From Pelosinus sp. UFO1 (GTDB taxonomy: Bacteria; Bacillota; Negativicutes; DSM-13327), in NCBI RefSeq assembly GCF_000725345.1, contig NZ_CP008852.1:3030001-3094000 (forward strand): DNA of 64,000 nucleotides, in the 5' to 3' direction. Under the pieces are notes generated by a model. That model made no database searches. It was not told the origin of the DNA and was given only the letters and a program-made list of their open reading frames with translations. The position numbers and the translations under genes are program-made. Of this stretch, positions 1 through 64,000 are shown piece after piece (position 1 is the first letter of the stretch; each line of letters opens with the position of its first letter).

Positions 1-325
1 TGTAGATTATCGAATTATTGGGATTTAGTTCGACGGCTCTGAGAAAACATCCCTCCGCTTTCTGCAAATTACCAAGATCCATTAGGACTAGGCCTAAATT
101 ATTATAAGCATACGAATCATTAGAACTCAGTTCAATGGCTCGACAAAAACAAGCCTCTGCTTCAAGTAGTCGATTCGTATTTTTAAAAATCAAACCTAAG
201 TTATTATAGGCCGGTGAATATTTGGGATTTAACTTTATAGCTGTACAAAAAGCCGTAACTGCGCTTTCCAAGTCCCCCTTCTTAATCAGCTTTATCCCTA
301 AATTTAAATGCATTTCTGGTGTCAT
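1..325 (-). CDS. TPR-repeat protein, 3' part outside window
   Basis: The reading frame is open from an ATG at 325 to the window edge, so the C-terminus is missing. At least two and a half 34-residue tetratricopeptide repeats are visible, with the signatures AYNNLG and A.CF.RAIEL in register, as expected for helix-turn-helix scaffolds that bind other proteins. Two in-frame ATGs lie near the start; AAGGAG is 7 nt from the one at 325 and only 1 nt from the one at 331, which decides for 325. No signal peptide is seen. The partner cannot be deduced, and the next gene on this strand lies outside the window. Confidence 0.85.
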   Translation of the reverse strand, partial: MTPEMHLNLGIKLIKKGDLESAVTAFCTAIKLNPKYSPAYNNLGLIFKNTNRLLEAEACFCRAIELSSNDSYAYNNLGLVLMDLGNLQKAEGCFLRAVELNPNNSIIY

Positions 326-763
326 ATACATTCTCCTTGCTACCTCTAAAAATAAATGCCAGATCCTGAACTATTTAGAAATTTGTTTTTATGTTCCCAA
401 ATCGTCTTACTCAATTACTGTAGATTTCGTTCCCCAAGTATACTCTATTTTTATTTAATTCTAATTATTTACTAACCTTTCTTTGTGTGATTATATCTTC
501 AAAGATAGGATTCTTTTGAGTGAGATGTATAAATAGCGATTCTAAAACAATAAAGTAGAATAAAAAAAACATCCCATCAATTAAGGTGAGACGGCAACAA
601 TTCTAATTTTGTAAGTTTCATAACTTCAATTCAAACAGTAAGATTCTTTCCTATTTTTCAACGAAACTCAAAAAAAATTGCATTAACTACAATTAATGAT
701 GAATATGTCTAGAAGAGTTTTATGCTTAAAATGATAGTTTTTTGAGAGTGAGATAAAAGTGAG
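326..763. other. Intergenic stretch without a recognisable gene
   Basis: This A+T-rich stretch lies between the TPR gene and the terminator of the tRNA gene. It should contain the promoter of the TPR gene, but I see no convincing -35/-10 pair. Short open frames here have no ribosome binding site and no protein-like composition. Confidence 0.5.
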
Positions 764-801
764 CAAAACAAAAAGGATTTAGCAAAAAGTGCTAAATCCT
801 T
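764..801 (-). terminator. Intrinsic terminator of tRNA-Ala
   Basis: An 11-bp perfect stem (AAGGATTTAGC with its complement, 773-801) and 7-nt loop are followed on the minus strand by a T-rich tract, just behind the tRNA 3' end. Confidence 0.85.
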
Positions 802-811
802 GAATTTACTT

Positions 812-887
<76 letters not shown>

Positions 888-996
888 ATATTTCAGTTGT
901 GTCAGCAGCAAAAATTTCCTGCCGACTGCACCTTATGGTAACATACGATAGACAAATTTTCAATATCTACCTAGTTGTGCGTTCAGGTACTTTTAT

Positions 997-1025
997 AGTA
1001 TATAACATAACAAGTAACCTTGCAA
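997..1025 (-). promoter_or_regulatory. Sigma-A type promoter for tRNA-Ala
   Basis: On the minus strand TTGCAA (1020-1025) and TATACT (997-1002) are separated by exactly 17 bp. The tRNA begins about 110 nt downstream with no gene between, so this is the likely tRNA promoter. Confidence 0.65.
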
Positions 1026-1109
1026 GTATATTTATGATTTTTTTGAGTATTCTTTAGTGACTTAGATACAAATAGTATACTCTTTAGTAACTTAATGGTA
1101 AATATATAA

Positions 1110-1145
1110 AAAGCAATGACAAGGCTATAAGACCCCACCATTGCT
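1110..1145 (-). terminator. Intrinsic terminator of the beta-barrel gene
   Basis: Minus-strand AGCAATG (1139-1145) pairs with CATTGCT (1112-1118) and is followed by a short T run, 11 nt behind the stop codon of the outer-membrane gene. Confidence 0.65.
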
Positions 1146-1155
1146 CTTATAAATA

Positions 1156-1839
1156 CTAGAATTTATAAGTTACACCATAACCAATACCTTTAGAAGTCAC
1201 ATCATAATCAGCAGTACTACCACCATAGTTTACGTTATTAACTTTCATATTACGATAGTCAATATTGAAGTCTAGATTAGGAGCAATCTCTTGTGACACA
1301 CCAATCTTCCAGTTAGTAATATCTGAAGCTACTGCAAAGGAAGCATAAGCAGTTGTTTTATCGGCGATCTTCGTACTACCAATTAATCCAAATTGCATTT
1401 TACTTTTATCTTCTGCTTGAAAACTAGCAGGACCACCAACAGTATAATCACCAGAAATGGACCCCTTTACCTTTAAAACCCCTGCATAAGCAGATACGTT
1501 TTTATCAATCTTATATAGTACATTAAACTCTTGCGTTTTTACTTCTACGTGTTCTTTGTCTCCATTACTAAAATTTTTGTCTTCTGTTTTAGCATTGAAG
1601 CCATTGTACTGGAGAGCAAACTTGCTACCTAAACCTGTTGTAATCCCCCAATCCAGCTTGGATTTTTTATCATAACTATTATTAATTCCTCCACCACTGA
1701 CATCAATATCAGAACCTCTAAAACTTAAATCAATTGCAGTTTTACCCGCAGAGTAATCTGTTAGCGGTGCTGCGCTTACCCCACTACAGATCATAGTTGC
1801 TACAGCTGCTGCTGCAATCATTGCACTTTTCTTTATCAT
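1156..1839 (-). CDS. Outer-membrane beta-barrel protein
   Basis: A 227-residue exported protein. Residues 1-24 form a signal peptide (MIKK, then an Ala-rich hydrophobic core, cleavage near VSAAP). The remainder consists of alternating hydrophobic and polar stretches typical of transmembrane beta strands, and the last residues are YGVTYKF. A terminal Phe after aromatic residues is the classic recognition signal of the BAM insertion machinery. The size suits an 8-10 stranded porin-like barrel. It has its own terminator and a good RBS (GGAGG, 8 nt before ATG), so it is probably monocistronic. The specific family and cargo are unknown. It is direct sequence evidence for an outer membrane. Confidence 0.8.
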   Translation of the reverse strand: MIKKSAMIAAAAVATMICSGVSAAPLTDYSAGKTAIDLSFRGSDIDVSGGGINNSYDKKSKLDWGITTGLGSKFALQYNGFNAKTEDKNFSNGDKEHVEVKTQEFNVLYKIDKNVSAYAGVLKVKGSISGDYTVGGPASFQAEDKSKMQFGLIGSTKIADKTTAYASFAVASDITNWKIGVSQEIAPNLDFNIDYRNMKVNNVNYGGSTADYDVTSKGIGYGVTYKF

Positions 1840-2128
1840 GTGAATTCCTCCAATTGTTATATTGAGAAATTTTCATAATTCATTTAAATTTCATAATACA
1901 CAACTTGCAGTATTGCGTTTACTATTATTTAACTTAATTATAAGAACTTCCCATTTGTATATAATAAAGCATCTTAATGGCAATTTCTTCTACCAAAAGG
2001 TATATTTTTAATAAAAATTCAAACCTTTTTCAAAAAAATAACGAAAAGACCTAAAGGTTATTTATCTTTCGATCAAATTTATACGTTTTATCAAAATTTA
2101 GTATAGTCCATTCAAGCTGATCGTAATA
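1840..2128. other. Long A+T-rich upstream region of the beta-barrel gene
   Basis: About 290 nt without a gene. It holds the upstream control region of the outer-membrane gene; several TATAAT-like hexamers exist (for example TATAAT near 1941 on the minus strand) but none has a convincing -35 partner. Confidence 0.4.
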
Positions 2129-2160
2129 TAAACAGGCCCCATGCAATTCTGCATGAGGCC
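2129..2160 (-). terminator. Intrinsic terminator of the CheV gene
   Basis: An 11-bp stem (minus strand GGCCTCATGCA with TGCATGGGGCC, one G-U pair) with a 4-nt loop is followed by TGTTTAT, about 105 nt behind the stop of the CheV-like gene. Confidence 0.75.
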
Positions 2161-2192
2161 ATAAATCTATAAATCTATAAATCTATAAATCT
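2161..2192. repeat. Four tandem copies of an 8-bp unit
   Basis: ATAAATCT is repeated four times without a mismatch in the 3' untranslated region of the CheV gene. Confidence 0.95.
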
Positions 2193-2265
2193 AAATATTC
2201 TAATGTATAAGCTTACTTCTACGAAGTTACATAATGTCAATAGGATAATAAGAATTTTCTTCTAA

Positions 2266-3183
2266 TTACAAACACTTCTCATCTAAAATGCCTATCAATT
2301 GAGCAATTTCTGGTTTGGAAACTTGACCGTCCGCACCAATGGCTTCACCCTTGCGACGCATTTCTTCATTAATCAAAGAAGAGAAGATCACTACCGGTAA
2401 TTTTGCTAACGCTCTATCTTCACGAACTTTTTTCAGCAGATGATGACCATCCATTTGAGGCATTTCAATGTCGGTAATAAGCATATGTACGTTTTCTTCA
2501 ATGGGTACTCCTGATTCAGCTAATGCGTACAAAGCATCCCAAGCCTCTTTACCATTATTATAGGCAGTTACATTCAGATAACCCGACTCATGAAGGGTTT
2601 CAACTAATAAATCTCTTAGCATTTTAGAGTCTTCCGCTATGAAGATTTTTTTAGTTTTGCGTTGCTCTTTTGAAGCCTCTGTACTTTCAGGTAATGTAGT
2701 TAACTTAATGTTAATCTGAGGATTAATCTCAGCAACAATCTTTTCAAAATCTAGGAGGATAACTATTTTTTCTCCCATCTTAATGATCCCAACAACCATA
2801 TCAGAGTTAGTAACATTCGGAGGTGGCTCCATAACTGACCAGGACACTCTATGGATACGGGATACCTCATTTACTAAAAAACCGATAAAATAATTATTTA
2901 ATTCACTCACAATAATATTCTTAGTATTTGATCCTGAATCCTCAGCTCCTAAACAGCGAGGCAAATTAACAAGGGGCATCACCCTTCCACGCAATGTAAA
3001 GATACCATCGACGTAAGGGTGAGAATTTGGCATTTCGGTAATAGGAACTAAATTAATTACTTCCCGAACCTTTGCTACATTAATTCCATAATTGACCTTG
3101 CCAACTGTAAATTCTACAATTTCAAATTCATTTGTACCCGTTTCTAATAAAATTCCCTTTTTAGCATTTGCAGCATCGCTCAT
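2266..3183 (-). CDS. cheV: CheV-type chemotaxis coupling protein
   Basis: A 305-residue cytoplasmic protein with a CheW-like domain (about 15-160; EIVEFTVGKVNYGINVAKVR region and GRVMPLVNL) followed by a response-regulator receiver domain (about 178-303). The receiver keeps the acidic pair E184-D185, the phospho-acceptor D238 in ITDIEMPQMDG and the conserved lysine K290. CheV proteins couple chemoreceptors to CheA, and phosphorylation of the receiver tunes adaptation. The gene stands alone between two terminators with a good RBS (TTGGAGG before ATG), and no other chemotaxis gene is in the window. Domain order and length match the family. Confidence 0.93.
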   Translation of the reverse strand: MSDAANAKKGILLETGTNEFEIVEFTVGKVNYGINVAKVREVINLVPITEMPNSHPYVDGIFTLRGRVMPLVNLPRCLGAEDSGSNTKNIIVSELNNYFIGFLVNEVSRIHRVSWSVMEPPPNVTNSDMVVGIIKMGEKIVILLDFEKIVAEINPQINIKLTTLPESTEASKEQRKTKKIFIAEDSKMLRDLLVETLHESGYLNVTAYNNGKEAWDALYALAESGVPIEENVHMLITDIEMPQMDGHHLLKKVREDRALAKLPVVIFSSLINEEMRRKGEAIGADGQVSKPEIAQLIGILDEKCL

Positions 3184-3323
3184 AGAAACGCCTCCAATTT
3201 TTTATATTGACTCACCGCAACGAACTTGCGACTGCCTATATTTTTTAATTATCTATTAACCTTAATTTTCTCGAAAAAACCAATAATTCCTTCTTTACAA
3301 AGGTCTTTTCGACAAATTTCCTC

Positions 3324-3363
3324 TAAAAAAAAGATTATTGTCATTTTTATTGACAATAATCTT
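3324..3363 (-). terminator. Intrinsic terminator of the cvfB-like gene
   Basis: A 13-bp perfect stem (AAGATTATTGTCA with its complement, 3331-3363) and 7-nt loop are followed on the minus strand by eight T. It closes the nadD-to-cvfB gene row. Confidence 0.92.
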
Positions 3364-3372
3364 ATTCAAGAC

Positions 3373-4263
3373 CTATTTCTCTGTATTATCTAATTCTCGA
3401 AGATATGTCCATCCTTCTCGCTGTTCTACATATCCTGTTTTAATTAGATTACCCAAGGCTCTTTTAAAGGCTGATTTACTAATATGAAACCTTTCCTTAA
3501 TGATTTCAGGCGAAGTAGCATCACTATATGGCATTTTACCATTACGAGAATGCAAAAGGGATAGAATTGCATCGGCATCGGCACTAATTGCTTCGTGTTT
3601 TAAAGGACGCATAGAAACATTGATCCGTCCGTCTTCTCGAATATGCGTAATACGCGCCGTAATCTCATCTCCTACATTGGGCCTCGCTGTAATTTCACTT
3701 TTATGCATAAATGCAATATAACGTTCTTTTGTAAAGAGGAAGGCACCTTCCTCGTTGTAGTTGTAAACTGAACCTGTTACCATATCACCAATTTTAGCAT
3801 CTGTTGCTGGAACAGAAGCAATTCTAAGTTCATCTTCTACTTCCATACTAACCGCAGGCCGTCCTGATTTGTCGATATAGAGTTTCACCCATACTTTGTC
3901 ACCGCGCTTTAGATTACCGCGCATGCCAGCAAAAGGCATAAATACACCACGTTCGGCACCAATATCGACAAAAGCTCCATCACGAGTAGTATTAATTACA
4001 GTAACACGAGCTACTTGTCCCACTTGCATCTTAGGCAACTTTAGACTAGCAGTAAGCCGGCCCTTAGGATCAAGATACAAATAGACAGGAATTTCATCCC
4101 CAACCGCTACTGTTTCTGTTCCTTGCTGTTGTTTATGCAACAAAATATCATCGTTTGTATTACCAGTACCAGCGTCTAGAAATACGCCAAATTCACTGGC
4201 CCTAACTACTTTAAGTGTTACCACACTGCCAGGGGTTAGTTTACTTGTATTTTCTATTTCCAT
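3373..4263 (-). CDS. cvfB: S1-domain RNA-binding protein, CvfB/YitL family
   Basis: About 296 residues. Several S1-type OB-fold segments are visible (GSVVTLKVVRASEFGVFLD; GQVARVTVINTTRDGAFVD; GDMVTGSVYNYNEEGAFLF; GDEITARITHIREDGRINVS), followed by a C-terminal winged-helix-like segment (IKERFHISKSAFKRALGNL). This order is that of CvfB, a Firmicute RNA-binding protein known for effects on virulence-gene expression in Staphylococcus. The start at 4263 is preferred because AGGTGG lies 8 nt upstream; a GTG four codons earlier overlaps that RBS. It is the last gene behind rsfS and is followed by a strong terminator. Confidence 0.88.
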   Translation of the reverse strand: MEIENTSKLTPGSVVTLKVVRASEFGVFLDAGTGNTNDDILLHKQQQGTETVAVGDEIPVYLYLDPKGRLTASLKLPKMQVGQVARVTVINTTRDGAFVDIGAERGVFMPFAGMRGNLKRGDKVWVKLYIDKSGRPAVSMEVEDELRIASVPATDAKIGDMVTGSVYNYNEEGAFLFTKERYIAFMHKSEITARPNVGDEITARITHIREDGRINVSMRPLKHEAISADADAILSLLHSRNGKMPYSDATSPEIIKERFHISKSAFKRALGNLIKTGYVEQREGWTYLRELDNTEK

Positions 4264-4321
4264 TCTAACTACCACCTATACCAACAGTATTTCGCCACAT
4301 TAGGCTAAAACTGTCAGCAAT

Positions 4322-4693
4322 TTATTCATTTTCATTTAATTGGCCTTGCGCCAGCTCGCCACTCCGTGCATTGCCCCACAGACGTTCCAAGTTATAATAT
4401 TCCCGCTCTTCTTCCAAAAATACGTGGGCAATGCAAGTACCAAAGTCTAATAAGATCCAACGTCCTTGACGATGCCCTTCTTTGTGTAACATAGTTATCC
4501 CTTGTTTTTTTAATTCATCTTCAATATTATCAGCAATAGCCTGAACCTGGATCGTTGATTTCGCACTGCAAACTACATAAGAATCAGTAACAGAAGAAAC
4601 CCCACCCACATCAAGAATTACAACATCTGTAGCTTTTTTATCCTCGGCAGCCACCACAATCTTTTCTGCTAAGGTCGTAGTTGTATCACTCAT
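4322..4693 (-). CDS. rsfS: Ribosomal silencing factor RsfS (Iojap family)
   Basis: 123 residues, full length for the family. It has the family core (DVVILDVGGVSSVTDSYVVC, then LDFGTCIAHVF and YYNLERLWG near the C-terminus). RsfS binds ribosomal protein L14 and blocks 30S-50S joining during starvation. AGGAGG lies 5 nt before the ATG. It follows the LCP gene in the order nadD-yqeK-lcp-rsfS, which is conserved in many Firmicutes and supports the call. Confidence 0.95.
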   Translation of the reverse strand: MSDTTTTLAEKIVVAAEDKKATDVVILDVGGVSSVTDSYVVCSAKSTIQVQAIADNIEDELKKQGITMLHKEGHRQGRWILLDFGTCIAHVFLEEEREYYNLERLWGNARSGELAQGQLNENE

Positions 4694-4747
4694 AAAATCC
4701 TCCTATTTTTTCAAATAAATTATCATCCTTATTATTGTCCCCATTTT

Positions 4748-5728
4748 TTAATTGGGATTTACTGAAGTAGAAAATATTCCACTCATTTTAGCATCCTCAT
4801 TAACAAACATACGGTCTACCAATTGTTTTGTCTGCTCTTGATTATGACTCCAGAAACTGATCCCATCAATTGTAGCGAAATTTCCTGGCAGCATGTCCGC
4901 ATGCAAATCACCAGTCTTATATGACTTAAGAACGTTTGCCAGCTTTATCATTTTAAAGGTAGTTAGATCTGTTGTTACATATTGCCCCATAGTATGTAGT
5001 AAGGAAGGTACTTTTAAAATTGTACTTGCGCGCATTGTCCTTTCCATCATAGCTTTTAAAAAACGCTGTTGGCGCTGTACGCGACCAATATCACCTAATT
5101 CATCACTGCGAAATCGAACGTACTGTCCCGCCTTATTACCATCTAAATGTTGGTACCCTTTTTTAAGATGAATTGCTAAATTGGCATAAGGATCTTCATA
5201 ATTCATATCAGTTTCCACATAAAGATCAACCCCACCTAGTATATCAACCACTTTTATAAAGGCCTGCCAATCAATGACCACGTAATAATGGACGGGAACT
5301 TGCAATAGTTGCTCAACCGTAGTAATGGCCAAGGAGGAACCACCATAGAAAAAGGCATGGGTAATTTTTTCTGCCCCCTTATGTCCAGGAATCGTAACTC
5401 GAGTATCCCGGGGAATGGATAATAAACTTACAGCTCCATTTTCCTGATTCACACTAGCTAAAATCATAGTATCGGATCGTTGTGGCGCATCGGGGTACTC
5501 ATTATCACCTTCGTCAACACCCATTAGCAATATATTGATGTATTTACCAGTGGCCTCTGGCTTCTTACTGGTTTCAACATGGTTACTGGCAACGGGTACA
5601 GAAGAAAATCTTTGGTAAGCATATACTGCGGCCCAAGATAAAGATGCCAAAAAGGATACTAATATAAACAATAGCAAGTACAATCTTTTCCAACGTATTT
5701 TGCGACGCTGAGGACGCAGCTCTGACAT
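4748..5728 (-). CDS. LytR-CpsA-Psr (LCP) family glycopolymer ligase
   Basis: 326 residues. A basic N-terminus (RPQRRKIRWKR) and one membrane helix (about 16-38) anchor an extracellular LCP domain. Diagnostic motifs are RSDTMIL, SIPRDTRV and RFRSDELGDIGRVQRQQ, whose Arg and Asp residues bind the polyprenyl-pyrophosphate head group. LCP enzymes transfer lipid-linked glycopolymers onto peptidoglycan or protein acceptors. It lies between yqeK and rsfS, its usual place. An LCP ligase near a glycan island may be relevant to that island, but the gene belongs to the conserved backbone rather than the insertion. Confidence 0.92.
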   Translation of the reverse strand: MSELRPQRRKIRWKRLYLLLFILVSFLASLSWAAVYAYQRFSSVPVASNHVETSKKPEATGKYINILLMGVDEGDNEYPDAPQRSDTMILASVNQENGAVSLLSIPRDTRVTIPGHKGAEKITHAFFYGGSSLAITTVEQLLQVPVHYYVVIDWQAFIKVVDILGGVDLYVETDMNYEDPYANLAIHLKKGYQHLDGNKAGQYVRFRSDELGDIGRVQRQQRFLKAMMERTMRASTILKVPSLLHTMGQYVTTDLTTFKMIKLANVLKSYKTGDLHADMLPGNFATIDGISFWSHNQEQTKQLVDRMFVNEDAKMSGIFSTSVNPN

Positions 5729-5805
5729 GCGTTTTCCTCCTCTCTAGAGCATAACCTAAAGAATTTCTAAATAGTGCGTAACATTTTCAGGAAACTCAAT
5801 CTATA

Positions 5806-6372
5806 TTAAGTCTTCTTTGTCAGTAGTTCATTCCGTGCTTCAATTGTAGCTGGATGCAGTAGTCCGCCTCGTTCCAAAATATACTGTATGCTTTGATCCA
5901 ATGTCATTAGTAATGCCTTGTCCAAATCAATGCGAGCTATCGCTCTAAGTTCTTCCAACTCTCCAAACTGACGACCTGGCTCAATCGCATCTGCCACATA
6001 AATAATTTTATCTAACAAAGACATGTGAAGTCCGCCAATCGTATGCAAACGAATCGCTTGAAAAATTTCAGCATCATCAATACAAAAATTAGACTGAGCT
6101 AACTTCGCGGCAATAGAAGCATGCAGCAGAATTGGCTCCGCTCTTTCTATATCACTCATTACTATACCAAAGGCCTCAGCTCTTGACAAGAGTTCATCCA
6201 CTGGTATCTCCCGCGCTACATCATGCAAAAGACCTGCTACCCTAGCCTTGCCTCTGTCACAGCCAAAGATTCCTGCTAATTCTTCCGCTGTTTCGCTTAC
6301 ACCAATTGAGTGCCGCAATCTTTTGGGCGTTAAGATTTTTGATAATTGGGCTATCATCTGTTCATAATCCAT
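5806..6372 (-). CDS. yqeK: HD-domain nucleotide hydrolase YqeK
   Basis: 188 residues, one HD domain. Visible metal ligands are H21, the H50-D51 doublet in GLLHDVAREIP, H84, H110 and D128 in ADAIEPGR. YqeK proteins hydrolyse diadenosine tetraphosphate symmetrically to two ADP. The family almost always follows nadD; here an RRM gene lies between the two. The next gene downstream is the LCP protein. Confidence 0.92.
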   Translation of the reverse strand: MDYEQMIAQLSKILTPKRLRHSIGVSETAEELAGIFGCDRGKARVAGLLHDVAREIPVDELLSRAEAFGIVMSDIERAEPILLHASIAAKLAQSNFCIDDAEIFQAIRLHTIGGLHMSLLDKIIYVADAIEPGRQFGELEELRAIARIDLDKALLMTLDQSIQYILERGGLLHPATIEARNELLTKKT

Positions 6373-6471
6373 TTTTTCACCACAGTATTTTTATATTTAG
6401 AACCATTCTTTCCCCAAACACCTAATTATATGTAATATAGTAAAATTCGTCAAATTATATCATTTTCCTGC

Positions 6472-6504
6472 TAACAAAAAATAAAAGCCTTCATCAGAAG
6501 GCTT
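6472..6504 (-). terminator. Intrinsic terminator of the RRM gene
   Basis: AAGCCTTC (6497-6504 on the minus strand) pairs with GAAGGCTT (6485-6492) around a 4-nt loop, followed by a T-rich tail. Confidence 0.85.
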
Positions 6505-6513
6505 ATTTGTTAC

Positions 6514-6765
6514 TTATTGTTCTCGTGGTCTGGCCTCATTGACTACCAGTTGTCTTCCTCCAAATTCACTACCATTCATCATAGAAACCATTTTTTCAGC
6601 ATCATTGTCATCTACTTCTACAAATCCAAATCCTCTAGAGCGACCTGTTTCTTTATCTGTAATTATACGACTGGAGACTACATTACCATGTTCTCGAAAA
6701 GCATCTGCTAAATCGCTATCATTCGTTGACCAGGGCAGGTTGCCCACATAGAGTGTTTTTGACAT
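6514..6765 (-). CDS. Small RRM-type RNA-binding protein
   Basis: 83 residues forming one RNA recognition motif. RNP2 (LYVGNL) starts at residue 4, and RNP1 (RGFGFVEV) follows DKETGRS. Single-RRM proteins of this type occur in diverse bacteria, often cold-induced, and bind single-stranded RNA; no target can be inferred. The ATG at 6765 is chosen because AAAGGTG lies 9 nt upstream; a GTG four codons earlier is part of that RBS. It sits with its own terminator between nadD and yqeK, genes that are normally adjacent, so it looks like an added transcription unit. Confidence 0.9.
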   Translation of the reverse strand: MSKTLYVGNLPWSTNDSDLADAFREHGNVVSSRIITDKETGRSRGFGFVEVDDNDAEKMVSMMNGSEFGGRQLVVNEARPREQ

Positions 6766-6890
6766 TTGGAAATTCACCTTTCTTTTGCTAATTTATAAAG
6801 ATCTTTCTACTAACATTATGGTACGAATGGCTAGTATTTATGCCTAACTTTATTTGCCAAAAGGAAGGATAGTCTCCACTACTTACCTGG

Positions 6891-7511
6891 CTAAAGTCTT
6901 TTATATAAATTTTCTTTTATAATATAGTTTTCTACGCTTTCAGGGACGATATATTTAATAGATCTCCCTTGACGTACTCGTTCACGTATATCAGTCGAAG
7001 ATATCTCTAGCTCTGGCGTCTCTAATGAGTGAATACGCTGACAACCCTTCACGCCAAAATGCTTAATAATATCTTCTAATGTATAACTACACCCTGGACG
7101 GGTAGCTGCAATAAAATGACATACCTCCAAAAGCCGATCCACGTCTTTCCACGTTGATAACTCCTGAACTGCATCAGAGCCGGTAATAAAATAAAACTCT
7201 GTGTTATTTCCATATTGTTCGATTAATTCCAATACCGTATCAATGGTATAAGAAAGCCCTGGTCTTTCTAGCTCGATGGGCGATACAAAAAAGTGAGGAT
7301 TGGAGTAAGTGGCCATTACAGCCATCATATAGCGATGTAGTGCCGTTTCCACTTGAAAATGTTGTTTGTGAGGTGGATTAGCTGCAGGAATAAATAAAAC
7401 CCTCTCAAGATCATATTCAACACGTACAGCTTCCGCTATAACCAAGTGCCCCGTATGAATAGGGTCAAAGGTACCACCCATTATACCTATCTTACGTTTC
7501 GTGTCTGCCAT
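6891..7511 (-). CDS. nadD: Nicotinate-nucleotide adenylyltransferase NadD
   Basis: 206 residues, typical length. The nucleotidyltransferase motif GGTFDPIHTGH is at 12-22 (H19 and H22 contact the ATP phosphates), and ISSTDIRERVRQG is the second family motif near 170. The enzyme adenylylates nicotinate mononucleotide in NAD synthesis. In related genomes it directly follows proA; here proA is 33 kb away at 41258, so nadD marks one boundary of the accessory region. Confidence 0.96.
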   Translation of the reverse strand: MADTKRKIGIMGGTFDPIHTGHLVIAEAVRVEYDLERVLFIPAANPPHKQHFQVETALHRYMMAVMATYSNPHFFVSPIELERPGLSYTIDTVLELIEQYGNNTEFYFITGSDAVQELSTWKDVDRLLEVCHFIAATRPGCSYTLEDIIKHFGVKGCQRIHSLETPELEISSTDIRERVRQGRSIKYIVPESVENYIIKENLYKRL

Positions 7512-7678
7512 TACTATTTCTCCCTGTGATATAAAGATTCTTGTCTCATTATATCATACAAAAAAAGGACAAGAGTACACTATTTTCCTATAACTTAGCT
7601 TGTACCGAACCATCTTGCCCTCACATATAATCAGCGATGAATATAACTTTTGATTACCAATTAAAACCCACAGTATAG

Positions 7679-7819
7679 TTACAGAAATGTATTAACCAAG
7701 ATTCGAATACCAACCATAACTGCAGCCATAATCATAATAGCTCTAATATAATCCAAACAATCATGCTTACCTTTGTCAGTCTTTAAATAATTCACTAAAG
7801 AATTAAAGTATCCCATCAT
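7679..7819 (-). CDS. 46-residue single-pass membrane peptide
   Basis: An ORF too short for usual cut-offs. A strong RBS (TGAGGAG) lies 4 nt before a first ATG at 7819 and 7 nt before a second at 7816, so either may be used. The N-terminal half is polar (LKTDKGKHD), and residues about 24-46 form one hydrophobic segment (AIMIMAAVMVGIRILVNTF). No family was recognised. Its reality rests on the RBS and the composition. Confidence 0.55.
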   Translation of the reverse strand: MMGYFNSLVNYLKTDKGKHDCLDYIRAIMIMAAVMVGIRILVNTFL

Positions 7820-8028
7820 TTTTCTCCTCACAATTAGGGTAAAGATATTTTACCACAAAATACCTATATTTTATTCATACCGCAAGGCATCAATAGGAAC
7901 TAGCACTGACCTGCATACCGGGCACCTCCAAATTGTGTTATGAAGCATCCTTTACAATACAATTGTATAGCTTTCTGATTAAACAAGCAATTGGATATTT
8001 GTAAAAGAACAGTGATGTATAGGATACA
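7820..8028. other. Intergenic DNA before the repeat element
   Basis: No gene or RNA was recognised between the small membrane peptide and repeat copy A. Together with the repeat this makes a 367-nt gap. Confidence 0.4.
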
Positions 8029-8129
8029 TAAGAAAAGACTTGGCTTAGGCCAAGTCCTCAGACGCAGGCAGAAGCCTTAGTCGTTCTTACTTGGAATCAA
8101 GGAAGTGTTATACTTTCTGATTCCGCAAA
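8029..8129 (+). repeat. Dispersed 101-bp element, copy A
   Basis: 95 of 101 bases match copy C at 53019-53119 without gaps; part matches copy B at 10147. It contains two hairpins, GACTTGGC/GCCAAGTC (8036-8055) and one bounded by GGAATCA/TGATTCC (8093-8124). It lies directly behind the terminator of the CAP gene. Confidence 0.9.
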
Positions 8130-8154
8130 AAAAGGCAGCCATCTCTGGCTGCCT
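8127..8154 (-). terminator. Intrinsic terminator of the CAP-domain gene
   Basis: AGGCAGCC and GGCTGCCT pair around a 6-nt loop, followed on the minus strand by seven T. The T tract runs into repeat copy A. Confidence 0.92.
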
Positions 8155-8186
8155 AAAAAATTACATCTTGGTTAACTAAACTAGTT

Positions 8187-8906
8187 TTAGCCAATAAATT
8201 CTTGGCTGATCATTAGACCGTACGGTCCACCCTTGATAATACCAATACCAATTTTTGTGTAATTCGGGCTTAGAATATTACTACGGTGCCCTGGAGAATT
8301 CATTAATGCAGTATGGGCAGCTCCTACTGTCCAATTTCCGGCGATGTTTTCACCAGCCGTATTAAAAGTAATTCCTTGCGCTTTCATTAAGTCAAAAGGA
8401 GAGCCATATTTTGCCGATATGTGACTAAAATAGTGATTGTCAATCATATCCTGGCTCTTCATTCTACCAACTTTAACTAATTGCATGTCTACTTGTAAAG
8501 GTTTGACCCCGTTTTTCACACGCTCTTGATTAACAAGAGTTATCATTTGTTGCTCTTCGGCGGTCAATCCTGCCGGTAAACTAGTTGGATTGCTCGTCGG
8601 AGCGGGAGTTGGGACAGGAGTTGGTGCCGGTGTAGGTTTCGGAGTCGGTGCTGGACTTGGAGTCGGCGTCGGTGTAGGTTTCGGGGTCGGTGCTGGACTT
8701 GGAGTCGGAACCGGTATCGGTTGCTTATTAATTACCCACGTAAATTGTGTCGGAGAATTGCTGGCAACGCTTGTGCCATAAGTAGTACCTTGTACCCCAT
8801 TTATAGTATAGGTTACGACAGGGGTAGCGGCAAATGCGGGTAAGGAACACGCTGTCAGGACTGCTGTAGTTAAACCTGTTAGAACTAAACCACGTAAATT
8901 TTTAAT
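8187..8906 (-). CDS. Secreted CAP (SCP/PR1, YkwD-like) protein, ATT start
   Basis: About 239 residues. A signal peptide ([17 protein letters not shown] then LPAFA) leads into a short region, a Pro-Thr/Ser-rich linker (about 75-110, [12 protein letters not shown] repeated) and a CAP domain (about 114-239) with HYFSH, GENIA and the closing motif [19 protein letters not shown] proteins are extracellular; in spore formers YkwD-type proteins occur around the spore or wall. The frame has no ATG, GTG or TTG between its upstream stop at 8924 and the end of the signal peptide, but AGGAGG lies 8 nt before ATT at 8906 (5 nt before ATT at 8909). A start inside the CAP domain at 8567 would lose the export signal. 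Confidence 0.85.
8606..8730 (-). repeat. Tandem repeats encoding the Pro-Thr linker
   Basis: Imperfect 6- to 42-bp direct repeats of CCNACN and related codons encode the low-complexity linker of the CAP protein. They also create an antisense Gly-Val ORF that is not a gene. Confidence 0.8.
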
Positions 8907-8909
8907 AAT

Positions 8910-9362
8910 GTATTCCTCCTTTTACTAGTACGAATATACCTTCCGGCACTGCCATTGTAATACTTCTTAATATATTTTGCATCTCTGATATTCCGCCATC
9001 ACCCCGATAAAATACATAGTAACGTCCTAAATCATCAGTTATTCTTTATTATGTAAACTATATCACCCCAATGGTAAGAGTTAGAAATCGGATAAAAATT
9101 ATATAGATTACTAAATTCCCCAACAATGTTACACCTTATAACCCACTATGCCATAGACAAGTCCAATGTTGCTCTATAGTTCTGACAAAATTTTTGGATA
9201 GAAAAGCACATTTTTTAGCCAAAAACATACTATGTACTAAGAACATAACGTTCTAATCGCCACCAACATCGAAATAATAATTGCACTTACCAGGGAGGGA
9301 TGCTAATAACCATAATGGATTACCTTGAGATAAAATAGCAAAAATTTAGAGGAGGCTTTATA
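8910..9362. other. Divergent intergenic region with an open minus-strand frame
   Basis: About 450 nt between the CAP gene and the Cys-rich gene. On the minus strand, 8905-9043 is an open frame of about 45 codons that ends at the TAA overlapping the CAP start (see findings); it has no start codon before codon 20. A weak TTGCAC-17-TAATAA pair (9281-9309) could serve the plus-strand gene. Confidence 0.4.
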
Positions 9363-10112
9363 ATGATAGACAGTAAATATTTCGAAATTCCAGATTTTTG
9401 TAGTCTCACCAGACAAGAGGAAAACGAGCCCTGTAATGATTGTCTGAACACTTTTGCCGTCTGCGGTCCCGCCTTCGGAACCGATCTTATCCCAGTCAAT
9501 CCCACACCTGAATGCGTGTGCCATGACATTTGTGTCGAAGAAGTACGCTTTATTAGTAGCGCAAACGCAACAGCTTGTATTGCCTTTCCTGGCGTTAACC
9601 CATGCCGGTTAGGTGGCGTACAATTACCAACACTTACGGCAAATGACCATTGCGATGTTTTCGTTATTTGTGCGGATGAAAGTATTACTGACAATTGTAC
9701 AACAATTACTGTACGAATAGGGCTTTTGATCGTCTGCACTACCACTGCCGGTGTTCCAGTTCCATTTGTCACAACCATTACGTTAGTCTTCCCTGGCACC
9801 AGTTTCATACCTTTCCCTGATTGCACCACTGGTCCACTCAATGCTGTACAATTCCAAGAAGCTCTGGAAATCATTGATGGTTCCTGCACCGTAATTCAGT
9901 TAAATGCAACTACGAATGCAACTGGAACTCAAATCAATATTGCTGGTAAAGTTATCGAAAAATTGTGGAAACACGAAAATCTATGGGTAGTCGGTCTGCG
10001 GCCTTTCGATTTAAGCCCTAACGATGTAGCGATAAATGGTTTTGTTTCCTTCACCATTAGCCAGGAGCTACAACCCATCAATTCGTGCGCTAGTTTCCCA
10101 TGTCCATTCTAA
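9363..10112 (+). CDS. Cys-rich protein of unknown family
   Basis: 249 residues with an excellent RBS (GAGGAGG, 7-8 nt before ATG). There is no signal peptide or membrane helix. About 20 cysteines are spread over the first 180 residues, partly as spaced pairs (EPCNDC, PECVCHDIC, CASFPCPF at the end), and the middle consists of Val/Thr/Ile-rich beta-like stretches (FVTTITLVFPG). Such Cys-rich, signal-less beta proteins are common among spore-coat and exosporium components, but I recognise no family, so that role is inference. A strong terminator follows immediately. It is divergent from the CAP gene and may share control with it. Confidence 0.8.
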   Translation: MIDSKYFEIPDFCSLTRQEENEPCNDCLNTFAVCGPAFGTDLIPVNPTPECVCHDICVEEVRFISSANATACIAFPGVNPCRLGGVQLPTLTANDHCDVFVICADESITDNCTTITVRIGLLIVCTTTAGVPVPFVTTITLVFPGTSFIPFPDCTTGPLNAVQFQEALEIIDGSCTVIQLNATTNATGTQINIAGKVIEKLWKHENLWVVGLRPFDLSPNDVAINGFVSFTISQELQPINSCASFPCPF

Positions 10113-10121
10113 AGAGAGGAG

Positions 10122-10151
10122 AAGAGCAGACCAATCTGGTCTGCTCTTTTT
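10122..10151 (+). terminator. Intrinsic terminator of the Cys-rich gene
   Basis: AAGAGCAGACCA and TGGTCTGCTCTT (10122-10145) form a 12-bp stem with a 3-nt loop, followed by a T tract leading into repeat copy B. Confidence 0.93.
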
Positions 10152-10214
10152 TGCGGAACCAGAAAGTGCTATACTTTCTTGATTCCAAGTAAGAACGACT
10201 AAGGCTTTTCTTAT
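10147..10214 (-). repeat. Dispersed element, copy B (shortened, reversed)
   Basis: Reverse complement matches the GGAATCA...GATTCC hairpin and the following AAGTAAGAACGACTAAGGC of copies A and C, and ends in TAAGAAAA as they do, but about 35-45 bp containing the GACTTGGC hairpin are missing. As in A and C, the element follows a terminator T tract. An A+T-rich hairpin at 10215-10243 adjoins it. Confidence 0.8.
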
Positions 10215-10300
10215 AAATCAGAAAAATATATGTTTTTCCGATTTACATAACAATGACTACGGCTTCTCTTCTCTTGCACAACCAGATACGCTAACTACGG

Positions 10301-10825
10301 TCATTCGGATTTGGGTATGCCTGATGAATTAATAAGCCCCTCTAGCCGCTGTAGCTTCGCCTCCACAATCTGGAGACGGGTCGTCAATCCTGTCACAGCA
10401 GCCTGCCCATTGTCAGCTACCGGAGTTGCTCGTTCCCACATTCGACTCTTACTAGCTTCTGCTGATTTACTAGCCACTCCTCTGCGCAATTGCTCTACAG
10501 CAGTCATATCAGGTAAAATATATACTTTTTGTTCCCCGTTTTCAAATGCCAAGTTTTCCTCACTTAACAGTTGTTCACCAGCAGTATTGCCTATTAAAGC
10601 CTGGAGACGGGTATTCATTTCTAGCAGCATCTCATCTTGCTGCTGGTCATCCCTGCCTGAATCCAATTTACGCAATAATCGCTGCTGACTAAGGCCTCCC
10701 TTTCCTCCGGGCGAAAGATTCCGGATAAGTTGATCTACAGCCTCTGCATCGTTTAACACATACACTTTTTGCTCGTCATTCTGACAGGCAAGATATTCTT
10801 CGCTCAGGTCTTTTTTTTCTGTCAT
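10301..10825 (-). CDS. Protein of unknown function with duplicated motif
   Basis: 174 residues; no family recognised. Two ~32-residue segments are clearly homologous: one beginning LSEEYLACQNDEQKVYVL near residue 6 and one beginning LSEENLAFENGEQKVYIL near 87, each continuing to AV(D/E)QL. Each is followed by a Gln/Arg/Leu-rich segment, and the C-terminus (TTRLQIVEAKLQRLEGLI) has heptad-like Leu spacing suggesting a coiled coil. No signal peptide or membrane segment is seen. The ATG at 10825 is chosen because AGGAGG lies 9 nt upstream; a TTG three codons earlier abuts the RBS. It lies between the Cys-rich gene and the glycan island. Confidence 0.75.
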   Translation of the reverse strand: MTEKKDLSEEYLACQNDEQKVYVLNDAEAVDQLIRNLSPGGKGGLSQQRLLRKLDSGRDDQQQDEMLLEMNTRLQALIGNTAGEQLLSEENLAFENGEQKVYILPDMTAVEQLRRGVASKSAEASKSRMWERATPVADNGQAAVTGLTTRLQIVEAKLQRLEGLINSSGIPKSE

Positions 10826-10957
10826 AAATTTCAACCTCCTTTTTTATACAAGGTTAGACCGTCCATTGATTCATTATAATGTTATAAAAGCTATCACAAT
10901 CTTTAGGTGCTATAGTATATGCCGTAGATTGATTTTCGTGCTGAACGAGTGCGATAT

Positions 10958-13900
10958 TTATACCTTATTTTCATATTCCTGATAAATCGTAAGCAGAACT
11001 TTTTCATACTCCGGTTGTGCCGCCGCACCGTCAAACAAAATAATAGCCCGCTCTTTTATTTGGCTCTTTACTCTATTACGCAGCTCACTATCCAGAGCAA
11101 ACCGCACTGCCCAGTCAACATACTCGGTCTCATTGGCTGCAATGCCCTCCTGTATTCCCAGAGCCCTGAGCATATGCGCCCCCCAACGGCTACGAGCCAT
11201 ATCGCCCTCCTGCGTGATAATCGGCAATCCCATATATAACGCTTCCATATTAGTAGTCCATCCACCGTAGGGATAGGTATCAAGTTGAATATCAGCAATA
11301 GAGAGCAAAGCGGAAACATCATTAAGCGGCGGCACTATAAACAGTCGATTACCCACTCCTGCTTTTTCAACTGCTTTGATAATTCGTTCGGATATTCGAC
11401 TATCTAGATTACTGGAATAGCATGGTTTAAGCAAGATACAGGCATTCGGTGCCTTTTTTAGTATATCTACCAACAGAGAATCTCTTTGCGGACCATGCTT
11501 AATGCCATTTGCGCAAGAAACAAAAACAATTGCATCATCCGGTATCTTCCAATCGTTACGAGTAGAGATCTTATCCTGTTTAAACGGAGGCGGGTATTGC
11601 GCGGCGCCCAAATTCGGCAATTTTATGAGCTTCTCCCGATAATGAGACTCAGCATTTTCAGGTTCAAAATCACCGCTGATATAGTATTGTATCGTCGGCA
11701 AACCGGTTGTAGTGCCATGCCCTACCATGGCACATTGTACAGGAGCAAGTTGCATGCCGGCTAGAAGATAAGTGGCAGGATCCATACCGATGTCAGTATA
11801 AATCAAAACATCCAATTTAGAGTCCATAATTCCTTTGGCAATACCGGTAACGTCCGCTAGATTCGTATATTGCAGGAATTTATCACTATACTCTTTAAAA
11901 ATTTCTGTCATTGCATCACAGTGATCTCCCAATGAAAAAATAGTTATCTCGAAATTGTCTTTATCATGATGGATGACCCGGTTGACCATGTAGTAACTAA
12001 CTGCCTGATTGCGAAAGAATCTTGAGATATAGCCAACACGCAGTTTACCTTCCTTTCGATGCATACGGTGCTGAAAACTAGGTTCCACATTTTGTAGACT
12101 AAACCGCGCCATATGTAACGAAATAAAGTTCCCTAAGGCAGTAAGTGCTGACAGGTTGTTACCACCAACATAGGAAACACGCCAAAAACCATCCACCAAT
12201 TTATTGACAATGGAAATAAAAAACTCTGATGGCATGGATATCCTGCATAATTCTGGAGCATACCTTAAGAGCTGCTGGCGGTGCCCTTCTTCAATATTGT
12301 AGTATGGAACATGTAGCATCCACAAACTAAGGATGGCTTTAGGGTAAAGCGGAACCTTTGATTCATTCCACAATTCAGTGGCATGAATATCGTAAGTCTC
12401 TGCAGCATAAGGATGATACATACTTTCCAGCATTATCCTTATATACCGTGATATCGAATCCGTAGCAATGGAATTAAAATTCCCAAGGCTATCATTATTA
12501 ACCTGTGTACCAACACTAGAATTTAGCGGCAAAAATGAATTAAAGAACAGCTGCCACCACACCGTTATTAACAAGCGTTCTTCCCTCTTCCCGACTTTCA
12601 CCAGTTCATCAAGAGGTGTTTGGGTGAAATAGTGAACCAATTGTTCCCGTAGCTGTCGACTAAAACGCAAAAGCTCTTGCATTTCTTCTTGCGGCAATGC
12701 ACCGCATTGCATCGTCATTTTCCGGTATGTAACCCACTGTTCGATGATTTCCCATAAAATCCAACTTTCAGCAACCACATCAGCCATACTGAGACAACAG
12801 CAATAGAATTGGTCGGTAAATACTGCCCGTTGGCTAGCTGGATAACTCCCATATCTGCTATATAAGTTCCTAAACTCTTGCCAAACATTGCCCCATCCTC
12901 CAGTCGTTTTGGCTTTTTCAATAAACTGCAGCATATTTTCTTTCTGCAGAACCGGGAAGCATGAAGCGATAGACCAGGTTTTCGCACTCAATATTTCTTG
13001 ATACAATCTGGCATAGTCGTCTACCATCCGCGTTACACTAAACTGTTCAACCATTCTTCTGCGTGCTGCTTCTCCAGCAAGTCGCCTTTTATCAGAATCA
13101 TTTAAAAAGGTTGAAATTCCAGATGCTAGACCATCACTATTACCTCGATCGACCAAATAACCAGTTTGCTCATGAACAACAATTTCCGGAATCCCTCCCG
13201 TAGCAAAGGCTACAACAGGTATACCGCACGACTGTGCTTCACAAACAGTAAGCCCAAAAACTTCGGCCAATGCCGGAGATACATATAAGTCAGCTGCACC
13301 ATAATAATCGGCCATGAGCCGCTGATCGTCAATAAATGGAATATCAATATGCGGTATGGGCAGTTCCTCAAGAACCGAATTGTCAGCAGTACCGATATTG
13401 AGGAGAAGTGCATCTGGGCACTGGATTTTTTTCAAGGCCTCGATCAAAAACCTTCCGCCTTTTCTCTGATCATTAAAACCGCCATGAGCTGCGAACATAA
13501 TAATTTTTTTCTCAGCAGGCAACCTTAATTTTTCTCGGAGCTCTAGACGATTTCCAGGTCGAAAAGTATCTATATCAATACCATTGTGAATTGTCCTAAC
13601 GTTATGGTCCCGCAGTATACTGTTTTTAGCCTGCTTTTCCAGCCAGGCAGACGGACATACCGCCGTGAATTTGGCTATTTTGTAAATCGAGCCTTTAATA
13701 AGCTGAATTAATTCGCGCTGCGGTCGCTGACCAAAAACCTGAGAATCCAGCGGACATGCTGTACACCAGTCATTTTGCCACCCATTGCAGTCTTCTGTAT
13801 TATAACAGCCTGCCGTAAAAGCCAGCGGATCATGCAGTGTCCAAACTAAAGGCTTCGCCGCTAAAAAAGGTAATAACAAAAAGGAGAAATATCCTCCATT

Positions 13901-14197
13901 GATACAGTGCAGGTGAACAATATCAGCCTGCTCAAATAAAGGATGCCCAATCACGTCCAATAGAGCTGCAGAGTATAAATCAAATAGCCCCTGCTGGGCT
14001 TGTTGCTGCAATAATCCTTTTTGCCACCTGGTCTGCGGGACAGCTATTGGTATGACTCGCGGATCATTTGTAGTGTTGTGATAGGCGAAAACATGGACAT
14101 CATGTCCCTGAGCCGTCATAGAATTCATAATCTGCCAGGCAATTCTAGCGGCTCCGCCTTTAGCATCAAAAAGATTCACGTGTATTATACGCAACAT
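10958..14197 (-). CDS. Two-domain glycosyltransferase (GT4 + GT41/SPINDLY-like)
   Basis: About 1079 residues. Residues 1-400 form a GT-B glycosyltransferase of the GT4 group (HVNLFDAKGGAARIAW, an FVSPALAEVFGL-like acceptor loop seen as YVSPALAEVFGLTVCEAQ, and SCGIPVVAFATGG). About 400-680 is a helical region of unknown role. About 700-1079 resembles the catalytic part of O-GlcNAc transferase/SPINDLY (RVGYISRFFRNQAVSYYM; APVQCAMVGHGTTTGLPT; LDTYPYGGWTTNMEALYMG). GT41-type enzymes add sugars to Ser/Thr of proteins, so protein glycosylation is plausible. The ATG at 14197 has GGGAG 6 nt upstream; earlier in-frame codons lie in or before the RBS. It follows the HlpA-like transferase gene across a repeat element. 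Confidence 0.88.
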   Translation of the reverse strand: MLRIIHVNLFDAKGGAARIAWQIMNSMTAQGHDVHVFAYHNTTNDPRVIPIAVPQTRWQKGLLQQQAQQGLFDLYSAALLDVIGHPLFEQADIVHLHCINGGYFSFLLLPFLAAKPLVWTLHDPLAFTAGCYNTEDCNGWQNDWCTACPLDSQVFGQRPQRELIQLIKGSIYKIAKFTAVCPSAWLEKQAKNSILRDHNVRTIHNGIDIDTFRPGNRLELREKLRLPAEKKIIMFAAHGGFNDQRKGGRFLIEALKKIQCPDALLLNIGTADNSVLEELPIPHIDIPFIDDQRLMADYYGAADLYVSPALAEVFGLTVCEAQSCGIPVVAFATGGIPEIVVHEQTGYLVDRGNSDGLASGISTFLNDSDKRRLAGEAARRRMVEQFSVTRMVDDYARLYQEILSAKTWSIASCFPVLQKENMLQFIEKAKTTGGWGNVWQEFRNLYSRYGSYPASQRAVFTDQFYCCCLSMADVVAESWILWEIIEQWVTYRKMTMQCGALPQEEMQELLRFSRQLREQLVHYFTQTPLDELVKVGKREERLLITVWWQLFFNSFLPLNSSVGTQVNNDSLGNFNSIATDSISRYIRIMLESMYHPYAAETYDIHATELWNESKVPLYPKAILSLWMLHVPYYNIEEGHRQQLLRYAPELCRISMPSEFFISIVNKLVDGFWRVSYVGGNNLSALTALGNFISLHMARFSLQNVEPSFQHRMHRKEGKLRVGYISRFFRNQAVSYYMVNRVIHHDKDNFEITIFSLGDHCDAMTEIFKEYSDKFLQYTNLADVTGIAKGIMDSKLDVLIYTDIGMDPATYLLAGMQLAPVQCAMVGHGTTTGLPTIQYYISGDFEPENAESHYREKLIKLPNLGAAQYPPPFKQDKISTRNDWKIPDDAIVFVSCANGIKHGPQRDSLLVDILKKAPNACILLKPCYSSNLDSRISERIIKAVEKAGVGNRLFIVPPLNDVSALLSIADIQLDTYPYGGWTTNMEALYMGLPIITQEGDMARSRWGAHMLRALGIQEGIAANETEYVDWAVRFALDSELRNRVKSQIKERAIILFDGAAAQPEYEKVLLTIYQEYENKV

Positions 14198-14204
14198 GAT
14201 CATC

Positions 14205-14353
14205 TCCCTTACCATTATCTTCGTCAACAGCCTGTTATCCCCGCACATGAAGCTCGGGGATAACAGGCTGTAAAAGTTCGAACTAAGTTCGCTCTAAGGT
14301 CGGTAGGGGCATAACCCCTTCCAGATCCAAGGCTCACTTATATCCGAAGTGAG
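14205..14353 (-). repeat. Structured dispersed repeat, copy E
   Basis: The minus strand matches 22541-22662 in several blocks: a CACTT/AAGTG hairpin, AAGTGAGCCTTGG, GCGAACTTA.TTCGA, AGCCTGTT and ACAGGCTGTT.ACGA. The copy contains a perfect 17-bp stem (14227-14243 with 14255-14271), a small AGGGG/CCCCT hairpin and the CTCACTT/AAGTGAG hairpin that overlaps the stop codon of the upstream gene. Confidence 0.8.
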
Positions 14354-15257
14354 TTGCCTGCGAGTAATCATCCGCCCAACTATCACGAATAATAAATGGT
14401 GGATGATTTAAAGGATATTCCATAACCGTTATTGGTACATTAGCACATTGGGTCATTACTTTCGTGTGCGTCGCTTCCGGACCAAATCCAATATTAGACA
14501 CCAGATTGGTGTTGGGGAGAATATGCAGCCCATTTTGTAGCCAACTAGTAAAGACTAATTGGTAATCCCATGTGTCAATCCAACCTTTGTAGGTATATTC
14601 GAAAATGTTATGCCAATACTGAACGGTCCCTATGCTCCTCATAACGTCAACTTGGTACTGTCCTTCTTGAATTTCTACCCGTCTAGTACCCAAAATATCA
14701 AAAAGCCAAGAGCCGTCCTGAATGTCAGGCCACAATTTCATGTCAACATCATAAAATTTCCATGCCCGCCGCCACGTTGCCCACCCCCAAAGATGAGCAT
14801 ACCTTGAGAAATAATAGCTGTATTCCGTTCGTCGTCTACCAAATTGAAAATTATTTCCTGAAATCGTCATGACGCGTTCATCGGTACGATACCGTTCCAA
14901 TAGTTCCTGACAAAAACGAAAAAAAGTTGTATCCGGCAGACAGTCATCTTCTAGAATAATGGCTTCATCCACCATATTAAACACCCAATCCAATCCGCTT
15001 GCTACCCGCTTCCTGCAGCCTAGATTGGTATCCGAATAGTTGTTTAAAACCTGACAATCCCAATCCACTTGCTCAACAATAGCCCGAACAGCAGCACACT
15101 TTTCAGCTTCCCCCGACTGGTCTTCACGTGGGCCGTCAGCAACAATCAAAAGCTTAGGCGGCTTAGCATTTCGAATTTCTTTAAACACCTGTTCAGTTGT
15201 ATGGGGACGATTAAAAACAAATAACACCACCGGAGTCGTTAAGTGGAACTCGCTCAT
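14334..15257 (-). CDS. GT-A glycosyltransferase, HlpA-like
   Basis: 307 residues. The N-terminus ([18 protein letters not shown]) and the acidic motif [14 protein letters not shown] are those of GT2-like proteins often annotated 'hemolytic protein HlpA-like'; the EDD triad would bind the metal-nucleotide sugar. [10 protein letters not shown] and the C-terminal EATHT motif are also typical. Its ATG overlaps the stop of the UDP-xylose synthase gene (ATGA), and AGGAGG is well placed, so both are translated from one operon (ugd-uxs-this gene-GT4/GT41). The sugar is unknown; UDP-xylose or UDP-glucuronate is a reasonable guess. Confidence 0.85.
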
Positions 15258-16189
15258 GCTAGTATCCTCCTGAAATAATCAATCGTATATTTTAATCCCT
15301 CTTCTAAATCCACCAGGGGCTCCCATCCCAACTTAAGTTTTGCCAATGTTATATCCGGTCGGCGCTGCTTTGGGTCATCTTGAGGAAGTGGACGAAAAAC
15401 CAATTTAGATCTTGAACACGACAAGCTCAGTACTTTTTCCGCAAGTTCCAATATTGTAAATTCTGCCGAATTGCCTAGGTTCACTGGCCCGATAAAACCT
15501 TGTTCGGTATTCATCATGGTTACCATAGCATCAATAAGGTCATCCACATAACAAAACGACCTAGTCTGCTTGCCATCACCATAAATGGTAATATCTTCAC
15601 CACGCAGCGCCTGAACGATAAAGTTACTCACCACGCGACCATCATTTGGGTGCATATTAGGCCCATAGGTATTGAATATACGGATCACCTTAATGTCCAA
15701 ACCCGACTGCCGATAGGTATCAAAAAATACCGTCTCCGCGCAGCGTTTTCCTTCGTCGTAACAACTCCGGCTACCGATAGGATTTACATTGCCCCAATAA
15801 TCTTCGGTTTGCGGATGAATGCACGGATCACCATACACCTCTGAGGTAGAAGCATGCAGTACCTTTGCTCCTAAATAGCAGGCTAAATCAAGAACGTTTA
15901 TGGCTCCCAGCACACTGGTCTTTATGGTCTTTATCGGGTTGTGCTGATAATGCACCGGACTAGCCGGACAAGCTAGATTATATATTTCATCCACCTCAAA
16001 ATGCATGGGGTACGTCGTATCCTGCCTTACTATTTCAAATCCGGGATAACTTAACAATCCCACCACATTTGCCTTTGATCCAGTAAAATAATTATCTAAA
16101 CAAACCACCTCATGCCCCTGTTTAAGCAATTTTTTACATAAGTGTGAGCCGATAAATCCGGCACCACCAGTAACCAAAATACGTTTCAC
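15254..16189 (-). CDS. uxs: UDP-glucuronate decarboxylase (UDP-xylose synthase)
   Basis: About 311 residues, an extended short-chain dehydrogenase. [11 protein letters not shown] binds [11 protein letters not shown] and SCYDEGK hold the catalytic Ser/Thr, Tyr and Lys, and [12 protein letters not shown] is characteristic of UXS rather than 4-epimerases. It converts UDP-glucuronate to UDP-xylose, directly continuing the ugd product. The best start is GTG at 16189 (KRILVTGG begins at the next codon); a GTG two codons upstream is possible. The RBS GGGAGG is followed by a run of nine G, see separate entry. The gene lies 12-36 nt behind ugd and overlaps the next gene by 4 nt. Confidence 0.9.
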
Positions 16190-16198
16190 AGACACTTG

Positions 16199-16207
16199 CC
16201 CCCCCCC
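16199..16207 (-). promoter_or_regulatory. Nine-G tract between RBS and uxs start
   Basis: A homopolymer of nine G on the coding strand lies between GGGAGG and the GTG start of the UDP-xylose synthase gene. Length changes would alter RBS spacing and any upstream in-frame start, as in phase-variable genes. Confidence 0.6.
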
Positions 16208-16225
16208 TCCCAAACAACCTGCTAA

Positions 16226-17566
16226 TCATATTTTCCAACAGTTTCTCCCTATACAATAGTATTCAAACCCATATAGTTTCATTTCATCAAATTCATATTG
16301 ATTCCGACCGTCAAAAACAACTAGCTGACGCATACGCTTCTTCATATCACTAAAATCCGGCTGACGAAATTGCTGCCAATCCGTAATTAATACTAAAGCA
16401 TCTACGGCATTGACGGCATCCATCATAGTATCCACATATTGGATGCTATCAGCATAATTCTCAAATACCCGCTGCGCTTGCTCCATCGCCTGTGGGTCAA
16501 AGGCGACAATTTTTGCTCCCATCTTGATCAAGGACTGTAGGATTATTATAGAAGGAGCCTCACGCATATCGTCAGTTTGCGGCTTAAATGCTAACCCCCA
16601 TACAGCAAATCTTATTCCGCTAAGATTCTCGCCAAACCGCTTTTTGATCATGTCAACAAGATAATGTTTTTGACGCTCATTCACCGTATGCACCGCAGTT
16701 GCTATAGCCATATCAAGTCCATTTTTGTTTCCTGTATGAATTAACTCCATTACATCCTTAGGAAAGCAGGATCCGCCGTAGCCTGCACCGGCATAGAGAA
16801 ATTGCTTACCAATTCGTTGATCAGTAGCCATTGCCATACGTATATTTACAATATCTCCGCCAACGGTATCGCAAAGCTGAGCAATTTCATTCATAAAGCT
16901 GATACGGGTTGCGAGCATAGCATTAGCAGCATACTTAGCAATTTCAGCGGACTTCGTATCCATAATCAGAATAGGATTTTGATTACGGACAAAAGGCTTA
17001 TAGAGCTGTTTCATGAGTTCGGCAGTTCCTTTATTTTCTGTCCCGATAACCACACGATCTGGCCGCATGAAATCTTCCACTGCTGCCCCTTCTTTAAGAA
17101 ACTCCGGATTGGAAACCACATCAAATCCTACATCATCCCTGCCGCGCACGTTTAATTCCTGTCTGATAATATCTCTGACCTTTTCTGTCGTTCCTACCGG
17201 AACAGTCGACTTTGTTACTACAATCAAATATTGATTCATGTGTTGCCCTATCGTACGGGCAGCAGCAAAAATATGTGAGAGATTCGCCGAACCATCCTCA
17301 AGAGGCGGCGTGCCCACAGCAATAAAGCAAAACAGCGCATCTTCAATTCCCTGTGTTATATCCGTGGAAAAATGCAAGCGCCCCTCCTTTAGATTACTTT
17401 CTACCAACTCCCGCAGCCCTGGCTCATATATCGGTAATATTGCAGCTTTCAGGTTATTTATCTTTACTTCATCTACATCAACACACCAAACCTCATTCCC
17501 CATATTGGCAAAACATACCCCTGTTACCAAACCAACATATCCCGCCCCAACCATGCAAATCTTCAT
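16226..17566 (-). CDS. ugd: UDP-glucose 6-dehydrogenase
   Basis: 446 residues, full length. The NAD-binding motif GAGYVGLVTG is at 7-16, the substrate-binding lysine is K211 (AEIAKYAANA), and the catalytic cysteine is C267 in GYGGSCFPKD. It oxidises UDP-glucose to UDP-glucuronate with two NAD. It is the first gene of a minus-strand operon continuing with uxs, so its product is probably channelled mainly to UDP-xylose. The RBS AAGGGGG precedes the ATG. Upstream is a 281-nt divergent region shared with plus-strand transferase genes. Confidence 0.96.
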   Translation of the reverse strand: MKICMVGAGYVGLVTGVCFANMGNEVWCVDVDEVKINNLKAAILPIYEPGLRELVESNLKEGRLHFSTDITQGIEDALFCFIAVGTPPLEDGSANLSHIFAAARTIGQHMNQYLIVVTKSTVPVGTTEKVRDIIRQELNVRGRDDVGFDVVSNPEFLKEGAAVEDFMRPDRVVIGTENKGTAELMKQLYKPFVRNQNPILIMDTKSAEIAKYAANAMLATRISFMNEIAQLCDTVGGDIVNIRMAMATDQRIGKQFLYAGAGYGGSCFPKDVMELIHTGNKNGLDMAIATAVHTVNERQKHYLVDMIKKRFGENLSGIRFAVWGLAFKPQTDDMREAPSIIILQSLIKMGAKIVAFDPQAMEQAQRVFENYADSIQYVDTMMDAVNAVDALVLITDWQQFRQPDFSDMKKRMRQLVVFDGRNQYEFDEMKLYGFEYYCIGRNCWKI

Positions 17567-17676
17567 TACTACACCCCCTTATCGACGACAGTAATACAAT
17601 CTAAATGTTATTTTTAATGCAGTCTATCTTATTCAAAATCCTCATGAAGGGTACCATTGTTATATACTTTCTAACA

Positions 17677-17722
17677 AAAATCGCTACCTAGCTGAGCTAG
17701 ATAGCGATTTCACTTTTTTTCC
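17677..17722 (+). terminator. Orphan terminator-like palindrome
   Basis: AAATCGCTA (17678-17686) pairs with TAGCGATTT (17702-17710), and the inner CTAGCT/AGCTAG also pairs, followed by seven T in the plus direction. No plus-strand gene ends here; the next one starts 126 nt downstream, so it may act as a leader attenuator. Confidence 0.6.
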
Positions 17723-17847
17723 ACAGCGTATGCTGATCTAAGATCAGGTTCCCTTCTTAAGTAACCTTCTTTATTAAAGAAGCATACATTAATAGTACAG
17801 GAATACCGTCAACTGTAGCCTACTTTTATAGAAGGGAGAAGTTTTTA

Positions 17848-18780
17848 GTGGCTGACAATAAGCAAGTATGTTGTGTCTTTGTTTATAATCATAAACATGA
17901 CAATATCGATAAGCTGCACAAACTGTATTCCTCTCGCTTTAGCAATATTTACCACCTTATCCCATTTTACCAAGGAGATAACCCGCAAGTTATTCCTATA
18001 TATGAGAATTCATATACTTTCCAAGGATATTTTGCCCAAGCTTATAAATCTATCTATCACGAAAAGTTTAGTCATTATATTTTTATTGCTGATGATTTAA
18101 TCTTACATCCTGACATTAATGAATCAAATATATTGCAAGAATTAAGATTAGGCAGTAATTCCGCTTATATAAAAGAGTTGATTTCCCTTTCTGATGTTAA
18201 CTTTAAAAATTGGACACATTCACTGTCAGCAATACAAACATTCTCTAGAGTTTGCCACAAAGATACCTTTGTAAAGGTAAATGAACTCTTGCCTTCCTAT
18301 GAACAAGCAATGAAAAAGTTCCATAAACATAATATTTATTGTCGAGATATTACGGCACGAAATATAGAAAATTGTAATGGTAATTATCTAAGTTGCAGCA
18401 AATCGTTTATTGCAATGGTAGCAGAGAAAATCGCAGCCTATGGATCATACCCGATGCCCTATCCCCTTGCCATGGGGTATTCGGATTTTATTATTATACC
18501 GGCAAAATCAATGCAACCATTTTGCCATTATAGCGGTATTTTGGCCGCTATAGGATTATTTGTAGAGTCAGCTATTCCTACGGCTATGCTGCTTGCCTGT
18601 AAACATATTGTCACCGAAAAAGAAACCCTCTGGTATGGTACGGAGTTCTGGGATTTTAACACTATTCTTTATGCACAGCAAAAAAATTACGATTTACAAT
18701 GCTTGTTGCAAGGTTTTGAAATCAGACAATTGTACATTCATCCCATAAAAATATCTACTTGGAGTGATAAAAATCTATGA
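17848..18780 (+). CDS. Probable GT-A glycosyltransferase, unknown family
   Basis: 310 residues starting at GTG with GAAGGGAG 7-8 nt upstream. The N-terminal region (CCVFVYNHKHDNIDKL) and YIFIADDLILHP around residue 85 resemble a GT-A fold with an acidic metal-binding motif, but I cannot name a family. There is no signal peptide or membrane helix. The stop overlaps the ATG of the next gene (ATGA), so it is translationally coupled to the STELLO-like transferase; the pair probably acts on the same glycan. Confidence 0.7.
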   Translation: MADNKQVCCVFVYNHKHDNIDKLHKLYSSRFSNIYHLIPFYQGDNPQVIPIYENSYTFQGYFAQAYKSIYHEKFSHYIFIADDLILHPDINESNILQELRLGSNSAYIKELISLSDVNFKNWTHSLSAIQTFSRVCHKDTFVKVNELLPSYEQAMKKFHKHNIYCRDITARNIENCNGNYLSCSKSFIAMVAEKIAAYGSYPMPYPLAMGYSDFIIIPAKSMQPFCHYSGILAAIGLFVESAIPTAMLLACKHIVTEKETLWYGTEFWDFNTILYAQQKNYDLQCLLQGFEIRQLYIHPIKISTWSDKNL

Positions 18781-19778
18781 ATAAAGCGATTGTAATCACT
18801 AGTATTTCACCACCAACAAAGGCGGTAGAGCAATTTGAAAAAATACAAGGCTGGCAGCTTATTATAGTGGCTGATGAGAAGACCCCTCCTGAATGGTATT
18901 ATGATAATGTTGTTTTTTTGTCGCTAAGGGATCAGCAAACTTCAGGGGGATATCTTTTTGACGTTCTCCCCCTAAATCACTACTGCCGGAAGATGATAGG
19001 ATATATTGAGGCCATACGATCTGGGGCAAATACCATCGTAGACTCTGACGATGATAATATTCCTAAAGCAAATTGGAGCATTCCTCCCTTCACAGGATTT
19101 TATCAGATTGCCTCTAATAAAGGCTTTACAAATATATATAAGCTTTTTACCAATGATCCTATTTGGCCACGAGGTTTTCCCTTAAAGCAAATTTATACAG
19201 CAATAGAACCCTCTACTTCTGAGTTAGTAAAAAAAGATGTTTCTATTGGTATCTGGCAGGGATTGGCAGACGGTGACCCTGATGTGGATGCCATCTATCG
19301 ATTAACTAATAATAAACCGTGCTTTTTCAATGATAGAGAGCCCGTAGTTCTTGCCTCGAAAGTTGTGTGTCCTTTCAATTCCCAAAATACTGCCTTTTGC
19401 CGGGAAGCATTTCCACTATTATATCTTCCAGCTACTGTCACCTTCCGTTTTACCGACATTCTGCGAGGCTATGTTGCCCAGCCTATTTTATGGACTTTAG
19501 GATTGCATCTAGGCTTTACCGGAGCAACAGTAGTACAAGAAAGAAATAAACATGATTATTTACAAGACTTTAAATCGGAAATTCCTTGTTACTTATATCC
19601 AGAAAAAATTATTGATACGATTGCTCCTATCGTTCATTCCCGGTATAGTGTGGAAGATAATCTTTATGAATCCTATCGTGCTTTACTTGGTGCCGGAATT
19701 GTGCAGGCAGCTGAGATGATAATATTGGAGGCTTGGCTTAAAGATATAGCCGGATTGCAAAAGCGTCCATATATATGA
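18777..19778 (+). CDS. STELLO/DUF288-like glycosyltransferase
   Basis: 333 residues. The beginning (AIVITSISPPTKAVEQF, GWQLIIVADEKTP), the acidic motif DSDDDNIPK near 90 and IWPRGFPL are the hallmarks of the STELLO/DUF288 family, best known from plants, where it modulates cellulose synthesis, with bacterial members in glycan clusters. The acidic cluster should bind the nucleotide sugar. It overlaps the preceding gene by 4 nt. There is no membrane anchor here, unlike the plant proteins. Donor and acceptor are unknown. Confidence 0.8.
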   Translation: MNKAIVITSISPPTKAVEQFEKIQGWQLIIVADEKTPPEWYYDNVVFLSLRDQQTSGGYLFDVLPLNHYCRKMIGYIEAIRSGANTIVDSDDDNIPKANWSIPPFTGFYQIASNKGFTNIYKLFTNDPIWPRGFPLKQIYTAIEPSTSELVKKDVSIGIWQGLADGDPDVDAIYRLTNNKPCFFNDREPVVLASKVVCPFNSQNTAFCREAFPLLYLPATVTFRFTDILRGYVAQPILWTLGLHLGFTGATVVQERNKHDYLQDFKSEIPCYLYPEKIIDTIAPIVHSRYSVEDNLYESYRALLGAGIVQAAEMIILEAWLKDIAGLQKRPYI

Positions 19779-19865
19779 AACACTGCTTAGCACTGTCATG
19801 TAACATATTCAGACAACAGCTAATATAATAAAGAGTAAGTACCTTATGATTCTAGAGGTGAATGT

Positions 19866-20417
19866 ATGAGTAATTATTACGCTACTTCAGGTGGTATATG
19901 GCAGGAGTTTGATAAAATTAATGGATTGTTTACTCGCGAAGAAGCCATTTGCATGCAATGGATTGTGAAACAATTGCCACAAGGATCAAAAACAGTGGAA
20001 TTAGGATCATTTCAGGGACGCAGTAGTATCATGATTGCGTCAGCATTATCTACAGACAGTATTCTATATTGCATAGACAATTTTTCTGAGTCATTTGATA
20101 TTTTAAATGCATTTATGAAGAATATCAAAGAATTTAAAGTGAATGATAAAATACGTTTTCTAATGATGGATCATATTGAGGCCGCAAAAGAGTTTGGCGA
20201 TGAATCCATACAAATGGTATTTGTTAATACAACTCATAGTTCTGAGTCTATTAAACAAGATATTTTAGAATGGTGTCCCAAAATAAGAGTCGGCGGATTT
20301 CTAGTATGTCATAATTATACTTCTTCTGATCACCCGGAAATTAAGGAAGCAATAACAGCATTACAATTGAATGGAGCAATACTCAGTGGTAGTTTGTGGT
20401 GTGGACAAAAAAGTTAA
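19866..20417 (+). CDS. Class I SAM-dependent methyltransferase
   Basis: 183 residues. Motif I is KTVELGSFQGRSSIMIA near residue 44, motif II IYCIDNFSES-like (ILYCIDNFSES), and a later strand MVFVNTTHSSESIKQDI, in which most Methyltransf_24-type relatives have an Asp-Gly before the His. The family methylates small molecules and sugars. It lies 87 nt behind the STELLO-like gene with its own RBS (AGAGGTG) and 32 nt before a GT2 gene, so it may methylate a sugar of the same glycan. The exact substrate is unknown. Confidence 0.8.
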   Translation: MSNYYATSGGIWQEFDKINGLFTREEAICMQWIVKQLPQGSKTVELGSFQGRSSIMIASALSTDSILYCIDNFSESFDILNAFMKNIKEFKVNDKIRFLMMDHIEAAKEFGDESIQMVFVNTTHSSESIKQDILEWCPKIRVGGFLVCHNYTSSDHPEIKEAITALQLNGAILSGSLWCGQKS

Positions 20418-20449
20418 ATTATTATTTGAATAGGTAGGAGAATCTGATT

Positions 20450-21343
20450 ATGATTCATTTAAAGAATAATCCCGCGGTTACTGTTGCAATGCCGGTGTAC
20501 AACGGAAGTATGTATATTCGGGAATCTATTGAAAGTATTCTTAACCAAACGTTTTCAGATTTTGAATTTTTGATAGTTGATGATGGTTCGAGCGATAACA
20601 GTGTTGAAATTATAAACACATATAAAGATTCACGAATAAATCTACTATGTCATACAACTAATCTTGGCACAAGTACAGCTTTAAACAAAGCCATTGCAAA
20701 CGCAAGCGGCACTTATATAGCCATTATGCATTGTGATGATATCAGTCTTCCACATCGTTTGGAACAGCAAGTACTATTTATGGAAGAAAATTCACATATT
20801 GGCGTATGCGGCAGCTCTGTTCATATATTTGGGCAGCGAGATCAAGTATGGTGTTATGAAACGGATTCAGATGATATTAAATGTAAGCTTTTATTCCGCT
20901 CGGCCTTTGTTCATCCAGTAGTAATGATGAGAAAGAATTTGTTTTCGGAATATAATGTTAGTTACAATCCCTTATATCACTATACAGAAGATTATGATTT
21001 GTGGAGACAGTTATTATCTAAAACACACTTCGCAAATATTCCTGATATTTTACTAAAATATAGGATACATTCCCACCAGGTAACTATGAAATATAATTTT
21101 GAACAGCAAATAGAAGCAGGAAGGATACGATTAGCACAAATACATGAGCTAGGAATAACCCCAACGGAAGAAGAGTTCCAAATCCATCAAACCCTTAGCA
21201 ATGGCATACTCCCTGATAACCAGGAGTTAATCCAATTATGGTTTCAAAAATTGGAGAATGCAAATAATCACCTCGGATATTATCCAAAGCAGGCACTTAC
21301 CAAACTCCTGTCAGAATTCACCACTAAACATTTGTGGGAATAA
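20450..21343 (+). CDS. GT2 family glycosyltransferase
   Basis: 297 residues, a classic GT2. It begins TVAMPVYNGSMYIRESIESI, followed by FLIVDDGSSDNS and the metal-binding IMHCDDISLPHRLE; EDYDLWRQL is the usual C-terminal acidic motif. Such enzymes transfer one sugar with inversion. RBS TAGGAG lies 9 nt before the ATG. It is followed by a CgeB-like gene whose GTG start is 22 nt behind its stop. Confidence 0.93.
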   Translation: MIHLKNNPAVTVAMPVYNGSMYIRESIESILNQTFSDFEFLIVDDGSSDNSVEIINTYKDSRINLLCHTTNLGTSTALNKAIANASGTYIAIMHCDDISLPHRLEQQVLFMEENSHIGVCGSSVHIFGQRDQVWCYETDSDDIKCKLLFRSAFVHPVVMMRKNLFSEYNVSYNPLYHYTEDYDLWRQLLSKTHFANIPDILLKYRIHSHQVTMKYNFEQQIEAGRIRLAQIHELGITPTEEEFQIHQTLSNGILPDNQELIQLWFQKLENANNHLGYYPKQALTKLLSEFTTKHLWE

Positions 21344-21365
21344 AAATTTTACGGAGCGTGATTTG

Positions 21366-22295
21366 GTGAAAATTGGGTTCTATCTTAAATGGGACATCAA
21401 TCAAATGTATCAAAATGGCTGGATTATTGGTGAGGCATACTATTTTAGATCTGTCTGTAATGAACTTTCCAAATTGCCGGGGGTTGAGTTTGCCAGACAA
21501 TATGACCTTGTCACACGCCCTGATACTCCATTAGATGTTATGATTTACGTAAATGATACAGAGCCTATATCGAGTTTAGCTAAAAAGAATATACTCTATT
21601 TGCAAAATGGCTTTGGTGAGGGAATGAATACTATTCTAGAACGACTTCGTCCATCGGGATATGATGGATATATTTTCATTTCAAAAAAATTGCTTGCCCT
21701 TCACGAAAGTCAAGGCTATCATGGAATATATTTGCCCTTTGGTGCTGATTTGACTAAATTCTTTCCTAGAGAGACAGATACGGGCTACAATTATGATGTA
21801 GTTTTTGTTGGCAATGATATAAAAGGCCATGGTAGGACAATGCAATATTTATCACCAATGTTAAATTATAATTTTGCTCTCTTTGGCGCGTGGGAAGACG
21901 GTGATTATTTTGCCCAAAAAGTTTTTTCAAGAATTTGCAAGGGAAGACTAGATTATGACAAAGTTCCCCTCTTATATTCCAATGCTAAAATAAGTTTGAA
22001 TTTTACCTTTCCGGATCAGGTCAACTGGGGAGCTATGACAGATAGACCATTTCAGGTCATGGCCTGCAAAGGTTTTCTGATTAGTGATTATGTACCTGGT
22101 TTTGAGGATGAATTGCAAGGATGTATGGTAGTTACAAACGGCGGATTAGATATAATAAATAAAATTGATTATTATCTTACAAGAACCAAAGAACGACAGG
22201 AAATAGCAGACAATGGTTATCAATATGTAATTAATCACGCAAGTATTCAGGCCCGAGTCAATAAATTATATAATTATCTGCAAGAAATAGTATAA
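21366..22295 (+). CDS. CgeB-like glycosyltransferase (paralogue 1)
   Basis: 309 residues from a GTG at 21366; GGAG lies 9 nt upstream, and an earlier in-frame start at 21258 would overlap the GT2 gene by 86 nt. It begins KIGFYLKWDINQM and carries NDTEPISS, YDVVFVGNDIKGHGRTM and a C-terminal FQVMACKGFLISD block typical of GT-B proteins of the CgeB/Glyco_trans_1_2 group. CgeB acts in glycosylation of the Bacillus spore surface. It closes the plus-strand row begun at 17848, followed by a strong terminator. Most of its length aligns with the product of 25721. Confidence 0.85.
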   Translation: MKIGFYLKWDINQMYQNGWIIGEAYYFRSVCNELSKLPGVEFARQYDLVTRPDTPLDVMIYVNDTEPISSLAKKNILYLQNGFGEGMNTILERLRPSGYDGYIFISKKLLALHESQGYHGIYLPFGADLTKFFPRETDTGYNYDVVFVGNDIKGHGRTMQYLSPMLNYNFALFGAWEDGDYFAQKVFSRICKGRLDYDKVPLLYSNAKISLNFTFPDQVNWGAMTDRPFQVMACKGFLISDYVPGFEDELQGCMVVTNGGLDIINKIDYYLTRTKERQEIADNGYQYVINHASIQARVNKLYNYLQEIV

Positions 22296-22376
22296 TTTCT
22301 CCTGTAATGAAAACAAATAATACAGTCGAATTTTCGGAAATGTTCGGTTACAGTTTGGAGGCTATCACCATTAGAG

Positions 22377-22425
22377 AAGGCACTGTAAATTTATTCACAA
22401 TGAATAATTTACAGTGCCTTTTTTA
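22377..22425 (+). terminator. Intrinsic terminator of the 17848-22295 gene row
   Basis: AAGGCACTGTAAAT (22377-22390) pairs perfectly with ATTTACAGTGCCTT (22407-22420), followed by a T run. Confidence 0.93.
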
Positions 22426-22758
22426 TCATAGCCGTCAGTCCAAATGAATACAATATCATAAAGAAGACTTGATTCAGATGGAGTTTTAACTCCACCTAAA
22501 TCTTAGCCGCGCTTATCCAGGGACTTAGCCGCTCTTAACTCCCACTTGTATAAGTGAGCCTTGGGTTCGAAAATCCGTAGCGCGAACTTACTTCGAGTTT
22601 ATAGCCTGTTTCTCTGACCGTCGAGGGCAGGGAATTACAGGCTGTTAACGAGATCAAGATAGGAGTCTTAGAGCGGTTTAGTCATCGGATAAAGCAAACG
22701 AATACCACATGCAAATGCTGAATGGAGCATTTAATCTACTAGATAGCATACAATCCCA
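22426..22758. other. Gene-free interval holding repeat copy F
   Basis: No coding sequence was recognised between the plus-strand row and the convergent AMP-ligase gene. It is dominated by copy F of the structured repeat and its flanking arms (22521-22543 and 22660-22682), which are complementary with a few mismatches. Confidence 0.6.
22541..22662 (+). repeat. Structured dispersed repeat, copy F
   Basis: This is homologous to the minus strand of 14205-14353 (copy E). It keeps the CACTT/AAGTG hairpin, the GCGAACTTACTTCGA block and an AGCCTGT/ACAGGCT stem, but the long 17-bp stem of copy E is interrupted here. It is not next to a gene start. Confidence 0.75.
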
Positions 22759-25521
22759 TTATAATCTTAATAAATATCTCCGCAATGCCGCTAGACTTAT
22801 AGTAAAATCATCTTCTGTCAGCACAAATCCTGCAGGCAGGTTATACGTGCGTTCCCCACCAGCCAGCATCATGGCAATAACCGGCAAATTGGTATTGGGA
22901 ATGCCCCAACCACCAGCTTGAATAATACAGTCATATTCAGCTTCGTTCACACCTATAATTTTATTATTATGGCCAAGGGTATTGAGAAAAGTAGATACTT
23001 TATTCTCCTCTTTTAATCGCTTAGTAAGATACGGAATACTGTTGGGAAAACCGTGGATAATGAATTTGTTAAAGCGTCTGATCACTTTTTCAACGACTAC
23101 CGGGTTTACACACCATGCACAAAAATGCCACAAGTCACTGTATATAGGATTACTCATCACCCCAGTATATTGCGGAACCGATTTCATTTTGATTTTATCT
23201 TTATTTTTCAATAAGAAGGCGATTAGAGCATTTAACAGTTGGTTGCGTTCCTCGTTAGTCCATTGGTGGTTAAATTCCTGAAAAGCAAAATGATCCCATC
23301 CTTGTGTATACTGAGCATGTGATTTGAAATGAGCCGCCTTAAATATCGGTATATTTAAATATTCGGCAAGGGCATTGATCCACGCTGTCCGGGTATCAAG
23401 AGGAATATCAGTGCCGGCAACGATATCACCCACTGGAAGCATATAATGATTTCTAGAATACTTTTGCCATCTGACTGCCCAATAATCGCTAATGCGTTTT
23501 CTCTGGAGTTTTCTGCTCATAACCGCAAATTGGCAGCCCGCTCCAATTATAAATTCCGCGGAATCATCAGTTAACAATACGCTGGCCTCTTTGATTTTAT
23601 TTACGCATTCGTAATAGTCGGAATATCTATTATCCATGTCCCTACACAAGAAATAATCACAAAATAACAAATCCAAAAGCATAAAATAGGCCGGTGGCAT
23701 GCAGACGTGCTCAAATGTGACTGGAGCTCCTAGAGCATTCGAAATTTTGTTTATATCTTCCGATGTAAACATACCAGGAACTAGATAGTCCATCACGGAT
23801 ACAATCTTTATGACTTTATTGTCGCCCAGTTTTGTGGTATGATTCAGCATCATTTGATTGCTATGAACCAATTCCGTGATTTGTGCTATTGACATATCCC
23901 GTGAAATTGCAACATTGAAGTCAGATGCAACCGCATCCATAATCAGTAACCCCATAGAGTCAAGAATTGTGGCTATAGGCAGGTCATGAGGTATATTCGA
24001 AAAATAAGACTGAATAATAGTTTCAATAGTTTCTTCTTGTTCCAGCACATTTTGCTGGTTTTGCCATGACTGGAATTTCAAAAAGTCTGTCGTCGTTTTA
24101 TTACGGTTGATCTTGCCGGAAGAAGTCTTGGTAATAAACTCCGTGGGCACAAAATGCAATTCAAAGCTTTCTACAGGCAAAACTTTCGTCAATAGTTGGT
24201 ATACCCTAGTCCACTCCTGCTTATCCCATACTCGCTCCTGCTCTAAAATAATGGCCAATTTTTGTGTCCCAATTCTTTCGTCATGCAGGCAAATAGCGGC
24301 ACATCGCCCCTCACAATACATAATTGCCTGATTCACCAGATAGTCCATCTCACTCAATAATATCTTTTCGCCAGCCTGAATCATGACATCATGTTTGCGT
24401 CCCTCAACGAACAGTTCGCCATTTTCCATAAATCCCATGTCACCAGTTGGATAATATCCCTCATTATCAATGATGGGGTCCCCGTTCATATATCCGATAA
24501 TGGATGTGCTGCTTTTTACATAAATTTCGCCATCAACCAATTTCACAGCAGTTCCCGGAATTAATACCCCGCAGCTGACAATCTGCTTGTTGCACTTCGA
24601 AATCGTACGCAAACCGTTACTGATGGATACTGCAAATACGTTTTCTGCCATAGCGTAGCACGTACACAACGTTTCAACATTTGTTCTGCTCACCGCACAA
24701 AATTTGCTTAGCGTTTCCCAATGAGACGGCTCAGAACAGGAAATCCAACGGCGCATGGAGGGCAAAGGCCGTTCCGGCGTAATCCGCGCCATCACTTCAA
24801 AGCCGAAATTCGGCATATAGCAAATCGTCCCTTGAAGCTTCTCAATAGTATCATAAAGAAGTGGACGGTTATTGATCCATTCCATGGGATCCATCATAAC
24901 AACCTTGATATTAAGATACAGCGGCATGACAAAACAGGCGATGAAACCCATATCGTGATACAGAGGCAGCCAAGATACAATGCAGTCTTTCTCCGTTAAT
25001 TGCAATACTTGATTGTAATGGAGCACATGACGATATAAATCAACCAGCTTATAGCGTATGGCTTTTCTATGACCTGTCGTCCCAGAGGAAAGCTGAATAA
25101 TAGCTCCTTCATCTGAAATGAATTCGCACCTCGATGGTGCATCCATGATTTCGCCATTGCATTGCATCGTGTGAATGGGTAACTGTAAAGTAAAGTGCGC
25201 AATTTCGCTGGCACAGAGTATTCCTTCTAAACCAACTGTTTTCACAATATGTTGAATGGAATCCAACCAATATTCATAGCTTTGCTTTTTGGTAGGATAT
25301 TGTAGTATCAAAGGCTCCTTTCCGGCATCCAATATCGCAAGCCAATACAAAATTAACTCCGGTGAGGAAGAGAAAATAAGACCAATTTTCTTTTCATTTG
25401 GAAATTCTCGCTGGATGTTATCACTTAGCCATCTGATTTTAGCGCCACATTCCGATAGCCTCAACTGACTCCACTGACTGTTATTATATATTTGAATATC
25501 GGGCAAATTACAAATCTCCAT
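22759..25521 (-). CDS. AMP-ligase / carrier protein with unknown C-terminal half
   Basis: 920 residues. About 1-480 is an acyl- or aminoacyl-adenylating domain: P-loop SSGTTG at 145-150, YHDMG at 188-192, YAMAEN near 289, TGD at 359-361 and the catalytic lysine K470 in SSGKINRNKT. The motif set is closest to fatty-acyl-AMP ligases. About 495-555 looks like a small carrier domain with DSMG at 521-524, the serine expected to carry phosphopantetheine. Residues 570-920 match nothing I recognise (notable FEHVCMPPAYFM, IIGAGCQFAVMSRK, HFAFQEFNHQW). It likely activates a carboxylic acid and hands it to a sugar or protein; the acceptor is unknown. It is single-gene, convergent with the row to its left. 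Confidence 0.82.
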   Translation of the reverse strand: MEICNLPDIQIYNNSQWSQLRLSECGAKIRWLSDNIQREFPNEKKIGLIFSSSPELILYWLAILDAGKEPLILQYPTKKQSYEYWLDSIQHIVKTVGLEGILCASEIAHFTLQLPIHTMQCNGEIMDAPSRCEFISDEGAIIQLSSGTTGHRKAIRYKLVDLYRHVLHYNQVLQLTEKDCIVSWLPLYHDMGFIACFVMPLYLNIKVVMMDPMEWINNRPLLYDTIEKLQGTICYMPNFGFEVMARITPERPLPSMRRWISCSEPSHWETLSKFCAVSRTNVETLCTCYAMAENVFAVSISNGLRTISKCNKQIVSCGVLIPGTAVKLVDGEIYVKSSTSIIGYMNGDPIIDNEGYYPTGDMGFMENGELFVEGRKHDVMIQAGEKILLSEMDYLVNQAIMYCEGRCAAICLHDERIGTQKLAIILEQERVWDKQEWTRVYQLLTKVLPVESFELHFVPTEFITKTSSGKINRNKTTTDFLKFQSWQNQQNVLEQEETIETIIQSYFSNIPHDLPIATILDSMGLLIMDAVASDFNVAISRDMSIAQITELVHSNQMMLNHTTKLGDNKVIKIVSVMDYLVPGMFTSEDINKISNALGAPVTFEHVCMPPAYFMLLDLLFCDYFLCRDMDNRYSDYYECVNKIKEASVLLTDDSAEFIIGAGCQFAVMSRKLQRKRISDYWAVRWQKYSRNHYMLPVGDIVAGTDIPLDTRTAWINALAEYLNIPIFKAAHFKSHAQYTQGWDHFAFQEFNHQWTNEERNQLLNALIAFLLKNKDKIKMKSVPQYTGVMSNPIYSDLWHFCAWCVNPVVVEKVIRRFNKFIIHGFPNSIPYLTKRLKEENKVSTFLNTLGHNNKIIGVNEAEYDCIIQAGGWGIPNTNLPVIAMMLAGGERTYNLPAGFVLTEDDFTISLAALRRYLLRL

Positions 25522-25720
25522 AACCGCTCCCCCTTTTCAAGCATCTAATATACTATATTCTGACTCTCCATAAAAGGTTACCATTGTTATCCCAACGTGC
25601 GTAACAAGCGGATAATACTAAGAAAATCGTTAACAATCAAAAAAATAAGCGGAGGTTCTGATAGTATCTCAAAAGACTCGCTGGAAACCATAATACTATT
25701 AGATTCAGGGAGATGAAGTT

Positions 25721-26647
25721 ATGCATATCGGTTTTTTAATGAAATGGCCAAAAGGAATAGAACGGCTTAGAGGACACGTTATTGGGGAAGAACCCTACGC
25801 CGAGTCTTTATGTAGGGAACTGCGGCAGTTAGCAGGTGTTACATCGGCTCAAGTGTACGCCCCAAATGTTAGGCCATCAGCCAAGATTGATGTGATGATT
25901 CACCTGAACGACACACTACCAGGTTCTTTTGCCCGAAGACACATACTTTATTTTCAGAATTTTTATAATGAAGGGTCAGACATCGTTTTATCCCAATTAC
26001 AAAAGTTAGGATATGACGGTTATGCTTTTCTTTCACAAAGGCTGCTAGATATTCATCTTCAAGCCGGATATTCCGGCATTCTTCTACCTCTGGCAGCAGA
26101 TACAGAAATATTTTACCAAAAAGTTACTAACCCATACTACGAATACGATATCGCTTATGTCGGAAACGACATTAAAGGGGAAGAACTCACTATGCGCTAT
26201 CTCTATCCAGCGACTAACTATAAATTCGGATTGTTTGGCAATTGGAAATTACAGCCACATCCCTATAGTAGAATGTTCGCCAAACTGTCACAGGGATATA
26301 TCACTCACGATGATTTGGCCACTCTCTACTCCAGTGCAAAAATTATATTAAACTTCACTGGACAGGATTCGGTAATTTGGGATACCATGAATCTCCGTTT
26401 CTTTGAAGTACTGGCATGTGGCGGATTCTTAATCAGTAACGAAATTCCTTCAGCAAGTCGTGAGATGAAAGACTGTATTATATTTACCGACGGGTATGAT
26501 GATTTAAACCAAAAGATCGAATACTACTTAGCAAGACCAGAAAAAAGAAAGGAGATCGCCGAACGCGGCTACCAATACGTTATTCAAAATGCAACCGTAC
26601 AAATCCGAGCGAAACAACTATATCAATTTATAGAGGAAATCCTGTGA
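25721..26647 (+). CDS. CgeB-like glycosyltransferase (paralogue 2)
   Basis: 308 residues with RBS GGGAGATG before the ATG. It aligns over its whole length with the product of 21366: IGFLMKWPKGI, IHLNDTLPGS, YDIAYVGNDIKGEELTM, FFEVLACGGFLIS and the end RAKQLYQFIEEI. It is therefore a GT-B enzyme of the CgeB/Glyco_trans_1_2 group. It is divergent from the AMP-ligase gene across 199 nt and convergent with the fucose operon, from which a bidirectional terminator separates it. Two paralogues probably place two similar sugars or act at two positions. Confidence 0.85.
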   Translation: MHIGFLMKWPKGIERLRGHVIGEEPYAESLCRELRQLAGVTSAQVYAPNVRPSAKIDVMIHLNDTLPGSFARRHILYFQNFYNEGSDIVLSQLQKLGYDGYAFLSQRLLDIHLQAGYSGILLPLAADTEIFYQKVTNPYYEYDIAYVGNDIKGEELTMRYLYPATNYKFGLFGNWKLQPHPYSRMFAKLSQGYITHDDLATLYSSAKIILNFTGQDSVIWDTMNLRFFEVLACGGFLISNEIPSASREMKDCIIFTDGYDDLNQKIEYYLARPEKRKEIAERGYQYVIQNATVQIRAKQLYQFIEEIL

Positions 26648-26657
26648 TAACTATCTT

Positions 26658-26700
26658 AAAAAAAGTGCTGCCTAATTACAGCTTAGGCAGCACTTTTTTT
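26658..26700. terminator. Bidirectional intrinsic terminator
   Basis: AAGTGCTGCCTAA and TTAGGCAGCACTT form a 13-bp stem flanked by seven A and seven T, so it can stop transcription from the CgeB-like gene and from the convergent operon. Confidence 0.93.
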
Positions 26701-26738
26701 ATCTTTAATTAAATAATAATCAGTATATATTTTCCATC

Positions 26739-27464
26739 TTAATTCAATGAAACATATATTGAGTTTTCACGAATAAACTCCAATATATGTTCTACATAAT
26801 TACGTTTTACACCATTATTGATAGGTTTTACATACATTAGCATTGCATCCTTTAGCAATAGGCATGAGTCTTTATTCCAGCCATTTTTATGCTTGACATG
26901 ATAAGCTAACATATCCGTCACTTTCTTAACTGGAATTTCGCATAATATGGCTACAAGTATGATCCAATAGTCCCACCACGGCAGCCCAATACAAAAATCC
27001 GAATTAGGATAGTAATGAATAAGTTTACGGTCAAAGAAAAAATAGTCGAAACCCCATTGATATAACTTTCCTTGCAAATTATCAAGTGTTTTAATATCAA
27101 TCCGTGAACCATACAGTAAAGAATTGACAGCTTCTTTAGAAATAAATGAATGAAAATTTTCCCCCATTAAATAAATATCCGAATTGACAATTCCACATAT
27201 TTGAGAATCGCTTCCAGCAAAATATGCCAAAAAATCATCAAAATAAATATACGGCTTGCCAAATTCTTTTCTTGCATCACGAACCGCTACTACAAATTCA
27301 ATATCAGGAAAATCCTTTTCTAATATAGCTATTTCATCCGGCGCATTAATTGATACACATTTAAACCCCATTTTGCACCAACTGTTAATGACTTTCCTTT
27401 GCTCATCTAATTTTTTTCCTGGAGCCAATGATGTAGCAATAGTTATAACACCGTTTTGTGTCAA
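26739..27464 (-). CDS. Probable glycosyltransferase, single-domain form
   Basis: 241 residues from a TTG at 27464; GGAGG lies 8-9 nt upstream. It aligns along its length with the C-terminal domain of the 37279 gene product: ITIATSL, GFKCVSINAPDE, YIYFDD, CGIVNSDI, GSRIDI, GFDYFFFD and CIGLPWWDYW. The acidic YIYFDD/VNSDI segment suggests a GT-A fold with metal binding. No named family was recognised. It is the last gene of the gmd-fcl-27503 operon. Confidence 0.75.
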   Translation of the reverse strand: MTQNGVITIATSLAPGKKLDEQRKVINSWCKMGFKCVSINAPDEIAILEKDFPDIEFVVAVRDARKEFGKPYIYFDDFLAYFAGSDSQICGIVNSDIYLMGENFHSFISKEAVNSLLYGSRIDIKTLDNLQGKLYQWGFDYFFFDRKLIHYYPNSDFCIGLPWWDYWIILVAILCEIPVKKVTDMLAYHVKHKNGWNKDSCLLLKDAMLMYVKPINNGVKRNYVEHILEFIRENSIYVSLN

Positions 27465-27502
27465 ACCCTACTCCTCCAAAAGATTATTTCTATGCTATTC
27501 CA

Positions 27503-28708
27503 TTAACTGGTATAGCCAATTTTATATTGTTCATCATACTTTTTAAGCTGATTAGACGCAATAGTAACTAATAAGTTAATATCTGTTGATAGTGGCAAAT
27601 ACAGATATTGATGTACTGCCACACGTACATCAATATCTTGATAAATAGTGTCCTGCGCCAGATTCCCCCAACGATCGTCCGGAATCAAATCAAGAGTCAT
27701 TCCTGCATGGGCTGACGGCAAAAGCATATTAGAGCCATGCACGCCGATCACTAACCGGCTTTCCCCATAGATTTTACAAGTTGCCTGTTCTAAATTATCT
27801 GTGTATTTTTCCACTCTCCGGTCATCGATCCACTCGGGAAAAGCTGTAGCCACACCTAAACCAGCAATGGTAAATTTTGCATTAGGGAATCGCAGTCTAA
27901 GCTGTTCAAAGAAGCAACAAATGTTTGAATTTTGTTGTCGAAGTCCGCTTCTGCGAAGCTCTGGGTCGAGCTTATGATGCAAATAAGGGTTAACTTTACA
28001 CCAAACACGATCGTCTCGCCAAATAAAAGTAATCCGACAATCCTGTTTTTCATAATTATACTTTTCAACACCAGTATATCGAGCAATTTCTGGGCAATGC
28101 GGCTGATAATGAGCTTTACTTAAATATATAGTATCAAAGCGCTGGCATTCCTTATAAATAAATTGGTCTAATTGAGGGTAAAAGTTTAGCATCTTAGCTA
28201 AAGGGATGTTTATTGTCCATATTTCAGAAACCCCATCCGGTACCATCCACTGCAAAATTTTCGGTATTAAAACAATCGTATTAAATTCAGGCTTTTCCCT
28301 CAGATAAAATTCAACACTAAGCAATTTTAATAATGCATCGCCATAGAGGAAATGAAGACAATTAATAATAATAACCTTTTTTGCTTCCAATCTCTTTTCG
28401 ACTTGAAACTCCAGATTTTGGTCATATTTAGGTCTGAAAATTGACATTTGAAGCGGTATTCCAAACCATGACTTATATCCTTCATCACCATCCAGTTGAA
28501 AAAGCTGCCCACTGGCTAGATTTAATTTAAAAGGAGCGGTCATAGCATGACTGACCCGAAAATCTTCAATAAACGACGTTTGGCAAGAAGCGCACTTACA
28601 AACAGCGCAAGTATGTATTCCCTGCCATAATACTTTAAAGGGATCAACGGGATTATTACACTCCGGACATACCGCCTGGTGTTCGATGTGCGGCTTTATT
28701 TGTATCAT
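27503..28708 (-). CDS. Zn-ribbon plus GT-B-like glycosyltransferase
   Basis: About 401 residues. The N-terminus has a zinc-ribbon-like set of cysteines (CPECNNP then CAVCKCASC), followed by about 330 residues of GT-B-like sequence. VIGVHGSNMLLPSAHAG near 340 resembles the donor-binding segment of GT61/DUF563 and fucosyltransferase-like enzymes. Given gmd and fcl directly upstream, GDP-fucose is a plausible donor, but this is inference. The ATG at 28708 has GGGG 5 nt upstream; a TTG 11 codons earlier overlaps the fcl stop. Confidence 0.72.
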   Translation of the reverse strand: MIQIKPHIEHQAVCPECNNPVDPFKVLWQGIHTCAVCKCASCQTSFIEDFRVSHAMTAPFKLNLASGQLFQLDGDEGYKSWFGIPLQMSIFRPKYDQNLEFQVEKRLEAKKVIIINCLHFLYGDALLKLLSVEFYLREKPEFNTIVLIPKILQWMVPDGVSEIWTINIPLAKMLNFYPQLDQFIYKECQRFDTIYLSKAHYQPHCPEIARYTGVEKYNYEKQDCRITFIWRDDRVWCKVNPYLHHKLDPELRRSGLRQQNSNICCFFEQLRLRFPNAKFTIAGLGVATAFPEWIDDRRVEKYTDNLEQATCKIYGESRLVIGVHGSNMLLPSAHAGMTLDLIPDDRWGNLAQDTIYQDIDVRVAVHQYLYLPLSTDINLLVTIASNQLKKYDEQYKIGYTS

Positions 28709-28742
28709 ATTTTCCCCAACTTTCACCAGTATTCTAGGCAAA

Positions 28743-29687
28743 TCAAAGGTTCTGGCTTTCTAAATTATCAAAAATATACCACTGGTACGTTTTACGAATC
28801 CCATCTTCTAACACTATTCTAGGCCGCCAACCTAGCGCTGTGAGTTTCGAAATATCCAATAGTTTGCGGGGTGTTCCATCCGGCATTTGAGCATTATACA
28901 CAATGTTACCCTGATACCCCACGATTCCGGCAACTAGTTCAGCCAACTCAGCGATCGAGATATCTTCACCAACGCCAACGTTAATTGGCTCACTTCCCTC
29001 ATACTCATCCATAAGGAAAAGACAGGCATCAGCAAGATCATCAATATAGAGAAACTCGCGGCGGGGTTTTCCAGTACCCCATATGTCAACACTCGAATTG
29101 CTATTCACTTTAGCCTCATGAAATTTCCTTATAAGTGCCGGAAGGACATGGGCCGATGCCAGATCAAAGTTATCGTTAGGGCCATACAGATTTGTCGGCA
29201 TGACAGATATAAAATTAGTACCATACTGCTGATTATAAGCCTTGCATAATTCGATTCCAGCAATTTTTGCAACTGCATAAGCCTCATTGGTAGACTCCAA
29301 TTTGCCTGTCATTAAATACTCCTCTTTTATCGGTTGGAGGGCAAACTTTGGATAGATGCATGAACTTCCTAGTAATAATAACTTTTTCACCCCTGATTTA
29401 TATGCAGCGTGTATAATATTAGTTTCTATCATGATATTGTCATAAATAAATTGGGCAGGGAAAACGCTATTGGCTAGTATACCGCCTACTTTTGCGGCTG
29501 CTAGAAACACATATTCTGGCCGCTCCGTTGCAAAAAAATGATTAACGGCTGTCTGGTCACGTAAATCCAATTCTTTGCTGGATCGAACTATCACATTTTC
29601 GCAGTCACACTCTCGCAATCTATGGATTATAGCAGAACCTACCAAGCCACTGTGCCCTGCTACATAAATTCTCGCTGTCCTATTCAT
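28743..29687 (-). CDS. fcl: GDP-L-fucose synthase
   Basis: 314 residues. The NADP-binding motif is [10 protein letters not shown], the catalytic Ser and Cys lie in LGSSCIYPK, and the Tyr-Lys pair is in [16 protein letters not shown] carries the conserved His. It performs the epimerase-reductase step from GDP-4-keto-6-deoxymannose to GDP-L-fucose. It follows gmd by 40 nt. ATG at 29687 is preferred (GGGAGG 5 nt upstream). Confidence 0.95.
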
Positions 29688-29727
29688 ACCTGCCTCCCAT
29701 ACGGTCACAAATCACCGCATATAAAAT

Positions 29728-30816
29728 TTAGTCAAAATGGCTGTTAATAGGAAACCCATGCTCTTTACACAAACAATCACGTTCAACTATTTTTGTATCT
29801 TCATCAACCATCATCTTTACTAATTCATGGAAACAGACTTCCGGCTGCCAATTCAATTTATCTTTAGCCTTTGTTGCATCGCCCAGCAAAATATCAACTT
29901 CAGTTGGCCGAAAATAACGTGGATCAATACGCACCAATACTTTGCCGGTCATAGCATCCACGCCGTGTTCTTCAAGCCCCACTCCCCGCCACTCAATAGT
30001 AATATCGATATTCTTAAATGCTAGTTCTACAAATTCACGTACCGAATGGGTTTGACCTGTTGCGATTACGTAATCTTCCGGTTCTTGCTGCTGAAGCATA
30101 AGCCACATGGCCTTAACATAATCACCGGCAAAACCCCAGTCTCTTTTTGCATTCAAATTACCCAAGTATAATATATTACCTAATCCCAGTTTGATGCAGG
30201 CCACAGCCCTGGTTATTTTCCGAGTGACAAAAGTCTCTCCCCTTATCGGTGATTCATGGTTGAACAATATTCCGTTACAGGCAAACATTCCATAGGCTTC
30301 GCGGTAATTGACAGTAATCCAGTAGGCATATAACTTGGCTGCAGCATAAGGACTGCGAGGATAAAACGGTGTAGTTTCCCGCTGGGGAATTTCCTGAACT
30401 TTCCCATATAACTCACTGGTTGAGGCCTGATAGAACTTAACCTTCTTTTGCATACCCAATATACGTAAAGCTTCAAGTAACCTAAGGGTGCCAAGTCCAT
30501 CCGCGTTAGCTGTATACTCAGGCGTATCGAAGGAAACCTGGACATGACTTTGCGCAGCCAGATTATAAATTTCATCCGGCTTAACTTCCTGAATAATTCG
30601 AATCAGATTGGTTGAATCTGTCAAATCACCATAGTGCAGGAAAAAATTAACATTTTGTTCATGACTATCTTGATACAGATGGTTTATTCTTGCTGTATTT
30701 AGAAGTGAGCTTTTTCGTTTTATGCCATGGACGATATAGCCCTTTTTAAGTAAAAAATCAGCCAAGTATGCCCCATCTTGACCTGTTATCCCAGTAATTA
30801 AAGCAATTTTATCCAT
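29728..30816 (-). CDS. gmd: GDP-mannose 4,6-dehydratase
   Basis: 362 residues. [16 protein letters not shown] binds NADP, STSELYG holds Ser/Thr and the catalytic Glu, and YAAAK the Tyr-Lys pair; [18 protein letters not shown] is diagnostic of GMD. It makes GDP-4-keto-6-deoxymannose, the substrate of fcl just downstream. It is first in an operon gmd-fcl-27503-26739. A good RBS (AAAGGA) precedes the ATG. Confidence 0.96.
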
Positions 30817-30956
30817 ACTAGTTTATCTTCCTTTCTCTGCCTTCGTCTATATAGTGCACTAAAAATTCGTCGGCAACTTCCCCGTCCCTAAAAATCCTTA
30901 GTCACTATGCTGCTGTTCACTTTCATACTATGCACTTTTCTACTGAAAGGTACATC

Positions 30957-31012
30957 CGTAAAAAAGACCCTGAAAGGTCTTTCCAAATCAGAACCTTCAG
31001 GATCTTCGTTAC
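30957..31012 (-). terminator. Intrinsic terminator of the giant repeat gene
   Basis: Minus-strand AAGATCCTGAAGGT pairs with ACCTTTCAGGGTCTT (30963-30977 region), with an internal loop, followed by six T. Confidence 0.85.
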
Positions 31013-31020
31013 ATTAAATG

Positions 31021-34000
31021 TCAATGATGCCGTTTTCTTCGTCTTAGCTTCTTTGCGTGTAATTGTGTAATAACTGCCAATTCCTCTTTTAGCGACAATA
31101 TTTCGTGATTAACCATATTTCCCTGCTGCAACAATTGCTCTACTATCGTTTGAGGGCAAGTAGCCAGTTCTTCAGAACTGTACTCCTCTATTTGTTCATT
31201 TACCTGCTGCTGTTCTATTTGTTGATTTGCCTGTTCCTGCGCTTTGCGGAGAGCTGTCAACTCAACTTTGAGCAGCAATATTTCTTTACTAATTACGTCT
31301 TTCTGCTGTAATATTTCTGTTAGTCTTCTAGAACATCCAGCTACTTCTTCTAACATATGCCGGATAGTTCCCATTTCGTCCTTTAAATGGCGTACCTCTT
31401 CCGCGACATTCGATTTTACATTTTCTCCTGCCTGTTCTTCTCTTTCCTGCTGTTCCTTATCTTGCTGCAAAGCAGCTACTTCAGATGTAATCTTAGAAAA
31501 CTCCTGCATAAATATGTTTTGCTGCAACTGTAATTGTTCTTCTATAGCTTGAGGGATGCACTCGATCTTCCCTGAAACATCCTGTATAAATACGGTTTGC
31601 TGTAACTGTAGCTGTTCTTCTATAGTTTGAGGGATCCCCTCTATCTTCTTTGCAACATCCTGCATTAATACGCTTTGCTCTAACTGTAGTTGCTCTTTTA
31701 TAGCTTGAGGAATGCCCTCTATTTTCCCTGAAACATCCTGCATAAATACGTTTTGCTCTAATTGTAGTTGCTCTTTTATAGCTTGAGGAATGCCCTCTAT
31801 TTTCCCTGAAACATCCTGCATAAATACGCTTTGCTCTAACTGTAGTTGCTCTTTTATAGCTTGAGGAATGCCCTCTATTTTCCCTGAAACATCCTGTATA
31901 AATACGGTTTGCTGTAACTGTAGCTGTTCTTCTATAGTTTGAGGGATCCCCTCTATTTTCCCTGAAACATCCTGCATAAATACGCTTTGCTCTAACTGTA
32001 GTTGCTCTTTTATAGCTTGAGGAATACCCTCTATTTTCCCTGAAACATCCTGCATAAATACGTTTTGCTGTAACTGTAGCTGTTCTTCTATAGCTTGAGG
32101 GATCCCCTCTATCTTCTTTGCAACATCCTGCATTAATACGCCTTGCTCTAACTGTAGTTGCTCTTTTATAGCTTGAGGAATACCCTCTATTTTCCCTGAA
32201 ACATCCTGCATAAATACGCTTTGCTCTAACTGTAGTTGCTCTTTTATAGCTTGAGGTATGCACTCTATCTTCCCTGAAACATCCTGTATAAATACGTTTT
32301 GCTGTAACTGTAGCTGTTCTTCTATAGCTTGAGGGATCCCCTCTATCTTCTTTGCAACATCCTGCATTAATACGCTTTGCTCTAACTGTAGTTGCTCTTT
32401 TATAGCTTGAGGAATACCCTCTATCTTCTTTGCAACATCCTGCATTAATACGCCTTGCTCTAACTGTAGTTGCTCTTTTATAGCTTGAGGAATGCCCTCT
32501 ATTTTCCCTGAAACATCCTGCATAAATACGCTTTGCTCTAACTGTAGTTGCTCTTTTATAGCTTGAGGAATACCCTCTATTTTCCCTGAAACATCCTGCA
32601 TAAATACGTTTTGCTGCAACTCTAGATCATCCTGCATAAATACGCTTTGCTGTAGCTGTAGTTGCTCTTTTATAGCTTGAGGAATGCCCTCTATCTTCTT
32701 TGCAACATCCTGCATTAATACGCCTTGCTCTAACTGTAGTTGCTCTTTTATAGCTTGAGGAATGCCCTCTATTTTCCCTGAAACATCCTGCATAAATACG
32801 TTTTGTTCTAACTGTAGTTGCTCTTTTATAGCTTGAGGAATACCCTCTATTTTCCCTGAAACATCCTGCATAAATACGCTTTGCTCTAACTGTAGTTGCT
32901 CTTTTATAGCTTGAGGAATACCCTCTATTTTCCCTGAAACATCCTGCATAAATACGCTTTGCTGTAGCTGTAGTTGCTCTTTTATAGCTTGAGGAATGCC
33001 CTCTATCTTCTTTGCAACATCCTGCATTAATACGCCTTGCTCTAACTGTAGTTGCTCTTTTATAGCTTGAGGAATGCCCTCTATTTTCCCTGAAACATCC
33101 TGTATAAATACGTTTTGCTGTAACTGTAGCTGTTCTTCTATAGTTTGAGGGATCCCCTCTATCTTCTTTGCAACATCCTGCATAAATACGTTTTGCTGCA
33201 ACTCTAGATGTTCCTCCATTACCTGAGGAAATGCGTCTATTTTTTCTAGAGCGTCCTGCCACTTATTCTGCAATTCTTTCGTTAACTGCATTTCTCTTTC
33301 TTCCTGCTTCTTCTGCTGATTGACCTCTTCTAGCAAATGGATTTTCATTTCGTCTATTAAATAGCGTATATCTTCTGTAATATTCCATTTTGCATTATCT
33401 TCTGCTATTTGTTCTCTTTCCCACTGTTCCTTATCTTGTTGCAAAGCAGTCAATTCAGATATAATCTTAGAGATCTCTTGCACGAATACGCTTTGCTGAC
33501 GTTGTAGTTGTTCCTCTATAGCTTCAGGGAAACATTCTATTTTTCCTAAGACTTCCTGCCACTTATTCTGCAATTCATTTGTTAACTGTGATTCGCTTTC
33601 TTCCTGCTTCTTCTGCCACTCAACTTCTTCTAACATATGGATTTTGATTTCGTCCATTAAATGACGTATTTCTACAACATTCCATCCCATATTATCTTCT
33701 GCTATTTGTTCTCTTTCACGCTGTTCCTTCTCTTGTCGCAAAACGGCCAATTCAGATATAATCGTAGCGATCTCTGGCATAAATACGCTTTGATGCATCT
33801 GTAGCTGTTCCTCTATCCCTTGAGGAAATGCATCTATTTTTCCTAAAACGTCCTGCCACTTATCCCGCAATTCTTTCTTTAACTGTGAATCGCGTTCTTC
33901 TTGCTCCTTCTGTCGCTCAACCTCTTCTAACATATGGATTTCCATTTTGTCCATTAAATGGCGTATTTCTGCTGCTATTTGTTCTCTTTCTCGTTGTTCC

Positions 34001-35874
34001 TTATCTTGCCTCAAATCGACCAATTCAGATATAATTGTGGAGATCTCTGGCATAAATATATTTTGCTGCGGTTGTAGCTGTTCCTCTATCGCTTGAGGGA
34101 AACCGTCTATTTTTCCTAAAACATCCTGCCACTTATTCTGTAATTCTTTCGTTAACTCTGTTTCGCGTTCTTCCTTCTTCTTCTGCCGATTGCTCTCTTC
34201 CAACATATGGATTTTGATTTCGTCCATTAAATGACGAATCTCTTCCGCAACATTCCATTTTGCATTATCTTCTGTTGTTTGTTCTCTTTCCCGCTGTTCC
34301 TTATCTTGCTGCAAGACGGTCAATTCAGATATAATTTTAGAAAATTCCTGCATAAATACACTTTGCTGCAGCTTTAGTTGTTCCTCTATCCCCTGAGGGA
34401 ATACATCTATTTTTCCTAAAATTTCCTGCCACTTATCCTGCAATTCTTTCGTTAACTCTACTTCGCGTTCTTCTTGCTTTCTTTGCCACTCAACCTCTCC
34501 TAACATATGTACTCCCATTTCGTCTATTAAATGGCGTACCTCTTCTACGACATTCCATCCCGCATTATTTCCTGCTGCTTGTTCTTTTTCACGTTCTTCC
34601 TTATCTTGCTGTAAAACGGCCAATTCAGATATAATTTTAGAAATTTCCTGCAACAATACGTTTTGCTGCAGCTGTAGCTGTTCCTCTACTCCCTGAGGGA
34701 CAGCTTCTATTCTTCCTAAAACATCCTGCCACTTATCCTGCAATTCTCCCGTTAACTGCGATTCACGTTCTTCCCGCTTCTTTTGCCACTGCCCCTCTTC
34801 CAACATATGTGCTCCCATTTCGTCTATTAAATGGCGTACCTCTTTTGCTACATCCCATCCCGCATTATTTCCTGCTGTTTGTTCTCTTTCACGCTCTTCT
34901 TTATCTTGCTGCAGAACGGCCAATTCAGATATAATTCTAGAAAATTCTTGCATAAACATGCTTTGTTGCAACTGTAGCTGATCCTCTACCCCCTGAGGAA
35001 AAACTTCTATTCTTCCTAAAACGTCCTGCCACTTATCCTGCAATTCTTTCGTTAACTGCGATTCACGTTCTTCCTGATCCTTCTGCCGCTCAGCCTCTTC
35101 TAACATATGAAATTCCATTTCATCCATTAAGTGGCGTATCTCTACTGCCATTTGTTCTCTTGCCCGCTGTTCTTTATCTTGCTGCAAAACGACCAATTCA
35201 GATATAATCGTAGAAATCTCTTGCATAAACATACTTTGCTGCAACTGTAGCTGTTCTTCTATTCCCTTAGGGAAAGCATCTATTTTCCCTAAGACTTCCT
35301 GCCACTTATCCTGCAGTTCTTTCGTTAACTGCACTTCTCGCTCTTCTTGCTTCTTTTCCCGCTGCTCCTTATCTTGCCGCAAAACAGCCAATTCGGCTAT
35401 AATCCCAGAGATTTCTTGAACAAATACACTTTGCTGCAGCTGTAGTTGTTCCTCTATCGCCTGAGGGAAATCGTTTATTTTTTCTAAAACATTCTGCCAT
35501 TTATCCTGTAATTCTTCGGTTAACTCTGCTTCGCGTTCTTCCTGCTCCTTTTGTCGCTCAACCTCTATCATACTCCACTCACTTTTCTGGTTCGCCTGTG
35601 ATTGGTAAATTTTCATTATCTCATTCTTAAGTTCTGATATTTCTTGCTCAAGTAAGCTTTCCAGGCGCTCCATTTGCTCCTTTACCATGGGATAATTGGC
35701 TACACTAACCATGTCTTGGCCTTCCAGTTGTATTGCATTTAAGGATTCTAGCTTGCCGCGCAATCCCCATTTCAGTTGATTCACATTGATTTCGGCGGGT
35801 AACTCATGTACTACCGGTACTTTGTTCTCAGATATCAGTTTCTCCAGATTATATCTTCTCCGTATCCCAGCCAT
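31021..35874 (-). CDS. Giant Gln/Glu-rich repeat protein (coiled-coil-like)
   Basis: 1617 residues with a strong RBS (AAGGAG) and its own terminator. A non-repetitive head (1-100, YNLEKLISENKVPVVHELPAE) precedes nine ~100-115-residue units marked by ELQ(D/N)KWQ(D/E)VLG, each with a linker such as IISELAVLQQDKE and VRHLIDEMG. In the ninth unit a 26-residue element (KIEGIPQAIKEQLQLEQ then VFMQDVSG) is expanded to 21 near-identical copies (about 904-1461). The tail ends in basic LRRRKRHH. There is no signal peptide, membrane helix or Cys. Predicted mostly helical; the Pro in each 26-mer breaks a continuous coiled coil. The role is unknown: a filament, scaffold or glycosylation substrate of the surrounding locus. 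No related gene is in the window. Confidence 0.9.
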   Translation of the reverse strand: MAGIRRRYNLEKLISENKVPVVHELPAEINVNQLKWGLRGKLESLNAIQLEGQDMVSVANYPMVKEQMERLESLLEQEISELKNEIMKIYQSQANQKSEWSMIEVERQKEQEEREAELTEELQDKWQNVLEKINDFPQAIEEQLQLQQSVFVQEISGIIAELAVLRQDKEQREKKQEEREVQLTKELQDKWQEVLGKIDAFPKGIEEQLQLQQSMFMQEISTIISELVVLQQDKEQRAREQMAVEIRHLMDEMEFHMLEEAERQKDQEERESQLTKELQDKWQDVLGRIEVFPQGVEDQLQLQQSMFMQEFSRIISELAVLQQDKEEREREQTAGNNAGWDVAKEVRHLIDEMGAHMLEEGQWQKKREERESQLTGELQDKWQDVLGRIEAVPQGVEEQLQLQQNVLLQEISKIISELAVLQQDKEEREKEQAAGNNAGWNVVEEVRHLIDEMGVHMLGEVEWQRKQEEREVELTKELQDKWQEILGKIDVFPQGIEEQLKLQQSVFMQEFSKIISELTVLQQDKEQREREQTTEDNAKWNVAEEIRHLMDEIKIHMLEESNRQKKKEERETELTKELQNKWQDVLGKIDGFPQAIEEQLQPQQNIFMPEISTIISELVDLRQDKEQREREQIAAEIRHLMDKMEIHMLEEVERQKEQEERDSQLKKELRDKWQDVLGKIDAFPQGIEEQLQMHQSVFMPEIATIISELAVLRQEKEQREREQIAEDNMGWNVVEIRHLMDEIKIHMLEEVEWQKKQEESESQLTNELQNKWQEVLGKIECFPEAIEEQLQRQQSVFVQEISKIISELTALQQDKEQWEREQIAEDNAKWNITEDIRYLIDEMKIHLLEEVNQQKKQEEREMQLTKELQNKWQDALEKIDAFPQVMEEHLELQQNVFMQDVAKKIEGIPQTIEEQLQLQQNVFIQDVSGKIEGIPQAIKEQLQLEQGVLMQDVAKKIEGIPQAIKEQLQLQQSVFMQDVSGKIEGIPQAIKEQLQLEQSVFMQDVSGKIEGIPQAIKEQLQLEQNVFMQDVSGKIEGIPQAIKEQLQLEQGVLMQDVAKKIEGIPQAIKEQLQLQQSVFMQDDLELQQNVFMQDVSGKIEGIPQAIKEQLQLEQSVFMQDVSGKIEGIPQAIKEQLQLEQGVLMQDVAKKIEGIPQAIKEQLQLEQSVLMQDVAKKIEGIPQAIEEQLQLQQNVFIQDVSGKIECIPQAIKEQLQLEQSVFMQDVSGKIEGIPQAIKEQLQLEQGVLMQDVAKKIEGIPQAIEEQLQLQQNVFMQDVSGKIEGIPQAIKEQLQLEQSVFMQDVSGKIEGIPQTIEEQLQLQQTVFIQDVSGKIEGIPQAIKEQLQLEQSVFMQDVSGKIEGIPQAIKEQLQLEQNVFMQDVSGKIEGIPQAIKEQLQLEQSVLMQDVAKKIEGIPQTIEEQLQLQQTVFIQDVSGKIECIPQAIEEQLQLQQNIFMQEFSKITSEVAALQQDKEQQEREEQAGENVKSNVAEEVRHLKDEMGTIRHMLEEVAGCSRRLTEILQQKDVISKEILLLKVELTALRKAQEQANQQIEQQQVNEQIEEYSSEELATCPQTIVEQLLQQGNMVNHEILSLKEELAVITQLHAKKLRRRKRHH
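31492..33165 (-). repeat. 78-bp tandem repeat array
   Basis: 21 in-frame units encode KIE(G/C)IPQ elements. Most are identical or differ at positions such as S/N/G/T before V(F/L) and VSG versus VAK. One junction near 32605-32642 is irregular: a unit stops after MQD and the next resumes with LELQQN, matching the segment that precedes the array at 33181-33210. Confidence 0.95.
33166..35560 (-). repeat. Nine long (~330-bp) imperfect repeats
   Basis: Each unit encodes E(R/E)E..LT.ELQ.KWQ...I..FPQ and a following IISEL block. Units differ at many positions and vary in length through presence or absence of the AGNN(A/M)GW segment, so this array is much older than the 78-bp array. Confidence 0.9.
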
Positions 35875-36088
35875 GCTTCCAGCTCCTTGTCGCTATTAAT
35901 TTTAAAAATCAATTAACTATGATTTGTGTAAACAAAATTATCATAGCTATATCCATAATATATGTAACGACAAAAATTTTGGTGAAACCAATACCGCAAT
36001 ATATGTCAGTCACTAATTTACCTACTTGATCATAAAATAATTAGGACATTGGAAATACGCGATATTTTCAAAAGGAGCTTTTAAAAGC

Positions 36089-37063
36089 ATGAAAAAAGCG
36101 CTTATCACTGGTATAACTGGTCAGGACGGCTCTTATTTAGCAGAGTTTTTGCTAAATAAGGGCTATGAAGTGCACGGAGTCGTTAGGCGATCAACTATGG
36201 AAACACTTACTAAAATGAGTAATTTAAAAAATGTTTTAGATAATATACACTTGCATACCTGCTCATTGGATAACCATTTAGCCGTTTATAAACTTATTTC
36301 ACTAGTTCAGCCAGATGAATGCTATCATTTAGCCGCCTCTAGTTTTGTAAGTTATTCCTTTGAAGATGAAGTAAGTACTATTTTTTCAAATTTTATTTCT
36401 ACTCATTATATTTTATCGAGTATTAAAGAGCTTGTTCCAAAGTGTAGAGTATACTTTGCAGGATCAAGTGAGATGTTTGGCTATGCCGATCATTCACCTC
36501 AAAATGAGCATACGAAATTTAATCCCCGCTCAATTTATGGAATATCAAAGCTATCAAGTTATTATATTGTGAAAAATTATCGTGAATATCATCACCTATA
36601 TGCCTGCACGGGATTTACTTATAATCATGAATCGCCGCGCCGTAGCCATGCTTTTGTCACGCGAAAAATTACATCAGGTGTTGCTAAAATAGCTCTTGGA
36701 TTGGCAACAAAAATTGAATTAGGTAATATTGATGCGATCAGAGATTGGGGGTATGCTCTCGAATATGTTACAGCAATGTGGCTCATGCTAAATAATCCAC
36801 AAGGCCCTACTGATTATATAATCGCAACTGGCATACCACATACCGTAAGAGATTTATTAGAGGTAGCCTTTGGAGTGGTTAATCTTGATTATCAAGACTA
36901 CGTAGTTGTAAGCAATGAGTTCTTTAGACCCGCCGAACAAATTCCATTATTAGGTGATTCCTTTAAGATTTACCAAGATCTTAAATGGCGTCCTACATGC
37001 CCTTTTAAAGATATTATTAAAGAAATGGTGGTTAATGATATAAATTTGTTAAAAACCTTTTAG
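36089..37063 (+). CDS. GDP-mannose 4,6-dehydratase paralogue
   Basis: 324 residues, the second GMD-like protein of the locus. [23 protein letters not shown] (catalytic Glu), YGISK and NHESPRRSHAFVTRKIT are visible. In true GMDs the segment after ESPRR is G-E-T; here it is S-H-A, and the protein is nearly 40 residues shorter than the 29728 product. It may make a different GDP-6-deoxyhexose intermediate or act on another nucleotide sugar. It is divergent from the giant repeat gene, and no second reductase lies next to it, although the transferase gene 37279 follows in the same direction. Confidence 0.85.
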   Translation: MKKALITGITGQDGSYLAEFLLNKGYEVHGVVRRSTMETLTKMSNLKNVLDNIHLHTCSLDNHLAVYKLISLVQPDECYHLAASSFVSYSFEDEVSTIFSNFISTHYILSSIKELVPKCRVYFAGSSEMFGYADHSPQNEHTKFNPRSIYGISKLSSYYIVKNYREYHHLYACTGFTYNHESPRRSHAFVTRKITSGVAKIALGLATKIELGNIDAIRDWGYALEYVTAMWLMLNNPQGPTDYIIATGIPHTVRDLLEVAFGVVNLDYQDYVVVSNEFFRPAEQIPLLGDSFKIYQDLKWRPTCPFKDIIKEMVVNDINLLKTF

Positions 37064-37278
37064 TTGTCACACAATTTTGTAACCTACACTACTACACCTA
37101 CTGCCTGAATTTGGTACTGGTCGCCTATTAAAATTCACCCGGAGAAGTTCTACGGTTGAATTGGTATCTACAAGACGATTTAACATTTTTACTTTTTTGC
37201 GAATATACTACAACTATGACGCCCATTATTTATAAAAGCTCAGTAATTGCGGTCATTAGAGCGGGAAAGGAGCGTATT

Positions 37279-39213
37279 ATGAGTGTAAACATCCGCGTTG
37301 CCATCCCTATAATCGGCGGAGACTCTTGGTATGCGGGAGTTTCTCTCGTTGAATCAATTGTTAAAGCTGCTGCTTATCTGCCAGAAGATGAGCGTCCACA
37401 ATTATTTCTTGTGGTAACAAACGATACTCTGCCCAGTTTCAGTTTGCACCAACCCTTTATCTCATATTTTGATGCTGTCATTTTCGTTGGTAACAACATA
37501 ATAAATGCCCAAGCAACAATTAAGACGCCCTTTATTCACTATATATCCATGGATGAATTATTCGAAAAAATCGACTTATTATTCCCTGTTAACACAAAAG
37601 TTTACCCTGGCCACTGTGCAGCATCATGGATACCAGACTTTCAGCATCGTTATTTACCATTTCTTTTTTCTCAAAAGGAGTGTGATTCGCGAGATAAAAC
37701 ATTTGGAGAAATTGCTGCACAAGCACAGCTCATCATGCTTACCAGCCGAGCTGTAGAAAAAGATTTTCACGAATTTTACCCTTCCTCTGCAGCAGTCACC
37801 AAAGTTTTAGTAATCCCCACCTTACCCAATGAGGAATGGTATACTGCTGATTCTGTTGAAGTACAAAAAAGGTATGAATTACCTGACCGCTTTATCTTAT
37901 GCTGTAACCAGTTTTGGACCCACAAAAATCATATCGCTTTATTTAAAGCCATCGCACTGATAAGAAGCCAAGGACAAGACGTACATCTTGTTTGCACAGG
38001 GTTTAATCTTGATTATCGCGATCCCGATTATTTCTCCAAATTACAACAAATGATAGTCGAACTTGGCATCACTGACCTAGTCCATATTCTTGGCCTAATT
38101 CCTCGTCGTGACCAAATACAGCTTATCAGGCGTAGTATGTTTGTCGTGCAACCTTCCCTTTTCGAGGGTTTAAGCATGATTGTTCAAGAATGCCAAGTGT
38201 TGGGTAAAACAATTATTGTTTCAGACTTAGATGTTCATCTTGAACATGAGTACGGAATCTATTTTCAACGTACTAATTTTCAAGATTTAGCAAAAAAAAT
38301 TTCCGAGCTGCTACCAACATCGCAACCCGGCCCTGACTTGCCCCGTGAAATTCAAGCTAAAATTGAAAATACTACCAAAATGAACTCTTTCTCTCAGGAA
38401 CTCTATACATTTATTAAACAGTCACAAATTATTTTTAATAAAATACCCCAACCAACAAATTCCGAAACAGCTACTCCCCTTCCTAATATCCCTACGATAA
38501 CAATTGCCACTTCCTTGACAATAAGTAAAAATTTAGATATCCAAAAACAAGCGATTAGTAGCTGGGTACATCTAGGTTTCAAGGTTGTTTCAATAAATGC
38601 CTCTGATGAACTTGTTGTATTACAACCACATTTCCCAAATGTCGAATTTGTTGCCGCTCAGCGGGATGCTAGAGCTAATTATGGCAAACCTTATATTTAT
38701 TTTGATGATATTTTATCATATTTAGCCAAACAGGACTGTAGAATATGCGGAATAGTCAATTCAGACATTCACTTCTTAAGAGAAAATCTTCCGGCATTAA
38801 TTTACCAGAATGCGCTAGATTCTTTGGTTTTTGGCTCAAGAATTGATATCGTATCACTTGACGCCCCTGCTGAGGGCCAAATATTTGACGGTTTTGATTA
38901 TTTTTTCTTTGATAACAACGTTCTACCCCGTTTTTTGCCCGAAGATTTCTGTATTGGATTACCTTGGTGGGATTATTGGCTGCCACTAAACTTCTTATCT
39001 AACAAACGTACTATAAAAAAAATAATTACCCCTGTCGCCTATCATATCATACACCCCTGTGCTTATAATTTAGATTCATGGAGAGTCCTTGGACTTAACT
39101 TGGCAAAATTTTATGGTGAACCAGCCAACGTATCAAGCAATATATTGGCTGATTTACAGCATTCTATTTTTAGTGTTATACAAACTTCTGCCATCCCTAT
39201 CTCGCTAACGTAA
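37279..39213 (+). CDS. Two-domain glycosyltransferase (GT4 plus unnamed domain)
   Basis: 644 residues from an ATG at 37279 with AAAGGAG 7 nt upstream; an earlier ATG has no RBS. Residues 1-410 form a GT-B GT4 enzyme (FILCCNQFWTHKNH; VHILGLIPRRDQIQLI; VVQPSLFEGLSMIVQE). About 430-644 is a homologue of the whole 26739 product (CGIVNSDI, GSRIDI, GFDYFFFD, CIGLPWWDYW). The fusion suggests that the two activities act in sequence on one glycan. The methyltransferase gene starts 21 nt downstream. Confidence 0.87.
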   Translation: MSVNIRVAIPIIGGDSWYAGVSLVESIVKAAAYLPEDERPQLFLVVTNDTLPSFSLHQPFISYFDAVIFVGNNIINAQATIKTPFIHYISMDELFEKIDLLFPVNTKVYPGHCAASWIPDFQHRYLPFLFSQKECDSRDKTFGEIAAQAQLIMLTSRAVEKDFHEFYPSSAAVTKVLVIPTLPNEEWYTADSVEVQKRYELPDRFILCCNQFWTHKNHIALFKAIALIRSQGQDVHLVCTGFNLDYRDPDYFSKLQQMIVELGITDLVHILGLIPRRDQIQLIRRSMFVVQPSLFEGLSMIVQECQVLGKTIIVSDLDVHLEHEYGIYFQRTNFQDLAKKISELLPTSQPGPDLPREIQAKIENTTKMNSFSQELYTFIKQSQIIFNKIPQPTNSETATPLPNIPTITIATSLTISKNLDIQKQAISSWVHLGFKVVSINASDELVVLQPHFPNVEFVAAQRDARANYGKPYIYFDDILSYLAKQDCRICGIVNSDIHFLRENLPALIYQNALDSLVFGSRIDIVSLDAPAEGQIFDGFDYFFFDNNVLPRFLPEDFCIGLPWWDYWLPLNFLSNKRTIKKIITPVAYHIIHPCAYNLDSWRVLGLNLAKFYGEPANVSSNILADLQHSIFSVIQTSAIPISLT

Positions 39214-39234
39214 ATAATCTTGGAAGTGATAAAA

Positions 39235-40014
39235 ATGGAAAAGTACTCTATCTGGGAAACACCTCGAAATATCCAAAATATAAATGACTGTTACTTTTAT
39301 CATACCATCAACTTACCATATTATGGAGTAATGAATGGTTCATGGGACTTACGAGCTAACATTGATAATTATTTAGGCAATGTCAACTTTAATGGCAAAC
39401 GCGTATTAGATGTAGGCACTGCCAGCGGATTTTTATGCTTTGAGATGGAAAAAAGAGGTGCAGAAGTTGTAGCCTTTGATTTATCATTAGATCAAGCATG
39501 GGATCATGTGCCTTTTTGCACCAAGGCTGGCGTATATACACAAGAGGTCCAAGATTTTATAGCACAACGTATACCACACATTCAGCAACTGCATAATAGT
39601 TTTTGGTTTTGTCATCGTGTGTTAAACTCCAAAGCCAATGTCTGCTACGGCAATGCTTATGAAATACCTCGGGAAATCGGTGATGTGGACATTTCCCTTT
39701 TAGGTTGCATTTTATTGCATATGCGCAACCCTTTGGCTGCTATTGAAAGCGCCGCCAAACTTACAAGAAAAACAATAATTATCACTGAACCGGCTTTTTT
39801 AGATATTGACTACAACTTACCGGCCATGACTTTACATCCTAATTTAGACAATCCAAATTGTTTAGAATCGTGGTGGCAATTGACCCCCAGGCTTGTTGGA
39901 AATTTTTTGCAGATTTTAGGGTTTACAGAAATATCAGTTACCAACCATATCCAAATAGGTACTAATCAGCAGCCTTATCGCCTGTTTACAGTTGTAGGCA
40001 ACAGAGTCGGTTGA
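39235..40014 (+). CDS. Class I SAM-dependent methyltransferase
   Basis: 259 residues. Motif I is RVLDVGTASGFLCFEM near 55-70, followed by VVAFDLS and the later strand DISLLGCILLHMRNPLAAIE, a pattern seen in O-/C-methyltransferases of the Methyltransf_23/11 type. GGAAGTGAT lies before the ATG at 39235; a TTG five codons earlier is the less likely start. It is probably cotranscribed with 37279. Sugar methylation is plausible; the substrate is unknown. Confidence 0.82.
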   Translation: MEKYSIWETPRNIQNINDCYFYHTINLPYYGVMNGSWDLRANIDNYLGNVNFNGKRVLDVGTASGFLCFEMEKRGAEVVAFDLSLDQAWDHVPFCTKAGVYTQEVQDFIAQRIPHIQQLHNSFWFCHRVLNSKANVCYGNAYEIPREIGDVDISLLGCILLHMRNPLAAIESAAKLTRKTIIITEPAFLDIDYNLPAMTLHPNLDNPNCLESWWQLTPRLVGNFLQILGFTEISVTNHIQIGTNQQPYRLFTVVGNRVG

Positions 40015-40019
40015 CTGAA

Positions 40020-40067
40020 TAAGAAAAGACAAAGGCTTGTGCTAACCGGCAGAAGCCTTTGTCTTTT
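40020..40067 (+). terminator. Hairpin terminator; possible relic of the dispersed element
   Basis: AAAAGACAAAGGCTT and AAGCCTTTGTCTTTT form a 15-bp stem. It ends the 37279-40014 row. Its AAGAAAAGAC start and GGCAGAAGCCT core resemble repeat copies A and C, with a deletion. Confidence 0.75.
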
Positions 40068-40216
40068 ATGTCGATAAAAAGAGTTTATATACATACTATC
40101 AGACTAATAAATCCCTGAACCCAGATAAAGATCGGATTTCGGGGACTTTATGCTGTTCAGCTCAAAAGAATAGCCTGATCTTTCCACTTCAAAAGTCCGA
40201 CTATTAAATTTGACTA

Positions 40217-41053
40217 CTACAGGCCCACCCACCGGCAAGCAGCATAATCAAAAACTACCGGAACATTACTTGCGTATACTATTTCTCCTGCAAAGTACTT
40301 CATAAACGGCTTAGCCACTCCTTGAAAATGAAGTGCTTTCAATCGAATCAATTTATTTAATTCTATGTGCTTACCAAATATCCCCTCATTGGTAAGATAT
40401 ATTTTTTTCCGTCCAAACCAAGTTTCAAATCCTTGAGAACAGTTAATATTAAAATCAAACACAGATTCATTTGCTATATTTGATAAATCAAATATTTTAT
40501 CTGGATACTGTTGGTAATAAAATAAAAAAAGAGTCATATCACTAATACCATTTAAAATACGTTCTTGATATATGGCTTCAAGCTCTATACTAGATTTATT
40601 AACATAAAAATCTTCTATATAACTACAAAAATCACATAGCGTATTAAAATTATTTATAAAAATTGAGCTTCCAGTACCTGCAGTAAAAACCAAATCAAAA
40701 CTGCTAAAATTTGCTTCGTTTATATCTGTATACAATAATACATCTGAGTCCTGATAGTAACATGTATTTAAGCCATATTTAATCATAAAATCTCGTAGTA
40801 TAAACCACCTTTGAAAACAAATTAATTCAAAGTCATATGCGTTGGGACTCATATGTTTATATAGTTTTGCAAATTCTGCTGCCGATTTTGAATTGTCATT
40901 GACATTTATATGAGTTATAAAGGGATAGCAATTATTACTATCATCGCCAATTAATATCACATCACTATTTTTATTAGCTATTTTAGCTTGCAATAAGCTA
41001 TATCTTAAATATTCACTGTTACCATAATGTATGAAAATTACAGGATTTGTCAT
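40217..41053 (-). CDS. Probable GT-A glycosyltransferase, unknown family
   Basis: 278 residues from an ATG at 41053 (GAGAGG 6 nt upstream). IFIHYGNSEYLRYSL at the start, ICFQRWFILRDFM and YYQDSDVLLY (acidic DXD-type motif near 100) suggest a GT-A nucleotide-sugar fold, but no named family was recognised. It has no membrane segment. It is the last island gene, 150 nt behind the proA terminator, and its A+T content appears higher than that of proA. Confidence 0.65.
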   Translation of the reverse strand: MTNPVIFIHYGNSEYLRYSLLQAKIANKNSDVILIGDDSNNCYPFITHINVNDNSKSAAEFAKLYKHMSPNAYDFELICFQRWFILRDFMIKYGLNTCYYQDSDVLLYTDINEANFSSFDLVFTAGTGSSIFINNFNTLCDFCSYIEDFYVNKSSIELEAIYQERILNGISDMTLFLFYYQQYPDKIFDLSNIANESVFDFNINCSQGFETWFGRKKIYLTNEGIFGKHIELNKLIRLKALHFQGVAKPFMKYFAGEIVYASNVPVVFDYAACRWVGL

Positions 41054-41202
41054 AATCATCCTCTCTTTCTTAGTTAAAATAAGCCTTAAAACCTTGGCTA
41101 TAGGCAATCCTTTATCTGCTTAATCGTTTTGTTAAATAACATTATTAACGGTCTATCCTATACTATGCTGACTACTAGCTAGCTGATACTCCAAAAACAT
41201 CA

Positions 41203-41255
41203 AAGTAAATAAAACAAGCCTCAAAATCAGATTTTACGCTGATTTTGAGGCTTAT
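41203..41255 (-). terminator. Intrinsic terminator of the obg-proA operon
   Basis: AAGCCTCAAAATCAG (41216-41230) pairs perfectly with CTGATTTTGAGGCTT (41239-41253), followed on the minus strand by a T-rich tail. Confidence 0.92.
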
Positions 41256-41257
41256 CT

Positions 41258-42514
41258 TTACTCCCTTATCTGTCCATTGCCTGAAATAATATATTTGATA
41301 CTCGTTAATTCTGCCAATCCCATAGGACCGCGAGCATGTAGTTTTTGGGTACTGATACCAATTTCAGCGCCAAAGCCGAATTCAAACCCATCTGTAAAAC
41401 GAGTAGAAGCATTCACATAGACAGCAGCTGCATCTACTTCATGGTGAAAACGTATGGCATTCTCGTTATTTTGCGTAACAATAGCCTCTGAATGACGAGT
41501 ACTATATTGATCAATATGTTCCAACGCCTCATCAAGATCAGCAACTACTTTTACGGATAAGATGAAGTCTGAGTACTCCGTAGCCCAATCGTCATCACTA
41601 GCTGGCTTTACGCACTTGTGATAGTTTCTTGTTACAGAACATCCTCTAAGCTCTACACCAGCCTGCTGATATTTCATAAGCATCTCTGGCAAAAACTTGC
41701 CTGCCACTTCCTTATGCACTAGCAAGGTTTCCATGGAATTACATACACCTGGTCTGGATACCTTAGCATTAAAGGCAATGGACTGTGCCATATTAAGATC
41801 CGCCGATTCATCCACAAAAGTATGGCATATTCCTGTACCTGTTTCAATAACAGGTACCGTACTATTTTCTACCACTGTTTTTATCAACCCAGCCCCACCA
41901 CGAGGAATAATGACATCCAAATACTGATTAAGCTTCAACATAGCATTAACAGCCTGGCGATCTGTAGTTTCAATCAATTGAAACGCACCCACAGGAATCC
42001 CAGCATTATACGCCGCTTGGGAAATGACTTTGGTAATGGCAGTATTCGAATGAATCGCCTCAGACCCCCCTCGTAGAATTACAGCATTTCCAGTCTTTAA
42101 ACAAAGTCCTGCTGCATCAACTGTCACATTAGGACGTGCCTCATAGATAATACCAATTACACCAAGAGGAACTCGTACCTTAGTAATTTCTAGACCATTA
42201 GGCCTGCAATTTGTACTAAGAACTTCACCGATCGGATCCGGTAATTCTGCAATTTGCCTTAAGCCATCTGCCATACTTTGAATTCTACTTTGGGTTAGTA
42301 ATAAACGATCTAGTAAGGATTCAGACAAGCCCTTTTCTTTACCATTCTCTATATCTATCACATTAGCAGCTAAAATAGCTTCCCATTCTCTCTCTAGAGC
42401 ATCTGCCATACTAACAAGGGCCTGATTTTTAACCGTAGTGGATAGGGTAGCAAGTTTTCTCGCTGCCTGTTTGGCACTCTTACCTTTAACCTCTAGTTCT
42501 GATAGATGTCCCAT
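41258..42514 (-). CDS. proA: Gamma-glutamyl phosphate reductase ProA
   Basis: 418 residues, full length. The catalytic cysteine lies in SRPGVCNSMETLL, with IPRGGAGLI and the C-terminal GFGAEIGISTQKLHARGP also diagnostic. It reduces gamma-glutamyl phosphate to glutamate semialdehyde in proline synthesis. It is 16 nt behind proB, at the end of the operon obg-yhbY-proB-proA, and closed by a strong terminator. nadD, its usual next neighbour, is 33 kb away. Confidence 0.97.
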   Translation of the reverse strand: MGHLSELEVKGKSAKQAARKLATLSTTVKNQALVSMADALEREWEAILAANVIDIENGKEKGLSESLLDRLLLTQSRIQSMADGLRQIAELPDPIGEVLSTNCRPNGLEITKVRVPLGVIGIIYEARPNVTVDAAGLCLKTGNAVILRGGSEAIHSNTAITKVISQAAYNAGIPVGAFQLIETTDRQAVNAMLKLNQYLDVIIPRGGAGLIKTVVENSTVPVIETGTGICHTFVDESADLNMAQSIAFNAKVSRPGVCNSMETLLVHKEVAGKFLPEMLMKYQQAGVELRGCSVTRNYHKCVKPASDDDWATEYSDFILSVKVVADLDEALEHIDQYSTRHSEAIVTQNNENAIRFHHEVDAAAVYVNASTRFTDGFEFGFGAEIGISTQKLHARGPMGLAELTSIKYIISGNGQIRE

Positions 42515-42529
42515 ATAAACCTCTCCTCT

Positions 42530-43657
42530 TTATACTAACAATACCATGTTATCTCTATGGATCACTTCATCATATGGTTTTGATCCTAATATAGAAACAA
42601 TCTCATTCGTATGAGCTCCCATAATTTTTCTGGTATCGATACCATTATAATTGGCAATGCCTCTAGCGATTTCCCGCCCTTCCATAGTGACTACACTAAT
42701 GGTATTTCCATGTTCAAAATCTCCCCTGACTAAAGTAACGCCAGCGGCTAATAAGCTAGATCCTCCTGATAGTAGTGCCTGTTCACAGCCTTTATCTACC
42801 GTTAGTACTCCTTGGGTACGAGCGCCAAAGGCTAACCACTTTTTACGTATTTGTAATCGATTTTCTTTTGATAGAAAAATGGTCCCCACACTTTTCCCAC
42901 TTAACACTTCGCGTAAAATACCATCTTGTAAACCGGAGGCAATGACCATCGTTACACCTGAATTAACAGCAATTTTCCCGGCTTGTATCTTCGTATACAT
43001 ACCACCTGTACCCCTTACTGTACCAGCACCACCAGCCAAGGCTTCAATCTCTGGTGTAATATCTGTTACTTCCCCAATTAACTGTGCATCAGGGTTATTT
43101 TGTGGATTATCTGTGTATACTCCTTCAATATCTGATAAGATAATTAATACGTCCGCATCAACAATACTAGCTACCATGGCGGATAAGGTATCATTGTCAC
43201 CAATCTTTAATTCATCAATCGCAACAGCATCATTTTCATTGATTACCGGGATGACACCCATTTTAAGTAAGGTTAATAAGGTATTCCGAGAATTGGTATA
43301 ACGAGTTCGCTTTACTGAATCTTCACGAGTTAACAGTACTTGGGCTACCACTTGCCCGTATTCACCAAATAGCTTTTCATAAGTATGCATCAACCTGCCC
43401 TGGCCAACAGCTGCTGCAGCTTGTTTTTCTGGTATGGTTTTAGGTCGTTCTTTTAGTCCCAAAACGTCCATGCCAGCTCCCACTGCCCCGGAGGTAACCA
43501 AAATGATTTCTTTGCCTTGGTTGGCCAAATCAGCTAATTCTCGTACCAGTTTTTCAATACGCCACAAATTTAATTTACCAGTGCTATGTGTTAACGTACT
43601 GGTTCCTACTTTTACAACTACTCGTTTGGCTTTAGCCAAATTTTCTCTGGTAAACAT
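42530..43657 (-). CDS. proB: Glutamate 5-kinase ProB with PUA domain
   Basis: 375 residues. An amino-acid-kinase domain (VVVKVGTSTL at the start, TSGAVGAGM, INENDAVA, GTGGMYTKIQAGKIA) is followed by a C-terminal PUA domain (about 280-375). It phosphorylates glutamate in the first proline step and in homologues is inhibited by proline. It is coupled to proA. A hairpin (43697-43735) separates it from yhbY. Confidence 0.97.
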   Translation of the reverse strand: MFTRENLAKAKRVVVKVGTSTLTHSTGKLNLWRIEKLVRELADLANQGKEIILVTSGAVGAGMDVLGLKERPKTIPEKQAAAAVGQGRLMHTYEKLFGEYGQVVAQVLLTREDSVKRTRYTNSRNTLLTLLKMGVIPVINENDAVAIDELKIGDNDTLSAMVASIVDADVLIILSDIEGVYTDNPQNNPDAQLIGEVTDITPEIEALAGGAGTVRGTGGMYTKIQAGKIAVNSGVTMVIASGLQDGILREVLSGKSVGTIFLSKENRLQIRKKWLAFGARTQGVLTVDKGCEQALLSGGSSLLAAGVTLVRGDFEHGNTISVVTMEGREIARGIANYNGIDTRKIMGAHTNEIVSILGSKPYDEVIHRDNMVLLV

Positions 43658-43696
43658 TCCGCTCCCACCTATATTAAAAATTTGACACTAAGCACG

Positions 43697-43735
43697 AAGG
43701 GACACAAAGGGAGTTATCATCCTTTTGTGTCCCTT
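43697..43735 (-). terminator. Hairpin between yhbY and proB
   Basis: AAGGGACACAAAGG pairs with CCTTTTGTGTCCCTT around a 10-nt loop. It lacks a T tail in the minus direction, so it may act as an attenuator or RNA-stability element rather than a full terminator. A related CACAAAG motif occurs at 58215-58306. Confidence 0.45.
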
Positions 43736-43746
43736 TTATCTCATAG

Positions 43747-44061
43747 TTAAGGTAATTCGATTTTATTACTTTTTTGTGGATTGCGATTGCGCTTATATAA
43801 AAGTCCATTACGTCCAATAACTTGTACTAATTCAGCACCAATTCCTTGTGCCAATTCCGCAATGATATCTTTCGGTTCTTCACTACAATTCTGCAATACA
43901 CGTACTTTTATTAATTCCCTCGCAATTACCGCATCTTTTGCACTATCCAGCAGGGTTGCTGATATTCCTGTCTTGCCAATTTGTACAACAGGATCCATAG
44001 TGCTTCCCAGCGAACGCAAATAGCGTTTTTGTTTTCCTGTTAATTCTGTAATTTCTTCCAC
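43747..44061 (-). CDS. yhbY: YhbY/CRS1 RNA-binding protein
   Basis: 104 residues from a GTG; AAGGGG lies upstream. LTGKQKRYLRSLGSTMDPVVQIGK-type opening (KQKRYLRSLG, VQIGKTG), ELIKVRVLQN and VQVIGRNGLLYKR define the CRM domain, which binds 50S assembly intermediates. It directly follows obg (12 nt), another ribosome-assembly factor. Confidence 0.95.
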   Translation of the reverse strand: MEEITELTGKQKRYLRSLGSTMDPVVQIGKTGISATLLDSAKDAVIARELIKVRVLQNCSEEPKDIIAELAQGIGAELVQVIGRNGLLYKRNRNPQKSNKIELP

Positions 44062-44073
44062 TTATATTTCCCC

Positions 44074-45345
44074 TTATGTTCTAAATTCAAATTCCATTTC
44101 GCCAATACGTACCGTATCGCCTTCATTAACACCTTTTTCTTTTAATGCCGCCTCAATACCTATGCGCTTAAATAGTTGCTGAAAACGACGTACGCCTTCA
44201 TCATTATCAAAATTAGTCATTGCGACTAATCTTTCAATTCCTCTACCACGAATTAAAAATGCACCGTCTTCATCACGGCCTATAGTAAAGTCTTCTTGTG
44301 GTTTCGCTTCATAAACAATTGTTTCCGTGGTTTCTTCTGGTATTTCTACGTGTTCTAATAACAGCTTCGCTGTCCGTTGCATGAGTTCTGGTAATCCTTC
44401 ACCTGTAGCCGCGGAAACTGGGTAAATTTCATGACCGAGATTTTTCATGTATTCGGCCACCCTTGGGTAATTCTCCTGGGCTTCCGCTAAATCCATTTTA
44501 TTGGCAACAATTAGCTGGGGGCGAGTTGATAAACGCTCATTATATAATTTCAGTTCATTATTTATCTTGTTGTAATCTTCTATGGGATCACGGCCTTCTA
44601 TACCAGATACATCTAGTACATGAAGAATCACTTTCGTACGCTCAATATGACGCAGGAAATCATGTCCCAAGCCAATTCCTTCATTGGCGCCCTCAATTAA
44701 TCCTGGAATATCAGCCATTACAAAACTATGTCCTTCATCAAGACTGACTACACCAAGCACGGGAGTCAATGTTGTAAAGTGATATGCTGCTACTTCTGGC
44801 CTTGCTGCAGATACAACGGAAATAATACTAGACTTTCCTACACTAGGATACCCTACTAAACCAACATCCGCTAATAGTTTAAGTTCCAATTGCAGTATCC
44901 GCCCTGCACCAGGTGCACCATTTTCAGAAAAAGTTGGTGCCCGGTTAACACTGTTTACAAATCTAGCATTACCTCGACCACCACGACCACCCTTAACAAT
45001 GATTGCTTGTTGACCTACTTTCGTCAAATCGGCTACCACTTCTCCTGTTTCAGCATCCTTGACTAAAGTACCTGGTGGCACTTTGATATAGGTAGGTTCC
45101 GCATGCTGTCCATGCATATTTTTTGTTTGTCCATTTACCCCATTATCGGCAACGAATTTACGTTTATAACGAAAATCGATCAATGTATTGGTATTGGCAT
45201 CCACGATTAATATGATATCGCCTCCACGGCCCCCGTCACCACCACTGGGTCCACCTTTGGGAACAAACTTTTCTCGACGCCAGCTAGACATACCATTACC
45301 GCCATTACCAGATATCACTTCAATTTTTGCTCTATCAATAAACAT
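44074..45345 (-). CDS. obg: GTPase Obg/CgtA
   Basis: 423 residues. The Gly-rich Obg fold (GGDGGRGGDIIL) occupies 1-158; the G domain has GYPSVGKSS, DIPG and NKMD; a C-terminal OCT domain follows (about 345-423). Obg acts in 50S maturation and stress response, and in Bacillus in the sporulation phosphorelay. It is first of obg-yhbY-proB-proA. The Spo0B-like gene lies 216 nt upstream, as in Bacillus. Confidence 0.97.
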   Translation of the reverse strand: MFIDRAKIEVISGNGGNGMSSWRREKFVPKGGPSGGDGGRGGDIILIVDANTNTLIDFRYKRKFVADNGVNGQTKNMHGQHAEPTYIKVPPGTLVKDAETGEVVADLTKVGQQAIIVKGGRGGRGNARFVNSVNRAPTFSENGAPGAGRILQLELKLLADVGLVGYPSVGKSSIISVVSAARPEVAAYHFTTLTPVLGVVSLDEGHSFVMADIPGLIEGANEGIGLGHDFLRHIERTKVILHVLDVSGIEGRDPIEDYNKINNELKLYNERLSTRPQLIVANKMDLAEAQENYPRVAEYMKNLGHEIYPVSAATGEGLPELMQRTAKLLLEHVEIPEETTETIVYEAKPQEDFTIGRDEDGAFLIRGRGIERLVAMTNFDNDEGVRRFQQLFKRIGIEAALKEKGVNEGDTVRIGEMEFEFRT

Positions 45346-45561
45346 CTTTTCAAACCCCTTTAGGTATATACCTATCTATAATTCATTACTATCAGTAATA
45401 TATGTCATTATGTAACAATTTACACGCCAACTATGTTCTTTTCCATAAAGATTTAGAAGCATTAATAAGATTCACTTATTAAAAACCTCTATAGAATGAT
45501 CAATAGTTTATCAGCGCTTTAGTAGACCTTGTCCACTTCAAAACAGTTATGTACGGTTAGC

Positions 45562-45777
45562 CTATCCCTTATGCAGGCAACCACATTGCTCTTCATAAGC
45601 CTTTATCGCATCAGATACGAGCCCAGGATCTTTCGCTAACTCTTCAATATAAAGAAGTGCCTTTTCCCCGCGCCCCATCTGTAACATGGCATGAATTACT
45701 TGCAAATGGTTGACAAAATCATGCCGTTGTTTTTTTAATAAGGTAACAATTTCTTCACACACTTCATGCTTCTCCAT
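45562..45777 (-). CDS. Short Spo0B-like phosphotransferase domain protein
   Basis: 71 residues from an ATG at 45777 (AAGGG 9 nt upstream); earlier in-frame ATGs abut or precede the RBS. KKQRHDFVNHLQVIHAML is the H-box helix of the Spo0B/SPOB_a family, with the putative phospho-acceptor H19 in RHDF. Bacillus Spo0B is about 190 residues and has a further C-terminal domain; this protein has only the helical hairpin, ending CGCLHKG. The position between rpmA and obg is that of spo0B in Bacillus. Whether it still relays phosphate to Spo0A is unknown. Confidence 0.78.
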   Translation of the reverse strand: MEKHEVCEEIVTLLKKQRHDFVNHLQVIHAMLQMGRGEKALLYIEELAKDPGLVSDAIKAYEEQCGCLHKG

Positions 45778-45903
45778 TTTTATCATCCCTTCTACCATAA
45801 GGCCAAACCGAATATGATCCCTATAATTATACAACAATTCTGTGTGCTTTTATATGTTTTTTTATCGAATACTGTTTAAAACAACTGCTTTGAAGTAGAC
45901 AAT

Positions 45904-45942
45904 TCTAAAAAAATAATACCTGCGGCTGATTAAGCCGCAGGT
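45904..45942 (-). terminator. Intrinsic terminator of rplU-prp-rpmA
   Basis: ACCTGCGGCT and AGCCGCAGGT pair around a short loop, followed on the minus strand by ATTATTTTTTT. Confidence 0.92.
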
Positions 45943-45947
45943 GTATA

Positions 45948-46238
45948 TTAGATAGCTTCTTCCGTTGCATATACGCTTACTTGGCGGTCATTACGGCCTT
46001 TACGTTCAAAAGCCACACGTCCAGCAATTTTCGCATATAAGGTATCATCCTTACCAATGCCAACATTTTGACCGGTGTGGAAATGAGTACCTCTCTGACG
46101 AACCAAAATGCTGCCAGCAGTTACTACTTCACCTGCGTGACGCTTAACGCCAAGGCGTTTAGACTCACTGTCACGACCGTTACGAGTACTACCTACACCT
46201 TTTTTATGAGCAAATAGCTGTAAATTAAAATTAAACAT
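45948..46238 (-). CDS. rpmA: Ribosomal protein L27 with cleavable N-terminus
   Basis: 96 residues from the ATG at 46238 (GGAGGTG upstream). It begins [21 protein letters not shown]. In Firmicutes the segment up to LQLF is removed by the protease Prp before L27 enters the 50S subunit; the mature N-terminus AHKKG reaches the peptidyl-transferase centre. The prp gene is the next one upstream, which matches. Confidence 0.97.
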
Positions 46239-46245
46239 CTGTACT

Positions 46246-46566
46246 TCACCTCCTGTGTTCAGAAATACGAACACTTTGCGGATTTATTTTTGCAATTTCG
46301 GTTAACCCGATTAGCATAGTTTCCAACACAGCATCCGTTAATGGATCCGGATTATCTAATAAACACATCTTTAAATTACCACTGGCAATATCAAGATGTA
46401 TCTTGGTTCCTAGGTGACGATCCAATCCCAGCACAGCTGTTTGAGTCAATGCAGATATACCCGCACATACTATATCTTGTCCGTGAGGACCTGTATTAGC
46501 ATGTCCAGTAACGCTAAACTCAACCATACTCTGTTCTGAGTTTCGAACAATCTTTATCTTGATCAT
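46246..46566 (-). CDS. prp: Ribosomal-processing cysteine protease Prp
   Basis: 106 residues. The catalytic pair is H22 in VTGHANTG and C34 in [10 protein letters not shown], the same positions as in the characterised Staphylococcus enzyme. It cleaves the N-terminal extension of L27, whose gene follows after 7 nt. It starts one base after the rplU stop, so it is coupled to L21 translation. Confidence 0.95.
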
Positions 46567-46567
46567 C

Positions 46568-46879
46568 TTATGCTTCGATCTTCTCGATCATAACCTTAGT
46601 GAACGGTTGACGATGACCTTGACGTCTACGGTAGTTAGATTTTGCTTTGTATTTGAAAACAAAAATCTTCTTGCCTTTACCTTGAGAAACTACTTTACCA
46701 GTTACTTTTGCACCAGCTACTAGAGGTTTACCAATTTCTACATTACCTTCTGTTACTAAAGTAAGTACACGGTCAAACTCTACTGCTTCGCCATCAGCAG
46801 CTTCAACTTTTTCAATGAAAACAACATCACCTTCAGAAACGCGATATTGTTTACCACCAGTTTCAATAATTGCGTACAT
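46568..46879 (-). CDS. rplU: Ribosomal protein L21
   Basis: 103 residues, typical length. It begins [18 protein letters not shown] and has [21 protein letters not shown] near the C-terminus. It is the first gene of rplU-prp-rpmA behind a strong promoter and a structured ~108-nt leader. RBS GGGAGGTG lies well upstream. Confidence 0.98.
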
Positions 46880-46987
46880 TATTATATTACACCTCCCTCG
46901 TTCTAATACTCGCCGAGTACGGTATCGCTATAAGCGAATTTTGGGACCTCTTCGTGCGGTTTGGGACGTAAGCACAGTGGCCTACAT
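46880..46987 (-). ncRNA. L21 leader-type 5' untranslated region
   Basis: About 108 nt between the promoter and rplU contain several short pairing segments (for example GTACTCGGCGAGTA). Firmicutes carry an L21-binding leader at this place, so autoregulation by L21 is likely; the match is by position and structure only. Confidence 0.5.
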
Positions 46988-46993
46988 TGAATG

Positions 46994-47022
46994 ATAATAG
47001 CATATGAAGACAGCTTTGTCAA
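46994..47022 (-). promoter_or_regulatory. Strong sigma-A promoter of rplU-prp-rpmA
   Basis: Perfect TTGACA (47017-47022) and TATTAT (46994-46999) with a 17-bp spacer on the minus strand, in the gap between rng and rplU. Confidence 0.85.
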
Positions 47023-47035
47023 TTACTTTTCAAGG

Positions 47036-48478
47036 TTACTCACCTTCGTGTAGTAAAGAAAACATTTCTGGATGCATCTCTGCCAAAGATTCAATTCTGA
47101 GGGAACAGGCCAATTCTTGTTCCATACGAGGTAGCTCTCCTTGGCTCTTAATGATCTCAGCGACAAGGGGGTGCACTTGGATGACAATACGTCCTTGACG
47201 TCTAGACTGACTCATAACATGACGCATCTTACGCCATATATTAATCACTACAGTCTCTGGGGACTGCACTCTACCACGTCCCTCACAACAAGGGCATTCG
47301 CTATAAAGTACACCTTCTACATTTTGCCGTGCCTTTTTCCTTGTGATCTCGACTAATCCCAATCCAGTAAAACCTAGCACATTCGTTTTCGTACGGTCAC
47401 GTTTAAATTTTTCTTCTAATGCTGCTACAACTGCTTGTTTTTGTTCTTCCTTATCCATATCAATAAAATCGACAATAATAATGCCACCAATGTCTCTAAG
47501 GCGAATTTGCCGAACAATTTCGCTGGCTGCTTCTAAATTGGTCTGAAAGACGGTATCCGATAAATTGATAGATCCGACAAATTTACCTGTGTTTACATCA
47601 ATTACAGTTAATGCTTCTGTTTTATCAATTACTATGTATCCGCCGCATTTAAGCCAAACAGAGCGTTGCCCAAGTTTATTTAATTCCTCATCAAGACCAT
47701 AATGAGTGAAAATATCTTCTTTTCCCTGGTATAACCGGACCCTGCTTACTAGTTCTGGTGATGCATACTTTAGCAAATCACAGACCCGCCCATAGGCTTC
47801 TTGATGATCTAATACGAATTCTTCCACATCATCGGATAAATAGTCCCGTACAATACGGATCACCAAATCAACATCACGATATAATAAAATAGGCGCAGTA
47901 GCTCGTTTTCCTCTGGCAATCAATGCTTTCCACAAATTATAAAGATACTCAATATCTTTCTGCAAATCTTCTTCGCTTTTACCTTCAGACATGGTACGGA
48001 CAATAACTCCCATACCTTCCGGCCGCACTTTCTCTACGATCTGCTTTAGCCGCACCCGCTCTTCTTCATTGGCAATTCGCCTGGAAGTAGCAATATAATC
48101 CACCGTCGGCATTAATACTACATAGCGTCCTGGCAGAGTCAAATGAGTTGTAGCCCGTGGTCCCTTTGTGCCAATTGCGTCTTTCACAATTTGAATCATA
48201 ACATCTTTACCTACTGTTAAAGCACTATCAGCAATGGCCTGGGCAGCAACTTGAGGCAACGTATCGCCAATATACAAAAAAGCATTTTTTTCTCTACCAA
48301 TGTCAATAAAGGCAGCTTGCATACCCGGCAATACATTTTTCGTTTTGCCCTTATAAATATTGCCAACATTATGACCACTACGAGTTCGTTCTATCGAAAC
48401 TTCAATAAACTCTTCATTTTCGAAAACAGCCATTCGCGTTTCTTCTGGTGTAATATTTACGATAATTTTTTTCGCCAT
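47036..48478 (-). CDS. rng: Ribonuclease G/E
   Basis: 480 residues. An S1 domain near the start (GNIYKGKTKNVLPGMQAAFID) precedes the RNase-H-like catalytic part with VIDVNTGKFVG and VDFIDMDKEEQK, whose Asp residues hold Mg, and the zinc-link ECPCCEGRGR. The protein lacks the long C-terminal scaffold of RNase E, so RNase G type is preferred. It processes rRNA and decays mRNA. It follows the TIGR03936 gene by 70 nt, and no terminator is seen before the rplU promoter. Confidence 0.95.
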   Translation of the reverse strand: MAKKIIVNITPEETRMAVFENEEFIEVSIERTRSGHNVGNIYKGKTKNVLPGMQAAFIDIGREKNAFLYIGDTLPQVAAQAIADSALTVGKDVMIQIVKDAIGTKGPRATTHLTLPGRYVVLMPTVDYIATSRRIANEEERVRLKQIVEKVRPEGMGVIVRTMSEGKSEEDLQKDIEYLYNLWKALIARGKRATAPILLYRDVDLVIRIVRDYLSDDVEEFVLDHQEAYGRVCDLLKYASPELVSRVRLYQGKEDIFTHYGLDEELNKLGQRSVWLKCGGYIVIDKTEALTVIDVNTGKFVGSINLSDTVFQTNLEAASEIVRQIRLRDIGGIIIVDFIDMDKEEQKQAVVAALEEKFKRDRTKTNVLGFTGLGLVEITRKKARQNVEGVLYSECPCCEGRGRVQSPETVVINIWRKMRHVMSQSRRQGRIVIQVHPLVAEIIKSQGELPRMEQELACSLRIESLAEMHPEMFSLLHEGE

Positions 48479-48548
48479 TTACTTTCCTCCTTTCTTTCAA
48501 TTTTAAAATCTAACTCCTACCGAATTTTGCCCCAAGCGCAACGCACCT

Positions 48549-49244
48549 TTAGCATTCAATCGGAGATACTGTTCTTTTCTCATCACAAATATAAAGTCCA
48601 GTGCGATGAATTAATAGATTATCAATATCTACAGGTAAGTCGAACATATCTACTAATGCTGCTACGACTTCACCAGGTTTAATGCTGCCAGTAGGTGTAA
48701 TTTTTATATCAATCATCAGACGTATCGCTTTTTCTAGGATTATGACTTTAACGGCTTGCGCCATATACTGTTTGACTTCAATCTCCTTTCTTCCTTTAGG
48801 AGACTCGCGGGTATAAGGAACTGTTTCTGCTTCATTAAACCAGCGGATGCTATCTTCAATAACCCCAATATCCTCCGCCAAGAGAGGCATCGTCACTTCA
48901 TAAGTTGCTAAATTAACGATTGCCATTAAGGCGGGAACATTGCCGTGCATATATCTGGCACCCTTTATTTTAATCCCGGATGGAAGGGACTGGGTTAAGC
49001 GAATTACCGCTTGACTCAATTCTACTTCTTCTTTAAATTCAACATCAATATATTCGGCTTGGCTTGTTACCCCTACCGCTAAGGCGGAGGCAAAGGATAT
49101 TTTCATATGAGGATTAAAGCCTTCTGAATAAGCTGCCGGTAATTTAGCTCTTATAATAGCTCGCTCCATCGCACTAGCGTAATCAAGATGGGAAATATAA
49201 CGAATTTCTTCCCCTTTTGTAATCTCTAAACGTAATTTTGCCAT
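48549..49244 (-). CDS. TIGR03936-type radical-SAM-associated protein (DUF2344)
   Basis: 231 residues. The start (LRLEITKGEEIRYISHLDY), AYSEGFNPHMKISFASAL and GVTSQAEYIDVEF are family signatures. The protein always accompanies a TIGR03960 radical SAM enzyme; some bacteria have both as one fusion. Function is unknown, with a tRNA or ribosome-related role suspected from its neighbours. Its ATG overlaps the radical SAM stop (TAATG). Confidence 0.93.
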   Translation of the reverse strand: MAKLRLEITKGEEIRYISHLDYASAMERAIIRAKLPAAYSEGFNPHMKISFASALAVGVTSQAEYIDVEFKEEVELSQAVIRLTQSLPSGIKIKGARYMHGNVPALMAIVNLATYEVTMPLLAEDIGVIEDSIRWFNEAETVPYTRESPKGRKEIEVKQYMAQAVKVIILEKAIRLMIDIKITPTGSIKPGEVVAALVDMFDLPVDIDNLLIHRTGLYICDEKRTVSPIEC

Positions 49245-51097
49245 TATGCTTTATTCCCCCAATCTAAAACCTCAACACCGAGTCCCGGACAAACACCGCA
49301 AGCACTACACTTTTCTCTCCTACAATCACAAGTCAATTCTTCTTGTACCGCTTGCTGATACTCCCGCTGTAAAAAGTCTTTGGTGGCCCCTGAAGATAAA
49401 TGATCCCATGGCATAACTTCCTCAAAGCTTCTTTCCCTTGTGGCATAGAAATAAGGATCCAGGTCAGAAGCTTTAAAAGCATCGATCCACACATCGTATT
49501 TAAAGTATTCAGACCAGCCATCAAATCTAGCGCCATTTTGCCATGCCTTAAGTAATACTTGTCCTAGTCTTCTATCACCACGAGCAAAAGCCCCCTCTAA
49601 AAAGCTGGTACGGGCATCGTGCCAATTAAAGGTGATATTTCTATCACGAAGTTTCGCCTTTAACAGTTGTTGTTTGCGTTCAAATTCAGACGCTAGATTC
49701 TGAGGAAACCATTGGAACGGAGTATGAGGTTTCGGAACAAAACATGAAACACTCACCGTTACCTTAGCACCCCTGCGTCCTGTAATTTTTTTATACAAAT
49801 CAAGTACTTTATAAGCCAAATCGGCAATTTCAAGCACGTCTTCATCAGTTTCTGTAGGTAACCCCATCATAAAATATAGTTTTACAGTAGACCAGCCAGC
49901 TTGAAAAGCAGCACTCACAGCATCCTCTAAGTTTTGCTCTGTTACACCTTTATTAATTACATCACGCATACGCTGAGACCCAGCCTCAGGAGCAAAGGTT
50001 AAACCACTTTTACGTACCTGCTGCACCTTTTGTGCTAACTCAATAGAAAAACTATCAATTCTAAGGGATGGCAATGAAACGCTCACACCCTGCTCTTTTA
50101 AATCGTCAACAAGAGACTGCACTAGATCTGGCAAACAGGAATAATCTGCAGAACTAAGAGAGGTCAGGGATATTTCATTATACCCTGTGCTATCTACCAT
50201 TTCTTTTGCCATTTTCAAAAGAACTTCAGGGCGGCGTTCTCGTACTGGGCGATACAAAACGCCGGCTTGGCAAAAACGACAGCCCCGTGTACAACCACGA
50301 AACAACTCTAGCATAATACGATCATGAACAATATCCAAAAAAGGTACAATTGGTCTAGTAGCATACTCTACAGTGTTCAAGTCTTTTACTACTCTCTTCG
50401 TGACAACTGCCGGTGCATCAGAACAGTTAGGAACTATCTCAGCTACCGTACCGTCATTATGATAAGTGACATCATATAAGGAGGGAACATAGATGCCTTC
50501 AATTTTGGCTAATCTTTTTAATATCCCTAACCTGCCATCTACTTTTCCTGACTGTTTCCAAGCTGAAACTGCTTCAACTAGGTCTTCCATAACTTCTTCG
50601 CCTTCCCCTAATATTAGACAATCAAAGAAATCAGCAACGGGTTCTGCGTTAAAGGTACAAGGTCCGCCTCCCACGATAATGGGCATCCTCTCATTACGCT
50701 CTACTGTAAATAAAGGAATCCCTGCTAGATCTAGCATATTAAGTACATTGCTATAACTCATTTCATATTGTAAAGAAAAACCTACCACATCAAACTCACT
50801 GACTGGTTTTAAACTTTCTAATGTATAGAGTGGAATATTCCGGGCTCTCATTTCCGACTCCATATCTACCCAAGGTGCATATACCCGTTCCGCTGCTGTA
50901 TCTGTACGATTATTTAATATCTGATACAATATTTTAAGCCCCAAATTAGACATACCTACTTCATATACATCTGGCAAAGACAAGGCCACTGTTACATTTA
51001 CCTTATCATGATCTTTTTTTATACTATTCCACTCATTCCCAGTATACCGAGCGGGTTTAATTACCCGATTTAACATGGCAGGATCTAAAGTTATCAT
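49244..51097 (-). CDS. TIGR03960 B12-binding-type radical SAM protein
   Basis: 617 residues. A cobalamin-binding-like N-terminal region (about 30-210) precedes the radical SAM core with the Cys triad in RGCTRGCRFCQAG near 270-280 that holds the 4Fe-4S cluster. A Cys-rich C-terminus (CDCRREKCSACGVC) could hold another cluster. Function is unknown; it pairs with the DUF2344 protein downstream and often sits between spoIVFB or min genes and rng, as here. Confidence 0.93.
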   Translation of the reverse strand: MITLDPAMLNRVIKPARYTGNEWNSIKKDHDKVNVTVALSLPDVYEVGMSNLGLKILYQILNNRTDTAAERVYAPWVDMESEMRARNIPLYTLESLKPVSEFDVVGFSLQYEMSYSNVLNMLDLAGIPLFTVERNERMPIIVGGGPCTFNAEPVADFFDCLILGEGEEVMEDLVEAVSAWKQSGKVDGRLGILKRLAKIEGIYVPSLYDVTYHNDGTVAEIVPNCSDAPAVVTKRVVKDLNTVEYATRPIVPFLDIVHDRIMLELFRGCTRGCRFCQAGVLYRPVRERRPEVLLKMAKEMVDSTGYNEISLTSLSSADYSCLPDLVQSLVDDLKEQGVSVSLPSLRIDSFSIELAQKVQQVRKSGLTFAPEAGSQRMRDVINKGVTEQNLEDAVSAAFQAGWSTVKLYFMMGLPTETDEDVLEIADLAYKVLDLYKKITGRRGAKVTVSVSCFVPKPHTPFQWFPQNLASEFERKQQLLKAKLRDRNITFNWHDARTSFLEGAFARGDRRLGQVLLKAWQNGARFDGWSEYFKYDVWIDAFKASDLDPYFYATRERSFEEVMPWDHLSSGATKDFLQREYQQAVQEELTCDCRREKCSACGVCPGLGVEVLDWGNKA

Positions 51098-51320
51098 AAA
51101 TACTACTAACCTCCAAAATTTTGCTACGAAAAATTATTATATAGTAAACCTATAAAGAAGCATTCCCTTTTTATTAGGTTTTATATATTATATACTGCCC
51201 AAAAATATCCAACATTTAGTCAGATATCCTACCTTACGTTCTACATAATAAAAAAAAATCCTGCCAAAAACGGTATATTTGCCAATAATGTTCTATTATC
51301 ATTTATTTACGATGGGCTTT

Positions 51321-52208
51321 TTACGGAGATATAAGTTCCCTAATCGTTGCATTAAGTCCTTTCTTAGGTAATTCTTCCCACATCTCAGTTTCCGTTATGC
51401 TCCCGCAAACCTTACAATCTGCATTTAAAACAAGCATAATATAATATTGATCAGGTCTAAACAAACGAACAATATCCTTTAATACGACACCCTCCACCAC
51501 GGTAATATGGGTAATTGGCATAACACCTCGCGCTCTTAGCAAGGCTTTTTTTTGCGCCATAACACGTAAGTTACGGAAACCAGCTACTTTTACTTCACTT
51601 TTCGCCGTTGTATATAAAAATATAGCTGCTACTAGAAAAGTTATGTTAATTGTACCTCCCACAAAATACTGATACGCCACAGTGCCAACCAAAGAAATAC
51701 TGCCCCATTGACTAATACCAGCTGCAATGGCAGTAGCCTTACAATAGTCTATTTTCAAGGCCAGCCAAGCTCTAAAAATACGTCCGCCATCAAGGGGCAA
51801 ACCTGGTATCATATTAAAAATTACCAGCATTAGATTGGTCTTATAATAAAACTCCCCCATCTCACTCCAATTATTCAAGTAGAACATACCGCTATAAATA
51901 AGAGCCGCCAAAACCGAACTTGCGATGGGTCCGGCGGCGGCTATTATTATTTCACTCCTTGAACTAGCGATCCCTAGCCCCTCAATCCTTGCCACGCCTC
52001 CAAAGGGGAGCAGTTCAACCTCATGGACCTTAAACCCCAAAGCCAGAGCAGTTCCCGCATGTGCTAACTCATGCCACAATACTGCGCTAAATACCAAGCA
52101 AACTTTCACCAACATCCCCGCGAGGGCAAACAATAGAATCATTGCAATAAACCAATAATTCAATTTCAGTTCAATACCCGCAATAGTAGCAACCCGCAAA
52201 CAATTCAC
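51321..52208 (-). CDS. spoIVFB: Site-2 metalloprotease, SpoIVFB-like
   Basis: 295 residues, an M50 intramembrane protease. The zinc motif HELAH is at 46-50 within a membrane helix, and NMIPGLPLDGG (D140) supplies the third ligand; several more membrane helices follow, then a soluble C-terminal domain of about 80 residues (CBS-like region by homology). In Bacillus this enzyme activates pro-sigma-K in the mother cell. The GTG start overlaps the stop of spoIVFA (GTGA), and both hold the place they occupy in Bacillus next to the min operon. Confidence 0.88.
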   Translation of the reverse strand: MNCLRVATIAGIELKLNYWFIAMILLFALAGMLVKVCLVFSAVLWHELAHAGTALALGFKVHEVELLPFGGVARIEGLGIASSRSEIIIAAAGPIASSVLAALIYSGMFYLNNWSEMGEFYYKTNLMLVIFNMIPGLPLDGGRIFRAWLALKIDYCKATAIAAGISQWGSISLVGTVAYQYFVGGTINITFLVAAIFLYTTAKSEVKVAGFRNLRVMAQKKALLRARGVMPITHITVVEGVVLKDIVRLFRPDQYYIMLVLNADCKVCGSITETEMWEELPKKGLNATIRELISP

Positions 52209-52945
52209 TTCTCCTCTCCAACAGGAAAATCACCTTTTAATCTAGTTGCAGGATCAATCGGTTTGCCTTTTTCTCTTACTTCAAAGTAAAGGACTGGAGT
52301 ATTTATCATACCACTCTTGCCTACCTTAGCTACGACTTGCCCTTGGCTGATTAGGTCTCCTTGATGTACTAACACTTCCCCTAAATGTCCATAAAGTGTC
52401 TCAATATCTTGGCTGTGTTCAATAATTAATACTTTTCCCAACTGAGCACTGTCTGTAATTATTTTAACCTTACCAGGCGCGACAGCCCTCACATTGGTTC
52501 CAATTGCTGCTTCAATATCAATTCCTTCGTGCATCATTTCTTGTTTCAGTACTGGGTGAACTCCCCAGCCAAAAGGAGCTATTATTTTCCCGCTGACAGG
52601 CTTATTCATATACAATAAAGGATCCGCAGGTTTCGACACCGTTGTCTGCACTTTTTTTAGCACTGATAAATCAATGCTTGGCGGAACACGGCTAATGATT
52701 TGTTCTAGTACATAGTTAATATCTGTCTGTGTTGATAAAGTATAATGAACCCCATCATCTACCATTTTTCCAAGGGTAGTTTCTGATATATGAGCACAGT
52801 AAACAACAGTAAACAAAACACCTGCCACTACTGTCTTTTTTAACCAACTATAATCAGATGGCTCATCTTGATACTGCCATGAATAATCATACCCTCTATT
52901 CTCTTCTGCTCTATTTTTTTTCCACCTACTCCACAGCCTCGCCAT
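52205..52945 (-). CDS. spoIVFA: SpoIVFA-like M23-family protein, degenerate site
   Basis: 246 residues from the ATG at 52945 (GGGGGGTG upstream). A basic/acidic N-terminal part and one membrane helix (about 35-52) precede a LytM/M23 fold (about 130-245). HEGID and LYGHLG keep two zinc-ligand positions, but the usual H-x-H near the end reads LYF, so one His is lost and peptidase activity is doubtful. SpoIVFA in Bacillus scaffolds and inhibits SpoIVFB. Coupled to spoIVFB by a 4-nt overlap. Confidence 0.85.
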   Translation of the reverse strand: MARLWSRWKKNRAEENRGYDYSWQYQDEPSDYSWLKKTVVAGVLFTVVYCAHISETTLGKMVDDGVHYTLSTQTDINYVLEQIISRVPPSIDLSVLKKVQTTVSKPADPLLYMNKPVSGKIIAPFGWGVHPVLKQEMMHEGIDIEAAIGTNVRAVAPGKVKIITDSAQLGKVLIIEHSQDIETLYGHLGEVLVHQGDLISQGQVVAKVGKSGMINTPVLYFEVREKGKPIDPATRLKGDFPVGEEK

Positions 52946-53018
52946 ATAGACACCCCCCGCACAGCACATACTACTACAAATATATATGAGCAGTGAAAGG
53001 TAATATATGCTTAGAATA

Positions 53019-53119
53019 TAAGAAAAGACTTGGCTTGTGCCAAATCCTCGGACGCAGGCAGAAGCCTTAGTCGTTCTTACTTGGAATCAAGAAAGTGTTA
53101 TACTTTCTGATTCCGTAAA
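53019..53119 (+). repeat. Dispersed 101-bp element, copy C
   Basis: It matches copy A (8029-8129) at 95 of 101 positions with no gaps, in the same orientation relative to the adjoining terminator (here that of rodA). Confidence 0.92.
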
Positions 53120-53148
53120 AGAGATGCGCCAAGTGGCGCATCTCTTTA
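53117..53148 (-). terminator. Intrinsic terminator of rodA
   Basis: AAAGAGATGCGCC and GGCGCATCTCTTT form a 13-bp stem with a 4-nt loop, followed by TTT and then repeat copy C. Confidence 0.88.
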
Positions 53149-53159
53149 TCGCTAGGCTT

Positions 53160-54266
53160 TTAAAACATAATTTTCTGCCTACGCATATATATATTTAGTA
53201 GTATCCCAATACTAACCATATTGGTCGTAAGAGCACTAACTCCATAACTCATGAGAGGTAAAGGGATACCTGTTACTGGCATAATGCCAGCAGTCATGCC
53301 TACATTAACTAATACATGAAAGGTCAGCATAGAAGTAATACCAGTAGCTAGCAAGGTTCCAAAATTATCTTTCGCTGCTCCAGCAATTTTTACACCGCGA
53401 TATAGTAAAATAAAATACAATAATAAGATAAGGATTGCTCCGATGAAGCCAAGTTCTTCCCCAATTACCGCAAAAATAAAATCCGTATGATTTTCCGGCA
53501 AAAAATTCAGTTGACTTTGCGTGCCGCCAAACAAGCCCTTACCAAATAACATCCCTGATCCAATGGCTATTTTCGATTGTATGATATGGTAACCAGAACC
53601 TAAAGGATCCACATTGGGATCGAGAAAAACAGATAGTCGCATTTTTTGATAGTCCTTTAAAAAATGCCAAAAAATAGGCATAAAAGCGGCGCCTGCCCCA
53701 AAAATTATCATTAAATGCTTATTTTTAATACCTGCAATAAAAAGCATACCAAATAAAATTGCTAAGAATACCAGAGAAGTTCCAAGGTCAGGTTGCTTCA
53801 ATACCAATAAGAATGGAATTCCAACATACAAAAAGATCGGAATTAAATCTTTAAATGAATTTAGCTTTCCCGCCTTTTTATCAAGCAAATCCGCCAGGGC
53901 AATAATCATAATCAATTTAGAAAATTCGGAAGGCTGCAGACTAATCGGACCAATTTGTATCCAACGCTGGGCACCCAAAGCCGATTGACCGATAAACATA
54001 ACCGCTAATAACATGATTAAATTGATAAAATATAACCCATTCGCAAATTTCGATAAGATTTTATAATCAAAATTAAGTATAACAAAAATGATTATAATAT
54101 TAAACACTGCAAATAGACCTTGACGTTCCACATACCAGTATCGTTCTTCGCCAGGAGTATTTATGTGAGTTGCACTTCCGATAATTACTAAACTTATTAA
54201 GATAAGTAGAGTTACCGTAGCAATTGTAATAAAATCTAAATTCCGTAATAACCTGCGATTTAACAT
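53160..54266 (-). CDS. rodA: RodA/SEDS peptidoglycan glycosyltransferase
   Basis: 368 residues with about ten membrane helices. LQPSEFSK, LKQPDLGTS, NFLPENHTDFIFAVIGEE and MPVTGIPLPLMSYG are conserved SEDS motifs. RodA polymerises glycan strands in partnership with PBP2, encoded 2 kb away as mrdA. It follows minE behind a terminator. FtsW and SpoVE are alternatives; context favours RodA. Confidence 0.93.
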   Translation of the reverse strand: MLNRRLLRNLDFITIATVTLLILISLVIIGSATHINTPGEERYWYVERQGLFAVFNIIIIFVILNFDYKILSKFANGLYFINLIMLLAVMFIGQSALGAQRWIQIGPISLQPSEFSKLIMIIALADLLDKKAGKLNSFKDLIPIFLYVGIPFLLVLKQPDLGTSLVFLAILFGMLFIAGIKNKHLMIIFGAGAAFMPIFWHFLKDYQKMRLSVFLDPNVDPLGSGYHIIQSKIAIGSGMLFGKGLFGGTQSQLNFLPENHTDFIFAVIGEELGFIGAILILLLYFILLYRGVKIAGAAKDNFGTLLATGITSMLTFHVLVNVGMTAGIMPVTGIPLPLMSYGVSALTTNMVSIGILLNIYMRRQKIMF

Positions 54267-54335
54267 TCCTTACACTTACCTTCCATAGCAAAAGTCATTC
54301 CTATATTATAATATCATTTCCCAATTCCGTCCACT

Positions 54336-54366
54336 TAAAAAGGCACAGTATGTAATACCGTGCCTT
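54336..54366 (-). terminator. Intrinsic terminator of minC-minD-minE
   Basis: AAGGCAC and GTGCCTT enclose an inner GTAT/ATAC pair, followed on the minus strand by TTTTT. Confidence 0.8.
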
Positions 54367-54435
54367 GGTAATTTTTGCCCAATGAATAGTCTTACAAAAA
54401 TTACAATTTTGATCAATTAGAACTCTACCTACTCT

Positions 54436-54714
54436 TTAACCTTTTGGGGTTCCGCCTCTTTTCATACTCGTCACAGGAATATTAGCGACTAGGGTTACGG
54501 ATGAATCCGTATGAGTAAGGCTAACCTCCATACACTTTTCATTAATATCCATATAGTTAGATATAGCTCTAAACATATCATCTTTTAATGTTTCCATTAA
54601 TTGTGGCGAAACATTTACACGATCATGTACCAATACTAATCGTAGACGTTCCTTGGCAACATCTTTCGAGCAAGAAGACTCTTTGCCAAAAAGTCTTTGA
54701 ATTAAATCAAGCAT
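54436..54714 (-). CDS. minE: Cell-division topological specificity factor MinE
   Basis: 92 residues from the second ATG (GGGGGG 6 nt upstream; the first ATG abuts the RBS). It has an amphipathic N-terminus (MLDLIQRLFG), a MinD-binding segment (KERLRLVLVHDR) and a C-terminal topological domain. MinE drives MinCD oscillation; Bacillus lacks it and uses DivIVA. It is 12 nt behind minD. Confidence 0.95.
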   Translation of the reverse strand: MLDLIQRLFGKESSCSKDVAKERLRLVLVHDRVNVSPQLMETLKDDMFRAISNYMDINEKCMEVSLTHTDSSVTLVANIPVTSMKRGGTPKG

Positions 54715-54725
54715 TTTCATCCCCC

Positions 54726-55517
54726 CTAAAAATTAAACATTTTTTTTAGTTTAACAAAAAATCCATCGTTTTCTTCAATGGACATTAAAGGCACATTTTC
54801 ACCTGTTAAACGCCTTACAATATTTTTATATGCTGTACTTGCTTGGGATACAGGATTAGCAACTGCTGGTTCCCCTCGATTTGTAGAAACAACAATATAA
54901 TCGTCTTCTGGTATAATTCCGAGTAAATCGATAGCCAAAATTTCGATAATATCATCAATACTCATCATATCGCCTTTTTTAACCATCTTGGGACGAATCC
55001 GATTTACAATCAATTTCGGATTATGTTTCCCCTCTGATTCTAGTAGCCCAATAATACGGTCGGCATCACGCACTGCTGAAACCTCCGGGGTAGTAACAAT
55101 GATCGCCCGATCAGCACCAGCAATTGCATTTTTAAAGCCTTGTTCAATACCCGCGGGACAATCAATGATAACAAAATCGAAATCTTCTTTTAGTTCATCA
55201 CACAATTTTTTCATTTGTTCTGGAGTTACTGCATTTTTATCCCGGGTTTGAGCAGCAGGCAAAAGGTATAAAGATTCATACCGTTTATCACGAATTAATG
55301 CCTGCTTTAATCGACAATTCCCGTCTGTCACATCAATTAAATCATATACAATTCGATTTTCCAGGCCCATAACTACATCTAAATTACGTAATCCAATATC
55401 TGTATCCACCAATACTACTTTCTTACCTAACAGCGCAAAACCTGTACCTATATTGGCAGTTGTAGTCGTTTTTCCAACTCCACCCTTACCAGACGTTATA
55501 ACAATAACTTCCCCCAT
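54726..55517 (-). CDS. minD: Septum-site ATPase MinD
   Basis: 263 residues. Deviant Walker A KGGVGKTTTT near the N-terminus, switch DTDIGLRNLD and DFVIIDCPAG are visible, and the C-terminus ends in an amphipathic membrane-targeting helix (GFFVKLKKMFNF). It recruits MinC to the membrane to prevent polar division. The second ATG has AGGAGG 6 nt upstream and is preferred. Confidence 0.97.
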   Translation of the reverse strand: MGEVIVITSGKGGVGKTTTTANIGTGFALLGKKVVLVDTDIGLRNLDVVMGLENRIVYDLIDVTDGNCRLKQALIRDKRYESLYLLPAAQTRDKNAVTPEQMKKLCDELKEDFDFVIIDCPAGIEQGFKNAIAGADRAIIVTTPEVSAVRDADRIIGLLESEGKHNPKLIVNRIRPKMVKKGDMMSIDDIIEILAIDLLGIIPEDDYIVVSTNRGEPAVANPVSQASTAYKNIVRRLTGENVPLMSIEENDGFFVKLKKMFNF

Positions 55518-55538
55518 GTACATCCTCCTATAGATAGA

Positions 55539-56147
55539 TTAATCTATCTTCTTTATAATTACAGTTCCATCTTCAATCAGTGCTACCTCTGCTTCTGTAG
55601 GATCCTCCAAATGATCTGGAGCCCTAGCTATTAAGTCTGCAATTCGGATTTGTGAGGCTAAAAGCCGCTGCGCAGTAATTGTCGCTTTACTATCACCATA
55701 TGCCCCAGCATAAACTAACCCACGACAAGTTCCATTTATGACAATATTCCCCCCCGCTATTATCTTTGCACCGGGGTTAACATCGCCTTCAATAACCACT
55801 GAACCTTGGTGTATAACTTCCTGTCCGCTGCGTATAGTTTTACTAATGACTAAATTTTGTATCTCTTGAGGCTCAAACGTAGTATTTTCCTCATCGGCAC
55901 ATTGCTCTTTTGCTTCATAAAAAACTAAACCATAATTAGCTAACACTTTACTTAAATCTTCTTGTTCCTCTGAAGAAAGAATACGCACTGCCTTTAGTAC
56001 TTCTACCTTTGTCCCTTTTGTAAAAAAGTCAACTGCAGACTCCAACTTAGCCTTTAAATTTTCTAGAATGAGTTCAAACTCTACCGATTGATCAAGCACT
56101 AGCTGCAATCCATTTCTGCTGCCCTTAAATATTACATATTCGCGCAT
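55539..56147 (-). CDS. minC: Septum-site inhibitor MinC
   Basis: 202 residues from the ATG at 56147 (GGGAG 6 nt upstream). An N-terminal FtsZ-interacting part (about 1-95) is followed by the MinC beta-helix with repeated Gly motifs (SGQEVIHQGSVVIEGDVNPGA; GGNIVINGTCRG; AGAYGD). It inhibits FtsZ ring assembly near the poles. First gene of minC-minD-minE. Confidence 0.95.
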   Translation of the reverse strand: MREYVIFKGSRNGLQLVLDQSVEFELILENLKAKLESAVDFFTKGTKVEVLKAVRILSSEEQEDLSKVLANYGLVFYEAKEQCADEENTTFEPQEIQNLVISKTIRSGQEVIHQGSVVIEGDVNPGAKIIAGGNIVINGTCRGLVYAGAYGDSKATITAQRLLASQIRIADLIARAPDHLEDPTEAEVALIEDGTVIIKKID

Positions 56148-56257
56148 GTCCATCTCCCAAGTATTGTACAAGTTATATATTATCTGCCACTAAGAATTCG
56201 CGATTTTCATCAATATTCCTGCCAAAAATAAGAAGTTAATTTAAGAAAGTGAAATTA

Positions 56258-56288
56258 GTAAAAAGGACTTGGCATTCGCCAAGTCCTT
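56258..56288 (-). terminator. Intrinsic terminator of mrdA
   Basis: AAAGGACTTGGC and GCCAAGTCCTTT form a 12-bp stem with a 4-nt loop and a T tail. The GACTTGGC/GCCAAGTC core is the same as in repeat copies A and C. Confidence 0.92.
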
Positions 56289-56290
56289 TC

Positions 56291-58147
56291 TTATAATGCA
56301 GTCTGCGGTTTATAGGTCTGAGGTGCTTCAACAGGAGCCTGATTAATATTAAAGGCAGCCTCCATAATTTTCCTAGCAATTGGAGCTGCAGACCCTGCTC
56401 CAAAGCCACCTTGTTCTACAATAACTACAACGACAATACTTGGATCTTCATAAGGACCGTAAGCAATAAACCAGCCATGATCGCTCCCATGGGGATTCTC
56501 TGCTGTCCCTGTTTTTCCGGCAATTGACACAGGAAAGTTTTGAAAGGCTTGGGCAGCTGTCCCTCCCTCAAGAGCTACATCTCTAAGAGACTCACGGATA
56601 AGCCCTAAAGTTTTGGGAGAGATCTGGATATTGCCTACTTCTTCAGGTCCAAAGGTCTGAATCGTGTCCCCATTATCTGAACTAATCTTATTGACCACGT
56701 ATGGGCGATATCGATGACCGCCATTTGCAATTTCACTCATTAAAACGGCAACCTGCAGGGGAGTTACTAACTGAAACCCTTGGCCAATAGCAGCATCAAA
56801 TGTTTCTGACAAATACCATTCCTCACCATATACCTTTTCCTTATATCGTTGGTTGGCTACCAATCCATCCGATTCTCCTTGCAATTGTATACCAGTTAAT
56901 GCACCTAATCCAAACATGCGAGCATATTTTTCTAAGTTGTCGATACCTAAGCGATTACCCATTTCATAAAAATAAACATTATCTGATTTAGTTAGAGCTT
57001 CTTTAAAATTAATCCAACCTAGAGCCTCACCTTCAGCATTTCCTTTAGCAATAATCCAGTGCTTACCTGTATCCAGTATTTTTTCTTCGGGAGTGACTTT
57101 ACCTAATTCTAAGGCTGCCGCACCCGTAACTATTTTAAAAGTGGAACCAGGGGGATATTCCCCGGAAATAACTTTATTATCCATAGGGTTATTAGGATTT
57201 TCATTTAACATCTTCCAATCCTTACTCGAAATACCCCCTGAAAATAAATTAGGATTAAAGGTTGGCCTACTTACCATGGCCAAAATTTCACCTGTCTTAG
57301 GATTCATAGCAATAGCTGCAGCTGCTTTAGCATTACGAAATTCGCTCTTAGTCTGCAAATATGTAAGCTGTTCATCAATAGCGACCTCGGCTGCTTTTTG
57401 TATTCGGTAATCAATTGTTAGTGTCAAATTTTTCCCTGGAACGGTTTCCTTGCGCCCTAGTACATTTACTGGTCGCCCCGTTACATCAACTTCAACTTGA
57501 TTACCTCCGTCAACACCACGTAATTCACGATCATACATCTTCTCTAAGCCAAATTTACCGACAATATCTCCTGTCTTATACTCATTGGCCTTTGGATTTG
57601 TTTTTGCTTTTAATTTTGCCTTTTCTAGTTCGTCATCATTGATTTCACTCACATATCCAAATAAATGAGCCGCTAACTCATTGTTGACATAATTGCGAAT
57701 CGGTTGAATTTCAATCACTACTCCAGGTAGTTCTGCACGTCGTTCTTCAATTTTGGTTACAATATCTTGACCAATATCTGATTTGATACGCACCGGCTCA
57801 AACTTTCCATTATGTTGGCTAAGTTTCGTCTTAATCTCATCGATGGGCATATTTAAAATACTAGCCACTTTAGCAATAATTTCATCAGGAACAGGTCCTG
57901 TAAGAGGCAGTATTGACACTGTAAAACCAGGGCGATTCGAAACCAGTGGAACTCCGTTCCGATCATAAAACATTCCACGGGGAGCCATAATAGGAGCTAG
58001 CCTAATACGATTTCCATCAGCTTTTTGTCCATAATACTTTCCCTGAACCACTTGCAAGTATCCCAAACGACTGATCAATGCTACAAATACTAATATAATA
58101 ATAATTGCCAATACATCCAGTCTGTAATTTGATCGTTTTACCAACAT
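56291..58147 (-). CDS. mrdA: Penicillin-binding protein 2
   Basis: 618 residues. One membrane helix (about 12-30), a dimerisation region, then the transpeptidase with PGSTFK (catalytic Ser-x-x-Lys), SDN and KTGTAE. PBP2 crosslinks peptidoglycan in the elongasome with RodA. It stands at the end of the mre row; length and motif spacing are normal. Confidence 0.96.
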   Translation of the reverse strand: MLVKRSNYRLDVLAIIIILVFVALISRLGYLQVVQGKYYGQKADGNRIRLAPIMAPRGMFYDRNGVPLVSNRPGFTVSILPLTGPVPDEIIAKVASILNMPIDEIKTKLSQHNGKFEPVRIKSDIGQDIVTKIEERRAELPGVVIEIQPIRNYVNNELAAHLFGYVSEINDDELEKAKLKAKTNPKANEYKTGDIVGKFGLEKMYDRELRGVDGGNQVEVDVTGRPVNVLGRKETVPGKNLTLTIDYRIQKAAEVAIDEQLTYLQTKSEFRNAKAAAAIAMNPKTGEILAMVSRPTFNPNLFSGGISSKDWKMLNENPNNPMDNKVISGEYPPGSTFKIVTGAAALELGKVTPEEKILDTGKHWIIAKGNAEGEALGWINFKEALTKSDNVYFYEMGNRLGIDNLEKYARMFGLGALTGIQLQGESDGLVANQRYKEKVYGEEWYLSETFDAAIGQGFQLVTPLQVAVLMSEIANGGHRYRPYVVNKISSDNGDTIQTFGPEEVGNIQISPKTLGLIRESLRDVALEGGTAAQAFQNFPVSIAGKTGTAENPHGSDHGWFIAYGPYEDPSIVVVVIVEQGGFGAGSAAPIARKIMEAAFNINQAPVEAPQTYKPQTAL

Positions 58148-58214
58148 GATTACAACCTCCCTTCTTCCAGATATTACAGTAAATAAACGTAAGGAAAATG
58201 CTCACCAACTTTTA

Positions 58215-58306
58215 ACAATAGGATATTCTGAACCACAAAGACACAAAGGATATTCTAGATTACTCCCTTTGTGTTTCAATTAGCGCGTATTGTGTCTTTG
58301 TGGCTC
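58215..58306. repeat. Inverted repeat with CACAAAGACACAA arms
   Basis: CCACAAAGACACAA and TTGTGTCTTTGTGG flank about 60 nt, with an inner ACACAAAGG/CCCTTTGTGT pair, giving a long imperfect hairpin between mreD and mrdA. The same motif type occurs at 43697-43735. Confidence 0.85.
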
Positions 58307-58328
58307 ATAAAACCCCATATGATCACTT

Positions 58329-58355
58329 AAAAGGACTTGGCTATGCAAGTCCTTT
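58329..58355 (-). terminator. Intrinsic terminator of mreB-mreC-mreD
   Basis: AAAGGACTTG and CAAGTCCTTT pair around a 6-nt loop on the minus strand, followed by TTAA; a weaker relative of the terminator at 56258. Confidence 0.6.
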
Positions 58356-58394
58356 ACGCAGCTCTCAGGAAATGAAATCTTATTGTTCCCTTTT

Positions 58395-58880
58395 TTATTC
58401 TGCTGTGAATTTAACCACTCGGTAAACAATATGGTGTACCGGGATAGCTATAATCAGATTATAGCCAACCAGCGGTACTATATTTTGCAAAAGTGCAGTG
58501 ATAAAGTCAACCTTATGACCTAATAAAATTAACAGTACAACCCCTGCTAGACCATTAAATAAAGTAGCAACTAACGTAGCTAATAGGGGTAATAGCACGT
58601 GTTCCTTAAACACTTTACGTTCAGCCAAACCAAATAAATAGCCTGTAGCCAATTTTGATAAGGTATTAATACCAAAAATACTTCCGGCAACTAAATCTTG
58701 TAATAACCCAGCAAAGAATCCGATTCCTACTCCATTTTCTTTCCCTGACAACAGGGCGCAAGATACAACCGTTACAAGTAACAAGTCGGGGTGAATCCCT
58801 TTAAAAGAAACTAAGGGCAGTAAAGTTGATTGTAAAATAAGGGCGATAAGAAGCAGGCTCAGCCAAATTAATATACTCAT
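58395..58880 (-). CDS. mreD: Rod-shape protein MreD
   Basis: 161 residues, about five membrane helices, and the motif GFFAGLLQDL typical of MreD. It belongs to the MreBCD-PBP2-RodA elongation complex. ATG overlaps the mreC stop by 4 nt. Confidence 0.93.
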   Translation of the reverse strand: MSILIWLSLLLIALILQSTLLPLVSFKGIHPDLLLVTVVSCALLSGKENGVGIGFFAGLLQDLVAGSIFGINTLSKLATGYLFGLAERKVFKEHVLLPLLATLVATLFNGLAGVVLLILLGHKVDFITALLQNIVPLVGYNLIIAIPVHHIVYRVVKFTAE

Positions 58881-59794
58881 CGTCCTACTCCCTGAGATGG
58901 TGCTACTGTCTTTCCAGGAGCGGTAGGGGTAGGAACCGCCACAGGTGGCGGCGGTAGGGTAGGAATAGGTTCACGAGAACCTACGATGACTGAAACCTCT
59001 TCTAGTCTATCAAAATCCACTGCGGGATTCAAGACAGCATATTTTAACAAACCACCCTCTTCATTCACAAGGTCTATCACTTCACCAATTAACAATCCTT
59101 TGGGATAAATTCCACCAAACCCGGATGTAATGAGCTTATCCCCTTTGACAATATCGGCATCACGAGCAATATTTACCATCCGAGGTGTTAAAGGTGTCCC
59201 ACTGTGACCTTCTACAATCGCAGCAACCCTTGATTCAGGTCGTTGCACCAAAGCTCCCACTGCACTACGTGGGTCAAGAACTAACTGTACTTTAGCTACA
59301 TTCGCATATGCTGTTACAACACTACCAATAAGCCCTTGTGGAGCCACTACAGGCATGTCTTTGGTGACACCATCAGCGGTTCCACGATTAATAATAATAG
59401 TACTGGTCCAATTCCCTGGATCACGCCCCACCACTGCAGCAGTGACCAAATCAAACTGAGGCACCCCTTTTTTGTAATCCAACATGGCTTTTAGGCGTGC
59501 ATTCTCGGCCATAACTTCAGTCACATTTAAGTTGTTTTGACGTAGCTCATCATTTTCTGCCCGTAATTTTTGATTATCACGGTATGCAGTCATCAATTCC
59601 CCAGTAGATAAACTAATATTACGGAAAGTGAAACCTACATTAGAGACAACATATTCAACAGGTGCCAAAACAGTGGTAATAATTTTCTCCATAAAGGCAA
59701 ATTTAATTTTACCTTGGGCGAGAGAACTAGCCAGCAAAAAGACGATTACTACAGCCACCAACAGGATGACCGTCTTTTTGTGAAACAAACGCAC
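58877..59794 (-). CDS. mreC: Rod-shape protein MreC
   Basis: 305 residues from a GTG (AGAGGAG upstream). One membrane helix (about 8-26), a coiled coil (ENDELRQNNLNVTEVMAENA region) and the beta-domain with VTAAVVGRDPGNW and DRLEEVSVIV. The C-terminus is Pro-rich (PTLPPPPVAVPTPTAP), an extension of about 25 residues beyond the fold. It links MreB to PBP2. Confidence 0.95.
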   Translation of the reverse strand: MRLFHKKTVILLVAVVIVFLLASSLAQGKIKFAFMEKIITTVLAPVEYVVSNVGFTFRNISLSTGELMTAYRDNQKLRAENDELRQNNLNVTEVMAENARLKAMLDYKKGVPQFDLVTAAVVGRDPGNWTSTIIINRGTADGVTKDMPVVAPQGLIGSVVTAYANVAKVQLVLDPRSAVGALVQRPESRVAAIVEGHSGTPLTPRMVNIARDADIVKGDKLITSGFGGIYPKGLLIGEVIDLVNEEGGLLKYAVLNPAVDFDRLEEVSVIVGSREPIPTLPPPPVAVPTPTAPGKTVAPSQGVGR

Positions 59795-59818
59795 TAGTGT
59801 AAGCTCCTCTCTATCCTT

Positions 59819-60868
<1,050 letters not shown>

Positions 60869-60906
60869 TCAATAAGCAAGTATATATATCTTGCTACTTA
60901 ACAAAT

Positions 60907-61608
60907 TCATTCTATTATTCCCTTTTCTTTAAGGCTAACATACTTGTTATCGCCTATAATTACGTGATCTAACACAGAAATTCCTAAAATTTTCCCTGCA
61001 TCCACTAATTTTCGAGTAAGTACAATATCCTCTGAACTTGGAGTTGGATCTCCACTTGGATGATTATGTGCTAAGATAACAGAAGCCGCTGCATGATGAA
61101 TGACCTCGCGAAATAATTCGCGGGGATGCACAATAGAGGCATTTAAACTGCCAATCGAAATCGTTGGGGTCGCTAATACATGATTTTTAGTCGATAAGAG
61201 TAACACAATAAAATGTTCTCTTGATTCGTAGCGCAGCCTAGGCATCAGCAAATTAGCAGCATCTTGCGGGGAGCGAATAATCACTCTTTGCCCCGATGAT
61301 AAGCTATTTAGCCTTTTACCAATTTCAATAGCGGCTGCAACAGTTACTGCTTTTGCTGGACCGATCCCTTTTATTTTACTAATCTCCTGAGGTCCAATAC
61401 CTGAAAGAGCAGCAATACCTAAGTCTTCATACTTTTTTAAAAGTCGTTCGGCAACTCGCAAAACAGAATCATTTTTTGTGCCTGTTCTAAGTAAAATGGC
61501 CAATAATTCAGCATTACTTAAAGCTTGAGCACCTTTTGTTAGCATTTTTTCCCTTGGTCTTTCTTCTTGTGGCAATTGTTTTATCATGAGTGGCTTACTG
61601 TCATTCAT
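60907..61608 (-). CDS. radC: RadC/JAMM-domain protein
   Basis: 233 residues. N-terminal HhH-like part (ISKIKGIGPAKA) and C-terminal JAMM zinc motif HNHPSGDPTPSSED. Despite its name, a repair role is not established. The ATG overlaps the maf stop by 4 nt (ATGA). It lies upstream of mreB as in Bacillus. Confidence 0.95.
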   Translation of the reverse strand: MNDSKPLMIKQLPQEERPREKMLTKGAQALSNAELLAILLRTGTKNDSVLRVAERLLKKYEDLGIAALSGIGPQEISKIKGIGPAKAVTVAAAIEIGKRLNSLSSGQRVIIRSPQDAANLLMPRLRYESREHFIVLLLSTKNHVLATPTISIGSLNASIVHPRELFREVIHHAAASVILAHNHPSGDPTPSSEDIVLTRKLVDAGKILGISVLDHVIIGDNKYVSLKEKGIIE

Positions 61609-62174
61609 AATAACGTGACACCAGCCTTTAGTAACAAATCGGATATTTTATTGAGTGGTAATCCCACAACATTCGCATAGCAGCCAGTAATACTTTCTAC
61701 CATAAGTGCGCCTATCCCCTGGATAGCATATGCACCAGCCTTGTCCATGGGTTCGCCAGTAGCTAAATAGGCTTCAATCTGCTCACTTTTACTATCCCTC
61801 ATTCTTACAGTGGTAATACCAAAATCAGTCCAAACTTGTTGCGCTGTAACAACAGCAATACCTGTAATCACTTCATGCTCTCTGCCAGCTAGCTCAGTCA
61901 ACATACGCCTAGCATCTCTTTCATCTACAGGTTTGCCATATACTTGTCCATCTAACACCACTATCGTGTCAGCACCAATGACAACATCATTTTGCTGAAC
62001 ATTCGAAAATACATCTAATGCCTTATCTTTTGCCTGTAAAATAGCAAGCTCATGAGGTGGCAAATTCTGTGTATTATCTTCTACCAGGGTACTAGTAATG
62101 GTAATAAATTTACAGCCAACTTGTGTTAAAAGTTCACGGCGTCTTGGTGATGCTGACGCCAAAATAATTGCCAT
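61605..62174 (-). CDS. maf: Maf-type nucleoside triphosphate pyrophosphatase
   Basis: 189 residues. Signature SASPRRRELL at the N-terminus, ADTIVVLDG and KAGAYAIQG are conserved. Maf enzymes hydrolyse dTTP/UTP or modified nucleotides and affect septation in Bacillus. The ATG at 62174 lies 8 nt behind GGAGG; a TTG two codons earlier is less likely. Confidence 0.95.
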   Translation of the reverse strand: MAIILASASPRRRELLTQVGCKFITITSTLVEDNTQNLPPHELAILQAKDKALDVFSNVQQNDVVIGADTIVVLDGQVYGKPVDERDARRMLTELAGREHEVITGIAVVTAQQVWTDFGITTVRMRDSKSEQIEAYLATGEPMDKAGAYAIQGIGALMVESITGCYANVVGLPLNKISDLLLKAGVTLL

Positions 62175-62198
62175 GAGCAAGACCTCCTATGACATAAC

Positions 62199-62471
62199 TC
62201 AAACACGTCTAAATAGCAAAAGAGCTACCACCATGCCTAGAATACTAATTAAATTAGGCTGCAGTGCAAAACCTAACATAAATCTTACAACATACAAATT
62301 GATGGTAACGGGTGGTACATCCAAAATAAGAAAGGTTTTTACTAAATAGGGAGCAAAACCAATTGCAATTTCTGAATGGGAAATGAGTTCTCCTAGAATA
62401 CCCCCAAAGACTGCACCAGTAAGCAAAACTAATATTAACATACCATATCCATTACTTTTACCGCCTCGCAA
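62199..62471 (-). CDS. DUF4321 small membrane protein
   Basis: 90 residues from a TTG (AGGGGG 8 nt upstream). Two hydrophobic segments (about 10-28 and 65-88) and the centre FAPYLVKTFLILDVPPVTINL match DUF4321, a family usually found next to maf. Function is unknown. Confidence 0.82.
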   Translation of the reverse strand: MRGGKSNGYGMLILVLLTGAVFGGILGELISHSEIAIGFAPYLVKTFLILDVPPVTINLYVVRFMLGFALQPNLISILGMVVALLLFRRV

Positions 62472-62536
62472 TATTCTTACCCCCTGTATTTATTATAAGA
62501 TAGTATAAATACATTGAACAATAGTAGTTTTTGCCT

Positions 62537-63043
62537 TTAGACTAACCTTGGAGCCTTCCTTAAGAAATAAACCACTATCATTCCAGTAGCCCAACCTGTC
62601 GGCAAAGCAAATAGTAGAAGATAAGGTAAATACCATAATAAAGTTCCACTCGATACTATCAGAGCTGCAACCACAATTTGTGCTACATTATGCGCTACAG
62701 CACCCAGTATACTTATGCCAATAAGAGAAAAAGCGGACCGCCAATGTTGATAGACATAAGCCATAACAACAGTACTACCGACTGCACCACTTAAACTCAT
62801 AGCAAAGGCTGGTCCTAAAAAAACTCCTCCAAACAAAGATGCTAAAAAAACACGTACGACTACCACATATATAGCATCACGCCACCCCAAAGTTGCAATT
62901 ATAACAAGAGATACAATATTGGCCAGTCCTAGTTTAATTCCTGGTACAGGAAGTGGAAATGGTATCCACGATTCTACTACATGCAATACACTGGCTATAG
63001 CTATAAATAAAGCCAATAGCACTAAACGTCTTGTTTTATTCAT
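62537..63043 (-). CDS. Gx_transp family membrane protein (HepS1-like)
   Basis: 168 residues with about five membrane helices. The start (RLVLLALFIAIASVLHVVESWIP) and PVPGIKLGLANIVSL are typical of the Gx-transporter/'heptaprenyl diphosphate synthase component I' family, an ECF-S-like group. The prenyl-synthase name is doubtful for membrane proteins. It lies behind rnfB as in many Clostridia and Negativicutes. Confidence 0.87.
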   Translation of the reverse strand: MNKTRRLVLLALFIAIASVLHVVESWIPFPLPVPGIKLGLANIVSLVIIATLGWRDAIYVVVVRVFLASLFGGVFLGPAFAMSLSGAVGSTVVMAYVYQHWRSAFSLIGISILGAVAHNVAQIVVAALIVSSGTLLWYLPYLLLFALPTGWATGMIVVYFLRKAPRLV

Positions 63044-63138
63044 ACTGTATCAGCCTTTGTTTTTATTACTTTGCAACCTTGTGAGTTAGTCTAGATTATT
63101 TTACCGCAAAAACCCCTAACTTGCAAATAAGAACAGGG

Positions 63139-63172
63139 TAAAAAAACCGCAGAAGATGTATTCTTCTGCGGT
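63139..63172 (-). terminator. Intrinsic terminator of the rnf genes
   Basis: AACCGCAGAAGA (63161-63172 on the minus strand) pairs with TCTTCTGCGGTT, followed by TTTTTT. Confidence 0.92.
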
Positions 63173-63187
63173 TAGCTACTATTCTTT

Positions 63188-64000
63188 CTATTTTGCGCAA
63201 GATGCACAAGCAATGGCGATACTTTCCTCATCTTCTGTACCAGGTACAATTCCTGTTACAAAAGGACGAATGGCCTTTGTTGGGCATTTACTTAAACATA
63301 CAGCATCTGAGCATTTTTCTTCACAAATTTTGGCATCTACAATGGCTAAATTATTTTCCATTTGTATAGCGCCATGTGGACATTGCCGCATGCATAAGGA
63401 ACAACCAATACAGGCAACACTACATGCCTTTTTAGCTACAGCACCTTTATCTTTTGAACTGCAGTTTACACGCACCCTCGCCCCTGTCGGCATAAGGGAA
63501 ATAACTTTTTTCGGACATACTGTTACACATTTTCCACAGGAAGTACACTTCTCAGGATCAATGATAGGTAATCCATCTTCACTCATAACCATAGCATCAA
63601 AAGGACAGCTTTTTACACAAGTTCCCATCCCTAAGCAGCCATATTTACAATTCTTAGGTCCTCCAAAGAGCAAGTTTGCAGCAACACAATCCTCTACCCC
63701 AGTATAGGCATACGATTTTCCCGCTTTTAGATTTGTGCCGGCACATTGAACTTGAGCAATTTGCGGCTCCATCGGAGCTGCTGCTTTACCTGTTAGTTCA
63801 GCAACTATTTTAGCGACTGCCTCTTTACCTGGTGTGCATAAATTAGGAGCAACATCAGGATTTAGTACAACTGCCTCAGCATAAGCCATACAACCGGCAA
63901 AACCACAGGCACCACATTGTCCTTTAGGCAAAACGTCTTCTACAATATGAATGAGTGGATTGACCTCAATAGCAAACTTTTTATTAGCAAAAGCCAGTAT
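63188..64000 (-). CDS. rnfB: Rnf complex subunit RnfB, 5' end outside window
   Basis: The frame continues to the window edge, so at least the N-terminal membrane anchor is missing; the visible part begins LAFANKKFAIEVNPLIHIVE. A 4Fe-4S motif (LPKGQCGACGFAGCMAYAE) is followed by ferredoxin modules with CVKSCPFDAM, CTSCGKCVTVCP, CIGCSLCMRQCP and a final ICEEKCSDAVCLSKCP. RnfB passes electrons from reduced ferredoxin into the ion-pumping Rnf complex. As the last rnf gene it is followed by a terminator. Confidence 0.95.
   Translation of the reverse strand: MLAFANKKFAIEVNPLIHIVEDVLPKGQCGACGFAGCMAYAEAVVLNPDVAPNLCTPGKEAVAKIVAELTGKAAAPMEPQIAQVQCAGTNLKAGKSYAYTGVEDCVAANLLFGGPKNCKYGCLGMGTCVKSCPFDAMVMSEDGLPIIDPEKCTSCGKCVTVCPKKVISLMPTGARVRVNCSSKDKGAVAKKACSVACIGCSLCMRQCPHGAIQMENNLAIVDAKICEEKCSDAVCLSKCPTKAIRPFVTGIVPGTEDEESIAIACASCAK

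Follow-up and report, generated by a model that had tools for sequence, protein, structure and literature searches.

Pelosinus sp. UFO1 encodes a protein of 1617 residues, P0001, that profile searches place in a small family as its most extreme member; among 300 genomes of the class, this family was seen in the Pelosinus order only. We consider it probable (roughly 0.7) that P0001 is a mostly alpha-helical structural rod, made by the mother cell at a late stage of sporulation and carried on the spore surface in the outer coat or exosporium. The spore location, the assembly into rods, the roles of the two ends and the function are what we infer from gene context, a conserved promoter-like motif and structure prediction.

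The window analysed is a stretch of 64,000 nucleotides (G000:C1:3030001-3094000) from a single-contig genome of 5,115,410 bases. The first published version of this genome, assembled from PacBio reads, is given as 5,114,828 bp (PMC4155594). Below, G001-G009 denote the other nine genomes of the order. The features discussed are collected in Table 1.

Table 1. Features of the P0001 gene and its surroundings, in window positions.
Feature	Position	Strand	Basis or remark
Whole gene, coiled-coil-type repeat protein P0001, 1617 aa	31021..35874	-	ORF; A1 profile match E=3.1e-11
N-terminal region, residues 1-93, with QLKWxLR(x)GK-like motif	35596..35874	-	homologue alignments
Long-unit array, nine KWQ-anchored units, residues ~110-895	33190..35547	-	repeat analysis
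26-residue array, 21 units of KIEGIPQAIKEQLQLEQSVFMQDVSG type, residues 904-1461, within long unit nine	31492..33165	-	
C-terminal region, residues 1462-1610, including the remainder of long unit nine	31045..31491	-	
Basic tail KLRRRKRHH, resembling the KKKRRxRRG-type tails of homologues	31024..31050	-	alignments
Sigma-K-like promoter motif TCAC-N17-CATATATTA (putative), ~81 nt 5' of the ATG	35956..35985	-	same motif before 10/10 homologues
proA	41258..42514	-	four genes between proA and the giant gene
gmd (GDP-mannose 4,6-dehydratase) and GDP-fucose-synthase-like epimerase gene, downstream of the giant gene	28743..30816	-	
GT4-GT41 fusion glycosyltransferase, 1096 aa, candidate protein-modifying enzyme	10958..14248	-	PF13844 E=4.7e-33, PF00534 E=4.3e-30
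177-aa gene without family match, sigma-K-like motif 78 nt upstream	10301..10834	-	
Divergent second GDP-mannose-dehydratase-like gene, own sigma-K-like motif from 36012 (+)	36089..37063	+	

Gene and repeat architecture of P0001

The gene is one uninterrupted reading frame on the minus strand, with its ATG end at 35874, its stop at 31021 and the sequence AAGGAG 8 nt upstream of the ATG. The protein has a predicted mass of 188.6 kDa and a pI of 4.61, and contains 15.8% Gln and 15.5% Glu. A preliminary description, made from the letters alone, had reported that it lacks a signal peptide, a membrane helix and Cys. By inspection no signal peptide was apparent, and the highest 19-residue Kyte-Doolittle mean was 1.08, so P0001 has no transmembrane helix. 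The statement on Cys was wrong, since there are five, at residues 781, 1205, 1439, 1514 and 1573.

Nested tandem repeats had been described over these 1617 residues, and this architecture was borne out in an intact gene. Residues 1-93 are non-repetitive. They are followed by nine long units, as counted before, whose KWQ anchors lie at residues 125-871. Their length had been put at about 110 residues, which is too high; the eight gaps between anchors are 65, 91, 100, 100, 100, 91, 99 and 100 residues, that is, a spacing of 65-100. The self-identity at lag 100 was 0.394 over residues 94-880, compared with a mean of 0.089 and a maximum of 0.125 in 500 shuffles. The 21-fold expansion of a 26-residue element in the last long unit was likewise found, as 21 KIE(G/C)IP units at residues 904-1461. 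This array starts within long unit nine, whose sequence continues behind it, so that the array is followed by the remainder of unit nine, a further stretch and the basic tail. Self-identity at lag 26 was 0.754 over residues 881-1480 (maximum of 500 shuffles, 0.139), and one step, from 1060 to 1098, is 38 residues instead of 26. The short unit is similar to one part of the long unit, KI(D/E)xFPQxIEEQLQLQQxVFMQ; this similarity agrees with the origin proposed for it.

At the DNA level the short units were on average 89.5% identical to each other, and the cores of the first eight long units 78.9%. By this comparison the short array looks younger. The pooled dN/dS was 0.34 for the 21 short units and 0.29 for the 75-residue cores of the first eight of the nine long units. 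The repeat copies are thus under purifying selection, with a dN/dS of about 0.3, which argues for a translated and constrained protein.

P0001 belongs to a small family of the Pelosinus order

P0001 was searched against 11 genomes, its own and 10 others. Weak matches appeared in six Pelosinus genomes, each to an ORF of 291-301 residues directly after proA. Profile A1 was built from these six sister-species homologues and searched against 300 genomes of the class. It matched 10 of them, which are all ten genomes of the order (eight Pelosinus including UFO1, and two of another genus), and found no relatives in the remaining 290. P0001 itself matched A1 at E=3.1e-11 over model positions 27-288 of 298. 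The N-terminal 93 residues, searched against 60 genomes including UFO1, had found the own genome only; this search was poor because it is insensitive, and A1 later found ten. Homologues measure 223-301 residues in eight of the ten genomes, 527 in G009 and 1617 in UFO1. The G002 homologue is about 281 residues long when counted from the start supported by a ribosome-binding site.

The gene order is largely shared. In all nine other genomes proA lies directly 5' of the homologue. The 3' neighbour is gmd in seven of them (G001-G005, G007 and G009), five of these being among the six homologues found first. The 3' neighbours are collagen-like genes in G006, the sixth, and a collagen-like gene in G008. 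In the window P0001 is not directly after proA, yet its downstream neighbour gmd is kept.

The short Pelosinus homologues (291-301 residues as called) resemble P0001 in the promoter motif, the QLKW motif, the predicted helical middle, the basic tail and, apart from the displaced proA, the gene order. In the QLKWxLR(x)GK-like motif the W, R and G are invariant across 10 aligned rows. In contrast to P0001 they lack a tandem array and have less than one fifth of its length, although the own long unit can be recognised in them. The preliminary description had suggested a profile search with this unit. With an HMM built from the long unit of P0001, each of the nine homologues outscored all 100 of its shuffles, with scores that are low and composition-biased. 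At an i-E below 0.01, two copies were found in seven of the nine and one copy each in G001 and G002. Because the homologues score above their shuffled controls, the unit evidently predates the expansion.

The G009 homologue agrees with P0001 in its place and its ends and is also tandemly expanded, but a different segment is amplified (NQEILSLKSEFAIVAQ...), in steps of 31 residues with one step of 23. A proA tree did not group UFO1 with G009 and implied two changes, forced by its starred branches; the G009 row of this tree is 32% filled, and the tree does not resolve how UFO1, G006 and the G008-G009 pair branch from each other. Since the repeat units differ and the proA tree separates the two genomes, the expansions are independent of each other.

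P0001 had been said to belong to no described family. This stands for the collections searched: Pfam gave no family at E<=0.01 (including no Collagen and no BclA_C, PF18573), NCBIfam and PDB sequences gave nothing, and there was no match to a named PHROGs family. It does not hold for relatives as such, which are present in 10/10 genomes of the order. Foldseek, run with the homologue model, gave nothing at E<=0.001. Four Pfam matches of the G009 protein, MAPKK1_Int and Vps23_core among them, fell short of the curated cut-offs and were set aside as coiled-coil noise.

Predicted shape

AlphaFold2, run on alignment A2, predicted a single helix of 181 residues (73-253) for a short homologue, with 133 of 297 residues at a pLDDT of at least 90 and both ends at low confidence. 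The strands that this model shows at residues 15-29 likewise have low confidence and are partly upstream of the start supported by a ribosome-binding site, and we do not claim an N-terminal domain from them.

The hydrophobic periodicity of the 26-residue array is 3.72 (=26/7). Six residues of the unit (I2, I5, I9, L13, F20 and V24) fall on one face of 70 degrees, and L15, V19 and M21 lie off it. The periodicity and the six-residue face would be in keeping with an amphipathic helix that is nearly straight. Every unit contains Gly(or Cys)-Ile-Pro, and a single-sequence model of residues 756-1060 showed helix breaks near Gly-Ile-Pro in the array; with a mean pLDDT of 58.4, this model is too weak to choose between a rod and hairpins. 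Given these low-confidence breaks and the three off-face residues, a continuous rod is no more than a possibility in the 26-residue array. Compared with the canonical heptad value of 3.5, the long array gave 3.58 and 3.65, and the C region gave 3.50, which is below its 99% null. At a helix rise of 0.15 nm per residue, approximately 1390 residues of P0001, if helical, would reach a length of about 200 nm as an upper bound, and the homologue helix would span about 27 nm.

A sigma-K-like promoter motif precedes all members of the family

The motif AC-17-CATANNNTA was found 5' of the gene in all ten genomes of the order. The pattern AC...CATANNNTA is what we take to be the sigma-K consensus of B. 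subtilis. By chance the motif is expected in 0.6-1.8% of 150-nt regions, as estimated for nine upstream regions. In an unanchored MAFFT alignment of the upstream region, which has diverged elsewhere, conservation was highest in the block TCACcAAA...ACATATATTA. When five divergent genomes were compared after anchoring on the motif, the tens across it were 0.74, 0.52 and 0.84 identical, the next ten 0.54, and all other flanking tens 0.19-0.43. The unanchored alignment is the fairer evidence, because anchoring by itself forces 8 of the 28 motif bases to agree. From this conserved match we infer that sigma-K may control the P0001 family. Sigma-E may be an alternative for the putative promoter. Judging from the element lengths and the gap of 15 +/- 1 in a passage of PMC517825, the spacing of 17 lies at the low end of the implied range.

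The same motif was present within -200 to +150 of 15 of 20 collagen-like (BclA-type) ORFs and of 0 of 28 control genes (P=1.4e-8). These 20 ORFs are those in the loci examined rather than all Collagen matches of the genomes, the paralogues among them are not independent, and the controls are window genes outside the locus, some of them operon-internal. Five collagen-like ORFs lack the motif: 2/2 in G002, 2/3 in G004 and 1/4 in G005. Within 150 nt, 4 of 22 locus genes had the motif, compared with 0 of the 28 controls (P=0.032). The total in the whole window was unremarkable (7, with 4.8 expected).

In P. fermentans JBW45 (G004), a gene in a place similar to that of the 177-aa gene of Table 1 (L025 16527-16955) is likewise preceded by a sigma-K-like motif; the orthology was judged by eye.

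The sigK profile TIGR02846 matched the UFO1 genome in two pieces, at G000:C1:2785008-2785424(-) and 2765390-2765659(-). In six of the ten genomes (UFO1, G001, G002, G004, G005 and G006) such pieces, covering model positions of about 4-143 and 137-226, share a contig and are separated by roughly 5-19 kb. In G003 they are on two contigs, and in G007-G009 the first piece stands alone among the matches listed. A 517-residue serine recombinase (PF07508, PF00239) adjoins the first piece in UFO1 and in JBW45. The sigK gene thus apparently contains a skin-type element. A literature search found no paper on Pelosinus sigK.

Collagen-like genes and the spore setting

A passage of PMC6107796 describes spore-like structures of UFO1 and regrowth after treatment at 85 C. 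A narrow literature check on the exosporium of Pelosinus brought up a single paper, whose subject is Pasteuria, and a search for coiled-coil repeat proteins of spores found none.

In G006 (L024 2461-12525) the homologue is followed by five tandem collagen-like genes, all five with the sigma-K-like motif. Two of them exceeded the Pfam cut-off of 38 bits for BclA_C (83.4 and 39.3 bits). Pfam Collagen was over its cut-off in seven of the ten genomes (G001, G002 and G004-G008), and a search with a G006 protein agreed. There were no Collagen matches in the complete UFO1 genome, in G009 (genome 83% complete) or in G003 (291-residue homologue; genome 89% complete, in 270 contigs). Collagen-like genes are therefore present in 0/2 genomes with an expanded homologue and in 7/8 without (Fisher P=0.067, n=10). 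Only the absence from UFO1 is firm, because draft metagenome assemblies easily lose repetitive genes. G003 is an exception, having neither expansion nor collagen matches. We treat this inverse relation as a lead, not a result.

P0001 would resemble the BclA/collagen-like exosporium filament proteins in being built from repeats, elongated, without a signal peptide and variable in repeat number among relatives. Most of the collagen-like ORFs tested share its promoter motif, and such genes adjoin the homologues in G006 and G008. It differs in having predicted helical Gln/Glu-rich repeats instead of Gly-X-Y triplets.

The surrounding sugar locus

The locus contains a UDP-glucose-dehydrogenase-like gene, several glycosyltransferases, two GDP-mannose-dehydratase-like genes, a GDP-fucose-synthase-like gene and the GT4-GT41 fusion. 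The fusion is also found in the locus of JBW45, with 1068 residues. Proteins are direct substrates of GT41 enzymes. With a single NXS/T sequon, 65 Ser and 30 Thr among its 1617 residues, P0001 is a possible, not an obvious, glycan acceptor. The sugar genes might just as well be for surface glycans of vegetative cells.

Discussion

The preliminary description had suggested a structural surface or spore polymer. This suggestion gains support from the sigma-K-like motif common to the family and the BclA/collagen-like genes, from the collagen-like genes beside two homologues, from the missing export signal and from the long helix predicted for a homologue. The lack of a signal peptide is as expected for assembly from the mother-cell side. 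We propose that the mother cell would make the rod late in sporulation and lay it on the spore surface. The QLKWxLR(x)GK motif at the N-terminus and the basic C-terminal tail would be conserved end pieces, plausibly for anchoring, with the helical middle as a spacer between them. In the UFO1 lineage this spacer would have grown in two steps, by duplication of the unit of about 100 residues and, more recently, by 21-fold amplification of a 26-residue piece of that unit.

Several other readings were considered. They overlap with the spore rod, and the odds we give them do not sum to one. P0001 might instead be a scaffold of the vegetative cell envelope or the cytoplasm that organises the enzymes encoded next to it, both sugar-nucleotide enzymes and glycosyltransferases, in the making of LPS, capsule or S-layer glycans. 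Its gene immediately precedes gmd and has glycosyltransferase genes around it, Negativicutes possess an outer membrane, the absent export signal fits a cytoplasmic protein, and the basic tail could attach to membranes or to acidic polymers. The conserved motif common to the BclA/collagen-like genes points away from this, as does G006, which has the homologue but nothing matching gmd at E<=1e-60, and collagen-like genes in that place, so that we regard a scaffold as quite unlikely. The preliminary description had also raised a substrate of the locus. Such a role as glycan carrier, in which P0001 would become a brush-like glycoprotein through glycosylation by a GT41-type enzyme in the mother cell, is compatible with the spore rod. 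The GT4-GT41 fusion in the UFO1 and JBW45 loci and the suitability of repeat arrays for multivalent modification speak for it; we still think it unlikely, given the few acceptor residues and the Thr-rich collagens, which are likelier acceptors where present. The preliminary description had itself pointed to phage tape-measure and tail-fibre proteins. Long coiled-coil repeat proteins are known in phages, and PHROGs gave two matches, both to families of unknown function and neither with an individually significant stretch. A phage origin is hardly credible, since neither P0001 nor A1 has relatives in viral contigs, the neighbours scanned gave no phage family among their Pfam or NCBIfam matches, and the chromosomal place by proA is conserved.

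The remaining alternative concerns the expansion and would leave the spore location in place. Similar units of 78 bp invite slippage, and the added length may be neutral growth of a spacer, without function and with the absence of collagen a coincidence. The collagen relation (n=10, P=0.067) and G003, without expansion or collagen, would agree with this. Against it, the frame is kept over 21 and 9 units with purifying selection among the copies, and a second in-frame expansion, from another segment, occurred in G009. We hold neutral slippage to be quite possible, at somewhat less than even odds. Another idea is that lineages without BclA-type collagen independently lengthened a helical rod of the same regulon, from different segments, and so replaced the brush of the spore surface; this is doubtful at present. 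If true, the same spore layer would be built from an unrelated repeat fold.

Should the spore-rod reading be right, related spore formers would offer a natural length series of one rod, of 223, about 300, 527 and 1617 residues. It would thereby become testable how the length of a filament affects spore adhesion, surface properties and metal binding.

Other observations in the window

The window encodes a Cys-containing protein of about 250 residues at 9363-10112 (+), which by eye is like one at L025 16986-17744; these proteins gave no Pfam or NCBIfam match. A 42-bp repeat at 8617-8722 adjoins a CAP-domain gene at 8187-8567 (-) and perhaps encodes a Pro/Thr-rich linker on the minus strand.
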